This document shows, piece after piece, positions 1 to 59,061 of a DNA stretch of 59,061 nucleotides. The first letter of the stretch is position 1, and each line of letters starts with the position of its first letter. The DNA is from a virus. Made by a program: the position numbers and the translations under genes. Under the pieces are notes generated by a model. The model worked only from the letters and a program-made list of their open reading frames with translations, was not told the origin of the DNA and did no database searches. The DNA lies in IMG/VR virus record IMGVR_UViG_3300045284_000289, positions 1 through 59,061 of that record; one strand, written 5' to 3'.

Positions 1-1
1 T

Positions 2-178
2 TGGGACACCCACCACCAACCGCCCACCCCCACACCGCCCCCCTACAAACCCGCACACCAACTCCCCCTCATGGCCCCCGTCGCCGACGAGAAACGCGCC
101 TACCTAGCCGCCAACTGGCGAGACCTCACCACCACCGACACCACCACCGACAACATCAGCCACGCCGAAGGCGCCTAA
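2..178 (+). CDS. C-terminal end of the origin-spanning replication protein (partial, continues from the right edge)
   Basis: This frame is open from the left edge and stops at 178. It encodes a Pro/His-rich stretch, then a short tail containing EKRAYLAANWRDLTTTD. The last two bases of the window plus base 1 complete a codon in the frame of the CDS beginning at 58418, so the two pieces form one gene of 273 residues on a circular molecule. The tail may be a partner-binding peptide; that is only a guess. An internal ATG at 71 could instead start a separate 35-residue peptide. Confidence 0.7.
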   Translation, partial: WDTHHQPPTPTPPPYKPAHQLPLMAPVADEKRAYLAANWRDLTTTDTTTDNISHAEGA

Positions 179-182
179 CCAC

Positions 183-238
183 GTCACACCACCACCCGGC
201 GTGACACCCCTCCATGTCACACCGCCAAACGATGTGAC
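183..238. repeat. Four GTCACA/TGTGAC repeats in the intergenic leader
   Basis: Four copies of a GTCACA-type core, in both orientations, lie at about 183, 201, 215 and 233 between the end of the replication gene and the next CDS. The same core occurs in the middle of the iterons near 58.8 kb. They could be extra initiator-binding or operator sites; this is inference. Confidence 0.4.
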
Positions 239-276
239 AGCGCGCCCGTTCCGACCCTTCTTCTCCCCCGCGTTTT

Positions 277-290
277 GTTGATGCATCAAC
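277..290. promoter_or_regulatory. Perfect 14-bp palindrome upstream of the 315 gene
   Basis: GTTGATGCATCAAC equals its own reverse complement and lies 24 bases before the ATG at 315, in a locally AT-richer stretch. It resembles an operator for a dimeric repressor. The HTH protein encoded at 57765 is one candidate binder, but nothing in the sequence proves it. Confidence 0.45.
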
Positions 291-314
291 GATTTTGTGA
301 AGAAAGGCCAGGTC

Positions 315-1058
315 ATGGACATTGAGTTCCGCGGCACGAAGAGCGAGTCCGCCACGCTCTGGACGCATTTGGACAAGCTCGGCTACGTCCTGGACGACTG
401 GCGTGGCCGGAGCGACTGTGACTGCGCCACGTTCACCCAGCAGGGCGTGCACTTCCACGCGGTGGTGGCGGTCACGGCGCCCGCCCCGGCGGCCCCAGCA
501 CCGGGGCCGGGGTCGCTGGTGGAGGACATCGCGGACCGGGTGGCGCGGGCCACGGGTGTGCGGGTGGACGTGCATCACGCCGGCCAGCACGCGACCGGGG
601 AACCCCCGGTCGAGGCGTGGCGGGAGAACCCGGTGTGGCGTGCCCTGGCTCAAGGCCCGGACGGGGCGTACGTCATGGTCGAGACCACCGACGGGCGGCG
701 GGTCACGCTGGCCCAAGTCGAGTTCGACACGCTCACCGCGACCGGGGTGGACCCGGCGAGTCTGACCCGTGACGGGCTGCTGGTCGCGCTCACGCTCATG
801 TGGCGGTCGCTCGGAGACACCGAGCCGCCACCGTCGCCACCGGCGTGGTTCACCACCACGGTCAAGGTCGCTCCCCGTGACGTCCACCCCACTGATCCCG
901 ACGTGACGGTGGTCCTGGCGGACAGGGCCCGGGCCACGCTCACGGCCAGCCAGTGGGCCACGCTGCACATCGCCGGGGTGAACCCGCCGTCGCTGACGGC
1001 GGCCGAGCTGGCCGACGCGCTTGGCGTGAGCGGCCCCGACGTGGTGGGGGGTCGGTGA
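315..1058 (+). CDS. Hypothetical protein, 247 aa
   Basis: No family recognised. The N-terminal part contains a DCDC cysteine cluster (residues about 38-41). An Ala/Pro linker (about 57-70) follows, then a predicted alpha/beta region, and the last 35 residues (LTAAELADALGVS) look like a helix-turn-helix. ATG 315 is chosen because AAAGG lies 8 bases upstream; an upstream GTG at 297 lies before that site. It is the first gene after the replication protein and overlaps the next membrane gene by GTGA. Confidence 0.75.
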   Translation: MDIEFRGTKSESATLWTHLDKLGYVLDDWRGRSDCDCATFTQQGVHFHAVVAVTAPAPAAPAPGPGSLVEDIADRVARATGVRVDVHHAGQHATGEPPVEAWRENPVWRALAQGPDGAYVMVETTDGRRVTLAQVEFDTLTATGVDPASLTRDGLLVALTLMWRSLGDTEPPPSPPAWFTTTVKVAPRDVHPTDPDVTVVLADRARATLTASQWATLHIAGVNPPSLTAAELADALGVSGPDVVGGR

Positions 1059-1237
1059 CCGTGGACGTGTGCCAGCAGGCGGCGGCGGTCGAACTGCCGG
1101 GGTGGGTGCCGTGGCTGCTGTGGGGTGGGTTGACGGTGCTGCTGGTGGCGTTGCTGGTGCTGATCGGGTTGGCGGTGGTGTCGTGGGTGAGGGTGCGTCA
1201 GGGCCGCCGGGCGCGCGCGCGTCGGGGGCGGATGTGA
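1055..1237 (+). CDS. Small single-pass membrane protein, 60 aa
   Basis: GTG start inside the GTGA overlap with the preceding gene. Residues about 16-42 form one strong hydrophobic segment (WLLWGGLTVLLVALLVLIGL), followed by an Arg-rich cytoplasmic tail. No function is recognised. It is translationally coupled to a second small membrane gene through a TGATG junction, suggesting that the two act together at the membrane. Confidence 0.65.
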   Translation: MTVDVCQQAAAVELPGWVPWLLWGGLTVLLVALLVLIGLAVVSWVRVRQGRRARARRGRM

Positions 1238-1434
1238 TGTGGTCGCTGGTGGTGTCCGTGGTGTCGCTGGTGGTGGCATGGGTGTTCTCGGCCGTGGTGG
1301 TGCTGGCCGTGCTGTGGTCGGTGGTCGCCGTACGGGCCCGGGTCCGCCGTCGACGGTGGTGGCGTGCCCACCACAGGATCCCGATTCCGACCCCCCAGGA
1401 CAGCCGTGGACGGCCTAACAGCCCCCGACGGTAG
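1237..1434 (+). CDS. Small membrane protein, 65 aa
   Basis: ATG overlaps the stop of the preceding gene (TGATG). The first 35 residues are almost wholly Val/Leu/Ala/Trp, one long or two short membrane segments. A basic tail of Arg, Trp and His residues follows. No family recognised. Confidence 0.6.
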   Translation: MWSLVVSVVSLVVAWVFSAVVVLAVLWSVVAVRARVRRRRWWRAHHRIPIPTPQDSRGRPNSPRR

Positions 1435-1448
1435 GGACGGAAGGCCTC

Positions 1449-1610
1449 ATGCTTGTACGGCCCGTTGTGGTGCGTCTCCCGGCGCGGCTGGCGGAGGACC
1501 TGGAAACCGTCGCGTGGGTCGAGCGTCGCTACCAGGCCGACATCGTGCGTGACGCGCTCGCCGCCTACTGCGCCCGCCGTGGCCAGCAGCCCCCGCGTGT
1601 GGCATCGTGA
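1449..1610 (+). CDS. Ribbon-helix-helix (CopG/Arc-like) DNA-binding protein, 53 aa
   Basis: The N-terminal strand (VVVRLPARLAEDLETV) followed by two helices (EDLETVAWVERRYQ and DIVRDALAAYCARR) fits the RHH fold, in which paired N-terminal strands of a dimer enter the DNA major groove. GGAAGG lies just upstream of the ATG. It is the last gene before a long hairpin-rich non-coding block, so it may repress its own operon. The fold is inferred from pattern only. Confidence 0.65.
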   Translation: MLVRPVVVRLPARLAEDLETVAWVERRYQADIVRDALAAYCARRGQQPPRVAS

Positions 1611-1632
1611 AGGGGCCTTTTCAGGGGCAGCC

Positions 1633-2068
1633 GCCGCGTGCCCCGCCACCGACCCGTCCGGGCTGTACCGGGGCACGCGGCACCTCACCGCACGCTCCCC
1701 GGCGCCGCGGGGTAGTCGTGGCCCGTTTGCCCATCCGGTTGTCGGGCCCCGACGACCAGTGCCCCACCCGGATTGGGATCGGGTGGGGCACTGGATTAAT
1801 CCGATGGCCGCACGGCCCCCCGGTCCGGTACCGTCTCTCCTGGTCGCGGGGGCGGGACGACTATCCGGGGTGCACAACCGGATCCCGCCCCCGCTTCCAC
1901 ATCCCCGGCCCGGTAGCATTCACGTTCGTGGGCGGGGACTCATCTTGGGTTCGGGTCCCTCCCCACACCAGGCCCGGCACGAGCCGCAATCTCGGCCGCC
2001 AGCCATCGAAGGATTACGAAGCGCCTACTCGTTTACTTGGCTGAGAGCCTGTCAGCGGTGAGACGCGA
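1633..2068 (+). other. Non-coding block with four long GC-rich hairpins
   Basis: No convincing gene is visible between 1611 and 2068. Four stems are: 1633-1681 (13 bp perfect), 1756-1794 (15 bp perfect, followed by ATTAAT), 1846-1894 (12 bp with an inner stem) and 1928-1966 (11 of 12 bp). A fifth stem at 2069-2107 is listed as a terminator. The block could be a structured RNA, stacked terminators, or a transcription barrier near the replication origin. Confidence 0.6.
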
Positions 2069-2117
2069 GGGGGCTTCTGCGGGGACCTCGATCCCGCAGA
2101 AGCCCCCCACTTTTTCG
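2069..2117 (+). terminator. Strong hairpin terminator
   Basis: A 15-bp perfect stem (2069-2083 with 2093-2107) is followed by a T-run (CTTTTT) on the + strand. It ends the rightward transcript that starts near 57.75 kb. Confidence 0.85.
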
Positions 2118-2572
2118 GTCAGCCCCGTCAGGCGCGCGCCACTCCCTACCGTCCACAGTGAACAGTCCATAACAGACACACGACCTGCGGGATGACCGTG
2201 TCCGGCCACACCACACCCCCCAGAACCGCCCCCACCAGACGCGGTAACCTGACCGCCGAGACCGGCGTAAACACAACCGGCCACCGGCGTGAGATCCCGG
2301 CTGGTCGGCGTGAAGGGCAGCCATGACGCGGTGGTTGAGCAGAGCTGACTCCTGACGCCGGTCTCCTCCTGGGAACGCTGCTGGCCCGACACCGCCTCGC
2401 GCCCGGCCCGGGCCAGCAGCGTCACCAGGGTTGCCACCCACGCGCCCCGTCCGGCACGCTGCACCCGGCGGCCCGTCGCTCACACGGCCCTCGGGACACC
2501 CCCACCGGGGCCACCCCGCATATGCGACACTGACCACGGTGAACGCGGTCAGCGTGAGCAGGATGCGGGGAA
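2118..2572. other. Interval without an assignable gene
   Basis: Two overlapping - strand frames are open here. One begins with a hydrophobic segment (RILLTLTAFTVVSVAYAG) upstream of 2572; the other covers about 2120-2464. Neither stops before the terminator, has a clear start site or keeps a convincing composition throughout. It may be a decayed or frame-shifted secreted-protein gene, or non-coding. Confidence 0.35.
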
Positions 2573-2617
2573 CGCGGAGAGCCCCCACCCACTACGCCGG
2601 GGTGGGGGCTCTCCGCG
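2573..2617 (-). terminator. Hairpin terminator, 18-bp stem
   Basis: CGCGGAGAGCCCCCACCC pairs perfectly with its complement at 2600-2617 around a 9-base loop. It is the second of two tandem hairpins downstream of the leftward operon that stops at 2672. There is no strong U-run. Confidence 0.75.
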
Positions 2618-2623
2618 TGTACA

Positions 2624-2667
2624 CGGGACGTGCCCGCCGACCGGGGGGGTTTGGCGGGCACGTCCCG
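2624..2667 (-). terminator. Hairpin terminator just after the 2672 stop
   Basis: CGGGACGTGCCCGCC pairs perfectly with 2653-2667. It lies 5 bases beyond the stop codon of the last leftward gene and probably terminates the 4.25-2.67 kb operon. Confidence 0.8.
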
Positions 2668-2671
2668 GACC

Positions 2672-2959
2672 CTACGCCGGCATGCCGCCGTGATCCTCGA
2701 AACAGGCACACGCCTCCTCATCGGTGAACACGCACAGCTCGGGCTCCAACACAGGACACCAGAACCCATCCGGTGGGGACGTGAGCATCCAGTCCTGCGA
2801 CACGTACCAGCCGGCCGCGGTGGCCGCGTCGACGGCGGTACGGCGGGTGACCCCGGACCAGATGAGGGTCGTTCGGCCCTCGCTGTCCAGTAGCTGCGCG
2901 GACTTGTTCGACAGGTCCACCACCAACCGGGGCCCGGTGATCAGATCGGGGATGGTCAC
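2672..2959 (-). CDS. Hypothetical protein, 95 aa
   Basis: GTG start overlaps the stop of the upstream 37-residue gene. The sequence begins TIPDLITGPRLVVDLSNKSA. It has acidic/cysteine patches near the C terminus (ELCVFTDEEACACFEDHGG) that could bind a metal. No family recognised. It is the last gene of a leftward operon, directly before tandem terminators. Confidence 0.7.
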   Translation of the reverse strand: MTIPDLITGPRLVVDLSNKSAQLLDSEGRTTLIWSGVTRRTAVDAATAAGWYVSQDWMLTSPPDGFWCPVLEPELCVFTDEEACACFEDHGGMPA

Positions 2960-3069
2960 TTGCGTCGCCCCCGCATCCAATCCCGCGCCATCACCAACAC
3001 GATCCCCACCAACGCGACCGCGGCCACCACACCCACGACCCACACGACCGTGTACGCCCACCCGGGCAT
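2956..3069 (-). CDS. Tiny membrane protein, 37 aa
   Basis: ATG at 3069. One transmembrane segment (VVWVVGVVAAVALVGIVLVM) is followed by a basic tail (RDWMRGRRK). The stop overlaps the next GTG by GTGA, which supports translation. Positive-inside topology puts the tail in the cytoplasm. No function is recognised. Confidence 0.6.
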   Translation of the reverse strand: MPGWAYTVVWVVGVVAAVALVGIVLVMARDWMRGRRK

Positions 3070-3095
3070 GACCCCAGGGTCGAACGGTGACGGGT

Positions 3096-3314
3096 TCACT
3101 CGCCGTCACCGCGGCCATGCAGTTCGATATACCGGTCGACGCGGTGGCGGTGGCTGGTGGCCTGGATGTGCACGGCCGCCCATTCGTCGCGTTCGATCTC
3201 CGCGTCGAACGGGAGGGGAAGGTCGCGGGCGCAGTCGCGGCAGGCGGCCATGTAGAAGGTGTCGGTGATGGTGGTGAGTGGAATGATGATGCGGACGGGG
3301 CGCACGGCCTTCAC
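3096..3314 (-). CDS. Small zinc-motif protein, 72 aa
   Basis: GTG start overlaps the upstream stop. CRDCARD at about residues 25-31 gives a CxxC pair, and the C-terminal half is rich in His (HIQATSHRHR), so a single metal site is plausible. No family recognised. It sits in a run of translationally coupled small genes. Confidence 0.65.
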   Translation of the reverse strand: MKAVRPVRIIIPLTTITDTFYMAACRDCARDLPLPFDAEIERDEWAAVHIQATSHRHRVDRYIELHGRGDGE

Positions 3315-3574
3315 AGCTTGTCACCCCCACCGTCGGCGGGGCGGTCACCCAGGGCGGCGTGGACAGCCTCGGGTGGCACACGCAGCCGGGCCATCACCCG
3401 CGGAATGTTGCCGCGCCGGTAGTCCGGGCGGGTGATCTCCACCTCGTGGGTGCCGCCACTGAACATGTGCGCGTTCAGCCGCCACGCCGTGCCACGGAAC
3501 TTCCGCATGAGCGTGCCCATGTCGCGGAACCGGAACGTGTTGTCAGGCCGCTCGGCCTCATACGCCTGGTACAT
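3311..3574 (-). CDS. Hypothetical protein, 87 aa
   Basis: The start is set at ATG 3574 because AAGGGA lies 7 bases upstream; a GTG at 3595 lies before that site. The sequence contains NTFRFRDMGTLMRKFRGTAWRL. This resembles the IYRFRDIDALARRIGGRRATW stretch of the 4322 product (FRD, then M/I-x-x-L-x-x-(K/R)-x-x-G), so the two are probably diverged paralogs. Function unknown. Confidence 0.7.
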   Translation of the reverse strand: MYQAYEAERPDNTFRFRDMGTLMRKFRGTAWRLNAHMFSGGTHEVEITRPDYRRGNIPRVMARLRVPPEAVHAALGDRPADGGGDKL

Positions 3575-3669
3575 CAGTTCTTCCCTTGAGGGCACCAGTC
3601 GGGGTGCTGGTCACTGCTGCCAACACAGGTGCTGCACGTATCCGAGTCGGTCATGCTCGTCATCCTCAT
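3574..3669 (-). CDS. Tiny cysteine-rich peptide, 31 aa
   Basis: The frame from ATG 3669 ends in a TGATG overlap with the 3574 start. The peptide contains CSTCV and a later WC, giving three Cys plus His as a possible zinc site. The coupling supports it; its short length and weak ribosome site count against it. Confidence 0.4.
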   Translation of the reverse strand: MRMTSMTDSDTCSTCVGSSDQHPDWCPQGKN

Positions 3670-3699
3670 TTCTCGTCGGAAAAGGAGAAGCCTCACGGC

Positions 3700-3936
3700 T
3701 CACGCGTTCAGGTGGAGCAGCCCACCCCACCCGTCATCCGGGTCACGGCGTGCCGCGTGATCCTTCGCGTGTTGGGCGCGGGTGAGCATCAACACCGCCG
3801 CGCGCGGCACCTGGTCCACATCGGACGCGGTGCCGCTCTCCGCGTCGACCATCACAACCCCGCTGTCACCGTCATCGAGCGTCACGTAGACGGCCTGCGC
3901 GCCGGGGGTGTCGTCGTAGTACACAACCATGTCCAT
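3700..3936 (-). CDS. Hypothetical protein, 78 aa (paralog of the 5634 gene)
   Basis: Begins MDMVVYYDDTPGAQAVYVTL, followed by DDGDSGVVMVD. The gene at 5634-5801 begins MDITVYRDFTPGQEAVYVVF, followed by DDGEAGILMVQDG, and this clear match indicates duplication. The first 30 residues look like a beta-rich mini-domain. Function unknown. Confidence 0.75.
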   Translation of the reverse strand: MDMVVYYDDTPGAQAVYVTLDDGDSGVVMVDAESGTASDVDQVPRAAVLMLTRAQHAKDHAARRDPDDGWGGLLHLNA

Positions 3937-3953
3937 GTTCTGTCACCTTCCTG

Positions 3954-4250
3954 TCACGTCAGCGGCGTGTCACACACGTCGCACGTATGGGTCACCAGCA
4001 CCCCATGTGGACACAACGGCAGCAGGTAGGACGAGACCAGCTCCACACACTGGTCCAGCTTCTCCCCAGCGATCGTGAGCCCGGACGCGAGACCATGCGT
4101 GTGGACGGCCCGTTCCCGCGCCACCATCCGACCAGCGCGGCCCGCGGCGGCCCGCGCGTTGTCCTGGAACGCCCCGGCCAGGGCGGTGAACTCGAACAGG
4201 ACCCGGCGCATGGTCGCCCGGTCGTAGTCGGTGAAACGGGGTAGGGACAC
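3954..4250 (-). CDS. Hypothetical helical protein, 98 aa, with C-terminal cysteines
   Basis: Mostly alpha-helical (RRVLFEFTALAGAFQDNARA), ending with LCPHGVLVTHTCDVCDTPL. The CPH...CDVC arrangement is consistent with a zinc knuckle. It lies just after the 4278 hairpin and starts the leftward run ending at 2672. No family recognised. Confidence 0.7.
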   Translation of the reverse strand: MSLPRFTDYDRATMRRVLFEFTALAGAFQDNARAAAGRAGRMVARERAVHTHGLASGLTIAGEKLDQCVELVSSYLLPLCPHGVLVTHTCDVCDTPLT

Positions 4251-4277
4251 GACGCTGCCTTTCTGTCACGATGGAAA

Positions 4278-4318
4278 CCCCGGCCCTGCCCCGTCTACAG
4301 AACGGGACAGGGCCGGGG
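4278..4318 (-). terminator. Hairpin terminator after the 4322 gene
   Basis: CCCCGGCCCTG pairs with CAGGGCCGGGG, and the stem continues through CCCGT/ACGGG. It starts four bases past the 4322 stop and separates two leftward operons. Confidence 0.85.
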
Positions 4319-4321
4319 TGG

Positions 4322-4564
4322 TCACTCGGGCTGGTCCCGGATCGACTCGACCGGTACGAGCACCGTGGCCACGATGTCGTCGCCGCCGGCGAGTTTGTTG
4401 CGGCGCAGCACCTGCACTTTCCGGCGGGCCGGGGACGACCCGTCGTGGACTTCCTGCCACGTCGCGCGGCGGCCGCCGATCCTGCGGGCCAACGCGTCGA
4501 TGTCGCGGAACCGGTAGATCTCGCCGTCGTGGCCGATCTCTTCGGCCGTGTGCAGGGCGGTCAC
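4322..4564 (-). CDS. Hypothetical protein, 80 aa
   Basis: GTG start overlaps the upstream stop (GTGA). The core, IYRFRDIDALARRIGGRRATW, is followed by a beta-rich region (RRKVQVLRRNKLAGG). It resembles the 3311 product around the FRD motif. Last gene of its operon. Function unknown. Confidence 0.7.
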   Translation of the reverse strand: MTALHTAEEIGHDGEIYRFRDIDALARRIGGRRATWQEVHDGSSPARRKVQVLRRNKLAGGDDIVATVLVPVESIRDQPE

Positions 4565-4785
4565 TGGCGCACACCGCCTTTCGTGATGTGGTCCTGCACT
4601 GCCTGGCCCAGCTTGTGGGACAGGGTGTCTGCCGCGTTCGGGCCCAGCTCGGCGTTGACCACGGACCACAGTTTCTGGGACAGGGTGTCCTGTGCCGCGT
4701 CGTAGGGTTCCTGCCCGGCTGGGTACCACTGGAACGCTCGGGTTTGGTAGTCGGTGACCTGGACGGTCTGTCTCGGTGTGCTCAC
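4561..4785 (-). CDS. Hypothetical protein, 74 aa
   Basis: No family recognised. It contains two related short segments, DAAQDTLSQKLW and NAADTLSHKLGQ, a small internal repeat likely to form amphipathic helices. Its stop overlaps the next start. Confidence 0.65.
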   Translation of the reverse strand: MSTPRQTVQVTDYQTRAFQWYPAGQEPYDAAQDTLSQKLWSVVNAELGPNAADTLSHKLGQAVQDHITKGGVRQ

Positions 4786-4828
4786 TGGTCCTCCTGGGGC
4801 GGGATGGTGGCGGCTGGGGGTGTGCTGG

Positions 4829-5263
4829 TTACGTGAGGCGCAACACGTCCTTGATCTTGTTCAGCTCGGCTTCCGCGGTGAGCGCGCGTTCCCGCCATTC
4901 CTCGCTGGTGTCGAACGCCTGTCCGAACTCGGCCAACGTCATGTCCCCCAGGGGTTCGATGACCTGTACGAGTGCTTTGATGACCTGGCCGACGGTGATG
5001 GTGTGATCCCCGGTGGTGGGCTGGGGTGCCTCGTTCGGCTGGCCGCCGGTGGTGTCGTCGGTGGTGTCGTCGTCGGCTGCTCGGTGGCGCGAGACGTGCT
5101 TTGAGATACCGGCCGGGGTCGCGGACGTCGCGTCGCACCGCGTGCACCCGTAGATGGTGCTGCCGTCGGACATGGTGATCTGTTCGACGTCCAGGTGGGC
5201 GTCGTACTTCCACGGGCCTTCGATGGGGGTGCGGGACACGGCCTTCAGTTTTGGTTTGGACAT
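4829..5263 (-). CDS. C2H2 zinc-finger protein with a coiled-coil tail, 144 aa
   Basis: Residues about 38-60 (GCTRCDATSATPAGISKHVS followed by RH) have the C-x2-C-x12-H-x3-H spacing of a classical C2H2 finger. A Thr/Asp-rich linker follows, then a helical tail (EEWRERALTAEAELNKIK). A DNA- or RNA-binding adaptor is plausible. Start ATG 5263. The finger is clear; the role is unknown. Confidence 0.75.
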   Translation of the reverse strand: MSKPKLKAVSRTPIEGPWKYDAHLDVEQITMSDGSTIYGCTRCDATSATPAGISKHVSRHRAADDDTTDDTTGGQPNEAPQPTTGDHTITVGQVIKALVQVIEPLGDMTLAEFGQAFDTSEEWRERALTAEAELNKIKDVLRLT

Positions 5264-5322
5264 TGCGTGGGTCTCCACTTCTAGGTTCGAGCGGCTTACC
5301 GGGTGACCAGGGACGTTCGGGC

Positions 5323-5604
5323 TCACCAGTAGTTGTCCTCCCACATACTGCCGTGGTCCTCATCCTCATCGGGGCCACCGCCGGTGGCTTCGAGGTACTC
5401 GACCAGGCCCATGCTCTGCGCGCCGGCCTGGTCGGTGAGGTACTCGAACACGGTCAGGCCGGCAACGTCGACGTCAGGGTCGTCGACCAGGGTGGCTGCG
5501 GGCGCGTCCCAGGGGTAGGTCTCGCCCTGGTCGATGTAGCCGGCGCCGGGCAGCCCAAGCGCAACCGCCTGGTCCGTGCCGGTGGGGGTGGGCGGGATGG
5601 TCAT
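5323..5604 (-). CDS. Acidic hypothetical protein, 93 aa
   Basis: Strongly acidic, especially at the C terminus (GGGPDEDEDHGSMWEDNYW). The middle contains GYIDQGETYPWDAPAATLVD. A small, highly negative phage protein could mimic DNA, but no specific inhibitor family is recognised. Confidence 0.65.
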   Translation of the reverse strand: MTIPPTPTGTDQAVALGLPGAGYIDQGETYPWDAPAATLVDDPDVDVAGLTVFEYLTDQAGAQSMGLVEYLEATGGGPDEDEDHGSMWEDNYW

Positions 5605-5633
5605 GGTTGCTCCGTTTGGGTGGGTGCTGTTGA

Positions 5634-5801
5634 TCACGGGTTGTCGACGGCCACCAGCAGCCGGGCCGCTGTGGGTACCGAGTCGCAGGGTTCGGCCACG
5701 CCGCCGTCTTGGACCATAAGGATCCCGGCTTCGCCGTCGTCGAACACGACGTACACCGCTTCCTGACCGGGGGTGAAGTCGCGGTACACGGTGATGTCCA
5801 T
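5634..5801 (-). CDS. Small protein, 55 aa (paralog of the 3700 gene)
   Basis: Starts MDITVYRDFTPGQEAVYVVF and is a short version of the 78-residue protein at 3700-3936. It begins its leftward operon. Function unknown. Confidence 0.7.
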   Translation of the reverse strand: MDITVYRDFTPGQEAVYVVFDDGEAGILMVQDGGVAEPCDSVPTAARLLVAVDNP

Positions 5802-5838
5802 GGTGTGCCTTCCTGGTGGTGGTGAGCGTCCTTGGCGC

Positions 5839-5859
5839 CGGCCCGCACGCGGCGGGCCG
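5839..5859 (-). terminator. GC hairpin after the 5872 gene
   Basis: CGGCCCGC pairs with GCGGGCCG around a 5-base loop, 13 bases past the stop of the 5872 gene. There is no U-run, so termination may be partial. Confidence 0.5.
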
Positions 5860-5871
5860 CACCAGAGGCGT

Positions 5872-6672
5872 TCACCAACCCAGCACGGTCGCCACAGCCG
5901 AGTGCAGCAGCTCCTGCGCGGACACGTCCAACGCCCGGTCAGCCAACTGCGCGAACCGGTACGGACGCGGGTTGTTGACCTCCCACTGGGGCCGGTCGCT
6001 GTACAGGTTGGAGTCCATGTCGTCGACATCCTGGCCGTCCATGCCGTCGGCGTGGATGAGGGTGGCCAGGTGCCGGATGGCGAGCTTGTAGGACTTGAGG
6101 TGGGGGCGGTCGGTGTCCTCCTCCAGCGCGGCGGTGTGTAGGACGCCACGGATGGTGTCGGCGGTGATGTCCAGCGCGGCGACCACGATGGGCAGGGTGG
6201 GGCGGTCGAGGAGCCGTCCGAGGGTGCAGGCGCCGGTGTGGGTGAGGAACGCGTCGCGTTCGTGGCCGTGGCGGATGGCGCGGCGGTGCAACTCGTTCAG
6301 CATGGCCGTGCGGGAGACCAGGAACGAGTCGTGGCGGCCGTGGTCGACACGGACCCCGAGGAAGCCGTCGCTGCTGGCCAGGTAGTCGACCCGTTCTTCC
6401 TCGAGGAGGAGGGCGCGGCGGTGGAGCTCGTTGCGGAGGGCGGCGGTGGTGACGACGGTGTGGGTGGAGAGGTATCCGGTGGGGTTGTGGAGGATGAGTC
6501 CGAGGAGGGTGTCGTCTTGGGTGAGGAGGGTGGTGCGGTGGTGGTCGAGTTCGAGGGCGCGGGTGTGGAGTTCGTCGGTGGCGTGTTGGCGGGTGGTGGG
6601 GTCGGTGTTGTAGGTGATGGCCAGGGAGAGTTCGTCGAGGGTGAGGGTGGTGTAGTCGGTGGTGGTGGTCAA
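5872..6672 (-). CDS. Repeat protein with ELHRRA motifs, 266 aa
   Basis: The motif x-DELHxRAxxL-x4-R occurs about three times in the first 145 residues: DELHTRALELDHHR, NELHRRALLLEEER and NELHRRAIRHGHER, spaced roughly 45-60 residues apart. The 183-aa protein at 57044 carries similar motifs (DELHRRATAEY, DELRRRAAQL). It probably forms an all-helical scaffold. It has its own operator-controlled promoter near 6.7 kb. Biochemical role unknown. Confidence 0.7.
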   Translation of the reverse strand: MTTTTDYTTLTLDELSLAITYNTDPTTRQHATDELHTRALELDHHRTTLLTQDDTLLGLILHNPTGYLSTHTVVTTAALRNELHRRALLLEEERVDYLASSDGFLGVRVDHGRHDSFLVSRTAMLNELHRRAIRHGHERDAFLTHTGACTLGRLLDRPTLPIVVAALDITADTIRGVLHTAALEEDTDRPHLKSYKLAIRHLATLIHADGMDGQDVDDMDSNLYSDRPQWEVNNPRPYRFAQLADRALDVSAQELLHSAVATVLGW

Positions 6673-6702
6673 TTGGGGCTCCTTGGTTTGTGGTGTGAAC
6701 GA

Positions 6703-6738
6703 AGTCTAGCACACTGGGGCACGCTGTGCCCCAGTGTG
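6703..6738 (-). promoter_or_regulatory. Leftward promoter with palindromic TGCCCCA operator (P1)
   Basis: On the - strand a TAGACT -10 (6708-6703) is preceded by a perfect 13-bp-arm palindrome (6710-6738) containing TGCCCCA and TGGGGCA. The TGCCCCA copy nearest the -10 ends 6 bases upstream of it. The same spacing occurs at the 7.1 kb and 9.05 kb promoters. It drives the 5872 gene. Confidence 0.65.
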
Positions 6739-6815
6739 TGGGTTGAGACCACCCGAACGGACCAACAGACGACGGGGCTGGCCACACCCCCATGCGGCCA
6801 GCCCCAGCAGGGGGG

Positions 6816-7079
6816 CTAGCGGGACACCGCGTACAGCTCGTGCTCGCCGACGAACCGGTCAGCAACGCGGGTCCCGTAGGCGAACTCGTGGGACACGAGG
6901 TAGGTGGCCTTGTTACCGACCGTGTTGACGCCGTGGATCTTGCAGACCCATGCGCCCCAGTAGACCTCCTGGCCGATGGCGTACTTGGCGGTGGCCTGGG
7001 GGGTGGGGTGGATGCGGTGGTACTCGTCGACCAGGGCGCGGGCGGCGGTCAGGGCGGCGGGGGTGGTAGTGGGGTTCAT
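6816..7079 (-). CDS. Hypothetical protein, 87 aa (QEVYWG family)
   Basis: GAAGGAG lies 6 bases before ATG 7079. It contains AKYAIGQEVYWGAWVCKIHG, closely matching AKYTPGQEVYWGARLCTIHD in the 7624 product, so the two are paralogs. The pattern suggests a small beta-barrel, SH3-like domain. It is alone behind a TGCCCCA-operator promoter. Confidence 0.75.
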   Translation of the reverse strand: MNPTTTPAALTAARALVDEYHRIHPTPQATAKYAIGQEVYWGAWVCKIHGVNTVGNKATYLVSHEFAYGTRVADRFVGEHELYAVSR

Positions 7080-7102
7080 CGTGGTGGCTCCTTCGCTTGG
7101 CG

Positions 7103-7128
7103 TGCCCCAAGCGTACCACGATGGGGCA
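7103..7128 (-). promoter_or_regulatory. Leftward promoter with TGCCCCA inverted repeat (P2)
   Basis: TGCCCCA (7103-7109) and TGGGGCA (7122-7128) flank a - strand TACGCT -10 (7115-7110) with 12 bases between the half-sites. The upstream half-site is 6 bases from the -10, as at the two related promoters. A repressor bound here would cover the -10. Confidence 0.7.
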
Positions 7129-7193
7129 CGGCGGGGCGCAGTGTCACCCGATCGGATCAACCCCCAAACCCAGATACGTCATAGTGATCACTC

Positions 7194-7526
7194 GTGAGCG
7201 AACCCCCCAGCGACTACGACCGTGGCGTCATCGCCGGCGCGATCGAGACCAGGCTGGCCGGCCACGACCGGCACTTCGAAGCGATCAACGGATCTCTAGC
7301 CCGGGTGGCGGACGAACTACACGACCTCAAGCTCGCCATGCAACGCCTCGCAGATCAGGCCGTCGCCCGTGATGCGACGGTCATCACCACCGCCGCTGCC
7401 CTGAAGGATGCCGAGGAGGTCCGCCGTCACACCGCTGACCAGAGGTGGTCGCCGTGGCAAAAAGCGTTCGCCGTCATCGCCGCTGTGGGGGTGCTGGTCG
7501 GCTTGTACTTCGCCCTGCGCGGCTGA
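7194..7526 (+). CDS. Coiled-coil protein with a C-terminal membrane anchor, 110 aa
   Basis: GTG start. Residues about 30-75 are heptad-like (SLARVADELHDLKLAMQRLA), and the last 20 residues form one membrane segment (FAVIAAVGVLVGLYFALRG). It is the only rightward gene in a leftward region and has its own terminator, so it is a single-gene unit. Such a tail-anchored form could act at the membrane, for example in lysis control or superinfection exclusion; this is a guess. Confidence 0.7.
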   Translation: MSEPPSDYDRGVIAGAIETRLAGHDRHFEAINGSLARVADELHDLKLAMQRLADQAVARDATVITTAAALKDAEEVRRHTADQRWSPWQKAFAVIAAVGVLVGLYFALRG

Positions 7527-7570
7527 CCAGGTGCATAGTGGTGACCGGGCGGACACACGCCCCGCACAGC

Positions 7571-7607
7571 GAGAGCCCAGCCCCCGTCCCAAGGGGGCTG
7601 GGCTCTC
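7571..7607. terminator. Bidirectional hairpin terminator
   Basis: GAGAGCCCAGCCCCC pairs perfectly with 7593-7607. It lies between the convergent 7194 and 7624 genes and can serve both. Confidence 0.85.
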
Positions 7608-7623
7608 GCGTCGGGCGGCCTGG

Positions 7624-8076
7624 TCAGCAGAGCGGGCAGGCCGGGTCACCGTCCGGGAAGACGCACTTCTTCGGCGTGCACGGGTGCATGCGCGGCGCCA
7701 CGATCCGGGTGTGGATGCCGTCGGGGCCGGCGGAGATCTCGGTGACGATCCCACGCGGGTTGATCTTCAACGCGAAGGCGTGAAGCTCGTCGATCGTCAT
7801 CGTGTCGCAGGGTCCGAAGGTGGGGTCCTGGCCGCCGGCCGGCAGGTTCGCCGTGGTGGGCGTGCACTCCTGCGCGCGGACAGCGAGTAGCTCGCCCTCA
7901 TGGACGGGCCGGTTCACCACCGCCGTGCCGCCCTCGGACGGCACGGCCACGAGGTAGTACGTGCCCGTGCCGGTGGTGGGGACGATGTCGTGGATGGTGC
8001 AGAGGCGTGCACCCCAGTACACCTCCTGGCCGGGGGTGTACTTCGCGTCCGCGTGGGGAGTGATCGTGGTGGTCAT
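7624..8076 (-). CDS. QEVYWG-family protein with cysteine-rich tail, 150 aa
   Basis: The N-terminal 60 residues are homologous to the 6816 product (QEVYWGARLCTIHD). A second domain (TMTIDELHAFALKINPRGIV) follows. The tail has six Cys (CTPKKC, CPLC and others), likely zinc-binding. Start ATG 8076. The added domains suggest a fusion. Function unknown. Confidence 0.7.
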   Translation of the reverse strand: MTTTITPHADAKYTPGQEVYWGARLCTIHDIVPTTGTGTYYLVAVPSEGGTAVVNRPVHEGELLAVRAQECTPTTANLPAGGQDPTFGPCDTMTIDELHAFALKINPRGIVTEISAGPDGIHTRIVAPRMHPCTPKKCVFPDGDPACPLC

Positions 8077-8260
8077 GGGATGACTGCTCCGATACTTAGT
8101 TGGGGGTCGCAACTGATCTAGTGGGGCTGGGTGGCAGGTCAGAAGTCGTTGTCTACCTCGAACGCCGTCTGTAGTCCCAAGCCATATTCATCGGCGTGCG
8201 GCATGCCCGGCCACGGGTCGCGGCCCTCGCGGTGCCGCTGATCTTGAAAGGACGACGGGG
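8077..8260. other. Leader region; possible 21-codon remnant
   Basis: It holds the upstream region of the 7624 gene. A 21-codon - strand frame (8139-8204) begins with MPHADEYGLGLQTAFEVD. The protein-like reading extends upstream (HREGRDPWPG) without a start codon, so it may be the remnant of a lost gene. Confidence 0.3.
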
Positions 8261-8755
8261 CTACAGCCCCACCAGCGCTGCCTCACGCAACGTCGCACGC
8301 TTACGGTCCAGCATCTCCGCCGCGTAGCCCCGCCACGTCGGGCCACCGTCACGGCCCACCTCGTGGGCCCACATCGCGTGCCGGTGCACGTACTCGTAGG
8401 TCAGCTCGGCCTGCACCCACTGCGACTCGGCCGGCTCCCCGGTCTCCGGCAGGCCGTAGTGGCGCAGCATCCGACGGGCGTCCGCCGCTTCCGTGCGCAG
8501 CTTCTGCGTGGCCCACCGGGCGGACTGGAGGATCTCCCGGCCGCCGCCCTTGACCCGCATACCGCGGGCGGTCAGCGCGCGGGCGGCGCATGTGGACCCG
8601 TAGTAGGTGATCTCCTCCTCGTTGCCGTCGACGTCCAGGATGGCTAGGACCACGGTCGCCCTCAGGTCCGCCTTGCCGCACTTCTGGCACTCAACGCACT
8701 CGTCGGTGGTGCCGACGTACCGGAAGGTGGGGGCGGTGGTCGTGGGGGTGGCCAT
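8261..8755 (-). CDS. Zinc-binding hypothetical phage protein, 164 aa
   Basis: The N-terminal domain has CVECQKCGKADL (CxxCxxC) and a later STCAARAL, four Cys suited to a zinc ribbon over beta strands (RATVVLAILDVDGNEEEITY). A long helical region follows. Proteins of this layout recur in actinophage accessory regions, as far as I can recall, without known function. Start ATG 8755. Confidence 0.7.
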   Translation of the reverse strand: MATPTTTAPTFRYVGTTDECVECQKCGKADLRATVVLAILDVDGNEEEITYYGSTCAARALTARGMRVKGGGREILQSARWATQKLRTEAADARRMLRHYGLPETGEPAESQWVQAELTYEYVHRHAMWAHEVGRDGGPTWRGYAAEMLDRKRATLREAALVGL

Positions 8756-8794
8756 GGGGTTCTCCGGTGGTGAGGTGGGGTGAGGGGAGGGGGT

Positions 8795-8818
8795 GGCCCC
8801 CCGGTTGCCCGGGGGGCC
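8795..8818 (-). terminator. Hairpin terminator after the 8825 gene
   Basis: GGCCCCCCGG pairs with CCGGGGGGCC around a 4-base loop, seven bases past the 8825 stop. No U-run; read-through into 8261-8755 is possible. Confidence 0.6.
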
Positions 8819-8824
8819 GGTCGG

Positions 8825-9019
8825 CTAGCGCCAGACGCTGACCGGGCGGGTGGAGGACCGCCAGGGGGACCAGCCGCCGCCCTGGTAGAGGTAGGCCCGG
8901 GTCTCGTCGGTGGCGGTGTTGTGCTCGACCTCGGTGACCATGTAGCCGTCCAGGATGTTGCCGATCTGGATCTCGCCCCAGGTGATGGCGGTCTTGGCGA
9001 GGTGGGCGGTGAGGTTCAT
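8825..9019 (-). CDS. Hypothetical protein, 64 aa
   Basis: ATG 9019 follows an AGAGAGG ribosome site. The predicted beta-rich sequence (GEIQIGNILDGYMVTEVEHN) ends with WSPWRSSTRPVSVWR. It is first downstream of the third TGCCCCA-operator promoter. No family recognised. Confidence 0.65.
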   Translation of the reverse strand: MNLTAHLAKTAITWGEIQIGNILDGYMVTEVEHNTATDETRAYLYQGGGWSPWRSSTRPVSVWR

Positions 9020-9040
9020 CGGGGGGCCTCTCTCTTGGTG

Positions 9041-9076
9041 TGCCCCAAGTCTAGCACAGTGGGGCACACTGGGGCG
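9041..9076 (-). promoter_or_regulatory. Leftward promoter with TGCCCCA inverted repeat (P3)
   Basis: TGCCCCA (9041-9047) and TGGGGCA (9060-9066) flank a - strand TAGACT -10 (9053-9048) with the same 12-base spacing as P2. A further TGGGGCG lies at 9070. It drives 8825 and possibly 8261, and lies opposite the divergent RHH gene at 9148. Confidence 0.7.
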
Positions 9077-9103
9077 CAAGACCACCCGATTGGAGTAACT
9101 TGC

Positions 9104-9141
9104 CCCCATATGGGGCTCGACGACGCTCAACATGGTACATT
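9104..9141 (+). promoter_or_regulatory. Leaderless promoter and CCCC/GGGG palindrome for the 9148 gene
   Basis: TACATT (9136-9141) matches TANNNT and ends 6 bases before ATG 9148, which would put the transcription start at the ATG. CCCCATATGGGG (9104-9115), a perfect palindrome related to the TGCCCCA operators, lies about 20 bases upstream of the -10. Confidence 0.6.
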
Positions 9142-9147
9142 GTGCCC

Positions 9148-9378
9148 ATGCCAAGACGACCCACCCCCAAGCCCGAGCCCGAGCTTGAATCCAAGCCCGA
9201 TCCCAATGACACCCGGCTCAACGTCCGCCTGGACCAGGGCCCCGGCCGACTGTTCCGCGAAGCCGCCGAAGCACTCGGCATCGACAAGACCGCACTCACC
9301 CGCATGATCGTCACCAGCTACAACACCGGCGCCCCCATGCCACGCAATCCACTGCTCACCACCACCCAGGAGCGGTAA
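9148..9378 (+). CDS. Ribbon-helix-helix regulator candidate, 76 aa
   Basis: After a Pro/Glu-rich arm, residues about 22-60 (TRLNVRLDQGPGRLFREAAE, then ALGIDKTALTRMIV) match an Arc/MetJ-type strand-helix-helix. The ATG is probably leaderless. It is divergent from P3 and begins the long rightward operon, the classical place for an autoregulator. It is my best candidate to bind the TGCCCCA operators at 6.7, 7.1 and 9.05 kb. Confidence 0.65.
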   Translation: MPRRPTPKPEPELESKPDPNDTRLNVRLDQGPGRLFREAAEALGIDKTALTRMIVTSYNTGAPMPRNPLLTTTQER

Positions 9379-9383
9379 CAGCC

Positions 9384-9614
9384 GTGACCGCGTCCACCCC
9401 CACGCGCACCGTCCGCCTGTGGGTCACCACGAACGGCGACGACCTCCTCACCGTCACCCCCACCACCACCGGCGTCCAGAAAACCCCCGCCGCCCTGCTC
9501 ACCCTCCACGGCGACGACGGCCTGAAGATCGAGGCAGTGGTGTCACGGTCAGAGGTGATCCGGCTCCGCGCCCGCCTGGCCCGCTGGCTACGAGAGGAAG
9601 CACCCCATGCCTGA
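9384..9614 (+). CDS. Hypothetical protein, 76 aa
   Basis: GTG start 5 bases after the RHH gene. Predicted beta-rich N-terminal half (TVRLWVTTNGDDLLTVTP) and helical end (EVIRLRARLARWLREE). Overlaps the next gene. No family recognised. Confidence 0.65.
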   Translation: MTASTPTRTVRLWVTTNGDDLLTVTPTTTGVQKTPAALLTLHGDDGLKIEAVVSRSEVIRLRARLARWLREEAPHA

Positions 9615-9801
9615 CCACCTGTCCCCGACCCCTGACCTACCCCTGACGGCGCACGAGGCACTCGACAGGGAGTTCGACGCCATGCGCGGCGTGGTAGCGG
9701 CGGTACGCCCGCTCACCCCCGCCGCGCGGGAACGCGTGCTGCACTGGGCGTTGGACACCTCCCGCGCCAACGAACAGTCCACTGTGAACGGTCGGGAGTG
9801 A
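9607..9801 (+). CDS. Small helical protein, 64 aa
   Basis: The core ALDREFDAMRGVVAAVRPLT, then AARERVLHWALDTSRA, resembles VLDQELAAMRTIDVTLSRLD, then ARTRVVTWASARVAA, in the 10050 product, so the two share a helical domain. Overlaps its upstream neighbour by 8 bases. Confidence 0.65.
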   Translation: MPDHLSPTPDLPLTAHEALDREFDAMRGVVAAVRPLTPAARERVLHWALDTSRANEQSTVNGRE

Positions 9802-9808
9802 CGGACCT

Positions 9809-9973
9809 GTGCCCACCTTTCCGTGCGGGCACGGCTATCCCGACCGCCTAGACTGTCCCCTCTGCGCCCCTTGGCAGGTCACCCGATGCCTAGTGCAGCT
9901 CCCACCCGGTCGCACCGACCCGCTGCTGTTCGCCGAGATCCTGTTCGTCCCTGCGCTACAGGTAGCAGCGTGA
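9809..9973 (+). CDS. Small zinc-motif protein, 54 aa
   Basis: GTG 9809. The sequence begins PTFPCGHGYPDRLDCPLCAP, a C-x-H...C-x2-C zinc arrangement. A hydrophobic C-terminal half (DPLLFAEILFVPALQVAA) follows. The TGA overlaps the next ATG (TGATG). No family recognised, but coupling and motif make it a real gene. Confidence 0.65.
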   Translation: MPTFPCGHGYPDRLDCPLCAPWQVTRCLVQLPPGRTDPLLFAEILFVPALQVAA

Positions 9974-10053
9974 TGCCGGCGCCCTGCCCGCACAACAATG
10001 ACCCGTTGACCTGCCTGATCTGCAACACCCACCACCACCAGGAGCCCCGATGA
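9973..10053 (+). CDS. Zinc-knuckle-like peptide, 26 aa
   Basis: The peptide begins MPAPCPHNNDPLTCLICNTH and ends HHQEPR, a single C-x-H, CxxC, HHH set that could hold one zinc. It overlaps both neighbours (TGATG upstream, ATGA downstream), which strongly suggests translation despite its size. Confidence 0.55.
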   Translation: MPAPCPHNNDPLTCLICNTHHHQEPR

Positions 10054-10535
10054 CCACCCCGTACAGCGAACCGTGGGAAGGCAAGACCCGTGCCCTCACC
10101 CCGGACTCGTCCACCCCCGCCAACTTCGGCGCCCCGCCGGTCAAGGACGTCCTGGACCAGGAGCTGGCCGCCATGCGCACGATCGACGTGACCCTGTCCA
10201 GGCTCGACCGGAGCGCACGCACCCGCGTGGTGACGTGGGCCTCCGCGCGGGTGGCCGCCCTGAACACGGGCCTGGCGAAACCGTCGACCCCCGCCGGCGA
10301 CACCCCGTGGCCCACCCACACCGTTGACGACATCGAGCCGTTGTCCCGCGACGAGACCGACGGCCTCGGCCCCGACTACGAGTGGCCCACCGTGTCCGTC
10401 TACCTCGGCCTGGTCGCCCCGATCCGCGACAGCGACGGCGACGAGTACACCGTCGCTCTGGCCCGGAAGTTCGCGGCTGAGTTGCTGTCCGCCGCTCACC
10501 GTGTCGAAACCCACGACCAGAAGCTGGCCCCGTGA
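10050..10535 (+). CDS. Two-part hypothetical protein, 161 aa
   Basis: Residues about 30-75 form the helical domain shared with the 9607 product. The second half (DYEWPTVSVYLGLVAPIRDS and onwards) is a different predicted alpha/beta region. Overlaps by ATGA upstream and 4 bases downstream. Function unknown. Confidence 0.7.
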   Translation: MTTPYSEPWEGKTRALTPDSSTPANFGAPPVKDVLDQELAAMRTIDVTLSRLDRSARTRVVTWASARVAALNTGLAKPSTPAGDTPWPTHTVDDIEPLSRDETDGLGPDYEWPTVSVYLGLVAPIRDSDGDEYTVALARKFAAELLSAAHRVETHDQKLAP

Positions 10536-10933
10536 CTGAACCTGACCTGGCCACCGTGCGGCAGCGCCTGGCCGCCGTGTCCGAGCCCAACGGACTCACC
10601 ACCGATCAGCGTAACCTTGTCGCGCTCTATGGCATCGCGGACGCGCTGCTGCTCCTACTCCCACCCGGCCCGCTCCCAGACAAGCACACCGTGGACGACA
10701 ATGCGCCGTACTACGGGACCGAGAGGACACCCGACGGCCGCGAATGGACGTGGCGCTGGGACTACGTGCGCGTCATGATGGACAACCCCGGGGACGAACC
10801 CGGCGACCAACGACCGATCCGGCTCGACACCGACGCGTGCCAATGGATGTCGGTAGGGGAAGCGGTAGGTATCGCGGCCGAGTTGCTGTCGGCTGCTGCA
10901 CGGGCCCGCGCAGCACAGACCGAAGGAACCTGA
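10532..10933 (+). CDS. Hypothetical protein, 133 aa
   Basis: Helical N terminus (LATVRQRLAAVSEPNG), then an acidic, Trp-rich central region (EWTWRWDYVRVMMDNPGDEP). No family recognised. Overlaps both neighbours. Confidence 0.65.
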   Translation: MTEPDLATVRQRLAAVSEPNGLTTDQRNLVALYGIADALLLLLPPGPLPDKHTVDDNAPYYGTERTPDGREWTWRWDYVRVMMDNPGDEPGDQRPIRLDTDACQWMSVGEAVGIAAELLSAAARARAAQTEGT

Positions 10934-11076
10934 TGTGCCAGCGGGAAACCTGTGGTGACAGGAAGAACACGAACCGGTGGTGCGCGGCGTGTATCAGCCA
11001 CATCACCGAGGTTTCGTTAAAGGTCCACTTCGAACGCAACCACCCCGACCCCCGCATCCCCCGCCCGGTCGGCTAA
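10933..11076 (+). CDS. Small zinc-finger protein, 47 aa
   Basis: Begins MCQRETCGDRKNTNRWCAAC, followed by HITEVSLKVHFERNHPD. The four Cys and HxxxxH resemble a small zinc-binding domain. TGATG coupling to the preceding gene fixes the start. Confidence 0.65.
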   Translation: MCQRETCGDRKNTNRWCAACISHITEVSLKVHFERNHPDPRIPRPVG

Positions 11077-11105
11077 AACCCCACCCGTGGAAGGAAAACG
11101 TTGAC

Positions 11106-11900
11106 GTGGAACTGTTCCGCATGAACCGGGCCCGATGGCGGATGGCCGCCGGGTTCCTGGCCACCTACACCATCGCCTACGGTCTACCCGCCGCCGGCAT
11201 GCACTGGCTACTCCTCGGCACCCCCGCCTGGTGGACCACCCCTGCCGGGCTGATCGGTATCGGAACCGCCGTCATGTTCGCCCCGTTCTACTCCCCGCGT
11301 GACACGCGGTGGTTCCTGGCCCGGTGGCGGGCGGCAGGGGCGGGTGACCCGATGCCGGCGCGGGGCCCGGACCTCCCGAACCCGTGGTGGGTGTCCGGGG
11401 TCCGCCTGACCGCGTTAGCCCTTGTGGTGCTGCTGATACCGGCGTACGCGGTGTCCCTGTGGCTGTACATGGGCGATATGGCGTGGATGCATGGGGTGCC
11501 GTGGTTGACGTTGGTGGTGACGGTCCCGGCCTATGTGTGGCTGGTGGTGCGGTACCGGCAGCGGCAGGCCCGGTTGCGGCGGGAACGGGAGGCGCGCGCG
11601 GCCAGGGTGCCGTTTTCGATCACGTTCGGGCCTGAGGCGCGCATGTTCGTGAACGGCCAGGAGATCGCGGGCCGGGAGATCACGGTGCACGGCCATACGG
11701 ACGTGTTCGAGACGCGGGCCAGGGAACGGCTGTTGGGGTTGCGGGATGTGAGCTTGGACATGTTGGGCACCGTCGACAGCGACGCGGCGGGCGTGTTCGA
11801 GGCGTGGCCGTTGCGGTCACGCGATTCCCAGCCGCCAGCGCCACCAGCCAGCAACGACGACAACAACGACGATGGTGAGAAGGGGAGTGGCCGGTCATGA
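11106..11900 (+). CDS. Polytopic membrane protein with cytoplasmic domain, 264 aa
   Basis: The start is placed at GTG 11106, downstream of GGAAGG. Four hydrophobic segments are visible in the first 165 residues (about 12-34, 40-55, 100-122, 135-158). A basic stretch and a beta-rich cytoplasmic domain (RVPFSITFGPEARMFVNGQE) follow, and the tail is Asn/Asp-rich. No transporter or channel signature is recognised. Confidence 0.65.
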   Translation: MELFRMNRARWRMAAGFLATYTIAYGLPAAGMHWLLLGTPAWWTTPAGLIGIGTAVMFAPFYSPRDTRWFLARWRAAGAGDPMPARGPDLPNPWWVSGVRLTALALVVLLIPAYAVSLWLYMGDMAWMHGVPWLTLVVTVPAYVWLVVRYRQRQARLRREREARAARVPFSITFGPEARMFVNGQEIAGREITVHGHTDVFETRARERLLGLRDVSLDMLGTVDSDAAGVFEAWPLRSRDSQPPAPPASNDDNNDDGEKGSGRS

Positions 11901-12289
11901 CAGGCCCGAACACCGAGGACTGGGAGCGGCCCGCCGCGCTGGTCGAAGCCGAACACCGCGCCCGCCTGGAGACAGACCGCGCAGCTGAACTCAAGGGCAT
12001 CGCCACCGCCCGCTGGGAGCCCGCCTACCAGCCCACCGGGCCTGGGAAGCTCCCCGAGCTACTCGTGGGCCTGGACGGGTCCGTGTTGGCCCGGTTCATC
12101 GCGCGGGACCACTTGGCCGACCAGTGGCACGTGCTGCATGCCGGTGTGATGTTGTTGGGAGCGTCCAGGTACCGGTGTGGTCCTGGCACGGTGGTGCCCG
12201 GTGAAATGGTGTTCACCGCACCGGGGGTGCCGTCGTGGCAGGTACCGGTGGCGTGGTCGGTGAGTGACTACCGAGTCGGACGGGGCTAA
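11897..12289 (+). CDS. Hypothetical protein, 130 aa
   Basis: ATGA overlap with the membrane gene. Helical acidic N terminus (ALVEAEHRARLETDRAAELK) followed by a beta-rich half (RCGPGTVVPGEMVFTAPG). Could act with the upstream membrane protein. No family recognised. Confidence 0.65.
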   Translation: MTGPNTEDWERPAALVEAEHRARLETDRAAELKGIATARWEPAYQPTGPGKLPELLVGLDGSVLARFIARDHLADQWHVLHAGVMLLGASRYRCGPGTVVPGEMVFTAPGVPSWQVPVAWSVSDYRVGRG

Positions 12290-12293
12290 CACC

Positions 12294-12602
12294 GTGACCA
12301 CGCTCGAACTACGGCGCGCGGTGTGCGCCGTGTGTCTGGTCAACCACTCCATCCGACAGGACGGCACGGTCAACCCACACGGCCGGGGCGGTCAACGCTG
12401 CCCCGGCATGGGCCAACCGCCGATGGAGGGGACGATCCGGGTGGTGGGTGTCACGACCCGGGGGCCGTCCCCGCGGGGGAAGTGCCCGGAATGTCGGGTG
12501 GTGTGGCGGTTGCGGGCGAACGGCCGGTTGGGTGCCCATGGCCGGTACGCGGCGGCTGAGCGGTTGGGGGACTGTCCTGGTGTGGGTGGGGTGCCGCTGT
12601 GA
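12294..12602 (+). CDS. Double CxxC/DG zinc-finger protein, 102 aa (family A)
   Basis: Two copies of a module with CxxC, then (D/N)G about 10 residues on, then H, and CPG at the end. Copy 1: CAVCLVNHSIRQDGTVNPHG ... CPGMG. Copy 2: CPECRVVWRLRANGRLGAHG ... CPGVG. Each module can bind one zinc through C, C, H, C. At least four more genes (14124, 15257, 15803, 18108) encode the same module. GTG 12294 is preferred because GGACGGGG precedes it; GTG 12264 is possible. Confidence 0.75.
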   Translation: MTTLELRRAVCAVCLVNHSIRQDGTVNPHGRGGQRCPGMGQPPMEGTIRVVGVTTRGPSPRGKCPECRVVWRLRANGRLGAHGRYAAAERLGDCPGVGGVPL

Positions 12603-12626
12603 ACACGACGACCCGGAGGTGACCGC

Positions 12627-12797
12627 GTGACTATGTCCACAGTGGAGTTCGAGGGTGGCCCGTTGGACGGCACAGTCGTCACCGCGGCTTTCGACCCGTG
12701 GCCGCGGTTCGTGGTGGTCGGTGGCGTGTACCTGTTGGGCGACCGCAGGGACACCGCGCCCGGGGTGTGGCCGCTGGAGTGGCGGCCGGACACATGA
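12627..12797 (+). CDS. FxGGPxDG-type small protein, 56 aa
   Basis: GTG 12627 has GGAGG 8 bases upstream. The motif VEFEGGPLDGTVVTA followed by GGVYLLGDRRDT resembles FHGGPKDGHLEY and GVYLL in the 14913 product, so the two are relatives. Small beta-rich proteins with GGPxDG are, from memory, common in actinobacterial phages. Function unknown. Confidence 0.7.
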   Translation: MTMSTVEFEGGPLDGTVVTAAFDPWPRFVVVGGVYLLGDRRDTAPGVWPLEWRPDT

Positions 12798-13204
12798 TCA
12801 TCACTGTTCGTGTCTGCCGTGACTGCCGGAAGGACATGATTTCCGGGTGGTACTGGCGCAAGCACCTGGCGCTGCGTGTCTTGTACAAGTCCTACGCCGC
12901 ATACGGGATGTGCTCGGGGTGTTATCGCGTGGCGCTTCTGCGGGGGTCGCGTGACCCGGTCGTGCGGCAGTCGCGGTTGGTGCCGGCGGGTAACCCGTGT
13001 CGGGGCTGTGGGCGTGGGATGGCGCCGGCCCGGGTGGCGTACGACCTGGGGTTGGCGAAGCGGGGCGGGTATGGCATGTGCATCAGGTGTTACGTGCGGG
13101 CGCGGCGGCGTGGGACGTTGCCGGATCCGGCTCCCGCGCGGGGTGGGTTGGATGAGGTGGAGTTGGCTCGGTTGCGTGCGGCCGTGGGTCTTCCTGGACG
13201 GTGA
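12794..13204 (+). CDS. Tandem zinc-finger protein, 136 aa (family B)
   Basis: Two similar modules. The first is CRDCRKDM ... YGMCSGCYRVA and the second CRGCGRGMAP ... YGMCIRCYVRA. Each offers two CxxC pairs, as in a treble-clef finger. The protein ends with DEVELARLRAAVGLP. The 19130 product has the same layout and the same ending (AELARLRAIHGVG). Probably nucleic-acid binding. ATGA overlap fixes the start. Confidence 0.75.
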   Translation: MIITVRVCRDCRKDMISGWYWRKHLALRVLYKSYAAYGMCSGCYRVALLRGSRDPVVRQSRLVPAGNPCRGCGRGMAPARVAYDLGLAKRGGYGMCIRCYVRARRRGTLPDPAPARGGLDEVELARLRAAVGLPGR

Positions 13205-13215
13205 GAGGTGACGAC

Positions 13216-13737
13216 ATGATCGTGTATTGGCCGTGGGGTTTGACGATCGCGGGTTTGGTCACGGTGACGATATGGATGAACGGTCGTCACTGGCGGCCCG
13301 GGTGGCTGGTCGGTGCCGGCGCCCAGCTGGCCCAGATCGGGTTCGGTGCGGCCACGGGGATCTGGACGTTCTACTTCGCCGCGCTCCCGCTGGGCATGTT
13401 TCTCTGGAACTGGTGGAAACACCCCCAGCGTGAGAAGGCGTTGCGGCGCCGGTACGGCGGGGTGCTGGTCGACGTGGCCGGCACGGATCAGATGATCGTG
13501 ATGTCGCGGGGTGTGCTGGACCGGATGATCGAGTCCGCGCCGCGCGTCCCGGACCCGATCTCCATGCCCATGCGGGGTGAGCCGTGGCTGCTGCCCACAC
13601 CGAGGTTCGGGGACATCCTGAGCCACTTCGGGTCCTACGCCGAGTCGATCGCGGACATGGCCGACAAGGCGGGGAAGGACACGAACCCGCCGGCTGTCCC
13701 GAAGGACACGAGACCGGACGATGACGACCATGGCTGA
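13216..13737 (+). CDS. Membrane protein, 173 aa
   Basis: GAGAGGTG precedes ATG 13216. Two or three membrane segments lie in the first 70 residues (LTIAGLVTVTIWM; GAGAQLAQIGFGAATGIWTF; ALPLGMFLWNWW). A cytoplasmic domain and an acidic tail follow. The membrane part resembles the 13807 product in layout. Function unknown. Confidence 0.65.
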   Translation: MIVYWPWGLTIAGLVTVTIWMNGRHWRPGWLVGAGAQLAQIGFGAATGIWTFYFAALPLGMFLWNWWKHPQREKALRRRYGGVLVDVAGTDQMIVMSRGVLDRMIESAPRVPDPISMPMRGEPWLLPTPRFGDILSHFGSYAESIADMADKAGKDTNPPAVPKDTRPDDDDHG

Positions 13738-13810
13738 GGTTGTCGCGCTCGGCCTGGCCGGGCTGATCATTGTCTGGATAGGACTGTGGCAGAAAGGACA
13801 CCGCCGATGA
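13721..13810 (+). CDS. Tiny membrane protein, 29 aa
   Basis: From ATG 13721 (or ATG 13730): VVALGLAGLIIVWIGLWQ is one membrane segment, ending KGHRR. It overlaps the upstream gene end by 17 bases and the downstream start by ATGA, which argues that it is expressed. Confidence 0.5.
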   Translation: MTTMAEVVALGLAGLIIVWIGLWQKGHRR

Positions 13811-14127
13811 ACCCCTACGTGTTGGACGTTCTCTGGCTGGTCGCGACAGTGGCCAGTGTCGTGCTGTTCATGCGGGGCCGGCTGACGGCCGGGTGGTTCG
13901 CGTGGGGCGTCACGGTCGGCACGCAGGCTGTGTCCGCTGTGCTACAGGATGGCTGGTGGGGTTTGCTGTGGACGGTCCTGCCCATCGGGGTAGGAATACT
14001 CGCGGCCCGGTATATGTGGCGTTCACGCCGTGAACTGGCTGAGTTGAAGGCCCAGTTCCGCGAGAACGAACGACGACGGCACGCCGCCGCGCAGGCCATA
14101 CCCAACCCCAGGGAGGAACAACAGTGA
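13807..14127 (+). CDS. Membrane protein with coiled-coil tail, 106 aa
   Basis: ATG 13807 inside ATGA. Three membrane segments (about 5-22, 28-45, 50-68) precede a charged helix (RRELAELKAQFRENERRRHA). The layout resembles the N-terminal half of the 13216 product. Could be a scaffold or holin-like accessory; not assigned. Confidence 0.65.
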   Translation: MNPYVLDVLWLVATVASVVLFMRGRLTAGWFAWGVTVGTQAVSAVLQDGWWGLLWTVLPIGVGILAARYMWRSRRELAELKAQFRENERRRHAAAQAIPNPREEQQ

Positions 14128-14456
14128 CCGAGATCGTGAGAATGAGGGGGATCTGCCGCGCGTGCGGGATGCAACGCATGATCCGCAAGGACGGCGGCAT
14201 GGGCACCCACAACGCGTACGTCGACGGGGTCGTGAAGGTCGGCACCCCGTGTGCCGGGGTCGGGGTGGAACCAGCCGAAGGCACAGCGGTGCTGGACCAA
14301 CGGATCGTGCGGCCTGACGCGGTACCGCGTGCCGACTGCCCGGTGTGCGAGAAGTCCGTGGCTGCCCGCGCGGACGGCACCGCCGGTGTACACAGCCGGT
14401 TCCAGGGCACGCAGCGGCTCGGCCGCTGCCCGGGTGTGGGCGGGCCGGTCCGATGA
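14124..14456 (+). CDS. Double CxxC/DG zinc-finger protein, 110 aa (family A)
   Basis: GTGA overlap start. Module 1: CRACGMQRMIRKDGGMGTHN ... CAGVG. Module 2: CPVCEKSVAARADGTAGVHS ... CPGVG. The arrangement matches the 12294, 15257 and 18108 products. The repeated family suggests expansion by duplication. The ligand is unknown; RNA or DNA is plausible. Confidence 0.75.
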   Translation: MTEIVRMRGICRACGMQRMIRKDGGMGTHNAYVDGVVKVGTPCAGVGVEPAEGTAVLDQRIVRPDAVPRADCPVCEKSVAARADGTAGVHSRFQGTQRLGRCPGVGGPVR

Positions 14457-14614
14457 TCGAGGCAACGTTCTGGATGTACGACAGCTGGGTGGATGCGTTG
14501 GGCCAAGCGAACGCTCTGGCCCGGTCGACCAGTCGCCGTCACAGGGTGTGCCGGGGCGGCCATCTGTGGTTCGTGTACTCGACCAGCAGGCCGGCCCGGC
14601 GGGGTGTCCGGTGA
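14453..14614 (+). CDS. Hypothetical protein, 53 aa
   Basis: ATG 14453 overlaps the upstream stop. Begins MIEATFWMYDSWVDALGQAN and ends in a basic stretch (RRHRVCRGGHLWFVYSTSRP). Size and composition resemble small nucleic-acid-binding proteins, but no family is recognised. Confidence 0.55.
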   Translation: MIEATFWMYDSWVDALGQANALARSTSRRHRVCRGGHLWFVYSTSRPARRGVR

Positions 14615-14916
14615 CCGAGTCGCTCGACCCGCTGTACGAGTTCGCCGCCGGCATAGTGGCCCGCGTATGGGCTGACGAATTGCGCTCGATGGCGCACCTG
14701 GTCCGCGACGCGGCGGCCGCCCAGGACGCGCCGCTCCCACCCCACCACATCCAGTGGTCACGGAACGCGATGCTCGGCCGGGCCCTCATCCGCGGCCCCC
14801 GGTCAGACCGGGTCGGGCTGGCCGACGTGGCCCCGACACACGACCCGGTGGACTGGCTCGAACTTCTCCGCCAGATGCATGATCGGTTTGCGCGGGACGG
14901 CGGCGGCCCGAGATGA
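14611..14916 (+). CDS. Hypothetical helical protein, 101 aa
   Basis: GTG start overlaps the previous gene by 4 bases. Helical throughout (DPLYEFAAGIVARVWADELR, SMAHLVRDAAAAQDA). No family recognised. Confidence 0.6.
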   Translation: MTESLDPLYEFAAGIVARVWADELRSMAHLVRDAAAAQDAPLPPHHIQWSRNAMLGRALIRGPRSDRVGLADVAPTHDPVDWLELLRQMHDRFARDGGGPR

Positions 14917-15266
14917 AACGGTTCCAGGCGTTCCACGGCGGCCCGAAAGATGGGCACCTGGAGTACTACCGGGCAGTAGGGCCGTTCCCGGCACAGGTCC
15001 TGACCGTGTTCGCGCCCCCCGCCGCATACTCGCAGGGCGACCCGGACCCTCACGCACCCGCCGGCTACACCACCGGCGTGTACCTCCTCGCTGGCGCGGC
15101 GCAGTCCCAGCGGCACGGCGGGATGGTCGCCACCTACCGGTGGCAGCGCCAGCGACCCGCCGCCCACCGCCCGGCCCGCCCCGACCTCACCGTGGCCGAG
15201 CTGCACCAGCTGACGAAGGCCTTGGCCGACCACCCCGACCTGCACAGGAGAGACCCATGTCCGTGA
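14913..15266 (+). CDS. GGPxDG-type protein, 117 aa
   Basis: Begins KRFQAFHGGPKDGHLEYYRA and later has GVYLLAG, matching the short 12627 product. A helical C-terminal extension (LTVAELHQLTKALADHPDLH) is added. It overlaps the next zinc-finger gene by 10 bases. Confidence 0.65.
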   Translation: MKRFQAFHGGPKDGHLEYYRAVGPFPAQVLTVFAPPAAYSQGDPDPHAPAGYTTGVYLLAGAAQSQRHGGMVATYRWQRQRPAAHRPARPDLTVAELHQLTKALADHPDLHRRDPCP

Positions 15267-15598
15267 CCCGTGGCCGCTGTGCGCGGTGCGACTACATCCG
15301 CAGGACCTGCACCAACGGCACCATGGCCGTACACGCCCCCCGCGTCGACGGGGTCAAGGGCGACGGGGTGTGCCCGGGGTCGCGACGTCCGCCAGCCGCG
15401 GGCCCGGGGCCGTCCGACCGGCGGGCGTCGAAGAACCCGTCGGGCCCGACAGCGCCGTGCCCGGTGTGCCTGGTCCCGACGGTCACACGTCAGGACGGGA
15501 CGATGCGGGCGCATGGCTGGTCAGCGTCGGACATGGGGGCGCGGTGCCCGGGGTCGGGTGCACTGCCGACGCACCGTTTCCGGGGCGGCAGGCCGTGA
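15257..15598 (+). CDS. Double CxxC/DG zinc-finger protein, 113 aa (family A)
   Basis: AGGAGA lies 5 bases before ATG 15257. Module 1: CARCDYIRRTCTNGTMAVHA ... CPGS. Module 2: CPVCLVPTVTRQDGTMRAHG ... CPGSG. Same family as 12294, 14124 and 18108. Confidence 0.75.
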   Translation: MSVTRGRCARCDYIRRTCTNGTMAVHAPRVDGVKGDGVCPGSRRPPAAGPGPSDRRASKNPSGPTAPCPVCLVPTVTRQDGTMRAHGWSASDMGARCPGSGALPTHRFRGGRP

Positions 15599-15801
15599 AC
15601 CGTGACGAAACCTGCGCGCGGTGTGGGCACAGCAGCAACGGATGTGGCCGGTGTCGGCGGATGGACCCGTTCCTGGGCGCCTACATCGGGGGGCGCCCAT
15701 ACTGCCACACGTTCTCGCCCACTGTCCCGTCGTGTTACACATTGGCTGCGCGGGAAGAAACCCACAACCAGAGTGATCAACAGTCGACGAAAGGTGAATG
15801 A
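15595..15801 (+). CDS. Cysteine-rich small protein, 68 aa
   Basis: GTG start overlaps the upstream stop. CARCGHSSNGCGRCRRMD gives four Cys and one His close together, followed by YCHTFSPTVPSCY. It could hold two zinc ions. No family recognised. Confidence 0.65.
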   Translation: MNRDETCARCGHSSNGCGRCRRMDPFLGAYIGGRPYCHTFSPTVPSCYTLAAREETHNQSDQQSTKGE

Positions 15802-15802
15802 C

Positions 15803-15970
15803 GTGTCCGTGAGCGGCTTCTACCGCAACCCACGTGGTCAATGCCCCGCCTGTGACCAGTGGAAAGCGGTGCGCCGGGACGGGACGATAATGAGGCACAG
15901 TGTCGGTGGTCGCCGGTTCCCGTGCCCGGGGTCGCTATATCGACCGAAACAGATCATTCACCCTCAATGA
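15803..15970 (+). CDS. Single-module CxxC/DG zinc finger, 55 aa (family A)
   Basis: GTG 15803 with AAGGTGA 7 bases upstream. One module only: CPACDQWKAVRRDGTIMRHS ... CPGS. It is the half-size member of family A and shows that the module folds as a unit. Confidence 0.7.
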   Translation: MSVSGFYRNPRGQCPACDQWKAVRRDGTIMRHSVGGRRFPCPGSLYRPKQIIHPQ

Positions 15971-15991
15971 CACCTCGATGGAGGGAACGTC

Positions 15992-16228
15992 ATGCCAGAA
16001 AAGAACAAATGTTCGACCAAAAAGCATTGGTGGGCGTCCGAACCTGACGCGCAAGCCGCGCTTGAGCATATCCGTAAACAACCACCCAGGCCCGGCCAAA
16101 TGTCCTTTCCGACAGCCGTCTATAAATGTCGAATTTGTAGCGGCTGGCATATGACATCAAAAACAATGAAAGCTTGGAAACACGGGAAAAACGGCCGGCC
16201 CACGCGCAATAGGAAACATCTGACATGA
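15992..16228 (+). CDS. Low-GC zinc-ribbon protein, 78 aa
   Basis: Starts MPEKNKCSTKKHWWASEPDA and has YKCRICSGWHMT, a C-x2-C...H ribbon. Codon use is visibly richer in A and T than all neighbours (many AAA, ACA and AAT codons), a sign of recent transfer. It overlaps the kinase-like gene by 4 bases, so it has been built into the operon. Function unknown. Confidence 0.65.
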   Translation: MPEKNKCSTKKHWWASEPDAQAALEHIRKQPPRPGQMSFPTAVYKCRICSGWHMTSKTMKAWKHGKNGRPTRNRKHLT

Positions 16229-16728
16229 CTGACCGTACATATTCAACCTCTTCTCCTGATCCTGTATCGAGAGAACGGACCGCCACGCTCACCATCACCC
16301 GTGGCCTGCCCGCGTCCGGGAAAACCACGTGGGTGAAAACCCAGATCCGCGACCACCAGGACACCCGGGCACGGATCAGCCGCGACTACCTCCGACTCGG
16401 CATGCACGACGCTGCCCTATTCACCAGCGTCACCGAAGAACACGTGACCCTGGTCGAATACGCGGCGGCGACAGCGCTACTCACCGCCGGGGTGGAGGTC
16501 TACGTGGACGACACCAACCTGGCCGATCTGTACGTCCAGGGGTGGAGTGACCTGGCCCAGTCGCTGTGGGTGCCGTTCCGGGTGCAGGACTTCCGGGATG
16601 TCCCGCTGGAGGTGTGTCTGGACCGTGACCGCCGCCGGTTCTGGACCAGCGGTCACGTGGGTGAACAGGTCATCCGCCGCATGCACGCCCAGTACCTGGC
16701 CGGGGACGTGGCGGTGACCGGTGAGTGA
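16225..16728 (+). CDS. P-loop polynucleotide kinase-like protein, 167 aa
   Basis: Walker A GLPASGKTTW (about residues 27-36). It is followed by RISRDYLR (nucleotide/lid region typical of T4-type kinase domains), VDDTNL (strand end with DxTN) and an Arg-rich C-terminal part (DRDRRRFW). This is the pattern of the 5'-polynucleotide kinase domain, which transfers the ATP gamma-phosphate to 5'-OH ends; no phosphatase domain is present. Together with the Ro60/Y-RNA locus 4 kb away it could belong to RNA repair. A zeta-toxin or other small-molecule kinase is the alternative. Confidence 0.65.
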   Translation: MTDRTYSTSSPDPVSRERTATLTITRGLPASGKTTWVKTQIRDHQDTRARISRDYLRLGMHDAALFTSVTEEHVTLVEYAAATALLTAGVEVYVDDTNLADLYVQGWSDLAQSLWVPFRVQDFRDVPLEVCLDRDRRRFWTSGHVGEQVIRRMHAQYLAGDVAVTGE

Positions 16729-17707
16729 CCGCGTGACGTCCCCCGCCGAGCGGCTCGAAGCGGTCGCGCAGATCCTGATCCTGCTGTCCGTCGGTGGCCT
16801 GGCCGGCGCCGTGTCGTTCGTGCACGTGCACGACTGGACCGTGCACAACGGGCAGCTGTCCTGGGTGGGGTGGACCAACGCCATGGTCACCGAGCTGATC
16901 CAGATCGCGGGTGGCCTGGAGATCAGGCGCCGTAAACGCGAGGCGCTGCCCACCCGGGCGGTGATGGGTGTGCTGGTGGCGGCGGTCGCGGTGTCGTTGA
17001 CCGCGCAGGTCGCGCAGGCCGCGCCCACGGTGTTCGGGTGGGTGGTGTCCGCGCTGCCCGCGCTCGGGTTCTTGACCGTGGTCAAGATCGTGATGGCGCG
17101 GGCCGGGTCGGACCGGGCCGTGACCGCTGGTCCGGTGACCGTGACCCCGGACCTGGACCGGCCGGTCACGGCGACCGCGACCCGGTCCGGTCCGACCGTG
17201 ACCGTGACCGCTGCTGTGACCGGGTCGGACCGGGCGCGGGCGGTCGGACCCGGTCCGACCGTGGACCTCGACCCGACCGGGCGCGGTCCGGACCTGGACC
17301 TCGACCTGGTCCGGTCGGACCTCCCGGTCACGGTCGGGGCGTCACCCGGACCTGTGACCTCGACCCCGGACCGGACCTCGACCGGACCCGGTCCGGTCCC
17401 GCTCGACCTCGACCGTGACCGTGACCGTGACCCGGGTCTGGACCTGGACCTGACCCGGTCACACCCGGACCGCTCGACCGGACCCGCCCAGGTCACGCCC
17501 CTTGACCTGGACCGCGACCGCCTCACCACGGCAGGCTTCGACCCCGACCTGATCGACCGCGGCCTGACCGCCCTGACCACCCTGACCGCGACCGGCGCCA
17601 CGGTCAACCGCGGCACGTTCGCCATGCACCTACGCCAGGCCGGTCAACCGATCGCGACCAACACCGCCGGTCACCTACTCCGCGCCCTTAAGGAGGCGAC
17701 CGCGTGA
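16721..17707 (+). CDS. DUF2637-like membrane protein with Asp/Arg/Leu repeat region, 328 aa
   Basis: The first 120 residues carry four hydrophobic segments and the layout of DUF2637/SpdB-like actinobacterial membrane proteins (SFVHVHDWTVHNGQLSWVGW). Residues about 130-270 are a low-complexity run of Asp, Arg, Leu, Pro, Gly, Val and Thr, encoded by repeated GACC, GACCTG and GGTCC units. The last 55 residues look like a small helical DNA-binding end (INRGTFAMHLRQAG-like). In plasmids such proteins assist conjugal spread; the role in a phage is unclear. Confidence 0.6.
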   Translation: MSDRVTSPAERLEAVAQILILLSVGGLAGAVSFVHVHDWTVHNGQLSWVGWTNAMVTELIQIAGGLEIRRRKREALPTRAVMGVLVAAVAVSLTAQVAQAAPTVFGWVVSALPALGFLTVVKIVMARAGSDRAVTAGPVTVTPDLDRPVTATATRSGPTVTVTAAVTGSDRARAVGPGPTVDLDPTGRGPDLDLDLVRSDLPVTVGASPGPVTSTPDRTSTGPGPVPLDLDRDRDRDPGLDLDLTRSHPDRSTGPAQVTPLDLDRDRLTTAGFDPDLIDRGLTALTTLTATGATVNRGTFAMHLRQAGQPIATNTAGHLLRALKEATA

Positions 17708-18111
17708 TGCTGCCCATCTCGACCGTCATCGCTCTACTCCTAGCCCCCTCGGTCCTCCTGTTGGTCACGATGGTCATGGCCCAAGTCCAGGTCCGGCGGG
17801 AACGAGCCGCGAACGCGGACCTGCAACACGCGCTCGCCGCGCGGGCCCGCCGGACCGGCCACCCCGAAGAGGCCCGCAGGCGGGACACCCTCGCGGACGT
17901 CCCCACCCACCGGGTGTGGCCGTTCCGGCCCCGACCCGCGGTCGAGTTCGAGGTCCCGACCGGGCTCGTGACCGTGACCAGTGACCTGACCGGCGTCGAG
18001 TATGAGCGGCTGAAAGCGCGCTGGGAGGAACAGCTCGGTCAGATCGCTGCCCGAGCTGACGAGACCTACCCGACCCTGCCGCGGCCACGGACCCGATGGT
18101 GGCGGCGGTGA
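17704..18111 (+). CDS. Membrane-anchored protein, 135 aa
   Basis: One N-terminal membrane segment (ISTVIALLLAPSVLLLVTMV) leads into a charged helix and a cytoplasmic domain (VWPFRPRPAVEFEVPTGLVT). It overlaps the DUF2637-like gene by 4 bases and may be its partner. No family recognised. Confidence 0.6.
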   Translation: MMLPISTVIALLLAPSVLLLVTMVMAQVQVRRERAANADLQHALAARARRTGHPEEARRRDTLADVPTHRVWPFRPRPAVEFEVPTGLVTVTSDLTGVEYERLKARWEEQLGQIAARADETYPTLPRPRTRWWRR

Positions 18112-18671
18112 GGACCACGTTCGTCTCGCCCCGGGGCCGCTGCACCGGATGCGGCGAGATGCGGGCCGTGCGGAAGGACGGCCGGGTCGGCCGGCACACG
18201 TCCCTCGGGGTCTACCAGGACACGTGCGAGGGGGCCGGGCTCCCTCCGATGGAGGACACGACGACCCCGGTCCCGACCCTGCCGGGCCCGCTGGTCGGGT
18301 ACCGGGTCCGTATCGAGTGCCCGGTGTGTGATTCGGCCACGGGCCTCAGGACGGACGGGATGGTGGGGTCACACACCTGGTACAAGCCGCAGGTGGGGTG
18401 GGTACGTGGCTGTAGCGGGGTGGGGAAACCTCCCCGGTACAAGTCGACCAACCAGCCGATCGTGCCGGCGTCGCCGCCGGTGACGGTGACCGAGCACGCC
18501 ACCGGCATGTCCGGTGGCGGCATGAACGTACGCCCGGATGACCCGGAGATCGAGCGGGTGTACCCGCTGGCGGTGTGGATCGCGCATCGGCAGCGGGACG
18601 GGGGCCGGGTGTATCGGCGGCGGATCGTGGTGGTTGACGACTGGGAGGAGGTCCCCCGTGTCGACGAGTGA
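18108..18671 (+). CDS. Double CxxC/DG zinc-finger protein with C-terminal extension, 187 aa (family A)
   Basis: Module 1: CTGCGEMRAVRKDGRVGRHT ... CEGAG. Module 2: CPVCDSATGLRTDGMVGSHT ... CSGVG. An extension of about 75 residues ends YRRRIVVVDDWEEVPRVDE. GTG 18108 (GTGA overlap) is preferred; ATG 18096 is possible. It is the longest member of family A. Confidence 0.7.
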   Translation: MRTTFVSPRGRCTGCGEMRAVRKDGRVGRHTSLGVYQDTCEGAGLPPMEDTTTPVPTLPGPLVGYRVRIECPVCDSATGLRTDGMVGSHTWYKPQVGWVRGCSGVGKPPRYKSTNQPIVPASPPVTVTEHATGMSGGGMNVRPDDPEIERVYPLAVWIAHRQRDGGRVYRRRIVVVDDWEEVPRVDE

Positions 18672-18783
18672 TGACCCGATCAGCGCGCTCACCCCTGAGG
18701 ACCGGGCGTGGCTGGAACAGCACGGGTGGCGGGACACCACAAATGATTACCCAATCATTGGCACCGAGAAAATACTGGAGTGA
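18658..18783 (+). CDS. Small protein, 41 aa
   Basis: GTG 18658. The product begins STSDDPISALTPEDRAWLEQ and ends IIGTEKILE. Overlaps both neighbours. No recognised family; a short helical peptide. Confidence 0.5.
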   Translation: MSTSDDPISALTPEDRAWLEQHGWRDTTNDYPIIGTEKILE

Positions 18784-19133
18784 CCATGACCGTGTTTTTC
18801 GGTGACCGGTGGGACGCGCCGATAGTCGATTTGGCGACCCGTGTTGTCACGCCGTTCGGTGAGCCGTGCATGTTCTGTGCGGAACCGATCGAGCCGGGTG
18901 ATCGTGGCGTGCTGCGCCTGTGTGTTGATCTGGTCGACGGGGAAACGGTGACGGATACGCGGCCGGCGCACATGGAATGTGATCTACGTTCCATGCTGGG
19001 TGACGTGGAGCATCTGGAAGGCCGTTGCGCATGCAACGACCCGGCCGCGTCGAGTCGACCGTCTAAGCCGTTCCGGGAACAGGCGCGGGACGTCGTGGCG
19101 TGGTGTGAGGCTATGCGTGGGCGCCCGTTGTGA
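18780..19133 (+). CDS. Zinc-binding protein, 117 aa
   Basis: CMFCAEPIEPGDRGVLR, then HMECDLRSMLGDVEHLEGRC, and ACNDP. The CxxC ... HxxC pattern resembles a small LIM- or treble-clef-like site. The C terminus has FREQARDVVAWCEAM. Function unknown. Confidence 0.65.
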   Translation: MTMTVFFGDRWDAPIVDLATRVVTPFGEPCMFCAEPIEPGDRGVLRLCVDLVDGETVTDTRPAHMECDLRSMLGDVEHLEGRCACNDPAASSRPSKPFREQARDVVAWCEAMRGRPL

Positions 19134-19609
19134 AAGTGATTGTGCGTCAATGCCGTAACTGCGGGTGCGATATGGTGGCCGGATCCGCATACCGGATGTA
19201 CCGGGCATTACGCGACCAGTACACGCGGTGCGGCTCACACGGGTTCTGCACGAACTGTTCCGCCCACATACGACGCCACGGCGGCGATCCCGCCGGACCC
19301 GTTCCTCCCCGGACACAATTCGAGCCGATCCGGCACGGGCAGCCATGCCGGGACTGTCAACGCCCGCTTCTTCCCCAGTCGCTGTACCGGAGCGACATCC
19401 CCCGCTACAAGCCGCTGGGGTACGTGTCGCTGGGCGGCCACGGCATGTGCGTGGCCTGCTACCGGTGGGCGAGAACCCATCAGACACTGCCGGACCCCGG
19501 GCCACCACGGCCTGAACCGCCGGTTCGGTTAGGTCCGCACCCGGACGACGACGGCCCGCTGCACCCCGCCGAGCTGGCCCGCCTGCGTGCCATCCACGGC
19601 GTGGGGTGA
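19130..19609 (+). CDS. Tandem zinc-finger protein, 159 aa (family B)
   Basis: Module 1: CRNCGCDMVAGSAYRMYRAL ... GFCTNCSAH. Module 2: CRDCQRPLLPQSLYR ... HGMCVACYRWA. Layout and C-terminal end (AELARLRAIHGVG) match the 12794 product, so family B has two members at the two ends of this operon. Last gene of the rightward run; its 3' end overlaps a convergent gene. Confidence 0.7.
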   Translation: MKVIVRQCRNCGCDMVAGSAYRMYRALRDQYTRCGSHGFCTNCSAHIRRHGGDPAGPVPPRTQFEPIRHGQPCRDCQRPLLPQSLYRSDIPRYKPLGYVSLGGHGMCVACYRWARTHQTLPDPGPPRPEPPVRLGPHPDDDGPLHPAELARLRAIHGVG

Positions 19610-19717
19610 CGTCCAGTCGTGACACCGCCCGCAGTACCCTTCGGCGATATCCGTGGGGTGCCAGCTGGTTTTCCCGCACCGCGGGCACGTGATCGACGGC
19701 TGGACCGGGGGTGTCAC
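19529..19717 (-). CDS. Zinc-ribbon protein, 62 aa
   Basis: Residues about 10-36 read CPRCGKTSWHPTDIAEGYCG then RCHDW, a compact CxxC...CxxC ribbon of a type I recall from actinophage small proteins. The 3' end overlaps the convergent 19130 gene by 81 bases. The region past HDW has weak composition, so the exact C terminus is less certain. Confidence 0.6.
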   Translation of the reverse strand: MTPPVQPSITCPRCGKTSWHPTDIAEGYCGRCHDWTSPHAVDGTQAGQLGGVQRAVVVRVRT

Positions 19718-19953
19718 AGCCAGATCCAGTCGCTCCGCACCCAGTTCAACCGGTCAGGCTGCAACATCAGCAGGCCGGCGTAGCCCTGGGCTTTGCCGTT
19801 CAGCACGGCCAGGGCCTCGCTTTGGAAGTCCCCTGCCGCGTGCCACTCGTCGGACGTCAACGCCCACCGCCGGGTCCACTCGGGGTCGGGCTGGCCGGGG
19901 ATCAGGCCGGCCATCACCTCCACAATGACGCGGGCGCTCTCGGGTTCGCTCAT
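19714..19953 (-). CDS. Hypothetical protein, 79 aa
   Basis: Sequence EWTRRWALTSDEWHAAGDFQ suggests a compact helical protein. Start ATG 19953. The stop overlaps the zinc-ribbon gene start. No family recognised. Confidence 0.6.
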   Translation of the reverse strand: MSEPESARVIVEVMAGLIPGQPDPEWTRRWALTSDEWHAAGDFQSEALAVLNGKAQGYAGLLMLQPDRLNWVRSDWIWL

Positions 19954-19975
19954 GCCGTGCACAGTAGACGCGCGT

Positions 19976-20101
19976 CTACTCCCAGTGGCAGTTGTCGTGC
20001 GGGACACCCGCGCGGCAGTCAGCGCACGCACTGCGCGAGTCCCTACCCGTGGTCTGCTGGTTGTCGTTGTCGTTGTCGTTGCTGTTGTTGTTCACGCCAT
20101 C
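19976..20101 (-). CDS. Asn/Asp-repeat mini-protein with zinc motif, about 41 aa
   Basis: GTG 20101 or GTG 20092 with AAGGTGG upstream. An Asn/Asp stretch (NNNSNDNDNDN) encoded by a trinucleotide-like repeat leads to CADCRAGVPHDNCHW, a CxxC...CH site. It lies between the Ro60 terminator and small accessory genes. Function unknown. Confidence 0.5.
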   Translation of the reverse strand, partial: DGVNNNSNDNDNDNQQTTGRDSRSACADCRAGVPHDNCHWE

Positions 20102-20160
20102 CACCTTCTCACCCGTTGGTAGGGTTGACACATCTCGGATCCCCTGACCTGGGACCGATA

Positions 20161-20198
20161 GGGCGGTGGACCGGGAGGGCATACCCGGTCCACCGCCC
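20161..20198 (-). terminator. Terminator of the Ro60 transcript
   Basis: GGGCGGTGGACCGGG pairs perfectly with 20184-20198 (15 bp). It lies 7 bases beyond the Ro60 stop and closes the Y RNA-Ro60 transcription unit. Confidence 0.85.
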
Positions 20199-20204
20199 GC
20201 ATAG

Positions 20205-21869
20205 TCAGAACGGCCAGCCGGCGTTCCTGCCCGCTTCCAACAGGGGGATCATCCGGAACGCCGCGTCCGTCAACCCACCGAACACGTGCGTGTTGTCCCG
20301 ACCACCGGACGGCGCGCTCCCCGCCCGGTACCCAGCCAAGTCCCAGATATAGAACGGCACGTCCCGAGACATCCCGCCGGGATGGAACTCACGGCCATAG
20401 CTGTCGTGAGCCTGCTCGTCGGTCACGATCACCACCCGGTCATGGCCGGCGTACCGCTCCCTGACCGCGCCCCAGGTGTTCGTGCCGCCCATGCCCCTGA
20501 ACTGTTGAATGATCGACAGCAGCGACTCGCCGCGCCGGACTTTCAGCGGCGCGCTGTGCGTGCCGTACTGCACCAGATCAGCCTGCTGGGCGCGGGCCGC
20601 CACCGCGGCACCGAACAGACCGGCCGCTTCGGCCCGGGACAGATCCGACTTGGCGGACAGGGATCCGAACATCGACCCGGACATGTCTACCAGGACCAGC
20701 GTCCGCCCCGGCAGCAGGGGAACGTTGCCCAGGGAGTGGTCGAGTCCCTGCTGCAACGCCCACGCCCACCGCAGGGACGGCGCGTTCTTGAACGCGGACA
20801 GGAACCGGAACGGGAACTGCCGCGACCGAGCGACCTCTTCGGGGTCGGCGAGTTTCGCCGCGACCTGCTCGGCGACCTTGTCGGACACACCGGCCTGGTC
20901 GAAGTTGCGGAGGTTCCGCAACAGCGCCATGTACCCCATGGTCGGGATGATCGCTTCCCACGCCACGGTGTCCATCGGCCCGTTGAGCCACCCGGCCAAC
21001 GCCTCCCACGTCATGCCGGCGTCACGCAAGTACTGCGACGCGTCCGGTCCCCACGAGCGGAGCATCGCCGCGCGTTCCCCCTGGGGGATGTCCATCAGGC
21101 GGGCGCGTTCCCGCAGGATCTTCAGGGTGTCGGGGATCGGGTTGTCCCGCCCGTGCCGCCGGTCGATCACGTGTTCGAACAGGTCACCCTGCGGCCGGCC
21201 GGTGTGGGGTGCGGCGTGCACCAGTTCCAGGACGTCACCGAACCGGAACGCATGCGCGCCGGTGTCGTACTTCAACACCGCCCGTTCGGTGTACAGGCGC
21301 CGGACCGCGTCCCCGATCCCGCGTTTGATCGGCTTGGGGACCGCGCGGCCGTAGCGGCGGGTCCAGTAGGCGAGCAGCTCGCCCGGCTCGTCGGCGCGCT
21401 GCAACACGGCGTCGATCACCGTGCGGGACAGGCCACGCCCCACCTGATGCTGTGGCGTCCCGTCGGGCGTGTGCTGCCCGGCGAGCGCGGTCACCGCGCG
21501 GGGCGCCTGCTGGGGGGCCTGGTCCAGGCCCAGTGTTTGGCGGGTCCGGACGAACTCGGCGGCACCAACCAGGGCGGCCGACCGCAGGTTGCCCTCACCG
21601 CGTAGCCAGGTGAGCATTCGGACGGTCCACTCCGGGTCTTCCACGGTCGCGGCCCGGACCAGCCGCTCGTACCGGTCGTCGCGGGCGTCGCTGGTCTCGT
21701 AGAACGTGCGCTCGCTGACCATGTTCGTGACGGCCAGGAGGAACAGTTCGGACTTGGTGTCCCGCAGGTACCCGGCACCGCCCTCGTGGGTGCGGATGGT
21801 GGGGGTGGGTTCGCTGGTGATCGGCGACGTGACAGCCGGTCGCGCGGCGCGGGGGGTGTTGAACTTCGA
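20205..21869 (-). CDS. rsr: TROVE-domain protein, Ro60/Rsr homolog, 554 aa
   Basis: Ro60 is a ring of HEAT-like helices that binds Y RNAs on its outer face and misfolded RNA ends in its cavity. Hallmarks seen: THEGGAGYLRDTKSELFLLA (about residues 27-46), ERTFYE, WLRGEGNLRSAALVGAAEFV, and a C-terminal vWA domain with the MIDAS motif DMSGSM and later VIVTDEQAHD. The length is normal for the bacterial/phage family. TTG 21869 is chosen because AAGGG precedes it and the protein then starts SKFNTPRAARPAV; upstream GTG/ATG codons lie next to the Y RNA A stem. The four RNA genes just upstream on the same strand strongly suggest an RNP. Confidence 0.93.
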   Translation of the reverse strand, partial: SKFNTPRAARPAVTSPITSEPTPTIRTHEGGAGYLRDTKSELFLLAVTNMVSERTFYETSDARDDRYERLVRAATVEDPEWTVRMLTWLRGEGNLRSAALVGAAEFVRTRQTLGLDQAPQQAPRAVTALAGQHTPDGTPQHQVGRGLSRTVIDAVLQRADEPGELLAYWTRRYGRAVPKPIKRGIGDAVRRLYTERAVLKYDTGAHAFRFGDVLELVHAAPHTGRPQGDLFEHVIDRRHGRDNPIPDTLKILRERARLMDIPQGERAAMLRSWGPDASQYLRDAGMTWEALAGWLNGPMDTVAWEAIIPTMGYMALLRNLRNFDQAGVSDKVAEQVAAKLADPEEVARSRQFPFRFLSAFKNAPSLRWAWALQQGLDHSLGNVPLLPGRTLVLVDMSGSMFGSLSAKSDLSRAEAAGLFGAAVAARAQQADLVQYGTHSAPLKVRRGESLLSIIQQFRGMGGTNTWGAVRERYAGHDRVVIVTDEQAHDSYGREFHPGGMSRDVPFYIWDLAGYRAGSAPSGGRDNTHVFGGLTDAAFRMIPLLEAGRNAGWPF

Positions 21870-21908
21870 CAAGGGGGCTCGACCCTTCAGGGGGAAGGGG
21901 AGCATGCG

Positions 21909-22070
21909 CACGTCAGGGATGGCGCCCGAGATCAGAGTCGGTGACGGTGACGAAGCGTGCTGCCGTTACACCACACTCGCCGAAGCGAGCGACGGGATTC
22001 GAACCCGCTCTACCCAATTAACAGTTGGAAGTAACCGTTGCCTACGCACCGAGCACCATCGTCTGACGTG
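21909..22070 (-). ncRNA. Y RNA A: Y-RNA-like stem with complete circularly permuted tRNA-Asn-like module
   Basis: Outer stem: GATGGTGCTCGG (22060-22049) pairs fully, counting G-U, with TCGGGCGCCATC (21929-21918), extended by CACGTCAG/CTGACGTG (22070-22063 with 21916-21909). Conserved CGGUGCG and GAUCUCGG flank it. Inside, in order: anticodon-type arm UCCAA-CUGUUAA-UUGGG with GUU at 22022-22020; 4-base variable loop; T arm GCGGG-UUCGAAU-CCCGU (22008-21992); acceptor 3' strand CGCUCGC; UUCG cap; acceptor 5' strand GCGAGUG; UG; D arm (21971-21957). This is a full cloverleaf opened between positions 26 and 27 and closed at the acceptor end. The 5' part overlaps the end of Y RNA B, so it is probably cut from a longer transcript. 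Confidence 0.8.
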
Positions 22071-22164
22071 TGCTGCTCCCGAGATCAAGGTCACCGGCGG
22101 CATTTTCTGTCTACCTTGGAAGGGTGGGTGAAGTAGCCGCTGGTTTCGCACCGGGTGCACGCCC
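22070..22164 (-). ncRNA. Y RNA B: short Y-RNA-like RNA without tRNA module
   Basis: CCCGG (22155-22151) pairs with UCGGG (22082-22078), with an outer GUGC/GCAC pair. An inner stem ACC-A-GCGGC pairs with GCCGC-C-GGU around a single mismatch. The conserved pieces CGGUGCG, UACUUC and CUUGAUCUCGG are all present, but the interior is only about 30 bases and has no T or D arm. It has its own promoter. It may be the minimal Ro60-binding form. Confidence 0.65.
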
Positions 22165-22165
22165 T

Positions 22166-22194
22166 ACGCTACACAGTCGGATAAGACCGCGCAA
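22166..22194 (-). promoter_or_regulatory. Promoter for Y RNA B (and A/Ro60)
   Basis: TTGCGC (22194-22189), 17 bases, TAGCGT (22171-22166), predicted start at G 22164. TAGCGT is also the -10 of both promoters near 57.7 kb. Confidence 0.7.
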
Positions 22195-22210
22195 GCGGGA
22201 TGCCGCGTGG

Positions 22211-22324
22211 GGAGTGTCCGAGGTCAAGACGGTGAGGGAGTGCTCGCCTACCGAGCTGTGGTCCGCATCAGACGGACCCCAGGAATCGAACCCGAAGTAG
22301 CCCTTACCCGCGCACCGGACACCC
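22211..22324 (-). ncRNA. Y RNA C: Y-RNA-like RNA with reduced tRNA-like module
   Basis: Outer stem GGGUGUCCGG (from 22324) pairs with UCGGACACUCC (ending 22211). Inner stem GGU-A-AGGG pairs with CCCU-C-ACC. The module holds a T arm (UCGGG-UUCGAUU-CCUGG), an acceptor-like hairpin (GGUCCG ... CGGACC) and a short D-like arm (GCUCG-GUAGG-CGAGC), in permuted order, with no anticodon arm. CGGUGCG, CUACUUC and CUUGACCUCGG match the other three RNAs. No clear own promoter; a TTGACT lies upstream without a good -10. Confidence 0.7.
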
Positions 22325-22333
22325 AACGCCACG

Positions 22334-22350
22334 CCTGCTCCCGCAACGCG
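22334..22350 (-). terminator. Hairpin between Y RNAs D and C
   Basis: CTCCCGC-GTT-GCGGGAG, a 7-bp perfect stem just 3' of Y RNA D, with no U-run. It may protect or delimit the D transcript and allow read-through to C. Confidence 0.5.
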
Positions 22351-22364
22351 GGAGTCAACTTGAT

Positions 22365-22511
22365 GCACCCGAGATCAAGATCAGCGACGGACTATCACAC
22401 CAATGCTCTACCAGGCTGAGCTACAGCCAGGGGTGCTACCCCTGGCGGGCGGGATTCGAACCCGCGACCCTTGGTTCCAGCTGAAGTAACCGTCACCCAC
22501 GCACCGAGTGC
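22365..22511 (-). ncRNA. Y RNA D: Y-RNA-like RNA with permuted tRNA-like module opened at the anticodon loop
   Basis: Outer stem GCACUCGG (22511-22504) pairs with UCGGGUGC (22372-22365). Inner stem GGUGACGG pairs with CCGUCGCU over 8 bp. Between them: ACCAA/UUGGU acts as an anticodon stem whose loop side joins the Y stem; T arm GCGGG-UUCGAAU-CCCGC (22465-22449); acceptor-like hairpin GCCAGGGG-UAGCA-CCCCUGGC (22446-22426); canonical D arm with CCUGGUA loop (22421-22405). This is the layout described for bacterial YrlA tRNA mimics. It is the first RNA of the cluster and has a promoter-like -10. Confidence 0.78.
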
Positions 22512-22517
22512 CCCCGC

Positions 22518-22523
22518 ACAATA
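22518..22523 (-). promoter_or_regulatory. -10 box of the Y RNA D promoter
   Basis: TATTGT (22523-22518) fits TANNNT and would start transcription near G 22512-22511, exactly where the outer stem of Y RNA D begins. The -35 is not convincing. Confidence 0.55.
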
Positions 22524-22547
22524 CACGCCTGATCGGAACCGACACAC

Positions 22548-22553
22548 TAGAAT
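22548..22553 (+). promoter_or_regulatory. -10 box of leaderless promoter for the PadR gene
   Basis: TAGAAT ends 6 bases before ATG 22560, so the transcript would begin at or next to the start codon. It is divergent from the Y RNA promoter; the two -10 boxes lie about 25 bases apart. Confidence 0.6.
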
Positions 22554-22559
22554 TACGGC

Positions 22560-22871
22560 ATGTCCCTGGGTCGAGTACGGATCCCCACACTCCTCGTGCT
22601 CCACGTGCTACTCACCCAGCCCAGCGAGATCCACGGGTGGGCCGTGGTCACCGAAACCAGCCTGGCCGGCGGCACCGTCTACCCGATCCTGCAACGCCTG
22701 GAAAACATCGGGTGGGTCACCTCCCGGTGGGACCACACCCAGACCGGTCGGCCGCCGCGCCGCTACTACCGGGTCGTCGAAGCCCACCGGCGTGAAGCGG
22801 CCGGTCTGGTCGCCGCCCGCATGGCCGCCGTCCACACGGCGCCGCACAGAAAGGCGGCGCGCGATGCCTAA
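22560..22871 (+). CDS. PadR-family winged-helix regulator, 103 aa
   Basis: Contains the PadR winged-helix signature: HGWAVVTETSLAGGTVYPIL, then QRLENIGWVTSRW and GRPPRRYYRV. PadR proteins are dimeric repressors. The gene is probably leaderless, begins the late operon and overlaps the putative small terminase gene by 8 bases. It is placed to control both the late genes and the divergent Y RNA-Ro60 unit. The usual C-terminal dimer helix is short. Confidence 0.8.
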   Translation: MSLGRVRIPTLLVLHVLLTQPSEIHGWAVVTETSLAGGTVYPILQRLENIGWVTSRWDHTQTGRPPRRYYRVVEAHRREAAGLVAARMAAVHTAPHRKAARDA

Positions 22872-23469
22872 ACGCGTTCCGACCGACAGACCCAAGTGCA
22901 CCGGCCACACCCCGATCAAAGTCGACGGGATCAAACAGCGCGACGAACACGGGAAGGTCATCACCCGGCCCTGCGAACGGTGGCCCATCAACGGCGGCAC
23001 CGTGTGCCGCTCCCACGGCGGCGGGATCCGCCACGTCCGGGAAGCGGCCGACCGTCGCTACGCCGAGCAGCAGGTACGCGGCAAGCTGGCGAAGCTGATC
23101 GACACCGGCGCCATGATCGACGACCCGCTCACCGAGCTGTCCAAGCTCGCCACCGAAGCGGTGCTGTGGAAGGACATCATGGCCCAGCAGGTCGCCGGGT
23201 TGGCCGAGTACCGGTATGAGGACGTACGCGGCAGCGAGCAGTTGCGTTCGGAAATCGCGATGTTCGAGCGGGCCATGGACCGGTGTAACACCATCCTGGT
23301 CGGGATCGCGAAACTCAACATCGACGACCGGCTGATGGCGATTAAGGAATACCAGGTCGAACGCGTGTTGGGCGCGATCGACGCGGCGTTGACCCACGCC
23401 GGGGTCCCGGCCGAGCTGATCGCGCCGGCGAAGATACAGGCGGCACGGCACCTACACGCGACAGCCTGA
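22864..23469 (+). CDS. Putative small terminase subunit, 201 aa
   Basis: N-terminal zinc-type motif C-x33-CERWPINGGTVCRSHGG, seen before large terminases in many actinophages. A long helical region follows (EQQVRGKLAKLIDTG; EYQVERVLGAIDAALTHAG). The position directly before the large terminase supports a DNA-recognition role in packaging. Assignment rests mostly on position. Confidence 0.6.
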   Translation: MPKRVPTDRPKCTGHTPIKVDGIKQRDEHGKVITRPCERWPINGGTVCRSHGGGIRHVREAADRRYAEQQVRGKLAKLIDTGAMIDDPLTELSKLATEAVLWKDIMAQQVAGLAEYRYEDVRGSEQLRSEIAMFERAMDRCNTILVGIAKLNIDDRLMAIKEYQVERVLGAIDAALTHAGVPAELIAPAKIQAARHLHATA

Positions 23470-23487
23470 CCGACAGGGGGGTGCGCG

Positions 23488-24933
23488 GTGGACATGCTGC
23501 TGATGGTTGCCGACCGACTGAACCGGCCACCGGACGCGCCCGGCAACGACCCTAAGAAGGACAAGTATCCGTCACCCGGCGCGTTGGCTGCGGCGCTCGA
23601 CCCCCGCAACACGATCGAAACACCGGCGTTGGCGCTGCTGGACCGTGAGCTGGTCGACGTCGCGGACGGGGTCACCGACCGCCTGATGTGGTTCATGCCT
23701 CCCCAGGAGGGCAAAAGCCAGCGGGTGTCCCGTTGGTTCCCGCTGTGGATGCTGCACCGGAATCCCGAACTCAGGATCGCGATCGCGTCCTATGAGCTGG
23801 GCGCGGCACGCCGGTGGGGGCGGCAGATCCGTAACGAGATCCTGACCCATCCCGAGCTGGGGTTACGGGTCCGGCGCGATAGTTCAGCGGCGCACGAGTG
23901 GCAGCTGGAAGGCCATGAGGGGGGCGTGTACTGCGTTGGCGTGGGTGGCCCGCTGACCGGCCGCCCCGTGGACCTGATGATCATCGACGACCCGGTTAAG
24001 GGCCGTGCGGAAGCCGACAGCGAAACCTACCGGGAGACCGCGAAAGCCTGGTGGTCGGAGACCGTCAACGCACGCCTGGGTGAGAACACGCCCGTCGTGC
24101 TGATCATGACCCGGTGGCATGAGGACGACCTGGCCGGCTATCTCAAGACCGAGCACCCCGAGGAGTGGCGGGTCGTCAACATCCCCGCACTGGCCGACCA
24201 CGATCCCGCCAAGGGTGAGCGTGACCCGCTGGACCGTGAACCTGGCGAGTGGCTCACGTCCGCGCGGCGCCGCACGATCCGGGGATGGGAGAAGCGGCGC
24301 GCCAACTTCGGCCCGCGCGGGTTCCAGGCACTGTGCCAGGGACGGCCCGCGCCGGCGGAAGGTGCGATGTTCAAGCGGAGGTGGTGGCGGTACTACACCG
24401 CGCCCCAGTGGGTCGAGAAGGACGGGTCCCTGCGGGCGGAGTTCGACCAGATGATCCAGTCGTGGGACATGGCGTTCAAGGACACTAAGGCCACGGACTA
24501 TGTGGTGGGGCAGGTGTGGGGGCGGCGCGGCGCGAACGCCTACCTGCTCGACCAGATCCGTGACCGGTTGGACTTCCCGGCCACGTGCAAGGCCATGGCG
24601 GCGTTGACGGCACGCTGGCCCCAGGCGCACGCGAAGCTGGTGGAGGAGAAGGCGAACGGTGCCGCGGTGATCGCGCAGTTACGCAACACGATTCCCGGGC
24701 TGATCCCGATCACCCCGCACGAGTCGAAGGAGGCGCGGGCGGCGGCCGTGTCGCCGTTCGTGGAGTCGGGGAACGTGTACCTGCCGGATCCCGTGTTGTT
24801 GGGGTGGGTGGGCACGTTCCTGGCTGAGACGTCGTCCTTCCCGACGGGCACGCACGACGATCAGGTGGACGCCCTGTCGCAGGCCCTGGACCGGTTGTTG
24901 ATCACGTCGAAGCCGCGAGTGCGGTTCATGTGA
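23488..24933 (+). CDS. terL: Large terminase subunit, 481 aa
   Basis: ATPase motor and nuclease for DNA packaging. Walker A-like MPPQEGKSQRVSRW (about residues 71-84), Walker B LMIIDDPVKG (about 165-174), motif MTRWHEDDL after it. RNase H-like nuclease part: SWDMAFKD and later HDDQVDALSQALD. The length is typical. GTG 23488 start. The 3' end overlaps the convergent excisionase-like gene by 8 bases. Confidence 0.93.
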   Translation: MDMLLMVADRLNRPPDAPGNDPKKDKYPSPGALAAALDPRNTIETPALALLDRELVDVADGVTDRLMWFMPPQEGKSQRVSRWFPLWMLHRNPELRIAIASYELGAARRWGRQIRNEILTHPELGLRVRRDSSAAHEWQLEGHEGGVYCVGVGGPLTGRPVDLMIIDDPVKGRAEADSETYRETAKAWWSETVNARLGENTPVVLIMTRWHEDDLAGYLKTEHPEEWRVVNIPALADHDPAKGERDPLDREPGEWLTSARRRTIRGWEKRRANFGPRGFQALCQGRPAPAEGAMFKRRWWRYYTAPQWVEKDGSLRAEFDQMIQSWDMAFKDTKATDYVVGQVWGRRGANAYLLDQIRDRLDFPATCKAMAALTARWPQAHAKLVEEKANGAAVIAQLRNTIPGLIPITPHESKEARAAAVSPFVESGNVYLPDPVLLGWVGTFLAETSSFPTGTHDDQVDALSQALDRLLITSKPRVRFM

Positions 24934-25132
24934 CGGGTGGGTGGCGGCGGGTGGCTTCCCACGCGGCGACGTCGTCGGCGGCGTAGAGCACGCGGCGCCC
25001 GATGCGGGTCCCGGCGGGTCCGGTTCCGATCTGCCGCCAGTAACGGATGGTGCTCAGCCGGGTTCGGAATCTTTCGGCCAACTCTTCCGACGTGTAGTAG
25101 ATGATTTCCCGCTCGGGTTCGTTAACGGTCAT
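24926..25132 (-). CDS. Excisionase/MerR-like winged-helix protein, 68 aa
   Basis: EREIIYYTSEELAERFRTRL, STIRYWRQIG, then GRRVLYAADDVAAWEATRR: the helix-turn-helix plus wing of the small excisionase/AlpA-type family. It lies antisense between terminase and portal. No integrase is present in the window, so regulation is more likely than excision. Start ATG 25132. Confidence 0.75.
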   Translation of the reverse strand: MTVNEPEREIIYYTSEELAERFRTRLSTIRYWRQIGTGPAGTRIGRRVLYAADDVAAWEATRRHPPVT

Positions 25133-25290
25133 AAACGAATAATGACGGACGTTCACGGCTATTACCAGCCCCACCGGACAGGTGCTCCGGTTACGGTGTG
25201 GCAACCATGGTGACCTGCGGTTTATCGCTGTACCTTCGCGGATGTGACCCGCTGCGACCGTTTCGATAACGCTCTCGGAACGAGGGCGCC
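25133..25290. other. Divergent intergenic region
   Basis: Separates the leftward excisionase-like gene from the rightward 25291 gene and must hold leftward initiation signals. No clear -35/-10 pair is visible, only AT-richer patches (TTATTCGTTTATG on the - strand). Confidence 0.4.
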
Positions 25291-25476
25291 ATGCGGTCAC
25301 GACTAGCTCTCTTGGGTCGATGGTCCATTCGGGTGCGTACCGCTATTTTCACGCTCGGCGGATTCGGTGCGCTCACCGCCGCCGCGTGGACCTGGCTCGG
25401 TACATCAGCGGGCCTGGCAGCCACCGGCGCGTCGCTGCTGATCATCGAGGTCCTGGCCGGCGGTGACCGCCGATGA
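25291..25476 (+). CDS. Small membrane protein, 61 aa
   Basis: GAGG 6 bases before ATG 25291. A basic start (MRSRLALLGRWSIRVR) leads into hydrophobic stretches (IFTLGGFGALTAAAWTWLG; AATGASLLIIEVLA). ATGA overlap with the portal gene. Function unknown. Confidence 0.65.
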   Translation: MRSRLALLGRWSIRVRTAIFTLGGFGALTAAAWTWLGTSAGLAATGASLLIIEVLAGGDRR

Positions 25477-27857
25477 GGTCCCCCCTGGCCACCCTCGCCC
25501 GCGCCGTACGCAACCTCGGGCCGCCGCCGCTGACCGCGACCCGTGCTGGCGCCCGCACGGGACTGTTCGCCGCCCGCCGGGGTGAGGCACCGCTGGCCAT
25601 GATGGAGCTGGTCTCCACCGTGTTCGCCGTGGTGACCCGGCTGGCCAACTCCACCGCCCGGTCGGACTGGACGCTGTACCGCATGGCCGCGTCCGGCCTG
25701 GACGACGACCGTGTCCCGGTCGCGTCCCACGCCGTGATCGACCTGGTCACCACACCGAACCCGTTTCAGACGAGGTTCGAGGTGATGGAGGTGGGGCAGC
25801 AGCACCTTGAGCTGGCAGGCAAGGCGTGCATCGTGGTGGCCCGGTCCGGGCAGTACGGGCGCGGGACCCGCGCGGGTGACCTCCCTTTGGAGCTGTGGCC
25901 GGTGCGGCCGGACCGGATCTTCCCCATCCCGGACGTCAAAGAGTTCCAGGTCGGGTGGATGTACACCAGCCCGGACGGTGAGGAGATCAGGCTCGGCCTG
26001 GACGAGGTGCTGTGCATGCGCACCCCGGACCCGCGCGACCCCTATGGGTCGCTGTCGCCGGTGCAGTCGCTGATGACGGACCTGGAGTCGGCCCGCTACT
26101 CGGCGATGTGGAACCGGAACTTTTTTATCAACGGGGCCCAGCCGGGCGGGATCGTCACCGTCGAGCAGCGGCTGTCGGATGACGAGTACGACGAGATGAC
26201 CATGCGGTGGCGTGAGCAGCACCAGGGCGTGGCGAACGCTCACAGAGTCGCGATCCTGGAACGCGCCACCTACACGGAAACGAAGATCACCCAGCGTGAC
26301 ATGCAGTTCGTCGAACTGCGGAACGTGTCGCGGGAGATGATCCGCGAAGCGTGGCAGATGCCGAAGTTCGCTCTGGGCGATATCGACGACGTCAACCGGG
26401 CGACCGCCGAAGCGAGCGCGGACTGGTTCGGGCGGGAGCTGACCAGCCCCCGACTCGACCGGTGGAAAGAGCTCCTGAACACCCGGCTGCTGCCGATGTA
26501 CGGGCCCACCACTAGGGGCCTGGAGTTCGACTACGCGCCGGTCGTCAGCAAGGACCAGACGGCGGAGAACGACGATTTGGCCGCGCGGGTGGGGATCGCG
26601 CAGGGCCTCTACGACCTGGGTATGGAGTGGGCGGACGCGCTGAAGACGGCGGGTCTACCGCCGATGCCGCAACGCATCGAGGTCACCGAACCGGCCCCGG
26701 ACACATCGATCGACACCACGCCTGAGGATCCTCGGGACAGCGCTGACCGTGCGCTGGTCGAGGCGTTGCAGAAGATGTATCTAGCGGTCGGGCCGGTGAT
26801 CAACTCGCAGGAGGCGCGGGGGATCGCGAACCGGTTCGGCGCTGGCCTGGACCCCGCCCTGGATCCGTCCCCCGACCCCGCGCCGGCCGCGCCGGTGATC
26901 CCGGTGGGCGGGCAGCAGCCGCCCGAGGACCCTGCCGGTACCGAGGGCGGACCAACTGACTCGGGCGGGCCGCCGCCCGCACCACAGAACCTACCGAACT
27001 CCACCGATGCGCTGGCCCTGGCCCACAGGGTGACCGAGCTACTCGACCTGGCCCGCGGTCGCCCCCGTAACGCCGACGACCCCCCCGACGACCCGGCCGC
27101 CGCCGAGTCCGTGGACCTGCAACCCGTCCAAGACGACTGGGAAACCGCGCTGGACGCCTTGCTGGCGGTGTGGGCCGCGTCGGTGGTGGCCGAGTGGATC
27201 TCGGACCTGGCCGAGCAGATCGCGGACGTCCTGCGCTCCGGGGTGCTGACCGGGCTGGCCGACCTGCGGCTGGTCACCGACACCGCGGTCAACAGGGTGT
27301 TGAACGCGATGCACGACCTGGCCGAACGGGCCGCTCGGCGCGTGGTGGACGAGGCCGCCGCCCAGGACGTCGAGGTCAAGGCCGCCGCGCCCCCGAAAGA
27401 GGAGTTCCGCGACCGGGCCACGGTGACGGTGGACCTGCTGGCGGACGGCCTGAAGATCTCCGCCGCGCGGGAGGCGTCCCGGCGGGCCGGCCCGGACGCG
27501 GATCCGGACGCGGTCGCCGGGCAGGTCCGGGAGCACCTGGAGACCCTGACCGACGCTGAACCAGCCAAGCAGTTGGGGGCGGCGTTGACGGGGGCGCAGA
27601 ACACCGGCCGGGTGGAGACCCTGCGGAAGGCCCCGTCCGGCGCGATCTACGCCAGCGAGGTGCTCGACACGAACACCTGCGCGCCATGCCGGGCGATTCA
27701 CGGCCGGTGGATCTGCAACACCGACGACCTGGCGCCGCTGTACAAGCTCTATCCGGTGGGGGGCTATGTGGACTGTCTGGGGCGGGAGCGTTGTCGCGGC
27801 ACGTTTGTGGGTGTGTGGCGGCCCAAGACTGTGGGTGGGGACGGTGATGGTCAGTGA
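25473..27857 (+). CDS. Portal protein fused to a MuF-like C-terminal domain, 794 aa
   Basis: Residues 1-about 390 are an HK97-type portal (HAVIDLVTTPNPFQTRFEVM; FFINGAQPGGIVTVEQ; FALGDIDDVNRATAEASADW). A Pro/Asp-rich linker follows. The C-terminal part (about 540-785) is helical and ends with TCAPCRAIHGRWI and YVDCLGRERCRGTFVGVW, the Cys/His signature of MuF/SPP1 gp7-type proteins, which enter the head with the DNA. These are separate genes in many phages; here they are joined. Confidence 0.88.
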   Translation: MRSPLATLARAVRNLGPPPLTATRAGARTGLFAARRGEAPLAMMELVSTVFAVVTRLANSTARSDWTLYRMAASGLDDDRVPVASHAVIDLVTTPNPFQTRFEVMEVGQQHLELAGKACIVVARSGQYGRGTRAGDLPLELWPVRPDRIFPIPDVKEFQVGWMYTSPDGEEIRLGLDEVLCMRTPDPRDPYGSLSPVQSLMTDLESARYSAMWNRNFFINGAQPGGIVTVEQRLSDDEYDEMTMRWREQHQGVANAHRVAILERATYTETKITQRDMQFVELRNVSREMIREAWQMPKFALGDIDDVNRATAEASADWFGRELTSPRLDRWKELLNTRLLPMYGPTTRGLEFDYAPVVSKDQTAENDDLAARVGIAQGLYDLGMEWADALKTAGLPPMPQRIEVTEPAPDTSIDTTPEDPRDSADRALVEALQKMYLAVGPVINSQEARGIANRFGAGLDPALDPSPDPAPAAPVIPVGGQQPPEDPAGTEGGPTDSGGPPPAPQNLPNSTDALALAHRVTELLDLARGRPRNADDPPDDPAAAESVDLQPVQDDWETALDALLAVWAASVVAEWISDLAEQIADVLRSGVLTGLADLRLVTDTAVNRVLNAMHDLAERAARRVVDEAAAQDVEVKAAAPPKEEFRDRATVTVDLLADGLKISAAREASRRAGPDADPDAVAGQVREHLETLTDAEPAKQLGAALTGAQNTGRVETLRKAPSGAIYASEVLDTNTCAPCRAIHGRWICNTDDLAPLYKLYPVGGYVDCLGRERCRGTFVGVWRPKTVGGDGDGQ

Positions 27858-28741
27858 ACCTGGATCAGCGGGTGTGGAAGTTGTTGCGTGCGCGGGATTC
27901 CCGTCCGCGCCCGACAGCGTTCCAACCCTCCAAACTGTCCATTGTGGACTACGACGGTGGGCCGTCGGAACTGCTGCTGTACATGGAGATCGGGTACTGG
28001 GGGATCACCGCCCAGGACGTCGCCGACCAACTCCAAGGCCGCCGTGGCGACCTACACGTACGCGTGAACTCCCCTGGCGGGGACGTGTTCGACGGGTACG
28101 CCATCTACAACATGCTCTCCGCCTACGACGGGGCCGTCACGGTCACCATCGAGGGCCTGGCCGCCAGCGCCGCGAGTTTCATCGCCATGGCCGGCGACAC
28201 GATCGAGATGTGCCTGGCGTCGCAGATGATGATCCACGACGCGTCCGGCATGTGCATCGGCACTGAAGACGAGACGCGGGAGTGGGCCGACGTGCTGGGC
28301 AGTATCTCCACCACGATCGCCGCGGTGTACGCCGAACGCGCCGGGGGGGAGCCCGAGGAGTGGCGCGCGGTGATGCGGGCCGAGAGGTGGTACAGCCCCC
28401 AGCAGGCGGTGGACGCGGGCCTGGCCGACGTGGTCCTGGCCCCGAACCGGGTCACCACACCACCGCCGCCTGCTGAGCCGGATGAGGACGCCCCGGGTGA
28501 GGAGACGGCAGGCATGCGGGCCGCGCCGGCCGTCGTCGCTACCACCGAACCCGAACCTGAACCCGTGGTCGAGCCGGTGGCCGAACCCGAACCCACCACC
28601 ACCACCACCGACAGCACCACCGTCGGTGACACGTCAACAACCAGCGACGCGTGGGCCGCGATGCGCACCCGTCTACTCCAACCCGCACCGTCCACGGTGG
28701 ACGCGCTGCTGAAAGCACTGCTACAGAAAGGAAAAGCGTGA
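27854..28741 (+). CDS. ClpP-type head maturation protease, 295 aa
   Basis: VRVNSPGGDVFDGYAIYNML, then GLAASAASFIAMAG with the nucleophile Ser in ASAAS, and MMIHDASG with the catalytic His. These are the S14 family landmarks. The C-terminal 90 residues are a Pro/Glu/Thr-rich scaffold-like tail. It sits between portal and capsid, as expected for prohead processing. Confidence 0.9.
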   Translation: MNLDQRVWKLLRARDSRPRPTAFQPSKLSIVDYDGGPSELLLYMEIGYWGITAQDVADQLQGRRGDLHVRVNSPGGDVFDGYAIYNMLSAYDGAVTVTIEGLAASAASFIAMAGDTIEMCLASQMMIHDASGMCIGTEDETREWADVLGSISTTIAAVYAERAGGEPEEWRAVMRAERWYSPQQAVDAGLADVVLAPNRVTTPPPPAEPDEDAPGEETAGMRAAPAVVATTEPEPEPVVEPVAEPEPTTTTTDSTTVGDTSTTSDAWAAMRTRLLQPAPSTVDALLKALLQKGKA

Positions 28742-30132
28742 TGACGCGGACGCTCATTCCACCGAAGAACGTGCCCATCCCCAAGAACTCGGACGAACTA
28801 GCCGAGATGCTCGGCGACCCCGGCAAGCTGGAACCGATCGTCACCAACGCCGAATCACTGGCCGGGTTCATCGACGCGTACGCCCAGCAGCAGCAAGGCG
28901 AAGGCACCGACCTGCACCGCATGGTCGAAGCCGAAACCCAGAAGCAGATGGCCGACTACCTGCGGGAGAAGGACGTCGACGGCGACAACACCGACCGCAT
29001 CAACCGCCTGAACCTGTCCCCCCAGGCCGGCAAGAAGTCGTCCATGCTCACTTCCTACGGGCAGGGAGCACGGCACAACCAGTACGCCCCGGGCGCGGTC
29101 CTCGATGCTGAGTTCCGGACCGCGGTGGACTACCTGGAAACGATCTGGCACCTGAACGAGGCGCCCGCCGCCCTGGCCAAGCGGTCGGCCATCAAGAACG
29201 CCGCCAGCTCGGTGTCCCCCGCCGACGGCGGGTTCCTGGTTCCGGAGACCCTGCGCAGCCAGCTACTGGAAATCGCGCTGGAGGTGGCGGTGGTCCGGTC
29301 GCGGGCCACGGTCGTGCCGATGGACTCCGCGCGGGTGCCGTTCCCGATGATCGACGTCACCTCGAACGCGTCCTCGCTGTACGGCGGGATGATCGCTTAC
29401 TGGGGTGAGGAGTCCGCGGCACTGGTCGACGCCAGCCCGAAGTTCGGCAGGGTCGAACTGGACGCGAAGAAACTCACCGGCCTGTCGGTCGTCCCGAACG
29501 AACTGTTGCAGGACAGCATCGTGTCGTTCTCGGCGTTGATCGAACGCCTGTGGCCGTTGACGTTGGCGTTCGAAGAGGACGCGAAGTTCATGGGCGGCAC
29601 CGGTGTGGGTGAGCCGCTGGGGTTCCTCGGCGCCGCGAACACTGCCTCGATCGCTGTTGCAGCCGAATCCGGGCAGGGCGCGGACACGATCCTGTACGAG
29701 AACATCGTGAAGATGTACGCGCGGATGCTGCCGTCCAGCCTGAACAAGGGTGTGTGGCTGATCTCGCCGGACACCATCCCCGAGCTGTACACCATGGCCC
29801 TGTCCGTCGGTACCGGCGGCAACTCGGTGTTCGTGGCGAACGCGGCGGGTCCCGGCCCGCAGACCCTGTTCGGGCGTCCGATCGTGATCACCGAGAAGGC
29901 CAGCAAGATCGGTGACCTGGGTGACATCAACTTTGTGGACTTGTCCTACTACCTGGTCGGTGACCGGCAGTCCATGTCCGCCAGCAGCAGCACTGACTGG
30001 AAATTCGGCAACGATCAGACGGCGTTCCGGATCATCCAGCGCGTCGACGGCCGCCCGTGGATCCAGTCCGCGGTCACCCCGAAGAACGGCGGCAACCCCT
30101 TGTCGCCGTTCGTGTCCCTCGCGGCACGGTAA
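28741..30132 (+). CDS. Major capsid protein, HK97 fold, 463 aa
   Basis: An N-terminal helical region of about 110 residues (delta-like scaffold) is followed by the HK97-type core: SVSPADGGFLVPETLRSQLL, PMDSARVPFPMID, VVPNELLQDS, FMGGTGVGEPLGFLGAAN, DLSYYLVGDRQSM. AAAGGA precedes ATG 28741. The protease just upstream probably removes the N-terminal part. Confidence 0.93.
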   Translation: MTRTLIPPKNVPIPKNSDELAEMLGDPGKLEPIVTNAESLAGFIDAYAQQQQGEGTDLHRMVEAETQKQMADYLREKDVDGDNTDRINRLNLSPQAGKKSSMLTSYGQGARHNQYAPGAVLDAEFRTAVDYLETIWHLNEAPAALAKRSAIKNAASSVSPADGGFLVPETLRSQLLEIALEVAVVRSRATVVPMDSARVPFPMIDVTSNASSLYGGMIAYWGEESAALVDASPKFGRVELDAKKLTGLSVVPNELLQDSIVSFSALIERLWPLTLAFEEDAKFMGGTGVGEPLGFLGAANTASIAVAAESGQGADTILYENIVKMYARMLPSSLNKGVWLISPDTIPELYTMALSVGTGGNSVFVANAAGPGPQTLFGRPIVITEKASKIGDLGDINFVDLSYYLVGDRQSMSASSSTDWKFGNDQTAFRIIQRVDGRPWIQSAVTPKNGGNPLSPFVSLAAR

Positions 30133-30231
30133 CCAGTCGGCCGGCGCCGGCATTCACTCCCCGGCGTCGGCTTCTCCCGGGCCGGCAGTGTCGCCCCGGC
30201 AAACGGAATCACTGACAGGAAGGAAAACCTG

Positions 30232-30669
30232 ATGGCGCAGAAGGCATTGGGGCGACTGATCAACGTCACATCGGCTGCGGACGGTGTGTGGATCAACCTC
30301 AAGGACGCGGGCGGGATCCTGTTCTCCTGTTTCCTGGCCGCGGCGGCCGGGGACACGTACACGTTGCAGGAAGCCAAGGACGCGGCCGGGACCGGCGCGC
30401 AGAACTTGGCGTGCATCACCGAGTACCACACCAACACCGGCAACGCCACGGACACGTGGACGCGGCGTACGCAGGCGGCGGCCGCGACGGTGGTCACGGC
30501 GGCGGCGGCGACCCAGAACGCCATGGTGGTCGAGGTCGAGGGCACGCAACTCAGTGACACGTACAAGTTCGTGAAGCTCACGTCGACGGGCGCCGGCCTG
30601 GTCACCGCGTGCACGCGTGACCTGAACGTCGCGCGTGCGGCGGCGAACCTGCCCGCAATGGGGGTCTGA
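30232..30669 (+). CDS. Capsid-associated protein, 145 aa
   Basis: Directly after the capsid gene with a strong AGGAAGG site. Predicted beta-rich and Ala/Thr-rich (SAADGVWINLKDAGGILFSC; TYTLQEAKDAAGTGAQNLAC). Likely head decoration or fibre-like protein by position; no named family recognised. Confidence 0.65.
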   Translation: MAQKALGRLINVTSAADGVWINLKDAGGILFSCFLAAAAGDTYTLQEAKDAAGTGAQNLACITEYHTNTGNATDTWTRRTQAAAATVVTAAAATQNAMVVEVEGTQLSDTYKFVKLTSTGAGLVTACTRDLNVARAAANLPAMGV

Positions 30670-30671
30670 CC

Positions 30672-31121
30672 ATGTCGGTGCTCATCCAGGGCGACCAGCT
30701 ACGCACTGTCGTGCTCGGTAACCGGGTGGAGAAGTCCACCGGGACACTCGCCGCCACCACGATCCCGCTGTTCACCATCACGGGTGGTCTGGTCGCGGTC
30801 ACGTCCCTCACCGGTCGGGTGACCACCGCGGTCACCGTGGCCAACTCCTACAAGCTGCAACACAACCCCACCGCCGGGACCACTGTGGACCTGTGTGCCG
30901 CGACGGACATCGGCACCACCGACACCGTCCTCGGGGAGATCCTGGTGGTGTCCGGGGTGAAGGCCACCGGGCTCGTGGTCGGCGCGGCGCCGCGTGTGGT
31001 GTCCGCCGTGGTCATGGATGTCGGGCAGATCGAGTCCGTGTCCGCGGGGACGGACGGCGTCATCCTCTGGTCGCTGACCTACGTGCCGGTGGACAACGGC
31101 GCGTCGATCGTGGCGGCCTGA
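30672..31121 (+). CDS. Head-associated protein, 149 aa
   Basis: Two bases after the preceding gene. Beta-rich (IPLFTITGGLVAVTSLTGRV; VDNGASIVAA). Size and position fit a capsid cement or decoration protein. No family recognised. Confidence 0.6.
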   Translation: MSVLIQGDQLRTVVLGNRVEKSTGTLAATTIPLFTITGGLVAVTSLTGRVTTAVTVANSYKLQHNPTAGTTVDLCAATDIGTTDTVLGEILVVSGVKATGLVVGAAPRVVSAVVMDVGQIESVSAGTDGVILWSLTYVPVDNGASIVAA

Positions 31122-31123
31122 CC

Positions 31124-31711
31124 ATGTCGTTGGTGGTGTGCGAGGCGTGTTCCACCCGGTACCCGCCGGATGTGGAGCACTGCCCGCAGTGCGGGTCGGG
31201 TGCGGCGGTCGCGGAAGAGGTGGCCGAGCAGCGGCGGCCGCTGTTGGCGGTCCGGGTGGTGGCCTGTGTGAACACCGCGTGCCCGGCGGTGGGGATCGCG
31301 CGGCGGATCCCGTTGCGGCACGCCGGCCCGGGCGTGTTCGAACGGCCGATGTTGGTGTGCGCGCGGTGCCGGCACGAGATGGCGGATGTCGAGACGACCG
31401 AGGAGGAGGACAGCGTGGCGAAGATTTCGGCGCACGGCGGCCCCACGGACGCGAACGCGGACGACGCGGACCAGGCCGTTGACCCTGAGCAGGCCGAGCA
31501 GGTGGAGCTGGCGGCGGGTGAGGACGCCGGCGGTGACGACGCTAGCGGTGACGACGAGCAGCTGGTCGCGGACTACGAAGCGTGGACGGTGGAGCAGCTA
31601 CGGGCCGAGCTGGGCGAGCGCGGCGAAGCGACCACGGGGAAGAAGGCCGAGCTGATCGAGCGGCTCACCGACGCTGACGACCGGAACGCACCTGTCACCG
31701 AGAACAGCTGA
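31124..31711 (+). CDS. Zinc-ribbon plus SAP-like domain protein, 195 aa
   Basis: CEACSTRYPPDVEHCPQCGS and later CVNTACP ... VCARCRHEM give paired CxxC ribbons. An acidic linker follows. The last 45 residues (WTVEQLRAELGERGEATTGK, then KAELIERL) are a SAP/HeH-type helix-extension-helix. It could bind DNA inside the head. Start ATG 31124. Confidence 0.75.
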   Translation: MSLVVCEACSTRYPPDVEHCPQCGSGAAVAEEVAEQRRPLLAVRVVACVNTACPAVGIARRIPLRHAGPGVFERPMLVCARCRHEMADVETTEEEDSVAKISAHGGPTDANADDADQAVDPEQAEQVELAAGEDAGGDDASGDDEQLVADYEAWTVEQLRAELGERGEATTGKKAELIERLTDADDRNAPVTENS

Positions 31712-31717
31712 CCTGCC

Positions 31718-31891
31718 ATGTCCTGGCAACAGCTGCTCGCCATCTCGCGGGAACGGGTCGCGCTGTACCGGGATGAACGGTCCCGCCCGCCGGTCGCGTG
31801 CCCGAACGACGGTGAACCGCTGATCACCGGTCCTCAGGGGCAGTTGCACTGCCCGGTCGACGGGTGGGAGCCGGACGGGACATGGCCTTGA
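31718..31891 (+). CDS. Small zinc-ribbon protein, 57 aa
   Basis: MSWQQLLAISRERVALYRDE followed by ACPNDGEPL and LHCPVDGW. Two Cys-Pro knuckles suggest a half ribbon. I recall similar short proteins before the head-tail connector in actinophages. Confidence 0.7.
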   Translation: MSWQQLLAISRERVALYRDERSRPPVACPNDGEPLITGPQGQLHCPVDGWEPDGTWP

Positions 31892-31913
31892 GCAGGTGCG
31901 CGCCGTCGGCCAC

Positions 31914-32042
31914 ATGAAGGGGCGGGCCGGCGGCGTGCACCACCACAACTGCTGCACCCAACAGAACAGAGCTAGTTACCCGGGGCGGCACGGTGTGTGG
32001 CCCCTAGGCCAGAAAGCAAGGCAAGGGGACACCAGCGCATGA
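31914..32042 (+). CDS. Possible small protein, 42 aa
   Basis: The frame from ATG 31914 stops in an ATGA overlap with the connector gene. It contains VHHHNCCTQQNRASYPGRHG. Coupling supports it; there is no ribosome site or family. Confidence 0.4.
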   Translation: MKGRAGGVHHHNCCTQQNRASYPGRHGVWPLGQKARQGDTSA

Positions 32043-33085
32043 GCTACTTCCTGACCACCAGGGAGGAGGTGAAAACCTCCCTGGACATCCGTGAGACCGC
32101 GCGCGCGAACGCGCAGGTCGATCGGTTGAACGCGGCGGCCACCGACTCGGTGGAAGGACTGGTGAAGCGGGGCCTCGTTCCGGTCCTGGACACGCGGACG
32201 TTTGATTGGCCGGACGAACAGGCACGTGGGGTCGCGCCGTGGCGTATCTGGCTGAACCAAAACACGATGATCTCGCTGGAGAGCGCCGCGTCGGGGGGTG
32301 TCGCCATCCCCCCCGGGAACGTGTTGTTGCGGCCGGACTGGGGGCCGCCGTTCACGCGGGTGGAGTTGGACCGGTCGACCAGCGCGGTGTTCGGCGGCGG
32401 TGCGACCCCGCAACGGTCGGTGAGCCTGACCGCGCTGTGGGGCGACCGCGACGACACCGCACCCGCAGGGGCGTTGGCCGCCGCGGTCGCCACGTCCACG
32501 GTCGCCACGGTCACGGTCACGAACGCCGCGTTGATCGGGGTGGGTCAGCTGATCCGGGTGGACGACGAGCGGCTGACGGTGACCGACCGAGCGTCGGTGG
32601 TGACGGGGACGACGGTGGTGGGGGCGCTCACGGCGAGCGTGGCGAACACGTCCGTGCCGGTGGTGTCGGGGGCGGCGGTGAACATCGGCGAGATGATCAC
32701 GGTGGGGTCCGAGCGGATGATGGTCGACGACATCACCGGCAACAGTCTGGTGGTGCGGCGGGCGTGTGACGGGTCGGTGCTGGCGTCGCATTCCAACGGT
32801 GCCGCGGTCTACGCCCAACGGTTGTTGACGGTTCAACGAGGCGTGGCGGGGACCACCGCCGCCACCCACCTCACCGCCACCACCATCACGAAGTGGATGC
32901 CGCGCGGGCTGCTGTCCCAACTAGCCCGCGCCTACATCATGGTCGGCATCCAGGACGAGTCGGCCGGGTATGCGCGGGTCGCCGGCGCGGAAGGCGCGGC
33001 CGGGAAACTCGGCGAACGGCTCGCCACGCTGGAAGCCCGCGCCCTGGAGACGTTCGGTCGCCGCGCCCGGTTCCGGGCGGTGTGA
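32039..33085 (+). CDS. Head-tail connector with beta-domain insertion, 348 aa
   Basis: The N terminus (FLTTREEVKTSLDIRETARA) and C terminus (LARAYIMVGIQDESAGYARV) look like gp6/gp15-type connectors. The middle about 100 residues are a beta-rich insert with repeated units (LIRVDDERLTVTDR; MITVGSERMMVDD). Connectors are usually near 100-150 residues, so the insert is a real expansion. Confidence 0.75.
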   Translation: MSYFLTTREEVKTSLDIRETARANAQVDRLNAAATDSVEGLVKRGLVPVLDTRTFDWPDEQARGVAPWRIWLNQNTMISLESAASGGVAIPPGNVLLRPDWGPPFTRVELDRSTSAVFGGGATPQRSVSLTALWGDRDDTAPAGALAAAVATSTVATVTVTNAALIGVGQLIRVDDERLTVTDRASVVTGTTVVGALTASVANTSVPVVSGAAVNIGEMITVGSERMMVDDITGNSLVVRRACDGSVLASHSNGAAVYAQRLLTVQRGVAGTTAATHLTATTITKWMPRGLLSQLARAYIMVGIQDESAGYARVAGAEGAAGKLGERLATLEARALETFGRRARFRAV

Positions 33086-33086
33086 C

Positions 33087-33479
33087 GTGTACACCATCGA
33101 GGTCGAAACCAGCGGGCCGCTGTTCGACGGCCGATGGCAACCGGCCCTCGATGATTTCGTCACCGAAGCGGTCCAGGAAGTCGGCGCCCAGGCGCTGGCG
33201 AACTGGCACACGTTCCTGAACATCAACCTCCAGCACCCCACCCCGTACTACGAGACCCAGCTGGTCAGCGAGCTGGTCGCCGCGGACCTGGACATCGTGT
33301 CCGACCGGGGCATCATCTACGGCCCCTGGCTGGAAGGCACCGGCAGCCGCAACGAAACCACCAGGTTCAAGGGGTACGCATCCGCCCGCAAGGCGACCCA
33401 ACAGCTCGAAGGCCAAATCGACCAGGTCCTGATCCCGGTGGTGGCGCGCCTCACCCGCCGCCTGAACGGGGAGGGCTGA
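33087..33479 (+). CDS. Tail completion/neck protein (HK97 gp10-like), 130 aa
   Basis: GTG 33087. Contains TEAVQEVGAQALANWHTFLN and GPWLEGTGSRNETTRFKGYA, the latter typical of minor tail-completion proteins. Position after the connector fits. Confidence rests on context and the GPWLEG pattern. Confidence 0.7.
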   Translation: MYTIEVETSGPLFDGRWQPALDDFVTEAVQEVGAQALANWHTFLNINLQHPTPYYETQLVSELVAADLDIVSDRGIIYGPWLEGTGSRNETTRFKGYASARKATQQLEGQIDQVLIPVVARLTRRLNGEG

Positions 33480-33482
33480 GCG

Positions 33483-34724
33483 ATGGCTGTCGGCTGGAAC
33501 GGCCCCGACCCGGTCGCGGACATCGACGCGACCGCCTACGAGCTGGGCACCGAGTACCTGGTCAACGCCGACATCACGGTCACCGGTGTGCGGATCTGGG
33601 CGGACGTCTCCGAGATCAACCTGGCCGGCCGGACCGCGACGATCTGGACCACCGGCGGCGGGGTGCTGGCCACGGTCAGCCTGCCCAACGACCTGCCGAC
33701 CGGGTGGACGGTCTTCGACCTGGCGGCGCCGCTGCCGCGCCTGGCCGGGTCCCGCATGGTCGTGTCCTACGGCACCGGCGGTAACGAGGGCGCCGCGGTG
33801 CACGCCCTGGACTCCGATGTGGTGTCGGCGGACGGGGCGGTCACCGCCGTGTCAGCCGGCGGCGCGACCGGCGGCCGCAACGGACGTTTCCACGTCGGCG
33901 CCGGCGTGTTCCCCACCGCCGGCAACAACAGCAACGCGTTCTACGGCGCGGACATCTCCTACACGGTGGGGATCGGCGGGAACACGCCGCCGGTCGTGAC
34001 CGCCGTGGACCTTATCGACGTCGCCGGGACGGTGACCGCGACCGCGCACGTGACCGACGCGGAGACCCTGGTCGGGTCCACGATCCGGATCGACTGGGGC
34101 GACGGCACCACGGTCAGCACGCTGAACTGGCCGACCGTCACCGCCACCCACACCTACGACGCGTCCGGGCTGTACCCGGTGCTGGTGTCCTGCACCGACG
34201 CGGACAGCGCCACCGGGTACCGGGCCGGCGCGGTCCAGGTCACCGTCCCCGCTGACCTCCCCGACGACGGGTTCGACGTGGTCGCGATCCTGGACGGCAT
34301 CACCTCCCACGCCGCCGCGTTGGGGCCGTTCGAGTCGGTGGTGACCCACGAACCCAAGGCGGCTGTGGCCGGCGGGTTGACGGGCGCGGTGTGGGTGAAC
34401 CAAATCGATTTGATCCCCTCGTTCTCCGGGTTGGCCGAGTCGGCGGTGCGTGTCCAGTTCGTGCTTCGCTTGTACGACAACATGTTGCGCGAACCGCAGG
34501 ACTCGATCGACCCGGACATGACCCGGGTCATCAACGACCTTTTCGTTGCCTACCACCAGGATTTCACGCTCGGCGGTTTGGTCACCGAGATTGACCTGTT
34601 GGGGGAATACGGGGAAGGCCTGTACGCGCGCACCGGATACATCAGGCAGGACAACAAGTTGATGCGTGCGATGTCCATCTATCTACCGGTGATCGTCGCG
34701 GCGGCGTTCACCCAACACGAGTAG
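33483..34724 (+). CDS. Tail terminator-like protein with N-terminal DUF4082-like and PKD-like domains, 413 aa
   Basis: Residues 1-about 165 are a beta-sandwich resembling DUF4082 (YLVNADITVTGVRIWADVSE; GWTVFDLAAPLPRLAG). Residues about 170-255 are PKD-like (IRIDWGDGTTVSTLNWPTVT, then THTYDASGLYPV). Residues about 265-413 (DVVAILDGITSHAAALGPFE; RVQFVLRLYDNML) have the size and place of a tail terminator. The first two domains are surface modules normally seen on fibres or secreted proteins, so the neck may be decorated. Confidence 0.75.
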   Translation: MAVGWNGPDPVADIDATAYELGTEYLVNADITVTGVRIWADVSEINLAGRTATIWTTGGGVLATVSLPNDLPTGWTVFDLAAPLPRLAGSRMVVSYGTGGNEGAAVHALDSDVVSADGAVTAVSAGGATGGRNGRFHVGAGVFPTAGNNSNAFYGADISYTVGIGGNTPPVVTAVDLIDVAGTVTATAHVTDAETLVGSTIRIDWGDGTTVSTLNWPTVTATHTYDASGLYPVLVSCTDADSATGYRAGAVQVTVPADLPDDGFDVVAILDGITSHAAALGPFESVVTHEPKAAVAGGLTGAVWVNQIDLIPSFSGLAESAVRVQFVLRLYDNMLREPQDSIDPDMTRVINDLFVAYHQDFTLGGLVTEIDLLGEYGEGLYARTGYIRQDNKLMRAMSIYLPVIVAAAFTQHE

Positions 34725-34734
34725 GAGCCGCGCC

Positions 34735-34971
34735 GTGACCGCGTTCGCTGACAGGCACCCCGGGGTGCAGCATTTCGAGGCGCTGTTCGCCACTGAGCAC
34801 CTCCCGCCGCACCTGGCGGAGATCTCCGCTGAGTTCCGGGACGTCGCCGAGTCCATGCTCGATCACTTTCCCACCGACGGTCAGGAGTTGACGACGGGGT
34901 TACGGAAGCTGTTGGAGGCCAAGGACTGTTTCGTGCGGCACGCGGTCCTCACCACGGTTAAGGATGCGTGA
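34735..34971 (+). CDS. Acb2/Tad1-like cyclic-nucleotide sponge (anti-CBASS/anti-Thoeris family), 78 aa
   Basis: The core HLPPHLAEISAEFRDVAESM and then TGLRKLLEAKDCFVRHAV match the helical hairpin of Acb2 proteins as I remember them (LPPHLQ-xx-S near the start and LRKLLEAKD-xx-VR at the end), including length. Acb2 assembles as a hexamer and sequesters cyclic di- and trinucleotide signals, blocking CBASS and sometimes Thoeris. It is embedded in the late operon. GTG 34735 start. Confidence 0.8.
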   Translation: MTAFADRHPGVQHFEALFATEHLPPHLAEISAEFRDVAESMLDHFPTDGQELTTGLRKLLEAKDCFVRHAVLTTVKDA

Positions 34972-35223
34972 GTGGTGTCCAAGTTCTCCTACCCCAACAA
35001 GGCGTTGATCGACGCCCTGGTGGTCGCGAGGGTGATCGACGACCCGGTCCAGGTCCGTCGGGTCCTGATCGACATCCAGGGTAGCCAGCCGCCGATGGTG
35101 TACGTCGAGAAGTACGGGGACGCGGACCGTATCGCCCAGGTGATCGCTGACCAGTTCGGGCCGGCCGATCTCGTGGGCGCCCCGCGTGACGAACCACTGC
35201 AACGGGTCACCAAGGAGGTGTAG
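34972..35223 (+). CDS. Hypothetical protein next to the Acb2-like gene, 83 aa
   Basis: GTG 34972 (or 34975), adjoining the Acb2-like stop. Sequence KALIDALVVARVIDDPVQVR and VYVEKYGDADRIAQVIADQF. A small alpha/beta protein. It could be a tail accessory or a second anti-defence protein. No family recognised. Confidence 0.6.
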   Translation: MVSKFSYPNKALIDALVVARVIDDPVQVRRVLIDIQGSQPPMVYVEKYGDADRIAQVIADQFGPADLVGAPRDEPLQRVTKEV

Positions 35224-35226
35224 GGC

Positions 35227-35973
35227 ATGTCCAAAGAGTCCGGTCTCGGCAACGCCTTGTACATCAACGGAATCGACGTGTCAGGCGAAGCACGCAACTG
35301 GGACGTCACCAGCCCCATGCAGATGCTGGACGTCACCGGGCTACGGAAACTCGCCAACGAACGCATCACCGGGCAACGCGCCGGCACATTCAAGTGGAAC
35401 TCCCACTTCGACCCGCTCTCCACCGGGTACCTCGCGCTGTCCGCGCTGCCGTACACGGACGCGGTCGTCACCCTCATGCACCGCGAAACCCTGGCCGCGC
35501 CCGCGCTCAACCTGGTTACCAAGGAAATCTCGTACGACCCGACCAGGGACGACAAGGGGCAAGTGATCTTCGGGGTGGAGGAACAGACCAACGCGTCCTG
35601 GTCGGACTGGGGTGTGCTGGCCACCCCGGCGAAAAGGGTCGACACCGCCGGCACCAACGGCGCTGGTGTCGACCACGGTGGGGTCATCGCGTTGCCGGTG
35701 GGATTGCAGGCGTACCTGCATGTCCACGCGTTCACCGGCACCAACATCACGGTGAAACTCCAACACTCCGACGACGACGCGGTGGGTGACCCGTACGCGG
35801 ACGTCACCGGGGGTGCCTTCACCGCGGTCACCGCGGCCCCGGGTGGGCAGATGTTGGCCACCAGCCGAAGTTTGCAGATCAAACGGTGGGTGCGGGTGGT
35901 CACCACTGGCACGTTCACCACGTGCACGTTCAGTGTGGCGGTCGTGGTGAACGACGTCACGGTGGCGCTGTGA
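35227..35973 (+). CDS. Major tail tube protein, 248 aa
   Basis: AAGGAGG is 8 bases before ATG 35227. Begins with GLGNALYINGIDVSGEARNW, then QMLDVTGLRKLANERITGQR, a pattern shared with the 36444 product. A beta-sandwich second half (AYLHVHAFTGTNITVKLQHS) is probably an Ig-like surface domain. Position and pattern fit the tail tube. Confidence 0.8.
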   Translation: MSKESGLGNALYINGIDVSGEARNWDVTSPMQMLDVTGLRKLANERITGQRAGTFKWNSHFDPLSTGYLALSALPYTDAVVTLMHRETLAAPALNLVTKEISYDPTRDDKGQVIFGVEEQTNASWSDWGVLATPAKRVDTAGTNGAGVDHGGVIALPVGLQAYLHVHAFTGTNITVKLQHSDDDAVGDPYADVTGGAFTAVTAAPGGQMLATSRSLQIKRWVRVVTTGTFTTCTFSVAVVVNDVTVAL

Positions 35974-36437
35974 ACGCCCGTTCACCGGCGTTGCCGCCGG
36001 AACTGCGCAGGACGTTCGAGGTGGACCGTCCGGTGGGCACGCACTGGCGGGTGGTGGACTGCGCGACCGCCGCCCCGTACGGGGACTGCCCGCACTACGC
36101 GGACGGGTTCGACTTCGAGTTCAACCCCGCCCGCCCGGACCTGGACGACATTCGGGCCGGGTTGCGGGCTGCTGGCTATCGGTGGGTGGAGGCGCCGGCC
36201 GTGCGCAACCCGGGGTTCGTGGGGTTCTTTTTCCCCTCGGAGCAACGGTGCCTGAAGTCGAGGCGCCCCGATTTCCAGCATGTCGTTCCCCGTGACCGGC
36301 CGCCCAGGTTGCGGGTGTTCCGGGGTGACTGGCGTGCCGACCTGGGCACGGAGATCACGCACACGCGCCCGGAGGACTTTGCCGAGCACCTGTGGGAAAC
36401 GGTCGACGTGCTGCAAACCAAGTTTCAGGAAGGGTGA
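35970..36437 (+). CDS. Hypothetical tail-region protein, 155 aa
   Basis: GTGA overlap start. Contains YADGFDFEFNPARPDLDDIR and RNPGFVGFFFPSEQRCLKSR. Lies between two tail tube paralogs, so a tail-assembly role is likely. No family recognised. Confidence 0.65.
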   Translation: MNARSPALPPELRRTFEVDRPVGTHWRVVDCATAAPYGDCPHYADGFDFEFNPARPDLDDIRAGLRAAGYRWVEAPAVRNPGFVGFFFPSEQRCLKSRRPDFQHVVPRDRPPRLRVFRGDWRADLGTEITHTRPEDFAEHLWETVDVLQTKFQEG

Positions 36438-36443
36438 CCTTAC

Positions 36444-36851
36444 ATGGCGAAGATCAATGGTCTCGGGTTGACGACGTTCAACATCGACGACTCGGGCGGT
36501 ACACCCCGCGACGTGAAGAACGACTTGGGGAACTTCGGCATCAGCACGCCCAGGGCGGTGCAGGACGTGACCGGCCTGGACAAGTCCGCGAACGAACGGC
36601 TGCTGCTGCTGGCCGACTACGCCCTGGACACGTCGGGGTTTTTCAACCCCACCGCAACGAAACTGCACGACGTGGCCAAGACGATCTCGTCGACGTCCGT
36701 CGCCCGGAGTGTGGGGATCACGTTCGGTGGTGTCTCCCTCAACGCGGAGATGTACGGCACCGACTACCAGGTGACGCGTGCGGAGGGCGGCGCGCTCACC
36801 TGCAAGATCCCCTGGGTGCTGGCCGACGGCACCGTACCGACCTGGTCCTGA
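36444..36851 (+). CDS. Second tail tube-like protein, 135 aa
   Basis: AVQDVTGLDKSANERLLLLA and GFFNPTATKLHD align with DVTGLRKLANERITGQR and NSHFDPLS of the 35227 product. It lacks the second beta domain. Could be the main tube with 35227 as a decorated variant, or the reverse. Confidence 0.7.
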   Translation: MAKINGLGLTTFNIDDSGGTPRDVKNDLGNFGISTPRAVQDVTGLDKSANERLLLLADYALDTSGFFNPTATKLHDVAKTISSTSVARSVGITFGGVSLNAEMYGTDYQVTRAEGGALTCKIPWVLADGTVPTWS

Positions 36852-36852
36852 C

Positions 36853-37356
36853 GTGGGGTACCGGCGCCCGGTCGCGTTCCACGACCTGGAGATTAGCGAA
36901 CTGGCTGGCCTCCAGGTCAGGGTGAGGCACATCTCCGGTGAGGGCCTGATCGAGTATGCCAGGCTTGACCCGCTGCCCACCCACACCGATCCGTTCTCGG
37001 TGCTGCCGCTGTGGGCCGAGTTCGTCGACAGCTGGAACCTGGTGGACGGGGATGGGCGGGCGGTGCCACCTACAGCGGCTGCCCTGAAGGGTCAGGATCC
37101 CGCGTTCATCCGGGCGGTGCTCGGCGCCTACCTGGTGTCGCTGAACGAGCCCTACCCAGCGGCCGCCCCGGCACGGTACGAGGCCCCTCCCGGGGCGGCC
37201 GCGGCACCAGTCGCAGACGTGCCGCGTCGAGAGTACGACGCGCCCGACGCTGAGGACATGGACATCCCCCCCGCGCCGGGCCCGGACCTGTCGCACCTGG
37301 AGATGTATCTGCATGACGCGGCCCCCGTCCAGGCTCCCGAGCCGGTCCCAGCGTAA
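36853..37356 (+). CDS. Tail assembly chaperone candidate, 167 aa
   Basis: GTG 36853, directly before the tape measure. The folded N-terminal part (FHDLEISELAGLQVRVRHIS) is followed by a Pro/Ala-rich tail. The position is that of G/GT chaperones. No frameshift site or second frame is obvious. Confidence 0.6.
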   Translation: MGYRRPVAFHDLEISELAGLQVRVRHISGEGLIEYARLDPLPTHTDPFSVLPLWAEFVDSWNLVDGDGRAVPPTAAALKGQDPAFIRAVLGAYLVSLNEPYPAAAPARYEAPPGAAAAPVADVPRREYDAPDAEDMDIPPAPGPDLSHLEMYLHDAAPVQAPEPVPA

Positions 37357-37370
37357 GGAGGAGGTGGGCC

Positions 37371-40300
37371 GTGGGTAACGAAGTCAAGATCAAAGTCCGG
37401 TCTGACGAGACCGCGGTCAACTTCGACAAAACCCAGGCCGGGGTAGCCGCGCTCCGTGCCCAGGCCACCAAGGACGCGGCGGCCATGGCCGCCGCGTCGA
37501 AACAGTTGGAGGAGGCGCGGCAACGGGAAACCGATGCCGCGACCCGCGCCGGGACCGCTGAACAGAAACTCGGCGGGATCCTCGCGGAGAACCGGCGTGC
37601 GGTCCGTGATCTGGGAGACGCGGAAGCTGACCGCACCAAGAACCTTCAGGCCGCCGCACAGGCCGCGTCCCAGGTCACGGCGGCTGAGGAGATCCTGGCG
37701 CGGAAACGCGGAGAGGGATCCCGTGGCGCGACGTCGGGCGGGATCGGCGTGGACCCGGCCATGGCCGACCAGCAGTCCGCGACGGTCCAGGCCGCGATAG
37801 ACCGGTTGGCCGCCGCCCGCCGCCGTCAGGCCGACGTGGCCGGTCAGTTGCGGGTCGCGGAGGAACGCCTGCAAGCGGCGTACGCGTCGAACGCGCAGGC
37901 GGTGGCACAGGCCACGGCACGGGTGCAGGCGTCCCAGTCGAAGGAGCTGGATGCGGTCGGGAAGCTGAGGGTCGCGGAGGAACAGCTACGGAAGGCGCAA
38001 GCCGACGAGTCCGCGACTGGGGCACAGCTGGCGGCGGCGGAGGAACGGGTTGCGAAGGCTCGCCGGGACGTGGAGGGCGCGACCGCTGGGGTGACGGACG
38101 CGGAGAACCGGCTACGTCAGGTCCGGGACGAACAGCCGAACGTGGCGGCGGCGGAGGAGTCGCGGGCGAAGAAGCTACGGGACACCGAGTCTGCGGCTGC
38201 CGCTGCTGCGGCGGCGGAGCGTCGGTTGCAGGACGCACGGGATGACGAGTCGAAGAGGTCAGGGCCGTCGTTCGACAAGACCAAGTCCTTTTTGGACAAA
38301 AGTCAACTGTTGTCAGAGGCCAAGTCCTACGGGATCGAGGCCGGCGCGGTGCTGGCCGGCGCGTTGGGTGCGGGGATCTCCACTGTCGGCGCGGCCGGTT
38401 TGTTCATCGGGATCGCTGCCGCGGCACAGTCGTCGAACACACAGATCCGGGACGCGTACTCCTCGATGTGGGAACAGGTCAAGGCCGGCGCCTATGAAGC
38501 GTCCAGCGTCCTAGCGGACGACTTCATCAACTCGGCACAGACCCTGGGGAACACCTTCAACACGTTGAAACCCCAGATGGCGGAAGCGTTCCGGGCGTCG
38601 CAACCGGTGTTGAACGACCTGGTCGATGGGGTGGACCGAATGGCCCGGTCCGCGATGCCGGGCCTGGTGACCGCGACACAGGCGGCAGGGCAGGCCAGCA
38701 ACGGTCTGGCGGACATGATGGACTCGGCGGGGAAGGCGGTAGCGTCGTTCTTCACCGAGTCGAGCAAGGGCGCGGCGGCAGGGGGGGACGCGTTCCGCGC
38801 GTTCGGGACGATCGTGGAACGCCTGGGGACGTTCGCGGGGAAGATCCTCGCTGAGCTGGCGAACAACTCGGGCTCGGTGTTGCAGCCGCTGGTGGGGTTC
38901 GTGGACGCGGCGGCCGGCGCGATCGAGAACCTGGCGCACGTGGCGCTGCCGGGGCTCGCGTCTGGGGCCGGGTTCGCGTTCTCGGGCCTGACGCTGCTGG
39001 TGAACCTGGCGTCCTCGCTGCTGACGGTGCTGGGGCCACTGGTGCCGGTGATCATGTCCGTGGCGTCCGCGCTGAAGTTGATCGACATGGTGTCGTTCGG
39101 TCAGGTGGGGAAGTCCTGGGGCAGTTTCAAGGGCGCCGTCAGCGAGGGCGAAGGGATCTTCGGGAAGGTCGCGAAGGGCGCGGGGGCGTTCGCGACCACG
39201 TTGGGGCCAGTGGGGATCGCGGCCGGGGTGGTGGCCGCGGGCTTGGGATATTTGGCGCAGGAAGACGCGAACGCGGCGGGCATGGCGGAGGCGCACGCGA
39301 AACGCGTGGACATGTTGACGGACGCGTTGCGGAAATCCAATGGTGTGATTAACCAGAATGTGCGGGTGTCGGCGGCGCAGGCGTTGCAGAACATGGCGGT
39401 GAACAAGGCGTATCAAGAGGGCGACACGATCAAAAAGAACATGATGCAAGGCGCTAACGAGTTGAACATCAGCCAAGAGTTGTTGACTAACGCGTATTTG
39501 GGGCAGGGTAACGCGTTGGGGCAGTTGAATCACCAGTTGGACACGATCATGTCGCCGTACAAAGACTACAACGACATGGTCGCGCATGCGAACCCGGAAG
39601 AGCAAAAACGGTGGATGCTCGCGGAATTGATGAAGAAAACCATTAACGAGCAGCAAGGCGAATTTGCGGCGGCGGCGAAAGCCCAGGCGGATTTTGCGGC
39701 GGCGGCCGGCATGTCGACAACGACCGTCTCCAAGCTGGCCGGGGAGTTCGGGACCTTGGCGGACAAGGAAGCGACGGCCGAAACGAAGCTGTCCGCGTTG
39801 ATGAAGATCATGGACACGCTCGCTGGCCGGAACACCGATATCGAACACGTCACGGAGGCGTGGGAAAAGTTCATCGACGACTTTAACAAGAAGGACATGA
39901 ACTTCACCGACAAAGCAGCCGGTGGGAAAAAGTATGTACAGTCCCTGATCGACGCATCGGGGCAGATCAAACTCACCACCGAGGATGGTCGGAAACTGTA
40001 CGACACGGTCACTGAGGGCGAAAAGGATTTCGATAATACTGCTATTGCGATGAAGAATGCCGGCGCGTCAACCGAGGATATCCGGGCGAAGCTTCAAACA
40101 ATGCGTGACGCGTTCGTAAAGAATGCGGAGGCGATGGGGTTCACCGCGCAACAGGCGGAGGCGTTGGCCACCAAGTACGGGCTGGTCCCCTCGACTGTGT
40201 CAACGGCTGTGTCGTCGAACTTGCAACCGGAGATCCAACGCGCGCTTGAGCTGGGCGGCACGATCCGGGCATTGCCGGACGGCTCGTTCGAGGTCACCGC

Positions 40301-40769
40301 GAATACCGCGCAGGCGCAGGGCACGATCAACAAACTGATCCAGACCAACGACGGCAAAGTCATCCACATCTACGTCCAGACGTCCGGCGCGCAGTTGAAC
40401 GTGTCGAACGGATCGTTCGCCCGGTTGCAGGCCGCTGGTGGCCCGGCGGCGCACGCGGCGGAAGGCGGTGCCCGCACCGGTCCGACCACGGTCAACGAAC
40501 GCGGACGCCAAGAAGGTTTCACCACCCCGGGCGGTGACACGTACCTGCTGCCGATGGGTGGCCAGGTCATCCCCAACGCCAACATCCAGTCCATGGCAGA
40601 CCACGCCGCGTTCCGGGCCGGTCACCCAGCCGGCGGTGGTGTGACACAGCTCGAACTGCTAGTCCGGTCGGACGGTAGCGATATCGGTGAGTTCTTCGCG
40701 GGCCTGCTGAAAAAGTATGTGAGGGTCGCTGGTGGCGGGAACGTACAGCTGGCGTTGGGGCGTGCGTGA
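37371..40769 (+). CDS. Tape measure protein, 1132 aa
   Basis: AAGGAGGAGG precedes GTG 37371. The N-terminal 310 residues are repetitive coiled coil (EERLQAAYASNAQAVAQATA; EEQLRKAQADESATGAQLAA). Hydrophobic segments follow (GAVLAGALGAGISTVGAAGL; LASSLLTVLGPLVPVIMSVA). The C terminus is Gly-rich. The length suggests a long flexible siphovirus tail. A single open frame with no lysozyme-like insert seen. Confidence 0.92.
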   Translation: MGNEVKIKVRSDETAVNFDKTQAGVAALRAQATKDAAAMAAASKQLEEARQRETDAATRAGTAEQKLGGILAENRRAVRDLGDAEADRTKNLQAAAQAASQVTAAEEILARKRGEGSRGATSGGIGVDPAMADQQSATVQAAIDRLAAARRRQADVAGQLRVAEERLQAAYASNAQAVAQATARVQASQSKELDAVGKLRVAEEQLRKAQADESATGAQLAAAEERVAKARRDVEGATAGVTDAENRLRQVRDEQPNVAAAEESRAKKLRDTESAAAAAAAAERRLQDARDDESKRSGPSFDKTKSFLDKSQLLSEAKSYGIEAGAVLAGALGAGISTVGAAGLFIGIAAAAQSSNTQIRDAYSSMWEQVKAGAYEASSVLADDFINSAQTLGNTFNTLKPQMAEAFRASQPVLNDLVDGVDRMARSAMPGLVTATQAAGQASNGLADMMDSAGKAVASFFTESSKGAAAGGDAFRAFGTIVERLGTFAGKILAELANNSGSVLQPLVGFVDAAAGAIENLAHVALPGLASGAGFAFSGLTLLVNLASSLLTVLGPLVPVIMSVASALKLIDMVSFGQVGKSWGSFKGAVSEGEGIFGKVAKGAGAFATTLGPVGIAAGVVAAGLGYLAQEDANAAGMAEAHAKRVDMLTDALRKSNGVINQNVRVSAAQALQNMAVNKAYQEGDTIKKNMMQGANELNISQELLTNAYLGQGNALGQLNHQLDTIMSPYKDYNDMVAHANPEEQKRWMLAELMKKTINEQQGEFAAAAKAQADFAAAAGMSTTTVSKLAGEFGTLADKEATAETKLSALMKIMDTLAGRNTDIEHVTEAWEKFIDDFNKKDMNFTDKAAGGKKYVQSLIDASGQIKLTTEDGRKLYDTVTEGEKDFDNTAIAMKNAGASTEDIRAKLQTMRDAFVKNAEAMGFTAQQAEALATKYGLVPSTVSTAVSSNLQPEIQRALELGGTIRALPDGSFEVTANTAQAQGTINKLIQTNDGKVIHIYVQTSGAQLNVSNGSFARLQAAGGPAAHAAEGGARTGPTTVNERGRQEGFTTPGGDTYLLPMGGQVIPNANIQSMADHAAFRAGHPAGGGVTQLELLVRSDGSDIGEFFAGLLKKYVRVAGGGNVQLALGRA

Positions 40770-43546
40770 TGGCCAAGGTCGGGTTGATGGACCCCTATGT
40801 CGAGGTGTGTTTGGGCGGTCTGTGGACGGACATCACGGGGGACGTGCGGTATCAGGGCGGTCGGGGTATCGACTTGCAGACCGGGTCCACTCCCGAGTCA
40901 CCCCAGGTGAACTCCTACTGTCGGTTGCAGCTGGACGACAGGAGCGGGACATGGTCGCCGCGTAACGCGACCGGCGCGAACTACGGCAAGCTGTTGCGGA
41001 ACACGCCGATCCGGGTGGGGAGCCGGATCGTGCACGACCTGGACCGGTCCAGGACGGCGTCGAACGGGTGGGGCACGGGCAGCGAGGGAACCCCGACGGC
41101 GTACGCGTGGTCGACCACGGGTACCGCCGGGGACTATGCGGTCACCGCCGGGGTGGGGACGCATTCCCTGTCGTCGACGGCGTCCCGGTTGTCGTACATG
41201 TCCGTCATGGACATGTCCAATGTGGAGGCCCGGTTCACGTTCCAGCTGCCGTTCTCCAACACCACCGGCGGGTCGGTGTTCACCAACATCGCGTTGCGGG
41301 GGACGGGCGCGGGGGTGGCGTGGTACCGGGCGCAGGTGGCGGTCACCGCGGCGGAGGCGGTCACGGTGCAGGCGATCGACACCGGCGGCGCGGCGGTGGG
41401 GTCCCCGACCACGGTCGCTGGCCTGACCCACTCGGGGCAGGCGTTGCGGGTGGCGGCGCACATGGACGGCGAGACCATGCGGGTCAAGGTGTGGCAGGCC
41501 AGCGACAGTGAGCCGTACTCGTGGGCGCTGGAGGTCCACGGTCTGGGTGTGACGTTGTCCGAGCCGGTGCACGGGTGGGTAGGAATCGAATCCAGCAAGG
41601 CGGCCGGCAACAGCAACGGCACCTTCTCCGTTTCCTACACGAACGTAGAAGTCCGGTCGCAGCGGTTCGAAGGCGAGACCAGCGAGTGGCCACTCGACCC
41701 TGAGGAGTCCGGCAACGACCTCGTGGTCAACATCGAAGCGGCCGGCCAAACCAGGCGGTACCGGGCCGGCACCGAAGTGCTGCGGTCCCCCATGTATCGC
41801 GCGTTCCACAACGCCCCGTCGCTGGTGGCGTACTGGCCGTGCGAGGAAGGATCCGGGGCGACAGAGTTCGCGTCCGCGCTCACCGGTGGGGGCACGCTGG
41901 ACGTGCTGTCCGGCACCCCGCGCTTGGCGTCCGACTCCATTTTCTCCGCCAGCCAACCCCTTCCGGTCGTGGCGAAATCGGTGTGGGAAGGGCTGGTGAA
42001 CGGGTACGGGATCCCGTCACCGGACGTGATCCAGTGGCGGTGGATCCAGCGGATCGACATCGGCACGGCGGAACCGCCAGACACCGCGACGATCATCCGG
42101 TTTAAAAACTTCGGGTCCGCATATTTCTACATCATCCGTTACAACACGGGCGGTTCGTTGACCCTGGAAGTCCAGGACTACTTCGGGTCCATTGTGGACT
42201 CGGATGTGTTGTCGTTGGAAGTCCGCAACATCGGCGGCCGGTGTTCGTTCACCACTACCCAGAACGGCGGCAACGTCGACTGGGCCTACACGATCACCGA
42301 CGTGGACACCCAGGTCACCCAGACCGCCACCGGCAGCACCGCCGGGCAGACGATCGGCATGGCCGGCGGGGTCGCGGTCGGATCCGACGGCACCCTGGAC
42401 GCGGTCACGATCGGGCACATCATGTGCCAGACCGCGTCGACCGCGACCCTGGACTATGCGTCCGCGGTGTTCGGGTGGCAGGGAGAAGCCGCGCCGGCCC
42501 GGCCGTTGCGGGTGTTGGGCACCGAGGAGGGCATCCCGTACCAGCCGGAAGGGGACACGTCGAAGGGCCCGGCCATGGGCACCCAGCCGCTCGGCGCGCC
42601 GATCGGGATCTGGGACCAGGCGCAGGTCGTCAACCAGGGGATCCAGTTCGAACCGGTGTACAGGGCCGGCATCGGGTACATCACGTTCGGGTCGCTGGTG
42701 AACCGCGCGGAACGGGTCACCCTGGACTACTCGACCGGTCAGCTGTTCGGGAAACTACAGATCGTCGACGACGATCTGTTGACAGAGAACAACGTTGTCG
42801 TCACGAAGTCGGACACCAGCGATTCTCCCGGGTCGACGGTGACCGCGACACAAACCACCGGCCCCATGTCCACACTGGCGCCTGGGCTCGGCGGGATCGG
42901 CCCGGTGTCCAAACCACACACGGTGAACGTCTACACGATCGCGGACGCCCGCAACGTCGCCGGTTTCCTCCTGTTCCGGGGCACCTTGGACAAGCCCCGG
43001 TTGCCGGCGGTGAAAATGCTGCTGGCCAACCCCCGCATCACGGCATCACCGGCCCTGTTCCAGTCCGCCCTGGACCTCCGAGAAGGCGGCTTCCACAAGG
43101 TCACCGGCCTGCAAACCCGCATGATCGCGGACTCGATCCGGACCGTGGTGATCGGCCGCACCGAAAGGTTGACCCAGTTCGAACACGACATCACGTGGGC
43201 CGGGCTACCGGGGGAAATGTATGTGGCGACCCGCGTGTCGGACGGCGCGACACGACGGTCACGGGTGCAGGCGTCCGCGATCTACTTGAACGCCAACATA
43301 AACTCTACGACCTTCACCGTCGTGGTGAAGTCACTTGACGGATTCCTGTTGTCCACCACCGCTGTCCCGTACGACATCACGCTCGGCGGGGAACGGATGA
43401 CGGTCACCGCCTGTGTGGGCGCGGCCAGCCCACAAACCCTGACGGTGACCCGGTCGGTCAACGGCGTGGTCAAAGCACAGGTCGCCGACGACTCCAACAA
43501 CGCCCGCATCCGGATCTACGACGGCGCGCGGGTGTCGCTCTCCTGA
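40766..43546 (+). CDS. Large minor tail protein with LamG-like domain, 926 aa
   Basis: ATGA overlap with the tape measure. N-terminal MDPYVEVCLGGLWTDITGDV is a baseplate-like start. Two concanavalin/LamG-like regions are suggested by EARFTFQLPFSNTTGGSVF and by SLVAYWPCEEGSGATEFASA. The C-terminal part contains ITWAGLPGEMYVATRVSDGA. Probably combines Dit/Tal-like functions with carbohydrate binding. Confidence 0.8.
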   Translation: MMAKVGLMDPYVEVCLGGLWTDITGDVRYQGGRGIDLQTGSTPESPQVNSYCRLQLDDRSGTWSPRNATGANYGKLLRNTPIRVGSRIVHDLDRSRTASNGWGTGSEGTPTAYAWSTTGTAGDYAVTAGVGTHSLSSTASRLSYMSVMDMSNVEARFTFQLPFSNTTGGSVFTNIALRGTGAGVAWYRAQVAVTAAEAVTVQAIDTGGAAVGSPTTVAGLTHSGQALRVAAHMDGETMRVKVWQASDSEPYSWALEVHGLGVTLSEPVHGWVGIESSKAAGNSNGTFSVSYTNVEVRSQRFEGETSEWPLDPEESGNDLVVNIEAAGQTRRYRAGTEVLRSPMYRAFHNAPSLVAYWPCEEGSGATEFASALTGGGTLDVLSGTPRLASDSIFSASQPLPVVAKSVWEGLVNGYGIPSPDVIQWRWIQRIDIGTAEPPDTATIIRFKNFGSAYFYIIRYNTGGSLTLEVQDYFGSIVDSDVLSLEVRNIGGRCSFTTTQNGGNVDWAYTITDVDTQVTQTATGSTAGQTIGMAGGVAVGSDGTLDAVTIGHIMCQTASTATLDYASAVFGWQGEAAPARPLRVLGTEEGIPYQPEGDTSKGPAMGTQPLGAPIGIWDQAQVVNQGIQFEPVYRAGIGYITFGSLVNRAERVTLDYSTGQLFGKLQIVDDDLLTENNVVVTKSDTSDSPGSTVTATQTTGPMSTLAPGLGGIGPVSKPHTVNVYTIADARNVAGFLLFRGTLDKPRLPAVKMLLANPRITASPALFQSALDLREGGFHKVTGLQTRMIADSIRTVVIGRTERLTQFEHDITWAGLPGEMYVATRVSDGATRRSRVQASAIYLNANINSTTFTVVVKSLDGFLLSTTAVPYDITLGGERMTVTACVGAASPQTLTVTRSVNGVVKAQVADDSNNARIRIYDGARVSLS

Positions 43547-43562
43547 AAGGTGGTGGTGACCG

Positions 43563-44027
43563 GTGGCGCTTCTACCGGCGGCGGGTACGGACTGGGACCC
43601 GGTCGCGGAACAGCTGGCGTTGGCCGCGCTGCTCGCTGATTTCTCCTCCTCAGCGTCGGTCGCCACGGCACAGACGCGCAGCAATAACGCGTTCGGTGAC
43701 CTCGCGACGGTGGGCCCGTCGGTGACGATCACATCCAAGGGGACGATCGCGTTCTGCGTGTGGGGCGGCATTGTGTTCGGCAACGTCGCCAGCGCGTCGG
43801 GCCGTATCGCGGTGGCCATCTCGGGTGCCACGACGTTGGCGGCGGCGGCGGCCAACGGGTTTTTCGCGTCGGAGAACGGCGGTTTGGGTGTGGGTAGTTC
43901 CGGGAGTATATGGCGCGCGTATGCGATCACCCCGGGCGCGAACACGTACACCTTGAAATATAACAATATCGCGGCGAACGGCACCGCGACGTTCCAGGAC
44001 CGATGGTTAACAGTGATCGCACCGTAA
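43563..44027 (+). CDS. Minor tail protein, 154 aa
   Basis: GTG 43563. Ala/Gly/Ser-rich and beta-rich (VTITSKGTIAFCVWGGIVFG). Resembles short fibre-tip or receptor-binding proteins by position. No family recognised. Confidence 0.6.
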   Translation: MALLPAAGTDWDPVAEQLALAALLADFSSSASVATAQTRSNNAFGDLATVGPSVTITSKGTIAFCVWGGIVFGNVASASGRIAVAISGATTLAAAAANGFFASENGGLGVGSSGSIWRAYAITPGANTYTLKYNNIAANGTATFQDRWLTVIAP

Positions 44028-44039
44028 GGAGTGTTCCCT

Positions 44040-44378
44040 TTGGTTGGCAACATATACGTGGAGGTGGCGCCGATGTACCACGCGGCGCTGTGGGACGGGG
44101 TTGACCCGGGCCCGATCGACGCGTTGATCGGCGGCCTGTTCGGTGAGGACTACCTGGGGTCCGAGCCGGACCTGGACCAGGGGTCGGATGGCTGGTTGCG
44201 GGTCAAGGGCAAGGACAAGCTGTGGTTCCGGGGGTCGGACAGGATGCCGATCCCGCAGGGGCACGTGTTGATCTACGGGCCGGTGTACAGCGACAGTGAT
44301 TTGCAGCCGGGTACGTGGCAGTACATCACAGGAGCGCAGTTCGCGGCCCGGTTCTCGAAGATGGAGGAGGTGACGTAG
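44040..44378 (+). CDS. Hypothetical tail-region protein, 112 aa
   Basis: TTG 44040 is chosen because AAGGAG (44027-44032) lies 7 bases upstream; GTG 44031 overlaps that site. VAPMYHAALWDGVDPGPIDA and KDKLWFRGSDRMPIPQGHVL. Last structural-looking gene before lysis. Function unknown. Confidence 0.6.
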   Translation: MVGNIYVEVAPMYHAALWDGVDPGPIDALIGGLFGEDYLGSEPDLDQGSDGWLRVKGKDKLWFRGSDRMPIPQGHVLIYGPVYSDSDLQPGTWQYITGAQFAARFSKMEEVT

Positions 44379-45371
44379 ATGGTTCAGGTACTGGACTATT
44401 CGGCTGGGTTCCCTGGCGCGCAAGCGATCCGTGCCGCCGGGTACGCGGGGGCGGTGCGGTACATCGGGTTCCCCGGTCGCCGCAAATGCACCACCCGCGC
44501 CGAGCTGGATGACTTCACCGCACACCAGCTCGGCATGGCGTTGATCTTTGAAGACACGTTGACGACGTGGCGCACGGGCCGCGCGGGGGGGCAGCGTTCG
44601 GCGCAGTTGGCGCGCGCACACGCGACCAGCATCGGGTGGCCGACCGGATACCCGATCTACTTCGCGACCGACCAGGACGTGGTCACCGCCGCCGAGTTCG
44701 CGGCGATGCTGGAGTACCTGCGTGGCGCGGGTGACGTGCTCGGCGGCCGCCTGGTGGGCGTGTACGGCGAGGCGGACGTGATCGACGCGGCCCGCACGGC
44801 CGGGGTGGCGTCCTGGTTTTGGCAGACCGCGGCGTGGTCGCGGGGCCGTAAGACCACCTGCAACCTGTACCAGCACGTGGGGACGGTCTATGTGGGTGGT
44901 GTCGCGTGCGACGTGAACGACGTGGACACCCCGATGTCGTGGGGGCAGCACACCGGTTCGACCAGCTCACTGATGGAGGATGACGTGGCTTTCACGGACA
45001 AGATCACCGTTGCTTCACCCGGGGACCGTAGCTACACCGAGTTCGGTGAGGCGGCGAAGTTCCTCGGCGACGCGTACTTCTGGTCCGCGGACATCTACAA
45101 GATGATGATTGGGCAGGTGCTGCCGGCGTTGACGGCGATCGCGGCGAACCACGGCGCGGATCCGGACGTGGTCACCGCGGCGATCGGGGACGCGGTGAAG
45201 GCGGGTACCGAGTCGGCCATGGTCACCACGATCCTGCCGGCGTTGGGGCCGTTGGTGCAGGCGGCGGTGGCGGGTGCGGTGGGTGAGGATCGGGCGGCGG
45301 ACGCGGAGGCGATCAGCGCGGCGATCTTGCAGAGCCTGGCGGCCAAGATCACCGCCGCCCCGACTGGCTGA
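44379..45371 (+). CDS. Endolysin, DUF1906-type glycoside hydrolase-like domain plus helical tail, 330 aa
   Basis: Residues 1-about 190 form a TIM-barrel-like domain of the DUF1906 (Rv2525c-like) type: VLDYSAGFPGAQAIRAAGYA, YIGFPGRRKC, then YPIYFATDQDV, VGVYGEADVI, SWFWQTAAWS, CNLYQHVG and ACDVNDVD. Asp and Glu at strand ends fit a hydrolase. A helical C-terminal region may target the wall. It directly precedes the holin-like genes. Confidence 0.82.
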   Translation: MVQVLDYSAGFPGAQAIRAAGYAGAVRYIGFPGRRKCTTRAELDDFTAHQLGMALIFEDTLTTWRTGRAGGQRSAQLARAHATSIGWPTGYPIYFATDQDVVTAAEFAAMLEYLRGAGDVLGGRLVGVYGEADVIDAARTAGVASWFWQTAAWSRGRKTTCNLYQHVGTVYVGGVACDVNDVDTPMSWGQHTGSTSSLMEDDVAFTDKITVASPGDRSYTEFGEAAKFLGDAYFWSADIYKMMIGQVLPALTAIAANHGADPDVVTAAIGDAVKAGTESAMVTTILPALGPLVQAAVAGAVGEDRAADAEAISAAILQSLAAKITAAPTG

Positions 45372-45394
45372 CACGCGTCCGCGCGGGGGAAACT

Positions 45395-45787
45395 GTGGTG
45401 AACGATTATGAGAGGGACCCGTTCAAGGTTTTTGTGTTGGCCATTTCCACGGTGATCTCGCCGATTATGTTCGTCCGGTTCGATCATTTGGCGGGTGGCA
45501 CGCTGCACACGTTCCCGTCCCCGTTCGGACAGATTTTCCTGGCGTGGCTGTTCCTGTCGTCGGGGACGGCACTGTATGGGGTGATTCGGCAGCGGAATGT
45601 GTCGGGCGTCCTGTGGGAGCGGACAGGGATGTACGGGGTCGCGTTCCTGTTCGTGACTTACGGTGCGTGGGCGGGGGTGGTGTTCGGGGGTCCCGCGTTC
45701 GGGTTCGCGTCACTCCTGATCTCCCTCGGGCTGGCGGCTATCGTGCGGATCAGGCAGATCAACAGGCGGCGGCGGAAAGCGGGGTGA
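45395..45787 (+). CDS. Polytopic membrane protein in the lysis cassette, 130 aa
   Basis: Three or four membrane segments (VFVLAISTVISPIMFV; FGQIFLAWLFLSSGTALYGV; MYGVAFLFVTYGAWAGVVFG; ASLLISLGLAAIVRI) and a basic tail. Likely a holin or lysis accessory by position. Confidence 0.65.
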   Translation: MVNDYERDPFKVFVLAISTVISPIMFVRFDHLAGGTLHTFPSPFGQIFLAWLFLSSGTALYGVIRQRNVSGVLWERTGMYGVAFLFVTYGAWAGVVFGGPAFGFASLLISLGLAAIVRIRQINRRRRKAG

Positions 45788-46131
45788 CCGAGGTGGCCCT
45801 CCCAGACTGGGTGCCCATCACAGGGCTGGTCGCGGCGGTGGCGACCGCCGTCGTGTCCGCCGTGCGGATACGTCCGGAGTCACGGAAAATGCGGCAGGAC
45901 GGGACCGCCGCGTTGATGACCAGCACCGGCGCCATGGTCGTCAACTTCCAGGGGGAAATGGACGACCTACGGGCTGAGGTGAAAGAACTCAGGCAGTGGC
46001 GTAACCGGAAGGAAACGTGGGATCGGATCCATTCCCGGTGGGATATTCAGGTGGTGAAGTTGTTGTCCACGGCGGGGATCGACGTCCCGGACCCGCCGCC
46101 CCTGTTCGATGATGGAGGTACGGCGGCATGA
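45784..46131 (+). CDS. Membrane-anchored coiled-coil protein, 115 aa
   Basis: GTGA overlap start. One N-terminal membrane segment (ITGLVAAVATAVVSAV), then a coiled coil (GEMDDLRAEVKELRQWRNRK). Such single-pass proteins occur beside actinophage holins as regulators. Overlaps the holin gene by 4 bases. Confidence 0.65.
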   Translation: MTEVALPDWVPITGLVAAVATAVVSAVRIRPESRKMRQDGTAALMTSTGAMVVNFQGEMDDLRAEVKELRQWRNRKETWDRIHSRWDIQVVKLLSTAGIDVPDPPPLFDDGGTAA

Positions 46132-46520
46132 ACTTTTTCCGCAGGTTCCCGGTGGCGCTGGTACAGGGCACCGTGGTGCCGATCCTGATCGCGCTGGTTC
46201 CGGTGCTCGGGCTCACCGCCGAGCAGACCGGCGCGGTGGACACCGTGCTGTTGGCGTTGGGTGGTGTGGTCGCGGCGTTCGGGGTCGCGGTCGACGCGGG
46301 CCTGCCGCTGCTCGCCGGGCTGGCGAAGGCGGCGCTCGCCGCGGTGCTGACGTTCGGGGTGCACGTGCCGGAGGCGTGGCAGACCGCCGGGTTGGCGGCG
46401 TTCTCGATGCTGGTGGCCGCGTGGATCCACGGCGCGGTGACCGCGAAGGAACCGGCGAAGGTCATCCCGCTGAAGGTGCGGGTCCCACCGCCGCCTGGGG
46501 GGCAGCGGGACGCGGCCTGA
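46128..46520 (+). CDS. Holin candidate, 130 aa
   Basis: Three hydrophobic stretches (VVPILIALVPVLGLT; VLLALGGVVAAFGVAVDAGL; AGLAAFSMLVAAWIHGAVTA) and a short basic/Pro tail fit small actinophage holins, which form pores that release the endolysin. Last gene of the late operon, before a strong terminator. Confidence 0.7.
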   Translation: MNFFRRFPVALVQGTVVPILIALVPVLGLTAEQTGAVDTVLLALGGVVAAFGVAVDAGLPLLAGLAKAALAAVLTFGVHVPEAWQTAGLAAFSMLVAAWIHGAVTAKEPAKVIPLKVRVPPPPGGQRDAA

Positions 46521-46531
46521 CCGGGGACATG

Positions 46532-46575
46532 GTGACGCCCCACCTGGTATCTGGGGGAAGCCGGTGGGGCGTCAC
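46532..46575. terminator. Terminator between convergent operons
   Basis: GTGACGCCCCACC pairs perfectly with 46563-46575 (13 bp). It ends the rightward late operon and can also stop the leftward one. Confidence 0.85.
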
Positions 46576-46634
46576 GTGTCGGGCCCGGGGCGGTCGGGGG
46601 GACGTTGTCGGGTCGACCCCCCGCACTGTACTGC

Positions 46635-46868
46635 CTAGTCGGGGCTGTGGGCGTGGATGAATGTCAGCGCGGCGATCAGGGTGGTGAGGCTGGCGGCGTG
46701 GTCTGCTTCGAGCCGGGTCAGGGTGCTGGGTGCGATGCCCATGTCGCGGGCGGCGGCGCGGACACCGATACCGGCGGTGGCGCGCGCGGCGCGTAGGGCG
46801 GCGGGCAGTGTGGTCAGTACCCGTCGTGCGGTGGCGATGTCGGCGGCGGGGTGGGAGCTGCTGGTCAT
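46635..46868 (-). CDS. XRE/Cro-type helix-turn-helix protein, 77 aa
   Basis: ALRAARATAGIGVRAAARDM, then GIAPSTLTRLE: the second helix and recognition helix of an XRE domain. Its ATG overlaps the clamp gene stop. Last gene of the leftward DNA-metabolism operon; probably a regulator. Confidence 0.75.
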   Translation of the reverse strand: MTSSSHPAADIATARRVLTTLPAALRAARATAGIGVRAAARDMGIAPSTLTRLEADHAASLTTLIAALTFIHAHSPD

Positions 46869-47788
46869 GGTGTGGTGGGTTCGAACGCGGGCCGGGCGGG
46901 TTTCACCGGGTCGGCGGGGATGTCCTCCTCGGGTACACCCAGCTCCCCGTCCCCGTCAGGGTCGGGGTCGGTGGGGTTGTCGATGGGTAGTTCGGGCTGT
47001 TCGGCCGGGGACCGGAAGTCGATCACCGTCGGGCCGGCGCTGTTTCGCTTCGTGACCGGCGGCAGGGCCGGGGGGTGCACGTCAGCGTCCGGGCTGTCGC
47101 CTTCCCGGCGAGCGATCCCGGGCGCCATGTCGTGCGCCCACCGATCCGGTGTGAGCACACCCCGGTAGTGGGGGCCGATCTGGATCAGGATCGGCCGGTG
47201 CGGGTGCCCCATGTACAGCTGCATGGACTGCTTGCGGAGCTTCGCGACCGCCAGGAACGGCGCCAACACACCCGCCGGGATGTCGACCCGGGGCGTGGCC
47301 GGCAGCGTGTCACCCCGCACGTTGACCGGTGATTCGTGCCAGTCCTGCGGGCCCTGCGCCAGGAGCGTCCACAGCAGGCGGGGCACCGTGTCCAGGTCCC
47401 CGACATGCAGGGTGAACGCGTCGCCGGCGCTGAACAGGTCGGCCGGTTCGCGCAGGGTGATCGACGACAGGTCCCGGTCGATGTCCAGGGCGTGGTCGGG
47501 GTTGGTTTTCTCCCGAGGGGTCAGCAGGCTCCGCAGGCCGGCGACGTCCTGGACGGTGATCAGGGTGGGTTCCAGGGTCCCCTCGCAGGGGACGTGGGTG
47601 TGGCCGGCGGCGCGGCCGGCTGAGCTGGTGCCGACCAGGAGGCTGGTCAGGCCGGGGTCGGTGCCGTAGTGGCCGCGGACGGTGTGGAGCAGGATCCCGG
47701 GCATGCCGCCGATACCGTTGGTGGGCATGGTGGGGGACAGTTCCGCCAACAACTGTAGGAAACGGTGTGTGTCGATGCGGATACTCAT
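46865..47788 (-). CDS. Sliding clamp (DnaN)-like protein, 307 aa
   Basis: FLQLLAELSPTMP at the start, then internal beta-alpha repeats, and near residue 210 YMGHPHRPILIQIGPHYRGV followed by LTPDRWAHD, resembling the last domain of beta clamps. The final 75 residues are an acidic Pro-rich tail. No phage polymerase is seen, so it may recruit or displace the host enzyme. Start ATG 47788. Confidence 0.6.
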   Translation of the reverse strand: MSIRIDTHRFLQLLAELSPTMPTNGIGGMPGILLHTVRGHYGTDPGLTSLLVGTSSAGRAAGHTHVPCEGTLEPTLITVQDVAGLRSLLTPREKTNPDHALDIDRDLSSITLREPADLFSAGDAFTLHVGDLDTVPRLLWTLLAQGPQDWHESPVNVRGDTLPATPRVDIPAGVLAPFLAVAKLRKQSMQLYMGHPHRPILIQIGPHYRGVLTPDRWAHDMAPGIARREGDSPDADVHPPALPPVTKRNSAGPTVIDFRSPAEQPELPIDNPTDPDPDGDGELGVPEEDIPADPVKPARPAFEPTTP

Positions 47789-47790
47789 GG

Positions 47791-48318
47791 TCAGTTCCCT
47801 GTGATCGGGGGCGGGGTGGCCAGGTCGGGCCACCGGACCTTGTCCAGGCTGGCGCGCTGCTCGGCGGGCAGGCTCGCTTCCGGGACGCCGTACCAGTCCA
47901 GGCCGGCGTGCCGCAGCCACCACGCGTCCACCTGGTTGTCGTCGCGGATGCGGTGCCCGGTGCGCTGGACCAACGCGGACAGCATGTCCCGCTTCTCGGC
48001 GTGCCCGTGGTTGGTGGCGTACTTCTTCAGCGTGGCTGGCGCGACCAGCGCGTAGGGGATGCGTTCCTGGATCAACAGCAGCCGCACCACCCCTTGGATC
48101 ATGCCGGTGTACCCGGCGCCCATGGCGTTGACCGGGAGGTCCTCCAGCATCGCGATGTCGATCCGCCCGTACGGTTCGAGGAGACTGTGCAGGGTCGCGG
48201 CCGTGGTGTAGAGCCGGTGGTCGCCGTCGTCGGGGTCGCCGTGGATGGTGCGGGTGCGGCCGTCGGGCAGGGCCACACCGGTGTGGGCCAGGCTGAGGTC
48301 CAGACCAATAATGTTCAC
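47791..48318 (-). CDS. RuvC-like Holliday junction resolvase, 175 aa
   Basis: RNase H-fold nuclease. IIGLDLSLAHTGVALPDG supplies the first Asp, IDIAMLEDLPVNAMGAG the Glu, and RDDNQVDAWWLRHAG the closing Asp pair; KKYATNHGHAEK matches the conserved Lys region. Cuts four-way junctions before packaging. Length typical. Confidence 0.87.
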   Translation of the reverse strand: MNIIGLDLSLAHTGVALPDGRTRTIHGDPDDGDHRLYTTAATLHSLLEPYGRIDIAMLEDLPVNAMGAGYTGMIQGVVRLLLIQERIPYALVAPATLKKYATNHGHAEKRDMLSALVQRTGHRIRDDNQVDAWWLRHAGLDWYGVPEASLPAEQRASLDKVRWPDLATPPPITGN

Positions 48319-48605
48319 GGGCGCTCCTGGTCCAGCGCGGCCTGTTTGCGGGCGTAGTAGTCGATGAGGGCAGCGCGCACCTCACGGCCGGCCGGGGTGA
48401 GCTGATAGGAGCCCCGGGCGCGGATGGCCCAACCATGCCTGGTCAGGGATCTGATGTGGAAGGGGTCGGATTCGCCGGTGAGCATGCCGTCGTCGGCGAA
48501 CAAGGTGAGCAGCCGTGCCACGGCGGCGGTGAATTGGACGCGGTCGCCGTTGAGGAACAAGTTGATTTTCGTGGGTTGTTCGACGTGCCGGTGTTGGTTG
48601 CGCAT
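48315..48605 (-). CDS. Winged-helix-like protein, 96 aa
   Basis: DGMLTGESDPFHIRSLTRHG, then RARGSYQLTPAGREVRAALI resembles a winged helix with wing and C-terminal helix. Start ATG 48605, overlapping TAATG. Possibly an operon regulator. Confidence 0.6.
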   Translation of the reverse strand: MRNQHRHVEQPTKINLFLNGDRVQFTAAVARLLTLFADDGMLTGESDPFHIRSLTRHGWAIRARGSYQLTPAGREVRAALIDYYARKQAALDQERP

Positions 48606-48934
48606 TAGCGGACCTGCCCGTGGTCCTGGCACATACCGTTGAAGATCGGGCGCGCGCACAGCCAGCCGGGAACGATTTCCCGCCCGCACGTGGGTGCGGT
48701 CAGCAGGTCCGCGATGACGCCCCGCGCGGGCTCGTACTTCTCCTCAGGGTTGGGGGCGGTGGTGGCGTGGCTGAGGTTCAACGCGGCCACGATCGTCCGG
48801 GCGAAGTTAGGGCTCTGGGCGGTCGCCATGAGCATGCCGGTCTTCGCCGTGGCGTCCGGATCGTAGTCGGGATCGTAGATGATGGTGACGCCCCAGGACC
48901 TGCCGACACGGAACGGGCCTTCACCGCTGGTCAC
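48605..48934 (-). CDS. Hypothetical protein with Cys motif, 109 aa
   Basis: DPDATAKTGMLMATAQSPNF in the first half, then TCGREIVPGWLCARPIFNGM and CQDHG, a possible single zinc site. No family recognised. Confidence 0.6.
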   Translation of the reverse strand: MTSGEGPFRVGRSWGVTIIYDPDYDPDATAKTGMLMATAQSPNFARTIVAALNLSHATTAPNPEEKYEPARGVIADLLTAPTCGREIVPGWLCARPIFNGMCQDHGQVR

Positions 48935-49440
48935 ACGTCACCCCCCGGTACCTGCACCAGCTCGTGCACCTCACTGTCCACACACGCCGCCCATGCGAGC
49001 GCTGGCCCCGAGTAGGTGTGGTTCGGGAGGTCCTGCCACTGCCAGTGCGTGCCGCCGTACCCGGCTCGACACAGGTATGTGCCGTCTTCCTGGTCGTGGA
49101 GCACCATCACGTACGGGGGTGGGGGTGGGTCGCCGGGGCGCCACACGTACGGGCCGGTCTTGGCCAGCTTGGCCGTGAGCCACTCGGCACGGTCCTGGGG
49201 GCCGTTCCCGTCGTACCCCGCGTCCATCATAATCTTGATCAGCTGGTTCAGCTCGGTTAGCAGGTCACCGGCCGTGTCGGGGTCTGCCACTGCGCCTTCT
49301 ACCGCCAGGTGCCACCGGGAGTGGGTACCGGTGCCCCACGCGGCGGCGGTCGGGACCACGGCCCCACACCGGCCGCATTCGCTGAGGTCGTCCCCCGCCA
49401 GCGGTCGGAGAGTCATCGGGAGCTTGTCGACGTCACCCAC
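48931..49440 (-). CDS. Hypothetical protein, 169 aa
   Basis: GTG 49440 overlaps the upstream stop and follows AAGGGG; ATG 49416 is an alternative. CGRCGAVVPTAAAWGTGTHS (CxxC...H) near the N terminus, helical middle, and a Trp-rich end (GGTHWQWQDLPNHTYSGPAL). Function unknown. Confidence 0.6.
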   Translation of the reverse strand: MGDVDKLPMTLRPLAGDDLSECGRCGAVVPTAAAWGTGTHSRWHLAVEGAVADPDTAGDLLTELNQLIKIMMDAGYDGNGPQDRAEWLTAKLAKTGPYVWRPGDPPPPPYVMVLHDQEDGTYLCRAGYGGTHWQWQDLPNHTYSGPALAWAACVDSEVHELVQVPGGDV

Positions 49441-50209
49441 TGGTGGCCACCCCTTCCGTCGTGTCGCTGTACGGCCACTCGGCCACATCGCCGATCTGGG
49501 CTTCCCTCTCCTGGCTGTCCAGGAACGCCGGCCGTTCAGGCACCACCACCTCGTCGTTGTCGGACGCGGACAGGTGCACCGACCCGGCCCAGTCCGCCGC
49601 CTGTTCGCGCTGCTCCAGAGTCCAGTTGTCGTGGATGTGGTCCGCGGTGACGGTGACACCGACCATGGACAGCAGGTTGGACACGACCTGCGCGTCTGTG
49701 GGTGGCTCGACCAGCGCGTGTGCCGGCTCTGGCGTCGCTGGTACCGCTGGTACCGGCCCGATCGTCAGGGCCAGCCCCCAGCCCCCCGGATCCTGGTCCG
49801 GGTCCTGGGGTCTCGGGACGGGTTCGAAGCGGCCGGTCCGCTCCCCGTCGGCCCCCGTGTCCTTCTGTGCGACGGTCGGGGCCTGCTCACCCGTGCACGT
49901 CGGGCACGTCAGTTCCGCGCCGAGCACCCACTCCTGACACGCCGGGCACTGCCACTCCCGCTTTCCGGTGGTCAGTTTCCGTAGCGCGTCCAGCAGCCGC
50001 GTGTCGTCGTCCAGGTGGTGCACGCCGAGCAGGGCCGCGACGTCGGTGCGGAACTTTTCCAGGCGCCGGACCGCGTCGTCCCACTGCTGGACGTTGGCAC
50101 GGGTTGCGTGGCGCTGTTCCTCCGCGCTTTCCATGATCCGGCGTGCTTCGTTGACGATGTCGGCGAGATCGGTGACGTCCACACGGATGTAGCCGAGTTC
50201 GAAGTTCAC
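49433..50209 (-). CDS. Zinc-ribbon protein with helical N terminus, 258 aa
   Basis: Residues 1-80 are helical (DLADIVNEARRIMESAEEQR). CPACQEWVLGAELTCPTCTG at about 88-107 is a textbook zinc ribbon. The C-terminal half is acidic. It sits beside the annealing protein, so a role in recombination is possible. Confidence 0.65.
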   Translation of the reverse strand: MNFELGYIRVDVTDLADIVNEARRIMESAEEQRHATRANVQQWDDAVRRLEKFRTDVAALLGVHHLDDDTRLLDALRKLTTGKREWQCPACQEWVLGAELTCPTCTGEQAPTVAQKDTGADGERTGRFEPVPRPQDPDQDPGGWGLALTIGPVPAVPATPEPAHALVEPPTDAQVVSNLLSMVGVTVTADHIHDNWTLEQREQAADWAGSVHLSASDNDEVVVPERPAFLDSQEREAQIGDVAEWPYSDTTEGVATSG

Positions 50210-51264
50210 TGGTTGTCTGCTTTCTCGCTGCCGGCGCCGGCGCCGGGTGGGGTTACTTCGGGCCAGTCCATGGGGGTGTTCGTGGTCCAGCCGTACGGCT
50301 GGTGAGGTTGGTCGTCCTCTTCGCCGTCGGGTTGTTCGAGATCCGGGGCCGGGTCGTCGGACGCCGGTACTGGCGCGGGAGTCTGTATCACCGGTGCCGC
50401 ACCCACAGTCACCCGTTCCAGGTCATCACTGTCGATCCGGACCTGCGGGAACTCATCCTCCACAGTGGTCTCTCGTTGGTAAATCGACCGGCCGACGGGG
50501 ATCAGGTACGCCACGTCCTGCCCGGTCCACCTCGCCACCTGGCGACCGGTCTTGCGTTCCAGTTGTTCTTGCCGCACACCGATCTCTGCGAACCTCTGAA
50601 TCAGGTCACCGATACGTTCCGCCAACGGTTTCGCGTCTTTCCCGCCGGTGGTGTTGGTCTCGGTGCACTGGGTTTTCGCCTTCTCGGTGAACCACGGGGG
50701 CAGCACGTCATAGATGCGCTCGCGGACACGCCGGGCACCAGCGTTGGCGTTGTTCTCGTAGATGTCGCGTAGGTCAGTGAGCTTCTCCTGGATCTTCTGC
50801 TTGTCCCTGCCGGACCCCGTGGTCTTGTCACGCAGGTGTTTGACGATGAACACGGTGTCCGTGCGCGTGTTGGTTTGCACGTCCCACGCGAACGCCAGCA
50901 TTTCCGACTCGCCAGCGTCGTCGTCGCGGCTTAGTTCCTTGACGCCGTACTGGATGTTGCCCCAGAGCCGCGCCAGTTCCCTAGCCAGGTGGATCGTGGG
51001 GCCGACAACGTAGTTGACCTCCCACTGCCTCGTGTCCTCGTTGTACTTCTGTCCCTTGGGGAACCGGAAGAACGCACGTTCGGCCATGTAGGACTGTTTG
51101 CACGAGTCGATCATGCGTTCCAGCGCGGCGGTCTCGTCACGTGGGCATTGCTGGGCTACCACGATCGCGCCTTGTACTTCGGCGATTACCCGGCTGGCTT
51201 CGATTTGTGTAGCCTGGCTGCGCTGCGCGGAGGGCAGTATAGACAGGGCGCGGGTATCGCTCAT
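50206..51264 (-). CDS. RecT-like single-strand annealing protein candidate, 352 aa
   Basis: ASRVIAEVQGAIVVAQQCPR, RAFFRFPKG, GPTIHLARELARLWGNIQYG, DVQTNTRTDTVFIVKHLRDK and DIYENNANAGARRVRERIYD match a family annotated in actinophages as RecT-like DNA pairing proteins, as I recall. A partner exonuclease gene lies directly upstream with 4-base overlap, the recE-recT order. The acidic C-terminal tail is typical of ssDNA-annealing or SSB-like proteins. Confidence 0.65.
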   Translation of the reverse strand: MSDTRALSILPSAQRSQATQIEASRVIAEVQGAIVVAQQCPRDETAALERMIDSCKQSYMAERAFFRFPKGQKYNEDTRQWEVNYVVGPTIHLARELARLWGNIQYGVKELSRDDDAGESEMLAFAWDVQTNTRTDTVFIVKHLRDKTTGSGRDKQKIQEKLTDLRDIYENNANAGARRVRERIYDVLPPWFTEKAKTQCTETNTTGGKDAKPLAERIGDLIQRFAEIGVRQEQLERKTGRQVARWTGQDVAYLIPVGRSIYQRETTVEDEFPQVRIDSDDLERVTVGAAPVIQTPAPVPASDDPAPDLEQPDGEEDDQPHQPYGWTTNTPMDWPEVTPPGAGAGSEKADNQ

Positions 51265-52265
51265 GGGGTGATGCCTTTCCGGGGGTCAGCGGGAGAGGTG
51301 GTTCCGCGTACATGGCGGGGTTTTTCCGGGTTGTCGTCGATCATGTATGTGTACGAGTACGAAGCGTATTTCGGGATGTCCACCAGCGCGATCCCGGTCG
51401 TGTACCCGGGCCAGCGGCGAGTGGTGGTGCAGTGCTGGTACCGGCGCAGCGCCTCCTCGTTCAACTGCCGGCCCCACATGAGCGTTTCCTCACCCAGCTC
51501 AACCACGCTCACCACGTAGGGTGGTTCCTTTTCTTGTACCACGAAGAGAAACGCAACGTCCTTCACCGACGCGGCCAGTCCACAGCCCACTGCCGCGCTG
51601 GCGTAGAACGCGGCCTGTTGGTGGTAGCCGTGTTCCTTCACCGCCTTGCCGAAGGCTTCCCGTTCCGCCAACCGGGCCGTCTTGTAGTCCGGTATCAACA
51701 GTCGACCGTCGGGCAGGAGATGCTGTGACAACCAGTCGAACCGGGACCGGCACCATACCTTCCCGGTCCCTTGGGTCCACGGCCCGTTGGCGTACGCCAT
51801 CTCTTCCCAGAACAGACTCGCTTCTGGTTGCCCGGTCCCGGGTTTGAACAACGCCATGGCGTCGTCGTTCTGGTGGATCGCGGCGGCCATGTCCTGGACC
51901 TGCGCCATCTCGTGGGGCAGCAACGGGATCTGCCCGGCTTCCCGCGCCCGTTCCTCCGCTTCCCGGGTGGCGGGTTTCCGGCGGTCCATGGCGTCAATCT
52001 CGACCAGCTCAGGCCCGATCCCGAGCACGAGCTTGTGGGCCGCGCTGCCGAAGTCGAACGCCGCCGTGCTGGGCCGCTTGCGGTGCCGCCAGTAGTGGTA
52101 CTTGGCCGGGCAGCCGCCGTACTTGTCGGCGTACACGTCCAGCAACGCGCGTGCCCCGCTGCTGGACAGGCTGCCGCCGGGGACCGGGTCGTTGTGGTAC
52201 TCGGCTTCGGGGATGTCATACACGCCGGGGGCGGTGATGACGGTGGGGGTGAGGTTGGTGGTCAT
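51261..52265 (-). CDS. PD-(D/E)XK exonuclease (RecE/Cas4-like, DUF3799 type), 334 aa
   Basis: LSSSGARALL near the start, then DFGSAAHKLVLG (His of the RecE/RecB-like motif), LLIPDYKTAR (D...DxK core) and GYHQQAAFYASAA (QxxxY motif). This is the RecE-type 5'-3' nuclease set. Works with the adjoining RecT-like protein to make and anneal single strands. Start ATG 52265. Confidence 0.87.
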   Translation of the reverse strand: MTTNLTPTVITAPGVYDIPEAEYHNDPVPGGSLSSSGARALLDVYADKYGGCPAKYHYWRHRKRPSTAAFDFGSAAHKLVLGIGPELVEIDAMDRRKPATREAEERAREAGQIPLLPHEMAQVQDMAAAIHQNDDAMALFKPGTGQPEASLFWEEMAYANGPWTQGTGKVWCRSRFDWLSQHLLPDGRLLIPDYKTARLAEREAFGKAVKEHGYHQQAAFYASAAVGCGLAASVKDVAFLFVVQEKEPPYVVSVVELGEETLMWGRQLNEEALRRYQHCTTTRRWPGYTTGIALVDIPKYASYSYTYMIDDNPEKPRHVRGTTSPADPRKGITP

Positions 52266-52714
52266 ATCGTTCCGAACTGGCCGAAGTCGGGCAGCACCTG
52301 GGCGCCGTCGGCGCGGCCCCACAGGTGCAGGGCGTGGGCGTGGATGTTGATGTGGTCGGACGCCGGGGTGAATACCTGGTAGGCCCAGCCCGTCTCGCCC
52401 CACACCGCGGCGTGCAACAGGACCAAGTCGTCGTAGATGGGCATGTGGTCGGTGTACGAGATAGACGCGTGGGTCCAGGGGTGCGTGTCGGCGGGTCTTG
52501 TGGCGGTGGACACGATCACTGACCCGTTCCCGGCGTAGGCCAGCAGCCTCCACCCATCCTGGCTGTAGCGGGCGGCGGGGGTCCAGAGGTCGCGGCCCAT
52601 GGTGTTGCGTAGCCGTAGCCCGTCGACGGTGGGTTCCCCGGCGTGTTTGGTGCCCGCGATGCCGTCCCAGGCGGCGGCGTTCCCGATGGGATCCCTGCGA
52701 GTGTGACCCGTCAT
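52262..52714 (-). CDS. DUF7694-like protein, 150 aa
   Basis: GWRLLAYAGNGSVIVSTATR and then DDLVLLHAAVWGETGWAYQV and HINIHAHALHLWG resemble the small phage family with conserved HVSVS, W and NIHxxxLHLW motifs. Function unknown. ATGA overlap defines the start. Confidence 0.65.
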   Translation of the reverse strand: MTGHTRRDPIGNAAAWDGIAGTKHAGEPTVDGLRLRNTMGRDLWTPAARYSQDGWRLLAYAGNGSVIVSTATRPADTHPWTHASISYTDHMPIYDDLVLLHAAVWGETGWAYQVFTPASDHINIHAHALHLWGRADGAQVLPDFGQFGTI

Positions 52715-52932
52715 TGCGTCTCGTTCTCGTGGTAGCTGTGGGGCATACTGCAACAGTTCCCGTCAGGGGCTCTGATCACGTAGTTGTTCAGCCACAACGT
52801 GGGGCTGTGGCCGTCGGAGATCGAACGGGACCAGCGGGTGATGGTGGTCCCGTCAGCGAAGGTCAACGTCTCCTCGGGCACTGTGGAGACGATGACGGAT
52901 GGCAGCCTGAACACCCGGTCCGCGTTGCTCAT
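52711..52932 (-). CDS. Hypothetical protein, 73 aa
   Basis: Predicted beta-rich (FRLPSVIVSTVPEETLTFAD; RWSRSISDGHSPTLWLNNYV). The start ATG overlaps the stop of a 24-residue gene. No family recognised. Confidence 0.6.
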   Translation of the reverse strand: MSNADRVFRLPSVIVSTVPEETLTFADGTTITRWSRSISDGHSPTLWLNNYVIRAPDGNCCSMPHSYHENETQ

Positions 52933-53003
52933 ATTGTCCCGTATATTCCCGAGTTCAGCAACCGTCCGTCCACAATGGCCGATCCTGTTGGGCTGTTGGT
53001 CAT
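52929..53003 (-). CDS. Tiny peptide gene, 24 aa
   Basis: Reads MTNSPTGSAIVDGRLLNSGI and ends YGTI. Its start overlaps the upstream stop by ATGA and its stop overlaps the downstream start by ATGA, which is hard to explain unless it is translated. Confidence 0.5.
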   Translation of the reverse strand: MTNSPTGSAIVDGRLLNSGIYGTI

Positions 53004-53473
53004 GGCACCACCCGGTCGCCGTACGCGTACCCGTGCACCGCGCGGATAGCCATCGCCATCACCTCCGGCCCGGGCTGGTGCTGCGTAAGCAACACCACCA
53101 TCGCCTCCAACGCCTCATCCGGTCCCACCCGGTCGGTCAGGCCCCGGTAGGTCTGCACATAGGACGCCACCACCGCGCGGACCTCATCCGCGTCGGTCGG
53201 TTCCGGTCGCGCCATCCCGCGCCGGATACTGTCCAGTTTCGTTTTCAGGTCGTAGATGCCACGGACCGCGATAGCCATCTCCACCGCCCAGGTATCGGCG
53301 GTGACCTCCGCGTTGTGGTCGTTCAGGATGTGCGCTCCGGACGCCACCAACGCGTCCTCGGGGCTCATTTCCGTGGCGGCGGCGGCGTGGAACGCGACGT
53401 AATGGTTGACTTCCGTGGTGGCTCCTGCCACGGCTTGGTCCATGTCGGCGAGTTCGCCTGGTTCCCAGCTCAT
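53000..53473 (-). CDS. Hypothetical helical protein, 157 aa
   Basis: ATEVNHYVAFHAAAATEMSP-like helices and DEALEAMVVLLTQHQPGPEV. No cysteine motifs, no membrane segments. Overlaps the membrane gene upstream by ATGA. Confidence 0.6.
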   Translation of the reverse strand: MSWEPGELADMDQAVAGATTEVNHYVAFHAAAATEMSPEDALVASGAHILNDHNAEVTADTWAVEMAIAVRGIYDLKTKLDSIRRGMARPEPTDADEVRAVVASYVQTYRGLTDRVGPDEALEAMVVLLTQHQPGPEVMAMAIRAVHGYAYGDRVVP

Positions 53474-53775
53474 GACTCACCCCGCATGATGATCACCACG
53501 ACGACCATCGTGGCCAGCAACGTCACGACGTTCACCACGACCGCCGCGCGCACCACAACGGCGCCGCGTGCCCGGTCGGCGCGGATGTCGACGGCGGCTC
53601 GCCATGCCAGGAACAGCCCGACCGGCCACAGCCCGCACAGGCCGGTGATGAGGGCGGCCACGGCCAGCCTGGACAGCGGCGGCGGTGTCGGACGGGCCGG
53701 GAAAAACCCTGCGAGGAAACGCCCAGCCTCGCGGAGCACGTCCGCCGGGCCTTTCCACGCATCGGGGCTGGTCAT
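53470..53775 (-). CDS. Membrane protein, 101 aa
   Basis: Two membrane segments (AVAALITGLCGLWPVGLFLA; VVVNVVTLLATMVVVVIIM) with an Arg/Asp-rich loop. Start ATG 53775. Function unknown. Confidence 0.6.
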   Translation of the reverse strand: MTSPDAWKGPADVLREAGRFLAGFFPARPTPPPLSRLAVAALITGLCGLWPVGLFLAWRAAVDIRADRARGAVVVRAAVVVNVVTLLATMVVVVIIMRGES

Positions 53776-53807
53776 GGGTGGTCCTTCCGGTGGTGTGGGC
53801 GGGCGGG

Positions 53808-54629
53808 TCACAGCAGACCGGGTCGTTGCGGGGCCGGGGGCTGGTCGAACAGAGCACCCTCCTCAGCTGGGGCTGGGGCTGGGGCCGGGGTGGGTGCGGG
53901 TGCGGGCGCGGGGGTGTACGGCCACGTCCCGTCGAAGTCACCACCCCGGCCCTGGGTCGCGAAGTACGCCTTGAGTTCCCGCTGTTGGCCGCGATACCAC
54001 TCGGCCTGCGCGGCCTGGAGACCTGGCAACGGCAGGGACCCCAGACCAGGGTGGCGGCGAGCGATTTTCCACGCCACCCGGCACGCCGCCAACGCGTCCG
54101 CGCCCGACTTGTGCGCGTCCTGGTCGGACAGGTCAACCTCGTACACCTCCTGGCACAGGTAGGCGAGCCTGCGGACACCCTTCCCGCGTCGCCGTGGCGA
54201 GACCTGTTTGTCCAGCACGAGCGGGTCGACCACGTACATCACCCCGGGGCCGCCGGTCGCCTGGGCCAACGACGGGACGTCGCCCGCGTCGGCGGCCCGC
54301 CAGTCCACCAAGGTCAGGTCGTAGGGCGAGTTGAACACCACGAGCGGCAGGCCCAAGTCGACGTACACCGCCAGGTTCTCGATCACCTCGTACAGGACGT
54401 CGTCGTGGGGCTGGCCGTGTGCGCGGGCGTGGTCGGTGGTGATGCCGTGCACGGCGGCGGCTTCGGCGGGAATCTCGATCCCGGGGTTCGCCAGCCATTC
54501 GCGGGTGGCCACGGGTTTGTGGGGGTAGACCTCCACGATGGACGCGGTCACGATCCGGGCGGTTTTCGGGTCTGTGCCAGTGGTTTCGAGGTCAAACCCG
54601 ATCATGCCGTTGTCGGCCCAGGTGAGCAC
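53808..54629 (-). CDS. DnaQ-like 3'-5' exonuclease, 273 aa
   Basis: DEDDh exonuclease. GFDLETTGTDPKTARIVTAS carries the first Asp-Glu pair, then AAVHGITTDHARAHG, VFNSPYDLTLVDWR with the next Asp, and HKSGADALAACR with His and the last Asp. GTG 54629 is preferred (AAAGGA 7 bases upstream). A Pro/Ala-rich C-terminal tail ends the protein. A role in proofreading-like trimming is likely. Confidence 0.88.
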   Translation of the reverse strand: MLTWADNGMIGFDLETTGTDPKTARIVTASIVEVYPHKPVATREWLANPGIEIPAEAAAVHGITTDHARAHGQPHDDVLYEVIENLAVYVDLGLPLVVFNSPYDLTLVDWRAADAGDVPSLAQATGGPGVMYVVDPLVLDKQVSPRRRGKGVRRLAYLCQEVYEVDLSDQDAHKSGADALAACRVAWKIARRHPGLGSLPLPGLQAAQAEWYRGQQRELKAYFATQGRGGDFDGTWPYTPAPAPAPTPAPAPAPAEEGALFDQPPAPQRPGLL

Positions 54630-54662
54630 TGATGTGTCCTTTCGTGTGGGTGACACGGGGGT

Positions 54663-55064
54663 TCAGCGGGTGCGGGTGGCGTCCCGGGTGCGTAGGCCGG
54701 CCAGGGCCCCAGCGGGGACGGTGCCGGCCGCGGTGCGCAGAGCGGCGCGACGGTCGGCCGTGATCAGCTCTCGTAGCCGCCGCATGAGCGGCTGGCCGTC
54801 CAACCAGACCCGGGGTGGTATGTCGAACAGTGCGGTCATCTCGTGGTCGAACGCGTCGCACGCCATGTCACCGGACGGCCCGGGTCCGCTGACCATGGCC
54901 AGCTCGTGCTTGAACTTCAGCAGGTCCGCGCGGCGGTGGAGGAACGCGTACAGGTTGCGGCGGTGGCTGGGCAGCATGTCGGGCAGCGCGATGACGGGTT
55001 TCCCGTCGATCGGGTCTTTTGGCTGCCACACCTGGTCCTGCGCGAGGAGCGCGTGGATGTTCAC
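54663..55064 (-). CDS. Hypothetical protein, 133 aa
   Basis: GTG 55064 overlaps the upstream stop. Helical (PSHRRNLYAFLHRRADLLKF) with a basic C terminus. No family recognised. Could be a helicase-loader-like or nucleoprotein factor, but nothing proves it. Confidence 0.6.
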   Translation of the reverse strand: MNIHALLAQDQVWQPKDPIDGKPVIALPDMLPSHRRNLYAFLHRRADLLKFKHELAMVSGPGPSGDMACDAFDHEMTALFDIPPRVWLDGQPLMRRLRELITADRRAALRTAAGTVPAGALAGLRTRDATRTR

Positions 55065-55507
55065 CGTCGCTCCTCGATCATGGCGTGCGCGGCGGTCCCG
55101 CACGGCTCGTCGATCATGCCGACGTACACGCCCCACGTGGCGTCGGCGGCTGGGTCGCGCAGGGCCAGCTCGTGGTGCCGGATGTGGGCGGCCATCTCGG
55201 CGTGCGCGTCGCCGTCGTCGCCGGTGAACACGTCGTCGTCCAGGGCCAGCTCGTGCAACCGGTCACGGACCACGGCCCGGAAATACCCCTGAGGGGTGAC
55301 GTCGTCATCGTCGAACAGGCTGGCGTAGATCCCGTTCAGATCGGCGGTGTCCGACCGGTCGGCGATGACACGGCGGTAGGTGTCACGGCGGTGACGGTCG
55401 CCGCACATCGCGTACTGGGCCAGGGCGACCTTGTGTGCGTGGTCTATGCGGCACCGTTGGGTGTAGGCCATTTCGGCGGGGGTGGGGGGCAACTGTCGGA
55501 TGATCAT
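55061..55507 (-). CDS. Hypothetical protein, 148 aa
   Basis: Start ATG 55507. Helical, rich in Asp, His and Arg (YFRAVVRDRLHELALDDDVF; AEMAAHIRHHELALRDPAAD). No family recognised. Confidence 0.6.
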   Translation of the reverse strand: MIIRQLPPTPAEMAYTQRCRIDHAHKVALAQYAMCGDRHRRDTYRRVIADRSDTADLNGIYASLFDDDDVTPQGYFRAVVRDRLHELALDDDVFTGDDGDAHAEMAAHIRHHELALRDPAADATWGVYVGMIDEPCGTAAHAMIEERR

Positions 55508-55626
55508 CGCTTCTCGCTTCCGTACAGCCACAGCAGCGCGAACGCCAGCACCACGAGCAGGGTCAGGGTGGAGGCGGTGGCGGCGACGGTCGCCGCCGGG
55601 GAACGTCGAGTGTCGGTATGGGTCAT
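55504..55626 (-). CDS. Tiny membrane protein, 40 aa
   Basis: ATG 55626. One membrane segment (TLTLLVVLAFALLWLYG) ending SEKR. Both ends overlap neighbours by 4 bases. Confidence 0.55.
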   Translation of the reverse strand: MTHTDTRRSPAATVAATASTLTLLVVLAFALLWLYGSEKR

Positions 55627-55784
55627 GTCCAGTCCTGTTCCTCGTAGTAGTCCGGCAGCCGTTCCGCTTCCCGCCGGGCGCGGATCCGGTGGGAGATCCA
55701 CGCCCCCACGTCCAGCTGCCACGCGATCAGCGCGGCGAGCATCCCGAGGAGTAGCGCCAGACACAGCCAGTCCACGCCGGTCAC
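55623..55784 (-). CDS. Small membrane protein, 53 aa
   Basis: GTG 55784 in a GTGA overlap. WLCLALLLGMLAALIAW is one membrane segment, followed by a basic helix and acidic end (PDYYEEQDW). Confidence 0.55.
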   Translation of the reverse strand: MTGVDWLCLALLLGMLAALIAWQLDVGAWISHRIRARREAERLPDYYEEQDWT

Positions 55785-56260
55785 CCGGTCACCGGCGTGG
55801 TGTTGTCCATCAGCTCGGTGCGGAACCGGCGGTGCCCGGCCGGTTCGTGGTAGTCGTGGTGCGCGAACGCCGTCACGACACAGTCCATGGCCGACCGCAG
55901 GGGCTGCACAGGTGACCCGGGCACGGCAAGCGCGTGTACCAGGTCGAGCACGGGCACCGCGTCGACGGCGTACTCGGGGTGGCAGTCCACACACACCTGC
56001 ACATACCAGTGCCCCCACTGCCGGGCCTCCCGCTGCCGGGCACGGTCAGCGCGGGTCAGGACCCGCCGGGTGCGCCAGAACGCGGTGTGGCCGGTGCCCT
56101 GTTCGTGTGCGGTGATCCACGTTTCCATGTCGGCCACGGTCAGGAAGGGGTGTACCGCGGTGCTCAACGGCGCGTCGTCCTCGCGTGTCAGGTCGCTGTC
56201 GGGCCACTGCGGGTCGCAGTCCAGGCAGACCGCGGTGTACTCGTCGGGTCGTGGGGTCAT
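55781..56260 (-). CDS. Zinc-motif protein, 159 aa
   Basis: VCLDCDPQWPDSDL and later VCVDCHPEYAVDAV are two similar CxxC blocks, with His residues between them (HEQGTGHTAFW), suggesting a duplicated zinc module. Start ATG 56260. No family recognised. Confidence 0.65.
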   Translation of the reverse strand: MTPRPDEYTAVCLDCDPQWPDSDLTREDDAPLSTAVHPFLTVADMETWITAHEQGTGHTAFWRTRRVLTRADRARQREARQWGHWYVQVCVDCHPEYAVDAVPVLDLVHALAVPGSPVQPLRSAMDCVVTAFAHHDYHEPAGHRRFRTELMDNTTPVTG

Positions 56261-56498
56261 CCGGGGATCCTGTTCGTCGTGGGTGGCGGTGTACGGCGTG
56301 CCGCCCGCCGGGCCGGCGGGTGAGGGGCGTGGTCGTCATGCCGAGCCCGGCGACCAGCACGATCAGCGGCACGATGGCGACCGGCAGGGCGTAGTCGTCG
56401 CGGCCGAGCTGGTGCAACAGCACCGCCACCATCTCCAGGTCGGCCACCGCGGCCAGGATCAGCGCGGCGGCCAGCCGCCGCAACCACACCCGGGTCAC
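56046..56498 (-). CDS. Two-segment membrane protein with uncertain C terminus
   Basis: GTG 56498 overlaps the upstream stop. Two membrane segments (LAAALILAAVADLEMVAVLL; LPVAIVPLIVLVAGLGM) are convincing. The frame then stays open to 56046, overlapping the next gene by over 200 bases with poor composition. Another frame ends at 56257 in an ATGA overlap with that gene, so a frameshift (real or sequencing) after about residue 60 would give the expected end. Confidence 0.5.
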   Translation of the reverse strand: MTRVWLRRLAAALILAAVADLEMVAVLLHQLGRDDYALPVAIVPLIVLVAGLGMTTTPLTRRPGGRHAVHRHPRRTGSPDDPTTRRVHRGLPGLRPAVARQRPDTRGRRAVEHRGTPLPDRGRHGNVDHRTRTGHRPHRVLAHPAGPDPR

Positions 56499-56941
56499 GG
56501 GGTCCACTCCCACAGGGGGCTGCGCACGTCCATGGGCACGGCGGGGCCGTAGGTGACGGTGTCGCCGTCGGTGTAGGTGACGGTGGTTTCGTTGAGGTGG
56601 TGAGCGACGGCGACCACGACCCGGGGCCTGACCGGTTGGTTCGGGTCGCGGGGGTGGGCGCCGGCGTGGAGGACCACGTACCCGGGTCGCAGGGCCCGCG
56701 CGGTCAGGAGGGACTCGGCGGTCAGCGGCGCGGCCAGGGCCCGCTCGGTGTACTCATCGAGGGCGCGGTCGTGGAGGGTGCCCTGCGCGGTGGCCCGCAT
56801 GGCCCGCAGGGTCACGGCGGCCACGTTCCAGCCGTGGTGGGGGTCGCGGAGCTGTTGGACGGCCAGGTCCGCGATCGCGCCGAGCGGGATGGTGGCGAAG
56901 TGGGTGAGGTAGGTGTGGTCGGTGATGGCGGGGGCGGCCAT
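56495..56941 (-). CDS. Hypothetical protein, 148 aa
   Basis: Helical first half (LGAIADLAVQQLRDPHHGWN; AVTLRAMRATAQGTLHDRAL) and beta-rich second half (TTVTYTDGDTVTYGPAVPMD). The first half resembles the start of the 57044 product (ALAHQAITALRHQ ... TLRTIRDTAMDELHPHAIE), so both may derive from one ancestor. Confidence 0.6.
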   Translation of the reverse strand: MAAPAITDHTYLTHFATIPLGAIADLAVQQLRDPHHGWNVAAVTLRAMRATAQGTLHDRALDEYTERALAAPLTAESLLTARALRPGYVVLHAGAHPRDPNQPVRPRVVVAVAHHLNETTVTYTDGDTVTYGPAVPMDVRSPLWEWTP

Positions 56942-56999
56942 GACGGGTGGGGGCTCCTTACCGTGGTGAGGGGTGTGTGGTGGTGAAGCGGCGCAGGGA

Positions 57000-57033
57000 G
57001 GGTCGGCCGTTACCGGGGAGGGCCGGCCGACCC
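57000..57033 (-). terminator. Hairpin after the 57044 gene
   Basis: GGGTCGGCC pairs with GGCCGACCC, 11 bases beyond the 57044 stop. It may attenuate transcription into the rest of the leftward operon. Confidence 0.6.
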
Positions 57034-57043
57034 CCCACAGCGG

Positions 57044-57595
57044 CTACCGCTGGCGGGTGTACTCGGCGGTAGCGCGGCGGTGCAGCTCGTCACGCAGGGT
57101 CTGGCGGGTGATGATGGGCCGCAACGCGTACTCGATCTGCGACTCCAGGTACTGGTCCAGGATCAGCCCCAGCTGGGCGACGCTGTGGTGTTCCAGCCAC
57201 GCCGTGCGGCGTGCGTCCAGCTGCGCGGCCCGCCTGCGTAGTTCGTCGCGGGCGACCGCGTTCAAGTACCGGTCGGTGACCGGGTGCGGGCCTTCCACGC
57301 CGGCCCACCGGGCCAACGCCGTGAACGGTTCGTTGGCCATCCAGGTCCTGGCGTTGTCGCGGCTGGTGGCGTACCCGGACGCCTGGTACGCCTCGATGGC
57401 GTGGGGGTGGAGTTCGTCCATGGCGGTGTCCCGGATGGTGCGCAGAGTGGCGGGGGAGACGTAGCGGCCACCGAGCCGGGCGGCCTGGTGGCGCAGCGCT
57501 GTGATGGCCTGGTGGGCCAGGGCGGCCACGACGGTGAGGGGGTAGTCCGACAGGGCCGGGGCGGGGTCGACGTGGATGCGGGTGTGAGCGATCAT
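57044..57595 (-). CDS. ELHRRA-type repeat protein, 183 aa
   Basis: All helical. Motifs DELRRRAAQLDARR and DELHRRATAEYTR match those of the 5872 protein, and TLRTIRDTAMDELHPHA resembles the 56495 product. First gene of the leftward operon, just downstream of its promoter. It may be an early protein. Biochemical role unknown. Confidence 0.65.
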   Translation of the reverse strand: MIAHTRIHVDPAPALSDYPLTVVAALAHQAITALRHQAARLGGRYVSPATLRTIRDTAMDELHPHAIEAYQASGYATSRDNARTWMANEPFTALARWAGVEGPHPVTDRYLNAVARDELRRRAAQLDARRTAWLEHHSVAQLGLILDQYLESQIEYALRPIITRQTLRDELHRRATAEYTRQR

Positions 57596-57628
57596 GGTGT
57601 GAACTTCCGTCTAGGGGGACGGGGGTTT

Positions 57629-57664
57629 CCCGGTCGATCCGTCTCATGGGTCGACCGGGTTTTT
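57629..57664 (+). terminator. Rho-independent terminator in the divergent control region
   Basis: CCCGGTCGA pairs with TCGACCGGG (57651-57659) and is followed by TTTTT on the + strand. On the - strand it lies in the leader of the 57044 operon, so it may also act as an attenuator there. Confidence 0.7.
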
Positions 57665-57690
57665 CGTGCCTGGCATGTTCGACACCTAGA

Positions 57691-57719
57691 ACGCTACACA
57701 CCGACCCTCACCCACGCAA
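57691..57719 (-). promoter_or_regulatory. Leftward promoter of the 57044 operon
   Basis: TTGCGT (57719-57714), 17 bases, TAGCGT (57696-57691) on the - strand. It has the same -10 as the repressor promoter on the other strand. Confidence 0.75.
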
Positions 57720-57729
57720 TACACGTCTG

Positions 57730-57758
57730 TTGTTTATCTGATCTGTGTTCTGTAGCGT
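57730..57758 (+). promoter_or_regulatory. Leaderless promoter of the repressor gene
   Basis: TTGTTT (57730-57735), 17 bases, TAGCGT (57753-57758), then 6 bases to ATG 57765, so transcription would begin at the start codon. Confidence 0.75.
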
Positions 57759-57764
57759 GGCGCC

Positions 57765-58019
57765 ATGGTCAAGTTTGATGGTGCGCTACTCGCCGAACAG
57801 CGCATGGGAGCACGCATGACACAGCGTGATCTCGGTGTGCGGCTCGGCGTACCGCCACGTGTCGCGCAGCAGACCGTGAGCAGGTGGGAGCGCAACGCTG
57901 TAGTTCCCGAGACGAACACACTTCCCGTGCTGGCGGCCCTACTCGGCTGCCGCATCACAGATTTCTTCCGCGTACAGCAGGACCAGGAAGAGCCTGCCGC
58001 GCCCGCGGGCGCGGCATGA
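57765..58019 (+). CDS. Cro/CI-type helix-turn-helix repressor, 84 aa
   Basis: RMGARMTQRDLGVRLGVPPR, then QQTVSRWERNAVVP, and LAALLGCRITDFF: a complete XRE-type HTH domain with the typical VSRWERG-like recognition helix. No C-terminal oligomerisation domain. It is divergent from the leftward operon across a 170-base control region, like an early genetic switch. Confidence 0.85.
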   Translation: MVKFDGALLAEQRMGARMTQRDLGVRLGVPPRVAQQTVSRWERNAVVPETNTLPVLAALLGCRITDFFRVQQDQEEPAAPAGAA

Positions 58020-58354
58020 AGGAATCCGAGATTCGCCGCGCCCGCGTCCTGAGCTACCCAGACTTGGCCCGTCGGTTGACCGAGCCGCCGCTCAACTTTC
58101 GGCGGGCCGAGGACTGGACTGGGTGGATACCCCCGCACGCCCTGGAAACCGACGCGTGTGACCACTGCCGTGCCGACCCCGGGAAAGGCGGCTGCCGCCG
58201 CCCCGGCCACACCGCGCGCGTCAACCACTCCGTGCGCCGCGCCGCGCTCGTCGACATCGCCGCCGAAGCGCTACGCCGGGCCCACACTGCGCCAGACACG
58301 AGCACGGGCCCTTCCGTCGTCTACCCGGAAGGGCCCGTGCCCACACGTCCCTAA
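58016..58354 (+). CDS. Zinc-motif protein, 112 aa
   Basis: ATGA overlap with the repressor gene. CDHCRADPGKGGCRRPGHTA is a CxxC...C...H site in the centre; the N-terminal half (DLARRLTEPPLNFRRAEDW) is basic. Between repressor and replication gene, so an accessory in replication control is plausible. No family recognised. Confidence 0.65.
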   Translation: MKESEIRRARVLSYPDLARRLTEPPLNFRRAEDWTGWIPPHALETDACDHCRADPGKGGCRRPGHTARVNHSVRRAALVDIAAEALRRAHTAPDTSTGPSVVYPEGPVPTRP

Positions 58355-58417
58355 GAGGTTCCCAGGCCGCCCCTCCTGGTCCCCTCGCACAACATTCACA
58401 CGTCGGGAAGGTATCAG

Positions 58418-59061
58418 GTGGCATACGGACTAGTCGCGGAAGTACTGGACCACTCACCAGCGGGCCTCACTCCCGCCGAGCGACTCGTCATGGTCGCGAT
58501 CGCTGAGTACGTCCATACCGCGGCCTACCAACAAGGGAGCCGGGAATGCGCACGCACGGCCGTGGATATCGCCCGACGCGCAGGGGTGAAACCGAAGGGT
58601 CTCAAGGACGTCCTGGAACGCCTCGCTAAACGGGGCATCGCCCTGCGCGTGGCGCTCACCATCGGCAAGGACGGGCGTCCCGTCTACGCCGTTCCCGGGC
58701 GCGTCACCACCTACCGGATACCGCCCCTCACCCCGCCGGCTGACTGCGCCTGCGATACATGCCTGAACACCGGCAAATCGGTCATACCGATCACGGAAGT
58801 TATCCACAAGGGGCGGTCACAACCGCCCCTAACCGACAGCAAGGGGCGGCTACAACCGCCCCTAGGGGCGGTCACAACCGCGCCAGGGGCGGTCACAACC
58901 GCCCCTGGCGCGGTCACAACCGCCCCTAACCGGGGTCGTACCGGGAATACCGGGGGGGGCGCGCGCCACCAACCAGCCTCACCCGACGATCCGAACATCC
59001 CACCCCCCCCCCCCGGGCCGCGCCCCGCCACCCCCCCCCCCGCCCCCCCCGGCCGCGCCGG
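58418..59061 (+). CDS. Replication initiator, lambda O-like (5' part; continues at base 2)
   Basis: GTG 58418, open to the window end. The N-terminal 110 residues are a winged-helix domain (GLTPAERLVMVAIAEYVHTA; RTAVDIARRAGVKPKGLKDV; GKDGRPVYAVPGRVTTYRIP), as in phage initiators and DnaD/O-type proteins. A CACDTC pair follows. Iterons lie inside the coding sequence, where they encode GAVTTAP heptads, and a Pro-rich linker runs off the edge. Iterons inside the initiator gene parallel the lambda O/ori arrangement. The full protein would have 273 residues. Confidence 0.75.
   Translation, partial: MAYGLVAEVLDHSPAGLTPAERLVMVAIAEYVHTAAYQQGSRECARTAVDIARRAGVKPKGLKDVLERLAKRGIALRVALTIGKDGRPVYAVPGRVTTYRIPPLTPPADCACDTCLNTGKSVIPITEVIHKGRSQPPLTDSKGRLQPPLGAVTTAPGAVTTAPGAVTTAPNRGRTGNTGGGARHQPASPDDPNIPPPPPGPRPATPPPAPPGRA
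58800..58927. repeat. Putative replication origin: DnaA box and five iterons
   Basis: TTATCCACA (58800-58808) is the exact consensus DnaA box. It is followed by five copies of a 21-base near-palindrome, core GGGGCGGTCACAACCGCCCC, beginning at 58810, 58843, 58865, 58886 and 58907. The last three repeat with a 21-base period. All are in one orientation and inside the initiator gene. Confidence 0.8.

What the first reader, a model, noticed from the sequence alone, without database searches (positions are those of the whole stretch)
20205..22511. Phage cassette of one Ro60 protein and four tandem Y-RNA-like genes
Upstream of the TROVE gene, on the same strand, four RNAs share a 5' CGGUGCG, an internal YUACUUC and a 3' CUUGAYCUCGG-like motif, each closed by a matched stem of 5-12 bp with compensating changes between copies. 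Ro60-Y RNA particles are known in animals and bacteria (YrlA), and phage homologs have been noted; four different Y RNAs with graded tRNA mimicry next to one Ro60 gene look unusual. The set may present several RNA faces on one Ro60 ring during infection.
Basis: partly seen in the sequence, partly recalled or inferred. Interest (0 to 1): 0.95.

Follow-up and report, generated by a model that had tools for sequence, protein, structure and literature searches.

The report
Phage Ro60 with four Y RNAs
This actinobacterial virus carries a gene for the RNA-binding ring protein Ro60 together with four small Y RNAs, two to three of which copy parts of transfer RNA in scrambled order; related viruses and bacteria carry similar sets with up to eight members, a family that current RNA databases miss.

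Summary
A covariance model built only from other phages and bacteria finds exactly four Y RNAs in the window (60-107 bits, E 7e-13 to 2e-24; next best hit E 0.6), all on the minus strand, directly upstream of a Ro60 gene. That gene has TROVE and vWA domains, an intact MIDAS, the Y-contact histidine conserved, and a Ro60 fold. "Four is unusual" does not hold: tandem Y arrays are the rule next to Ro60 in actinobacteria (2-3) and phages (2-8), including Caulobacter, Rhizobium and Xanthomonas phages. What looks new is the anatomy. The sampled arrays score below Rfam's YrlA threshold. They share UACUUC. The Ro-proximal stem is constant inside an array but differs between phages. A -10 box tends to precede only the first unit. 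The long Y RNAs carry a circularly permuted tRNA body with D-arms of different tRNA types, and in 118 of 278 units a perfect anticodon-like hairpin with differing triplets. In the window, RNA1 has a split anticodon stem, RNA4 a closed anticodon-like hairpin, RNA2 a reduced tRNA-like domain, RNA3 none. Most likely it is a mobile Ro60 RNP with interchangeable tRNA-mimic adaptors. What they recruit is untested.

The parts
20205..21863 (-). Ro60 (TROVE/vWA) protein gene, probable start TTG 21863 (ORF runs to GTG 21911)
   Evidence: Pfam TROVE 2.9e-17, PHROG 850 RNA-binding 1.8e-47, AF2 pLDDT 87 with Ro60 fold, alignment to relatives
22364..22512 (-). Y RNA 1 (149 nt), YrlA-like; T-arm 22449-22465, D-arm 22405-22421 (GCUC/GAGC), split anticodon-like stem ACCAA 22471-22475 with UUGGU 22399-22403
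   Evidence: CM R1 95.6 bits E 1.3e-21; Rfam YrlA 38.9 bits; fold; parse
22213..22323 (-). Y RNA 2 (111 nt), reduced tRNA-like domain: T-arm-like hairpin, acceptor-like hairpin, degenerate D-arm
   Evidence: CM R1 71.6 bits E 1.1e-15; sequence and fold
22074..22159 (-). Y RNA 3 (86 nt), short type without tRNA-like domain
   Evidence: CM R1 60.2 bits E 7e-13
21921..22057 (-). Y RNA 4 (137 nt); closed anticodon-like hairpin UCCAA-CUGUUAA-UUGGG 22013-22029, T-arm 21992-22008, Gln-type D-arm GUGU-AACGGCA-GCAC 21957-21971
   Evidence: CM R1 107.4 bits E 1.6e-24; ASL test; D-arm; Rfam tRNA 25 bits below cut-off
22518..22523 (-). -10-like box TATTGT, 11 nt before Y RNA 1
   Evidence: position matches the boxes of other first-of-array units; inference
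22166..22194 (-). promoter-like TTGCGC-17 nt-TAGCGT before Y RNA 3
   Evidence: sequence; inference only, not found by the consensus scan
22560..22871 (+). PadR-like regulator, divergent neighbour (context, not shown to belong)
   Evidence: Pfam PadR 1.9e-11

Best explanation
The cassette encodes a phage-borne Ro60 ribonucleoprotein with a set of interchangeable Y RNAs. Shown by sequence: one Ro60 protein and four Y RNAs in tandem on one strand, sharing the terminal stem and motif expected to bind Ro60, with different inner domains. Inferred: the array is transcribed from one or two promoters and processed. Each Y RNA docks on the outer surface of the Ro60 ring by its terminal stem and presents its inner domain as an adaptor. 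Long ones present a circularly permuted tRNA body, with the Y stem inserted in the anticodon loop or at the D-arm/anticodon-arm junction, to tRNA-binding partners. Short ones only gate or stabilise Ro60. During infection the RNP would therefore steer RNA quality control or decay towards, or shield, tRNA-like substrates, with each Y RNA presenting a different tRNA type.
For: Four CM hits with a model that excluded the window. Covariation in all helices. Ro60 fold with best matches phage phiLo Ro60, Xenopus Ro and Deinococcus Rsr. Invariant MIDAS residues D409/S411/S413, T477 and D498, and the histidine aligned to Xenopus H187 conserved in at least 90% of relatives; H187 is the essential Y RNA contact (PMC4030889). 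The Ro-proximal motif is constant within each array and different between phages, as expected of a co-evolving Ro60 site. T-arm and D-arm are conserved. Perfect 5-bp/7-nt anticodon-like hairpin 4-5 nt before the T-arm in 118 of 278 long units; shuffles mean 4.65, maximum 14. In 13 of 13 arrays with two closed hairpins the triplets differ. -10 box upstream of first units, viral 44/89 and bacterial 62/80, versus internal 14/158 and 3/119.
Against: No transcript, binding or infection data. RNA folding energy alone is not above shuffles. Some units lie downstream of or far from Ro60 (L009, L084, L067), so a single leader transcript is not universal. In the window the spacers are 16-53 nt and two promoter-like sites exist, so processing is unproven. 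The adaptor's partner is unknown; whether a host of this phage has a responsive PNPase was not examined.
Confidence: 0.72

Rival explanations
1. RYPER-like function: the tRNA-like domain tethers phage Ro60 to host PNPase, making a nuclease for structured RNA, as in Deinococcus radiodurans; several Y RNAs only tune dosage.
For: Known for D. radiodurans Rsr/Y RNA/PNPase (PMC8394870; PMC8058203). The protein and the T-arm, D-arm and acceptor-like layout are the same kind.
Against: Does not explain why inner domains differ in D-arm type and triplet inside one array or why short units without the domain are kept. PNPase binding is untestable here.
Confidence: 0.35
2. Counter-defence decoys: the different tRNA-like domains, several with anticodon-like loops, are Ro60-bound decoys or inhibitors for host nucleases and toxins that attack tRNA.
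For: Hughes et al. [quoted passage not shown] Phages have more units per locus (24/92 with four or more, versus 2/80 in bacteria). Loops keep C32 U33 ... A37 A38 and triplets differ within arrays. Many of these Ro60 genes sit among phage tRNA genes.
Against: Chromosomal Streptomyces loci also carry two D-arm types, so diversity is not phage-specific. Window RNA1 has no closed anticodon hairpin and RNA3 no tRNA-like domain. No nuclease target is known.
Confidence: 0.25
3. Cis-regulatory leader: the repeats are binding sites in the Ro60 mRNA leader for autoregulation rather than trans-acting Y RNAs.
For: The last unit usually ends 40-60 nt before the Ro60 start and one promoter-like box precedes the array.
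Against: Units downstream of Ro60 (L009 Atuin, L026) or about 1.5-2 kb upstream (L067, L084). A stem plus T-run follows the last unit in 20 of 169 arrays, which would cut Ro60 off. Full tRNA-like domains are not needed for autoregulation.
Confidence: 0.12
4. Decayed phage tRNA genes or a remnant tRNA array.
For: ARAGORN calls false tRNAs overlapping more than 50 related Y units; RNA4 has a weak tRNA hit.
Against: Arms occur in permuted order (T-arm before D-arm), enclosed by a covarying Ro stem; the window has no tRNA by ARAGORN; short units lack any tRNA part yet keep the stem.
Confidence: 0.02

Closest known systems
Bacterial Y RNA / YrlA (Rfam RF02553; Chen et al. 2014, Sim and Wolin 2018 known here only through citations)
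   Same: Terminal stem, T-arm, acceptor-like stem, D-arm in permuted tRNA order, location next to a Ro60 gene
   Different: Scores far below Rfam's gathering threshold (38.9 against 69); YrlA's second 7-bp helix is absent in related units; shared UACUUC; closed anticodon-like hairpin in about 40% of long units; D-arms of several tRNA types within one array; short units without tRNA domain
Salmonella rsr-yrlBA-rtcBA RNA repair operon (PMC7790460)
   Same: One Ro60 gene with more than one Y RNA
   Different: Two Y RNAs with RtcBA and RtcR; here four Y RNAs. A full search of the window for RtcB, RtcA or RtcR was not made
Thermus phage phiLo Ro60 (PDB 9kop, 9l5y, 2025)
   Same: Phage-encoded Ro60; best structural match (E 1e-17) and best sequence match in the PDB
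   Different: About 21% identity; reported as a dimer; its Y RNAs were not examined here
Ro-like RNA-binding proteins of actinobacteriophages (GiJojo, BRock, VanLee, Neville, Atuin, Satis)
   Same: Homologous protein, 35-46% identity, with Y RNA arrays at the sampled loci
   Different: Their Y RNAs are unannotated or annotated as tRNAs

Membership tests
Ro60 / TROVE protein | TROVE domain and overall Ro60 fold (HEAT ring plus vWA) | tested here: met
   Pfam TROVE 63.4 bits against cut-off 23; Foldseek to 1yvp, 2nvo, 9l5y, probability 1.0
Ro60 / TROVE protein | vWA MIDAS motif DxSxS...T...D | tested here: met
   D409, S411, S413, T477, D498 invariant in 23 proteins
Ro60 / TROVE protein | Y RNA contact residues (Xenopus H187; K170 from own knowledge) | tested here: met
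   Profile alignment places conserved H and K at those positions; H187 role from PMC4030889
Ro60 / TROVE protein | Binds Y RNAs | not testable with these tools
   needs pull-down or EMSA
Y RNA (general) | Terminal base-paired stem with conserved Ro-binding motif, encoded near Ro60 | tested here: met
Rfam YrlA RF02553 | Score at or above gathering threshold 69 bits | tested here: not met
   38.9 bits best in window; none of the Y units in 8 related loci passes
Rfam YrlA RF02553 | T-arm, acceptor-like stem and D-arm in that order | tested here: met
   RNA1 and RNA4 yes, RNA2 partly, RNA3 no
Rfam YrlA RF02553 | Second 7-bp helix between terminal stem and tRNA-like domain | tested here: not met
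   In three related units (Xanthomonas phage) the helix pairs are mostly non-standard, and R1 has UACUUC and loop there; the window's own hit covers only model positions 23-85
RYPER complex | Y RNA-mediated tethering of PNPase | not testable with these tools
   no interaction data
tRNA gene | Canonical order of acceptor, D, anticodon and T arms | tested here: not met
   ARAGORN finds no tRNA in the window; arms are permuted

The most novel reading that the evidence does not exclude
Ro60 arrays are sets of circularly permuted tRNA mimics of different tRNA types, some with a complete anticodon-like hairpin. A Ro60 ring uses them as exchangeable adaptors or decoys for particular tRNA-binding enzymes or tRNA-cleaving toxins, and phages have enlarged the set to up to eight members.
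Probability: 0.3. Interest if true: 0.88.

Novelty: new variant of a known kind. Interest (0 to 1): 0.68.

Why it matters
The role of phage Ro60 genes is unknown, and their RNA partners are largely unannotated or mislabelled as tRNAs. The covariance model and the array rules found here (shared UACUUC, lineage-specific Ro motif, promoter box before the first unit, permuted tRNA bodies of several types) make those partners findable. They also give a testable reason for keeping several Y RNAs per Ro60: each presents a different tRNA type. This bears on the open question of what Ro60 and bacterial Y RNAs do, and on phage handling of host tRNA damage.

Tried and rejected
Folding energy as proof: z about -1.3 for each RNA, rejected as evidence. 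E. coli sigma-70 consensus scan near the array: nothing in place; replaced by comparative -10 box counts. Un-permuting closed-hairpin units and asking ARAGORN: 110 of 118 accepted, but 107 with a shuffled D segment also accepted, so this test says nothing about the D-arm. D-arm diversity as a phage invention: rejected, Streptomyces loci also mix GCUC/GAGC and Leu-like GCGG..ACGC D-arms; excess of mixed arrays over random assignment is modest (19 of 28, null 15.3, p about 0.025), and that parse leaves 73 units unclassified. U36 enrichment in the anticodon-like loops (41 of 68 distinct, versus 110 of 280 tRNAs, p 0.0025) is not corrected for relatedness. P1 pairing statistics are partly circular because model units were chosen with P1 pairing; P2, T-arm, acceptor-like and D-arm helices were not. 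Key papers on bacterial Y RNAs (Chen 2014, Sim and Wolin 2018, Sim 2020) are not held, so prior description of multi-Y arrays or anticodon-like hairpins cannot be excluded.

Full report
What is there. The window is a 59,061-base IMG/VR virus record with terminase, portal and Clp protease genes on the plus strand. On the minus strand lies a TROVE gene, 20205-21911 (Pfam TROVE 63.4 bits; PHROG 850 RNA-binding protein). Relatives start at an xKFN motif, which in the window is TTG 21863. Upstream, on the same strand, are four RNAs with CGGUGCG, UACUUC and a GAUCUCGG-type 3' motif. The pattern GGTGCG-N11-TACTTC occurs four times in the window and is expected 0.01 times.

Independent proof. Upstream of Ro60 in phages from GenBank and IMG/VR and in actinobacterial genomes the same units recur in tandem. 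A covariance model from 42 such units, none from the window, finds exactly four units in the window: 21921-22057, 22364-22512, 22213-22323 and 22074-22159, with E 1.6e-24, 1.3e-21, 1.1e-15 and 7e-13. The next hit has E 0.61. On the 42-unit alignment 26 of 31 pairs show two-sided changes, and the covariation score is 0.443 against 0.129 shuffled and at most 0.098 when slid. Selection of units used pairing of the outermost stem, so that helix is partly circular; the other helices are not.

How common. Viral loci have 1 to 8 units (92 loci: 2, 35, 31, 10, 10, 3, 0, 1 loci with 1 to 8 units); actinobacterial loci 1 to 4 (80 loci: 6, 30, 42, 2). These counts are for loci where the model had at least one hit at E 0.01. 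The commonest bacterial order is long-short-long; the window is long-long-short-long. The model also finds arrays upstream of Ro60 in Xanthomonas phage 10KY502B (3), Caulobacter phage CcrPW (7, with an eighth readable by eye), Rhizobium phage TM39 (6) and, weakly, Bacillus phage G. So four Y RNAs beside one Ro60 is ordinary for this group. Protein trees mix phage and bacterial Ro60 with about nine changes of label; the nearest to the window are two other phage copies and then Actinoallomurus (FastTree, weak support).

Anatomy. UACUUC is found in nearly every unit inspected. The Ro-proximal motif is constant inside an array but differs between phages: GGUGCG/CUUGAUCUCGG here, CGAUGCG/UUUUUCUAGG in the BRock group, CGAAGUGCAG/CGUUGUCGGG in L018 and L098, GGAGCGU/UGUUGGCCGG in Frankenweenie, GUGGUGUAG/UGUUCCC in Xanthomonas. 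That is what co-evolution with a Ro60 binding site would give. Long units hold, in order, T-arm, acceptor-like hairpin and D-arm, a permuted tRNA. In 118 of 278 long units a perfect 5-bp stem with a 7-nt loop lies 4-5 nt before the T-arm (all other loop and spacing combinations gave at most 5 perfect cases per setting; shuffled mean 4.65, maximum 14). The loop is mostly C-U-N-N-N-A-A. In 60 of the other 160 the stem is split between head and D-arm tail (shuffled mean 15.9, maximum 25). D-arms come in several types resembling different tRNAs: GCUC/GAGC; Gln-like GUGUAA..GCAC; Glu-like GUCUA..GGAC; Leu-like GGCGGAA..GACGC. In 13 of 13 arrays with two closed hairpins the triplets differ.

The four window RNAs. 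RNA1: tRNA-like body with split stem ACCAA/UUGGU, GCUC/GAGC D-arm. RNA2: T-arm, acceptor-like hairpin and a degenerate D-arm. RNA3: no tRNA-like part. RNA4: closed hairpin UCCAA-CUGUUAA-UUGGG and a Gln-type D-arm.

Expression. A -10-like box precedes the first unit of an array in 44 of 89 viral and 62 of 80 bacterial cases, but internal units in 14 of 158 and 3 of 119. Spacers are usually about 13 nt. So an array is probably one transcript that is cut up. In the window TATTGT lies 11 nt before RNA1, and a TTGCGC-17-TAGCGT site before RNA3.

The protein. AlphaFold2 gives pLDDT 87 and pTM 0.86. Foldseek's best matches are Ro60 of Thermus phage phiLo, human and Xenopus Ro60, and D. radiodurans Rsr. 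MIDAS residues are invariant, and the histidine that aligns with Xenopus H187, essential for Y RNA contact (PMC4030889), is conserved.

Relation to known systems. It works like, and is homologous to, bacterial Ro60-Y RNA systems. It is not a member of Rfam YrlA as defined: below threshold, and in related units the model's second helix is not formed. Phage Ro60 genes and phage YrlA-like RNAs have been noted before (PMC7765460, PMC7824862), so the kind is known. I found no account of these arrays, the anticodon-like hairpin or the mixed tRNA types, but the main papers on bacterial Y RNAs could not be read.

Mechanism. Established for other Ro60 systems: the terminal stem binds the ring; the tRNA-like domain recruits a partner, PNPase in D. 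radiodurans (PMC8394870); a competitive role against an anticodon nuclease has been proposed for YrlA (PMC7790460). Inferred here: different inner domains give one Ro60 several partners or substrates. Which partners is open.

Noticed in passing
L003:3775-3849, L004:3728-3799, L006:3774-3847, L010:3769-3859, L025:2211-2278: Genes annotated as tRNAs (GiJojo tRNA-Arg, VanLee tRNA-Arg, Alone3 tRNA-Ser, Frankenweenie tRNA-Pro, 10KY502B tRNA-Thr) directly upstream of Ro60 overlap Y RNA hits and are probably misannotated Y RNAs.
   Followed up: yes
L179:973-2167: Caulobacter jumbo phage CcrPW has about eight Y RNAs upstream of Ro60 with Gly-, Leu- and other tRNA-type D-arms, mostly the same UACUUC, and its own Ro motif.
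   Followed up: partly
L182:1407-1943: Bacillus phage G shows five TACTTC anchors upstream of its TROVE gene but only one clear model hit; probably a divergent Y array.
   Followed up: no
L023:2527-3781, L080: Y RNAs and ordinary tRNA genes alternate upstream of Ro60.
   Followed up: no
L009:5747-6331: Arthrobacter phage Atuin has most Y RNAs downstream of Ro60, inside its tRNA array.
   Followed up: no
L055:4001-5617: The Ro60 reading frame as matched contains one stop codon in this viral contig while the Y RNAs look intact.
   Followed up: no
window 16721-25000: The Ro60/Y cassette runs against the direction of the neighbouring plus-strand genes, next to a PadR-like gene and the terminase, like an inserted moron.
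   Followed up: partly
related loci, closed anticodon-like hairpins: Position 36 of the hairpins is U in 41 of 68 distinct cases (110 of 280 true tRNAs), i.e. a bias to triplets of ANN-decoding tRNAs.
   Followed up: partly

Follow-up and report, generated by a model that had tools for sequence, protein, structure and literature searches.

A conserved short Y RNA with an anticodon-like hairpin, and a candidate four-strand switch in the Ro60 leader of an actinobacterial virus

Why should a single Ro60 gene be preceded by several Y RNAs, one of them stripped of its tRNA-like part? The question, which concerns what multiple Y RNAs per locus and Y RNAs without a tRNA-like part are for, is raised by the window that we analysed, a stretch of 59,061 bases (positions 1 to 59,061 of virus record IMGVR_UViG_3300045284_000289) from a virus of actinobacteria. 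Its minus strand carries a Ro60/Rsr gene (20205–21872), identified by homology and by profile matches to the TROVE domain (E values of 2.5e-19 and 2.8e-17, above the cut-off); alignment with relatives places the start codon, TTG, at 21872. Four Y units lie upstream of this gene and share its strand, in the order D, C, B, A, each containing the motifs CGGTGCG, YTACTTC and GAYCTCGG, and on the other side of the array the plus strand encodes a PadR-type regulator, a terminase and a portal protein. Covariance models place unit D, which has a tRNA-like module, at 22364–22514, unit C at 22213–22325 and unit A at 21921–22059, all on the minus strand; the module of unit A is a permuted one that includes an Asn(GUU)-type anticodon arm with the loop CUGUUAA. 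We note that unit A (22060–21921) is nearly a whole tRNA in circularly permuted form, with the Asn(GUU)-type anticodon arm, a T arm, an acceptor stem closed by UUCG, and a D arm. No Rfam family matched anywhere in the window at its gathering score, the weak match of unit D to YrlA (RF02553) reaching 38.9 bits where 69 are required, and a tRNA finder called no tRNA in the window. A nucleotide search of phage records gave no match, so relatives were sought by protein-guided searches.

Unit B (22074–22161, minus strand), a core helix topped by an anticodon-like hairpin, is a real Y RNA. The covariance model R1, which contains 15 base pairs and was trained on 26 short units from relatives and on no window sequence, recovers all four units of the window and ranks B best (22161–22074, 55.5 bits, E value 3.8e-10). 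Relatives show compensatory changes at 11 of the 15 pairs. Taken by itself, B folds with an unexceptional energy (z of −1.1); the support for the unit comes from conservation. The first-pass annotation had held that B keeps the shared Y motifs and has about 30 bases in place of the T, acceptor and D arms. Both points are correct: CGGTGCG, CTACTTC and TTGATCTCGG all lie within 22153–22079 on the minus strand, and about 28 bases separate the strands of the inner helix, with all three arms absent. Unit B lies beside a Ro60/Rsr gene, and its stem is conserved and bears shared motifs on either strand, as expected of a bacterial Y RNA. It does not have the three arms that define YrlA (RF02553), and it matches no Rfam family at threshold, YrlA included. 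The mature RNA probably extends from about 22159 to 22074 and is predicted to be bound by Ro60. We rejected a version of B that begins at 22164 and is closed by GGGCGTG/CACGTC, because R1 starts at 22161, because promoter geometry puts the start further in, and because CACGTC is part of the conserved outer stem of unit A.

Is B a peculiarity of this virus? We scanned the Ro60 loci of viral contigs and actinobacterial genomes, and short units, which lack the T, acceptor and D arms, occur commonly among them. Although related loci are not independent of one another, the commonest arrangement is long-short-long-Ro60, found in 48 of the 117 scanned loci and matched by C-B-A-Ro60 in the window, and 20 more loci have the order short-long. 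The penultimate unit is short in 80 of the 96 loci with usable leaders. Short units therefore form a conserved class, usually second to last before Ro60, whose hosts are Streptomyces, other actinobacteria and their phages; a match to the Ro60 gene is present in 167 of 295 sampled Streptomyces species. The abstract of a 2014 survey reportedly credits each species with one or more tRNA-like Y RNAs, a wording that already implies Y units without the module.

What occupies the place of the missing arms? B had been described as core-only. The T, acceptor and D arms are indeed absent, but at 22125–22113 the unit contains a tRNA-like anticodon hairpin, ACC-CUUCCAA-GGU, and its loop (22122–22116) is identical to the anticodon loop of Streptomyces tRNA-Gly(UCC). 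The full arm-like hairpin, CCACC-CUUCCAA-GGUAG (22111–22127, minus strand), forms four of the five stem pairs, contains one C-A mismatch and is displaced by 7 bases away from TACTTC relative to its usual place, and the minimum-energy fold of B favours a tetraloop inside it. Among 20,000 shuffles, 67 contain any real tRNA loop on at least three pairs. For B itself we regard the evidence for anticodon imitation as moderate.

For the class of short units, the evidence for anticodon imitation is strong. When the TTC of TACTTC is taken as the anchor of the stem, 63 of 96 distinct short units have a 7-base loop, compared with a mean of 4.0 and a maximum of 15 in 300 rounds of shuffled inserts. Within these 63 loops, U occupies position 33 in 62 cases, A is absent from position 34 throughout, and a purine stands at position 37 in 52 cases; the class has the 7-base loop, the pyrimidine-U33, the purine at 37 and the 5-base-pair stem of a tRNA anticodon arm. 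Thirty-two of the loops, 15 of them distinct, equal a real tRNA loop of the one Streptomyces genome that served as reference; the shuffles gave 0.007. Examples are CUUCCAA (Gly), CUUUCAA and CUCUCAA (Glu), UUCUGGU and UUUUGGU (Gln), CUGCAAA (Cys), CUGUAAA (Tyr) and CUCCAAA (Trp). Since neighbouring species are related, we used a stricter test in which triplets were permuted among loop flanks; it gave 15 exact matches against a mean of 9.0 for short units (P of 0.0026) and 20 against 11.7 for all units (P of 0.0003). A generic U-turn loop was ruled out as the cause of the 7-base pattern because position 35 is mostly a pyrimidine and because triplet and flanks covary. The loop may be a decoy for nucleases that attack anticodon loops or a sensor of them, or it may be a handle for tRNA enzymes.

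Long units, mostly first units, of Streptomyces also carry anticodon-like loops, and these mostly end in U36-A37-A38, unlike those of short units (for example, L019:2587, L021:2587 and L016:2610); they correspond to Met, Ile, Asn, Lys, Arg and Ser. U36-A37-A38 is the context of the t6A37 modification.

How would B be expressed? The first-pass annotation had pointed to TTGCGC-17-TAGCGT in front of it, and these letters are exactly as stated: a −35-like TTGCGC (22194–22189) and a −10-like TAGCGT (22171–22166) on the minus strand, separated by 17 bases. The site is also rare, being one of four matches on both strands of the whole window to the relaxed, actinobacterial-type pattern TTGNNN, 16–19, TANNNT, and a strict E. 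coli-type scan (9 of 12 matches) made no call there. Of 111 first units in relatives, 71 have TANNNT exactly 11 bases 5′ of the core; of 77 later short units, only 3, one of them B, have it near the core. Unit D, with TATTGT (22518–22523, minus strand) 11 bases 5′ of its core, and unit B, with TAGCGT at 12 bases, thus both have −10-like sites in the usual place, which makes B unusual among short units that are not first. The start had been put at 22164, a position that fails on geometry: TAGCGT ends at 22166, which would leave merely 2 bases, and the normal spacing of 6–8 bases gives 22160–22158, in agreement with the stem start of R1 at 22161. We saw no terminator between B and A. The predicted promoter would thus serve A as well as B, and probably Ro60, if the site is used as its letters suggest.

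The stretch from B to the start of Ro60 also holds strands that can pair in two ways. Strand 1 is the 5′ basal strand of B, UGCACCCG (22152–22159), placed by folding and by R1. Strand 2 (22063–22081) is the 3′ basal strand, CGGGAGCA (22081–22074), together with the spacer that follows. Strand 3, CUGACGUGCGCAUGCUCCC (21898–21916), lies 3′ of unit A and is complementary to strand 2, and strand 4, on the other side of a hairpin, contains the likely ribosome site GAAGGG (21888–21883); all four are on the minus strand. That hairpin, found by folding, pairs 21903–21894 with 21888–21877 over the ribosome site, and 6 bases of its 5′ arm also belong to strand 3. The 3′ strand of B (22081–22074) can therefore pair either with the 5′ strand of B or with 21904–21898 ahead of the Ro60 start, and the whole duplex between 22080–22063 and 21916–21898 is worth −32.4 kcal/mol. 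When B is folded (1:2), 3:4 is permitted, and 2:3 rules out both.

Mutually exclusive helices of this kind, as in a leader attenuator, are conserved. Relatives pair likewise with other letters, for example GGGGGUCC..AACAACUGCA with UGCAGUUGUU..CCCCC in L007 and GGGAGGAUAUGCA with UGCAUGUCUUCCC in L033, and compensatory changes occur along the 2:3 helix. Across 96 loci the helix has a mean energy of −30.2 kcal/mol, against −25.5 kcal/mol when tails are swapped between loci (the best of 100 permutations reached −26.3). Counts of 2:3 pairs are slightly above permutation (11.18 of 13, against a mean of 10.72 and a maximum of 10.91), a small excess that partly reflects likeness among Streptomyces sequences. 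In 92 of the 96 loci the outer strand shares bases with the strand that masks the ribosome site or makes a terminator hairpin; in some phages and relatives (L003, L004, L005 and L022), 3:4 resembles a terminator with a T-run. When strand 3 is blocked, the ribosome site becomes more open in computation, from 0.18 to 0.50 on average and from 0.0 to 0.29 in the window. The masking hairpin, predicted in the window and in relatives, beats shuffled upstream sequence only modestly (unpaired fraction 0.175 against 0.232, with 76% of loci below the control). The two states are 1.5 kcal/mol apart in the window; in 80 loci, the state with B unfolded is the lower in 95%, with a median gap of 4.3 kcal/mol, which protein binding could close. 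These helices also recast the idea that B overlaps the start of A and that the two may be alternative products. The bodies of the units are separate, the basal stem of B ending at 22074 and the stem of A beginning near 22060, but the 3′ strand and spacer of B do have a conserved pairing partner beyond A, at 21916–21898; the alternation is supported, in some 96 loci, as one of mutually exclusive pairings, which may act through processing or through control of Ro60.

We propose that B is a conserved short Y RNA whose hairpin imitates an anticodon arm and which forms part of a four-strand switch in the Ro60 leader; we put the probability of this reading at roughly 0.55. B would serve both as a Ro60 ligand and as the Ro60-sensing element of the rsr leader. 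With strand 2 paired to strand 1, B would be folded and able to bind Ro60, and strand 3 would be free to cover the ribosome site; with strand 2 paired to strand 3, B would be unfolded and the ribosome site exposed. Ample Ro60 would keep B folded and lower Ro60 synthesis, and scarce Ro60 may allow synthesis to rise, the net effect being negative feedback. Computation shows that B is a Y RNA of a conserved class, that loops in the class imitate anticodon loops and that the helices exclude one another; Ro60 binding, promoter use, regulation of Ro60 by B and the direction of that regulation are inferred. If the proposal is right, short units are a class of their own that combines a Ro60-binding stem, a single anticodon-arm imitation and a control element of the Ro60 gene, and Ro60 would be tied to tRNA surveillance or to tRNA-directed conflict between phages and bacteria. 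An extension that we consider improbable makes B a double sensor, in which Ro60 folds B and keeps rsr low, and an anticodon nuclease cuts the loop, unfolds B and turns rsr on. Phages and hosts would then raise Ro60 under tRNA attack, and the varied loop triplets would match the tRNAs at risk.

Could the same observations arise without a switch? B might act in trans as an ordinary Y RNA that has no tRNA module, cut from a D-to-A or B-to-A precursor, with B and A as alternative products; it would bind Ro60 as a spare ligand or gate, and the pairing before rsr would be a processing stem (for example, for RNase III) that frees unit A. Unit A lacks its own promoter and has an 8-base outer stem, CACGTCAG/CTGACGTG, and the linker ACAACTTCAT recurs between units in relatives and suggests a processed precursor. 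Such processing leaves unexplained why the outer strand overlaps the ribosome-site-covering or terminator strand in 92 of 96 loci and why the two states are so close in energy, and we rate this account as possible, at clearly less than even odds. The first-pass annotation had suggested that B may be separately controlled and core-only; on this view B starts at its own promoter and ends before A. The promoter-like site is of the right kind and in the right place; nevertheless, there is no terminator after B, unit A is reached within 14 bases, the top of B is the anticodon-like hairpin, and such sites are rare at the later short units of relatives (3 of 77). We find this view as doubtful as the double sensor.

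The anticodon-like loops, for their part, might be a relic of the tRNA halves that built the Y modules, with no current role, and it is true that long units are permuted tRNA halves which likewise have anticodon loops. A relic should decay, yet among highly similar short units the triplet varies while real tRNA loop combinations persist and A34 never occurs. Moreover, U36 is preferred by long hairpin-forming units (32 of 40) and not by short units (6 of 64; P of 1.6e-13). We therefore think it unlikely that the loops are relics, though slightly less so than that B is separately controlled. On balance we retain the proposal that B is a short Y RNA within a leader switch.

How does this arrangement compare with known systems? 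YrlA-type bacterial Y RNAs (Chen et al. 2014 and Wang et al. 2018, as cited in PMC8394870) likewise lie beside Rsr/Ro60 and are closed by a basal stem in which their two ends pair. Units D and A resemble YrlA (RF02553) in their module of T, acceptor and D arms; B differs in having none of these arms, in its anticodon-arm-like hairpin and in a strand common to the rsr leader. That Y RNAs adjoin Rsr in bacteria and phages and carry a tRNA-like module was already known (PMC8394870, PMC12282133). In the Salmonella locus rsr-yrlBA-rtcBA the Ro60 gene is accompanied by multiple Y RNAs, and inhibition of an anticodon nuclease has been suggested for the tRNA-like domain of Salmonella YrlA (PMC7790460). 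Mycobacteria and mycobacteriophages, like Salmonella and the window, have several Y RNAs per Ro60 gene, but in the literature searched we did not find an anticodon-like loop or a switch described for the Salmonella and mycobacterial loci. More broadly, our full-text searches, whose scope stopped short of the 2014 and 2018 primary papers, returned no report of Y RNAs with anticodon-like loops, nor any of an rsr leader that responds to Ro60. Attenuators in gene leaders and autoregulation of the ribosomal-protein type have the same opposition of 1:2 and 3:4 to 2:3 upstream of the gene for the binding protein; in contrast to these, the sensing hairpin here would itself be a Y RNA.

Finally, we note several features of related loci. 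A linker similar to ACAACTTCAT recurs between Y units in L003, L004, L005, L006, L007, L010 and Streptomyces loci, and near position 4284 of L013 a similar linker precedes an apparent true tRNA gene; it is possibly a shared RNA processing site. In the phages GiJojo (L187:2269–2343), VanLee (L190:2123–2194) and Frankenweenie (L191:2245–2335), annotated tRNAs, namely tRNA-Arg(cct), tRNA-Arg(tct) and tRNA-Pro(tgg), coincide with Y units just 5′ of Ro60, and these look like Y RNAs whose T arm and anticodon-like loop led to their being called tRNAs. The Ro60 gene lies within a large tRNA cluster in several Streptomyces phages (L187, L188 and L193).
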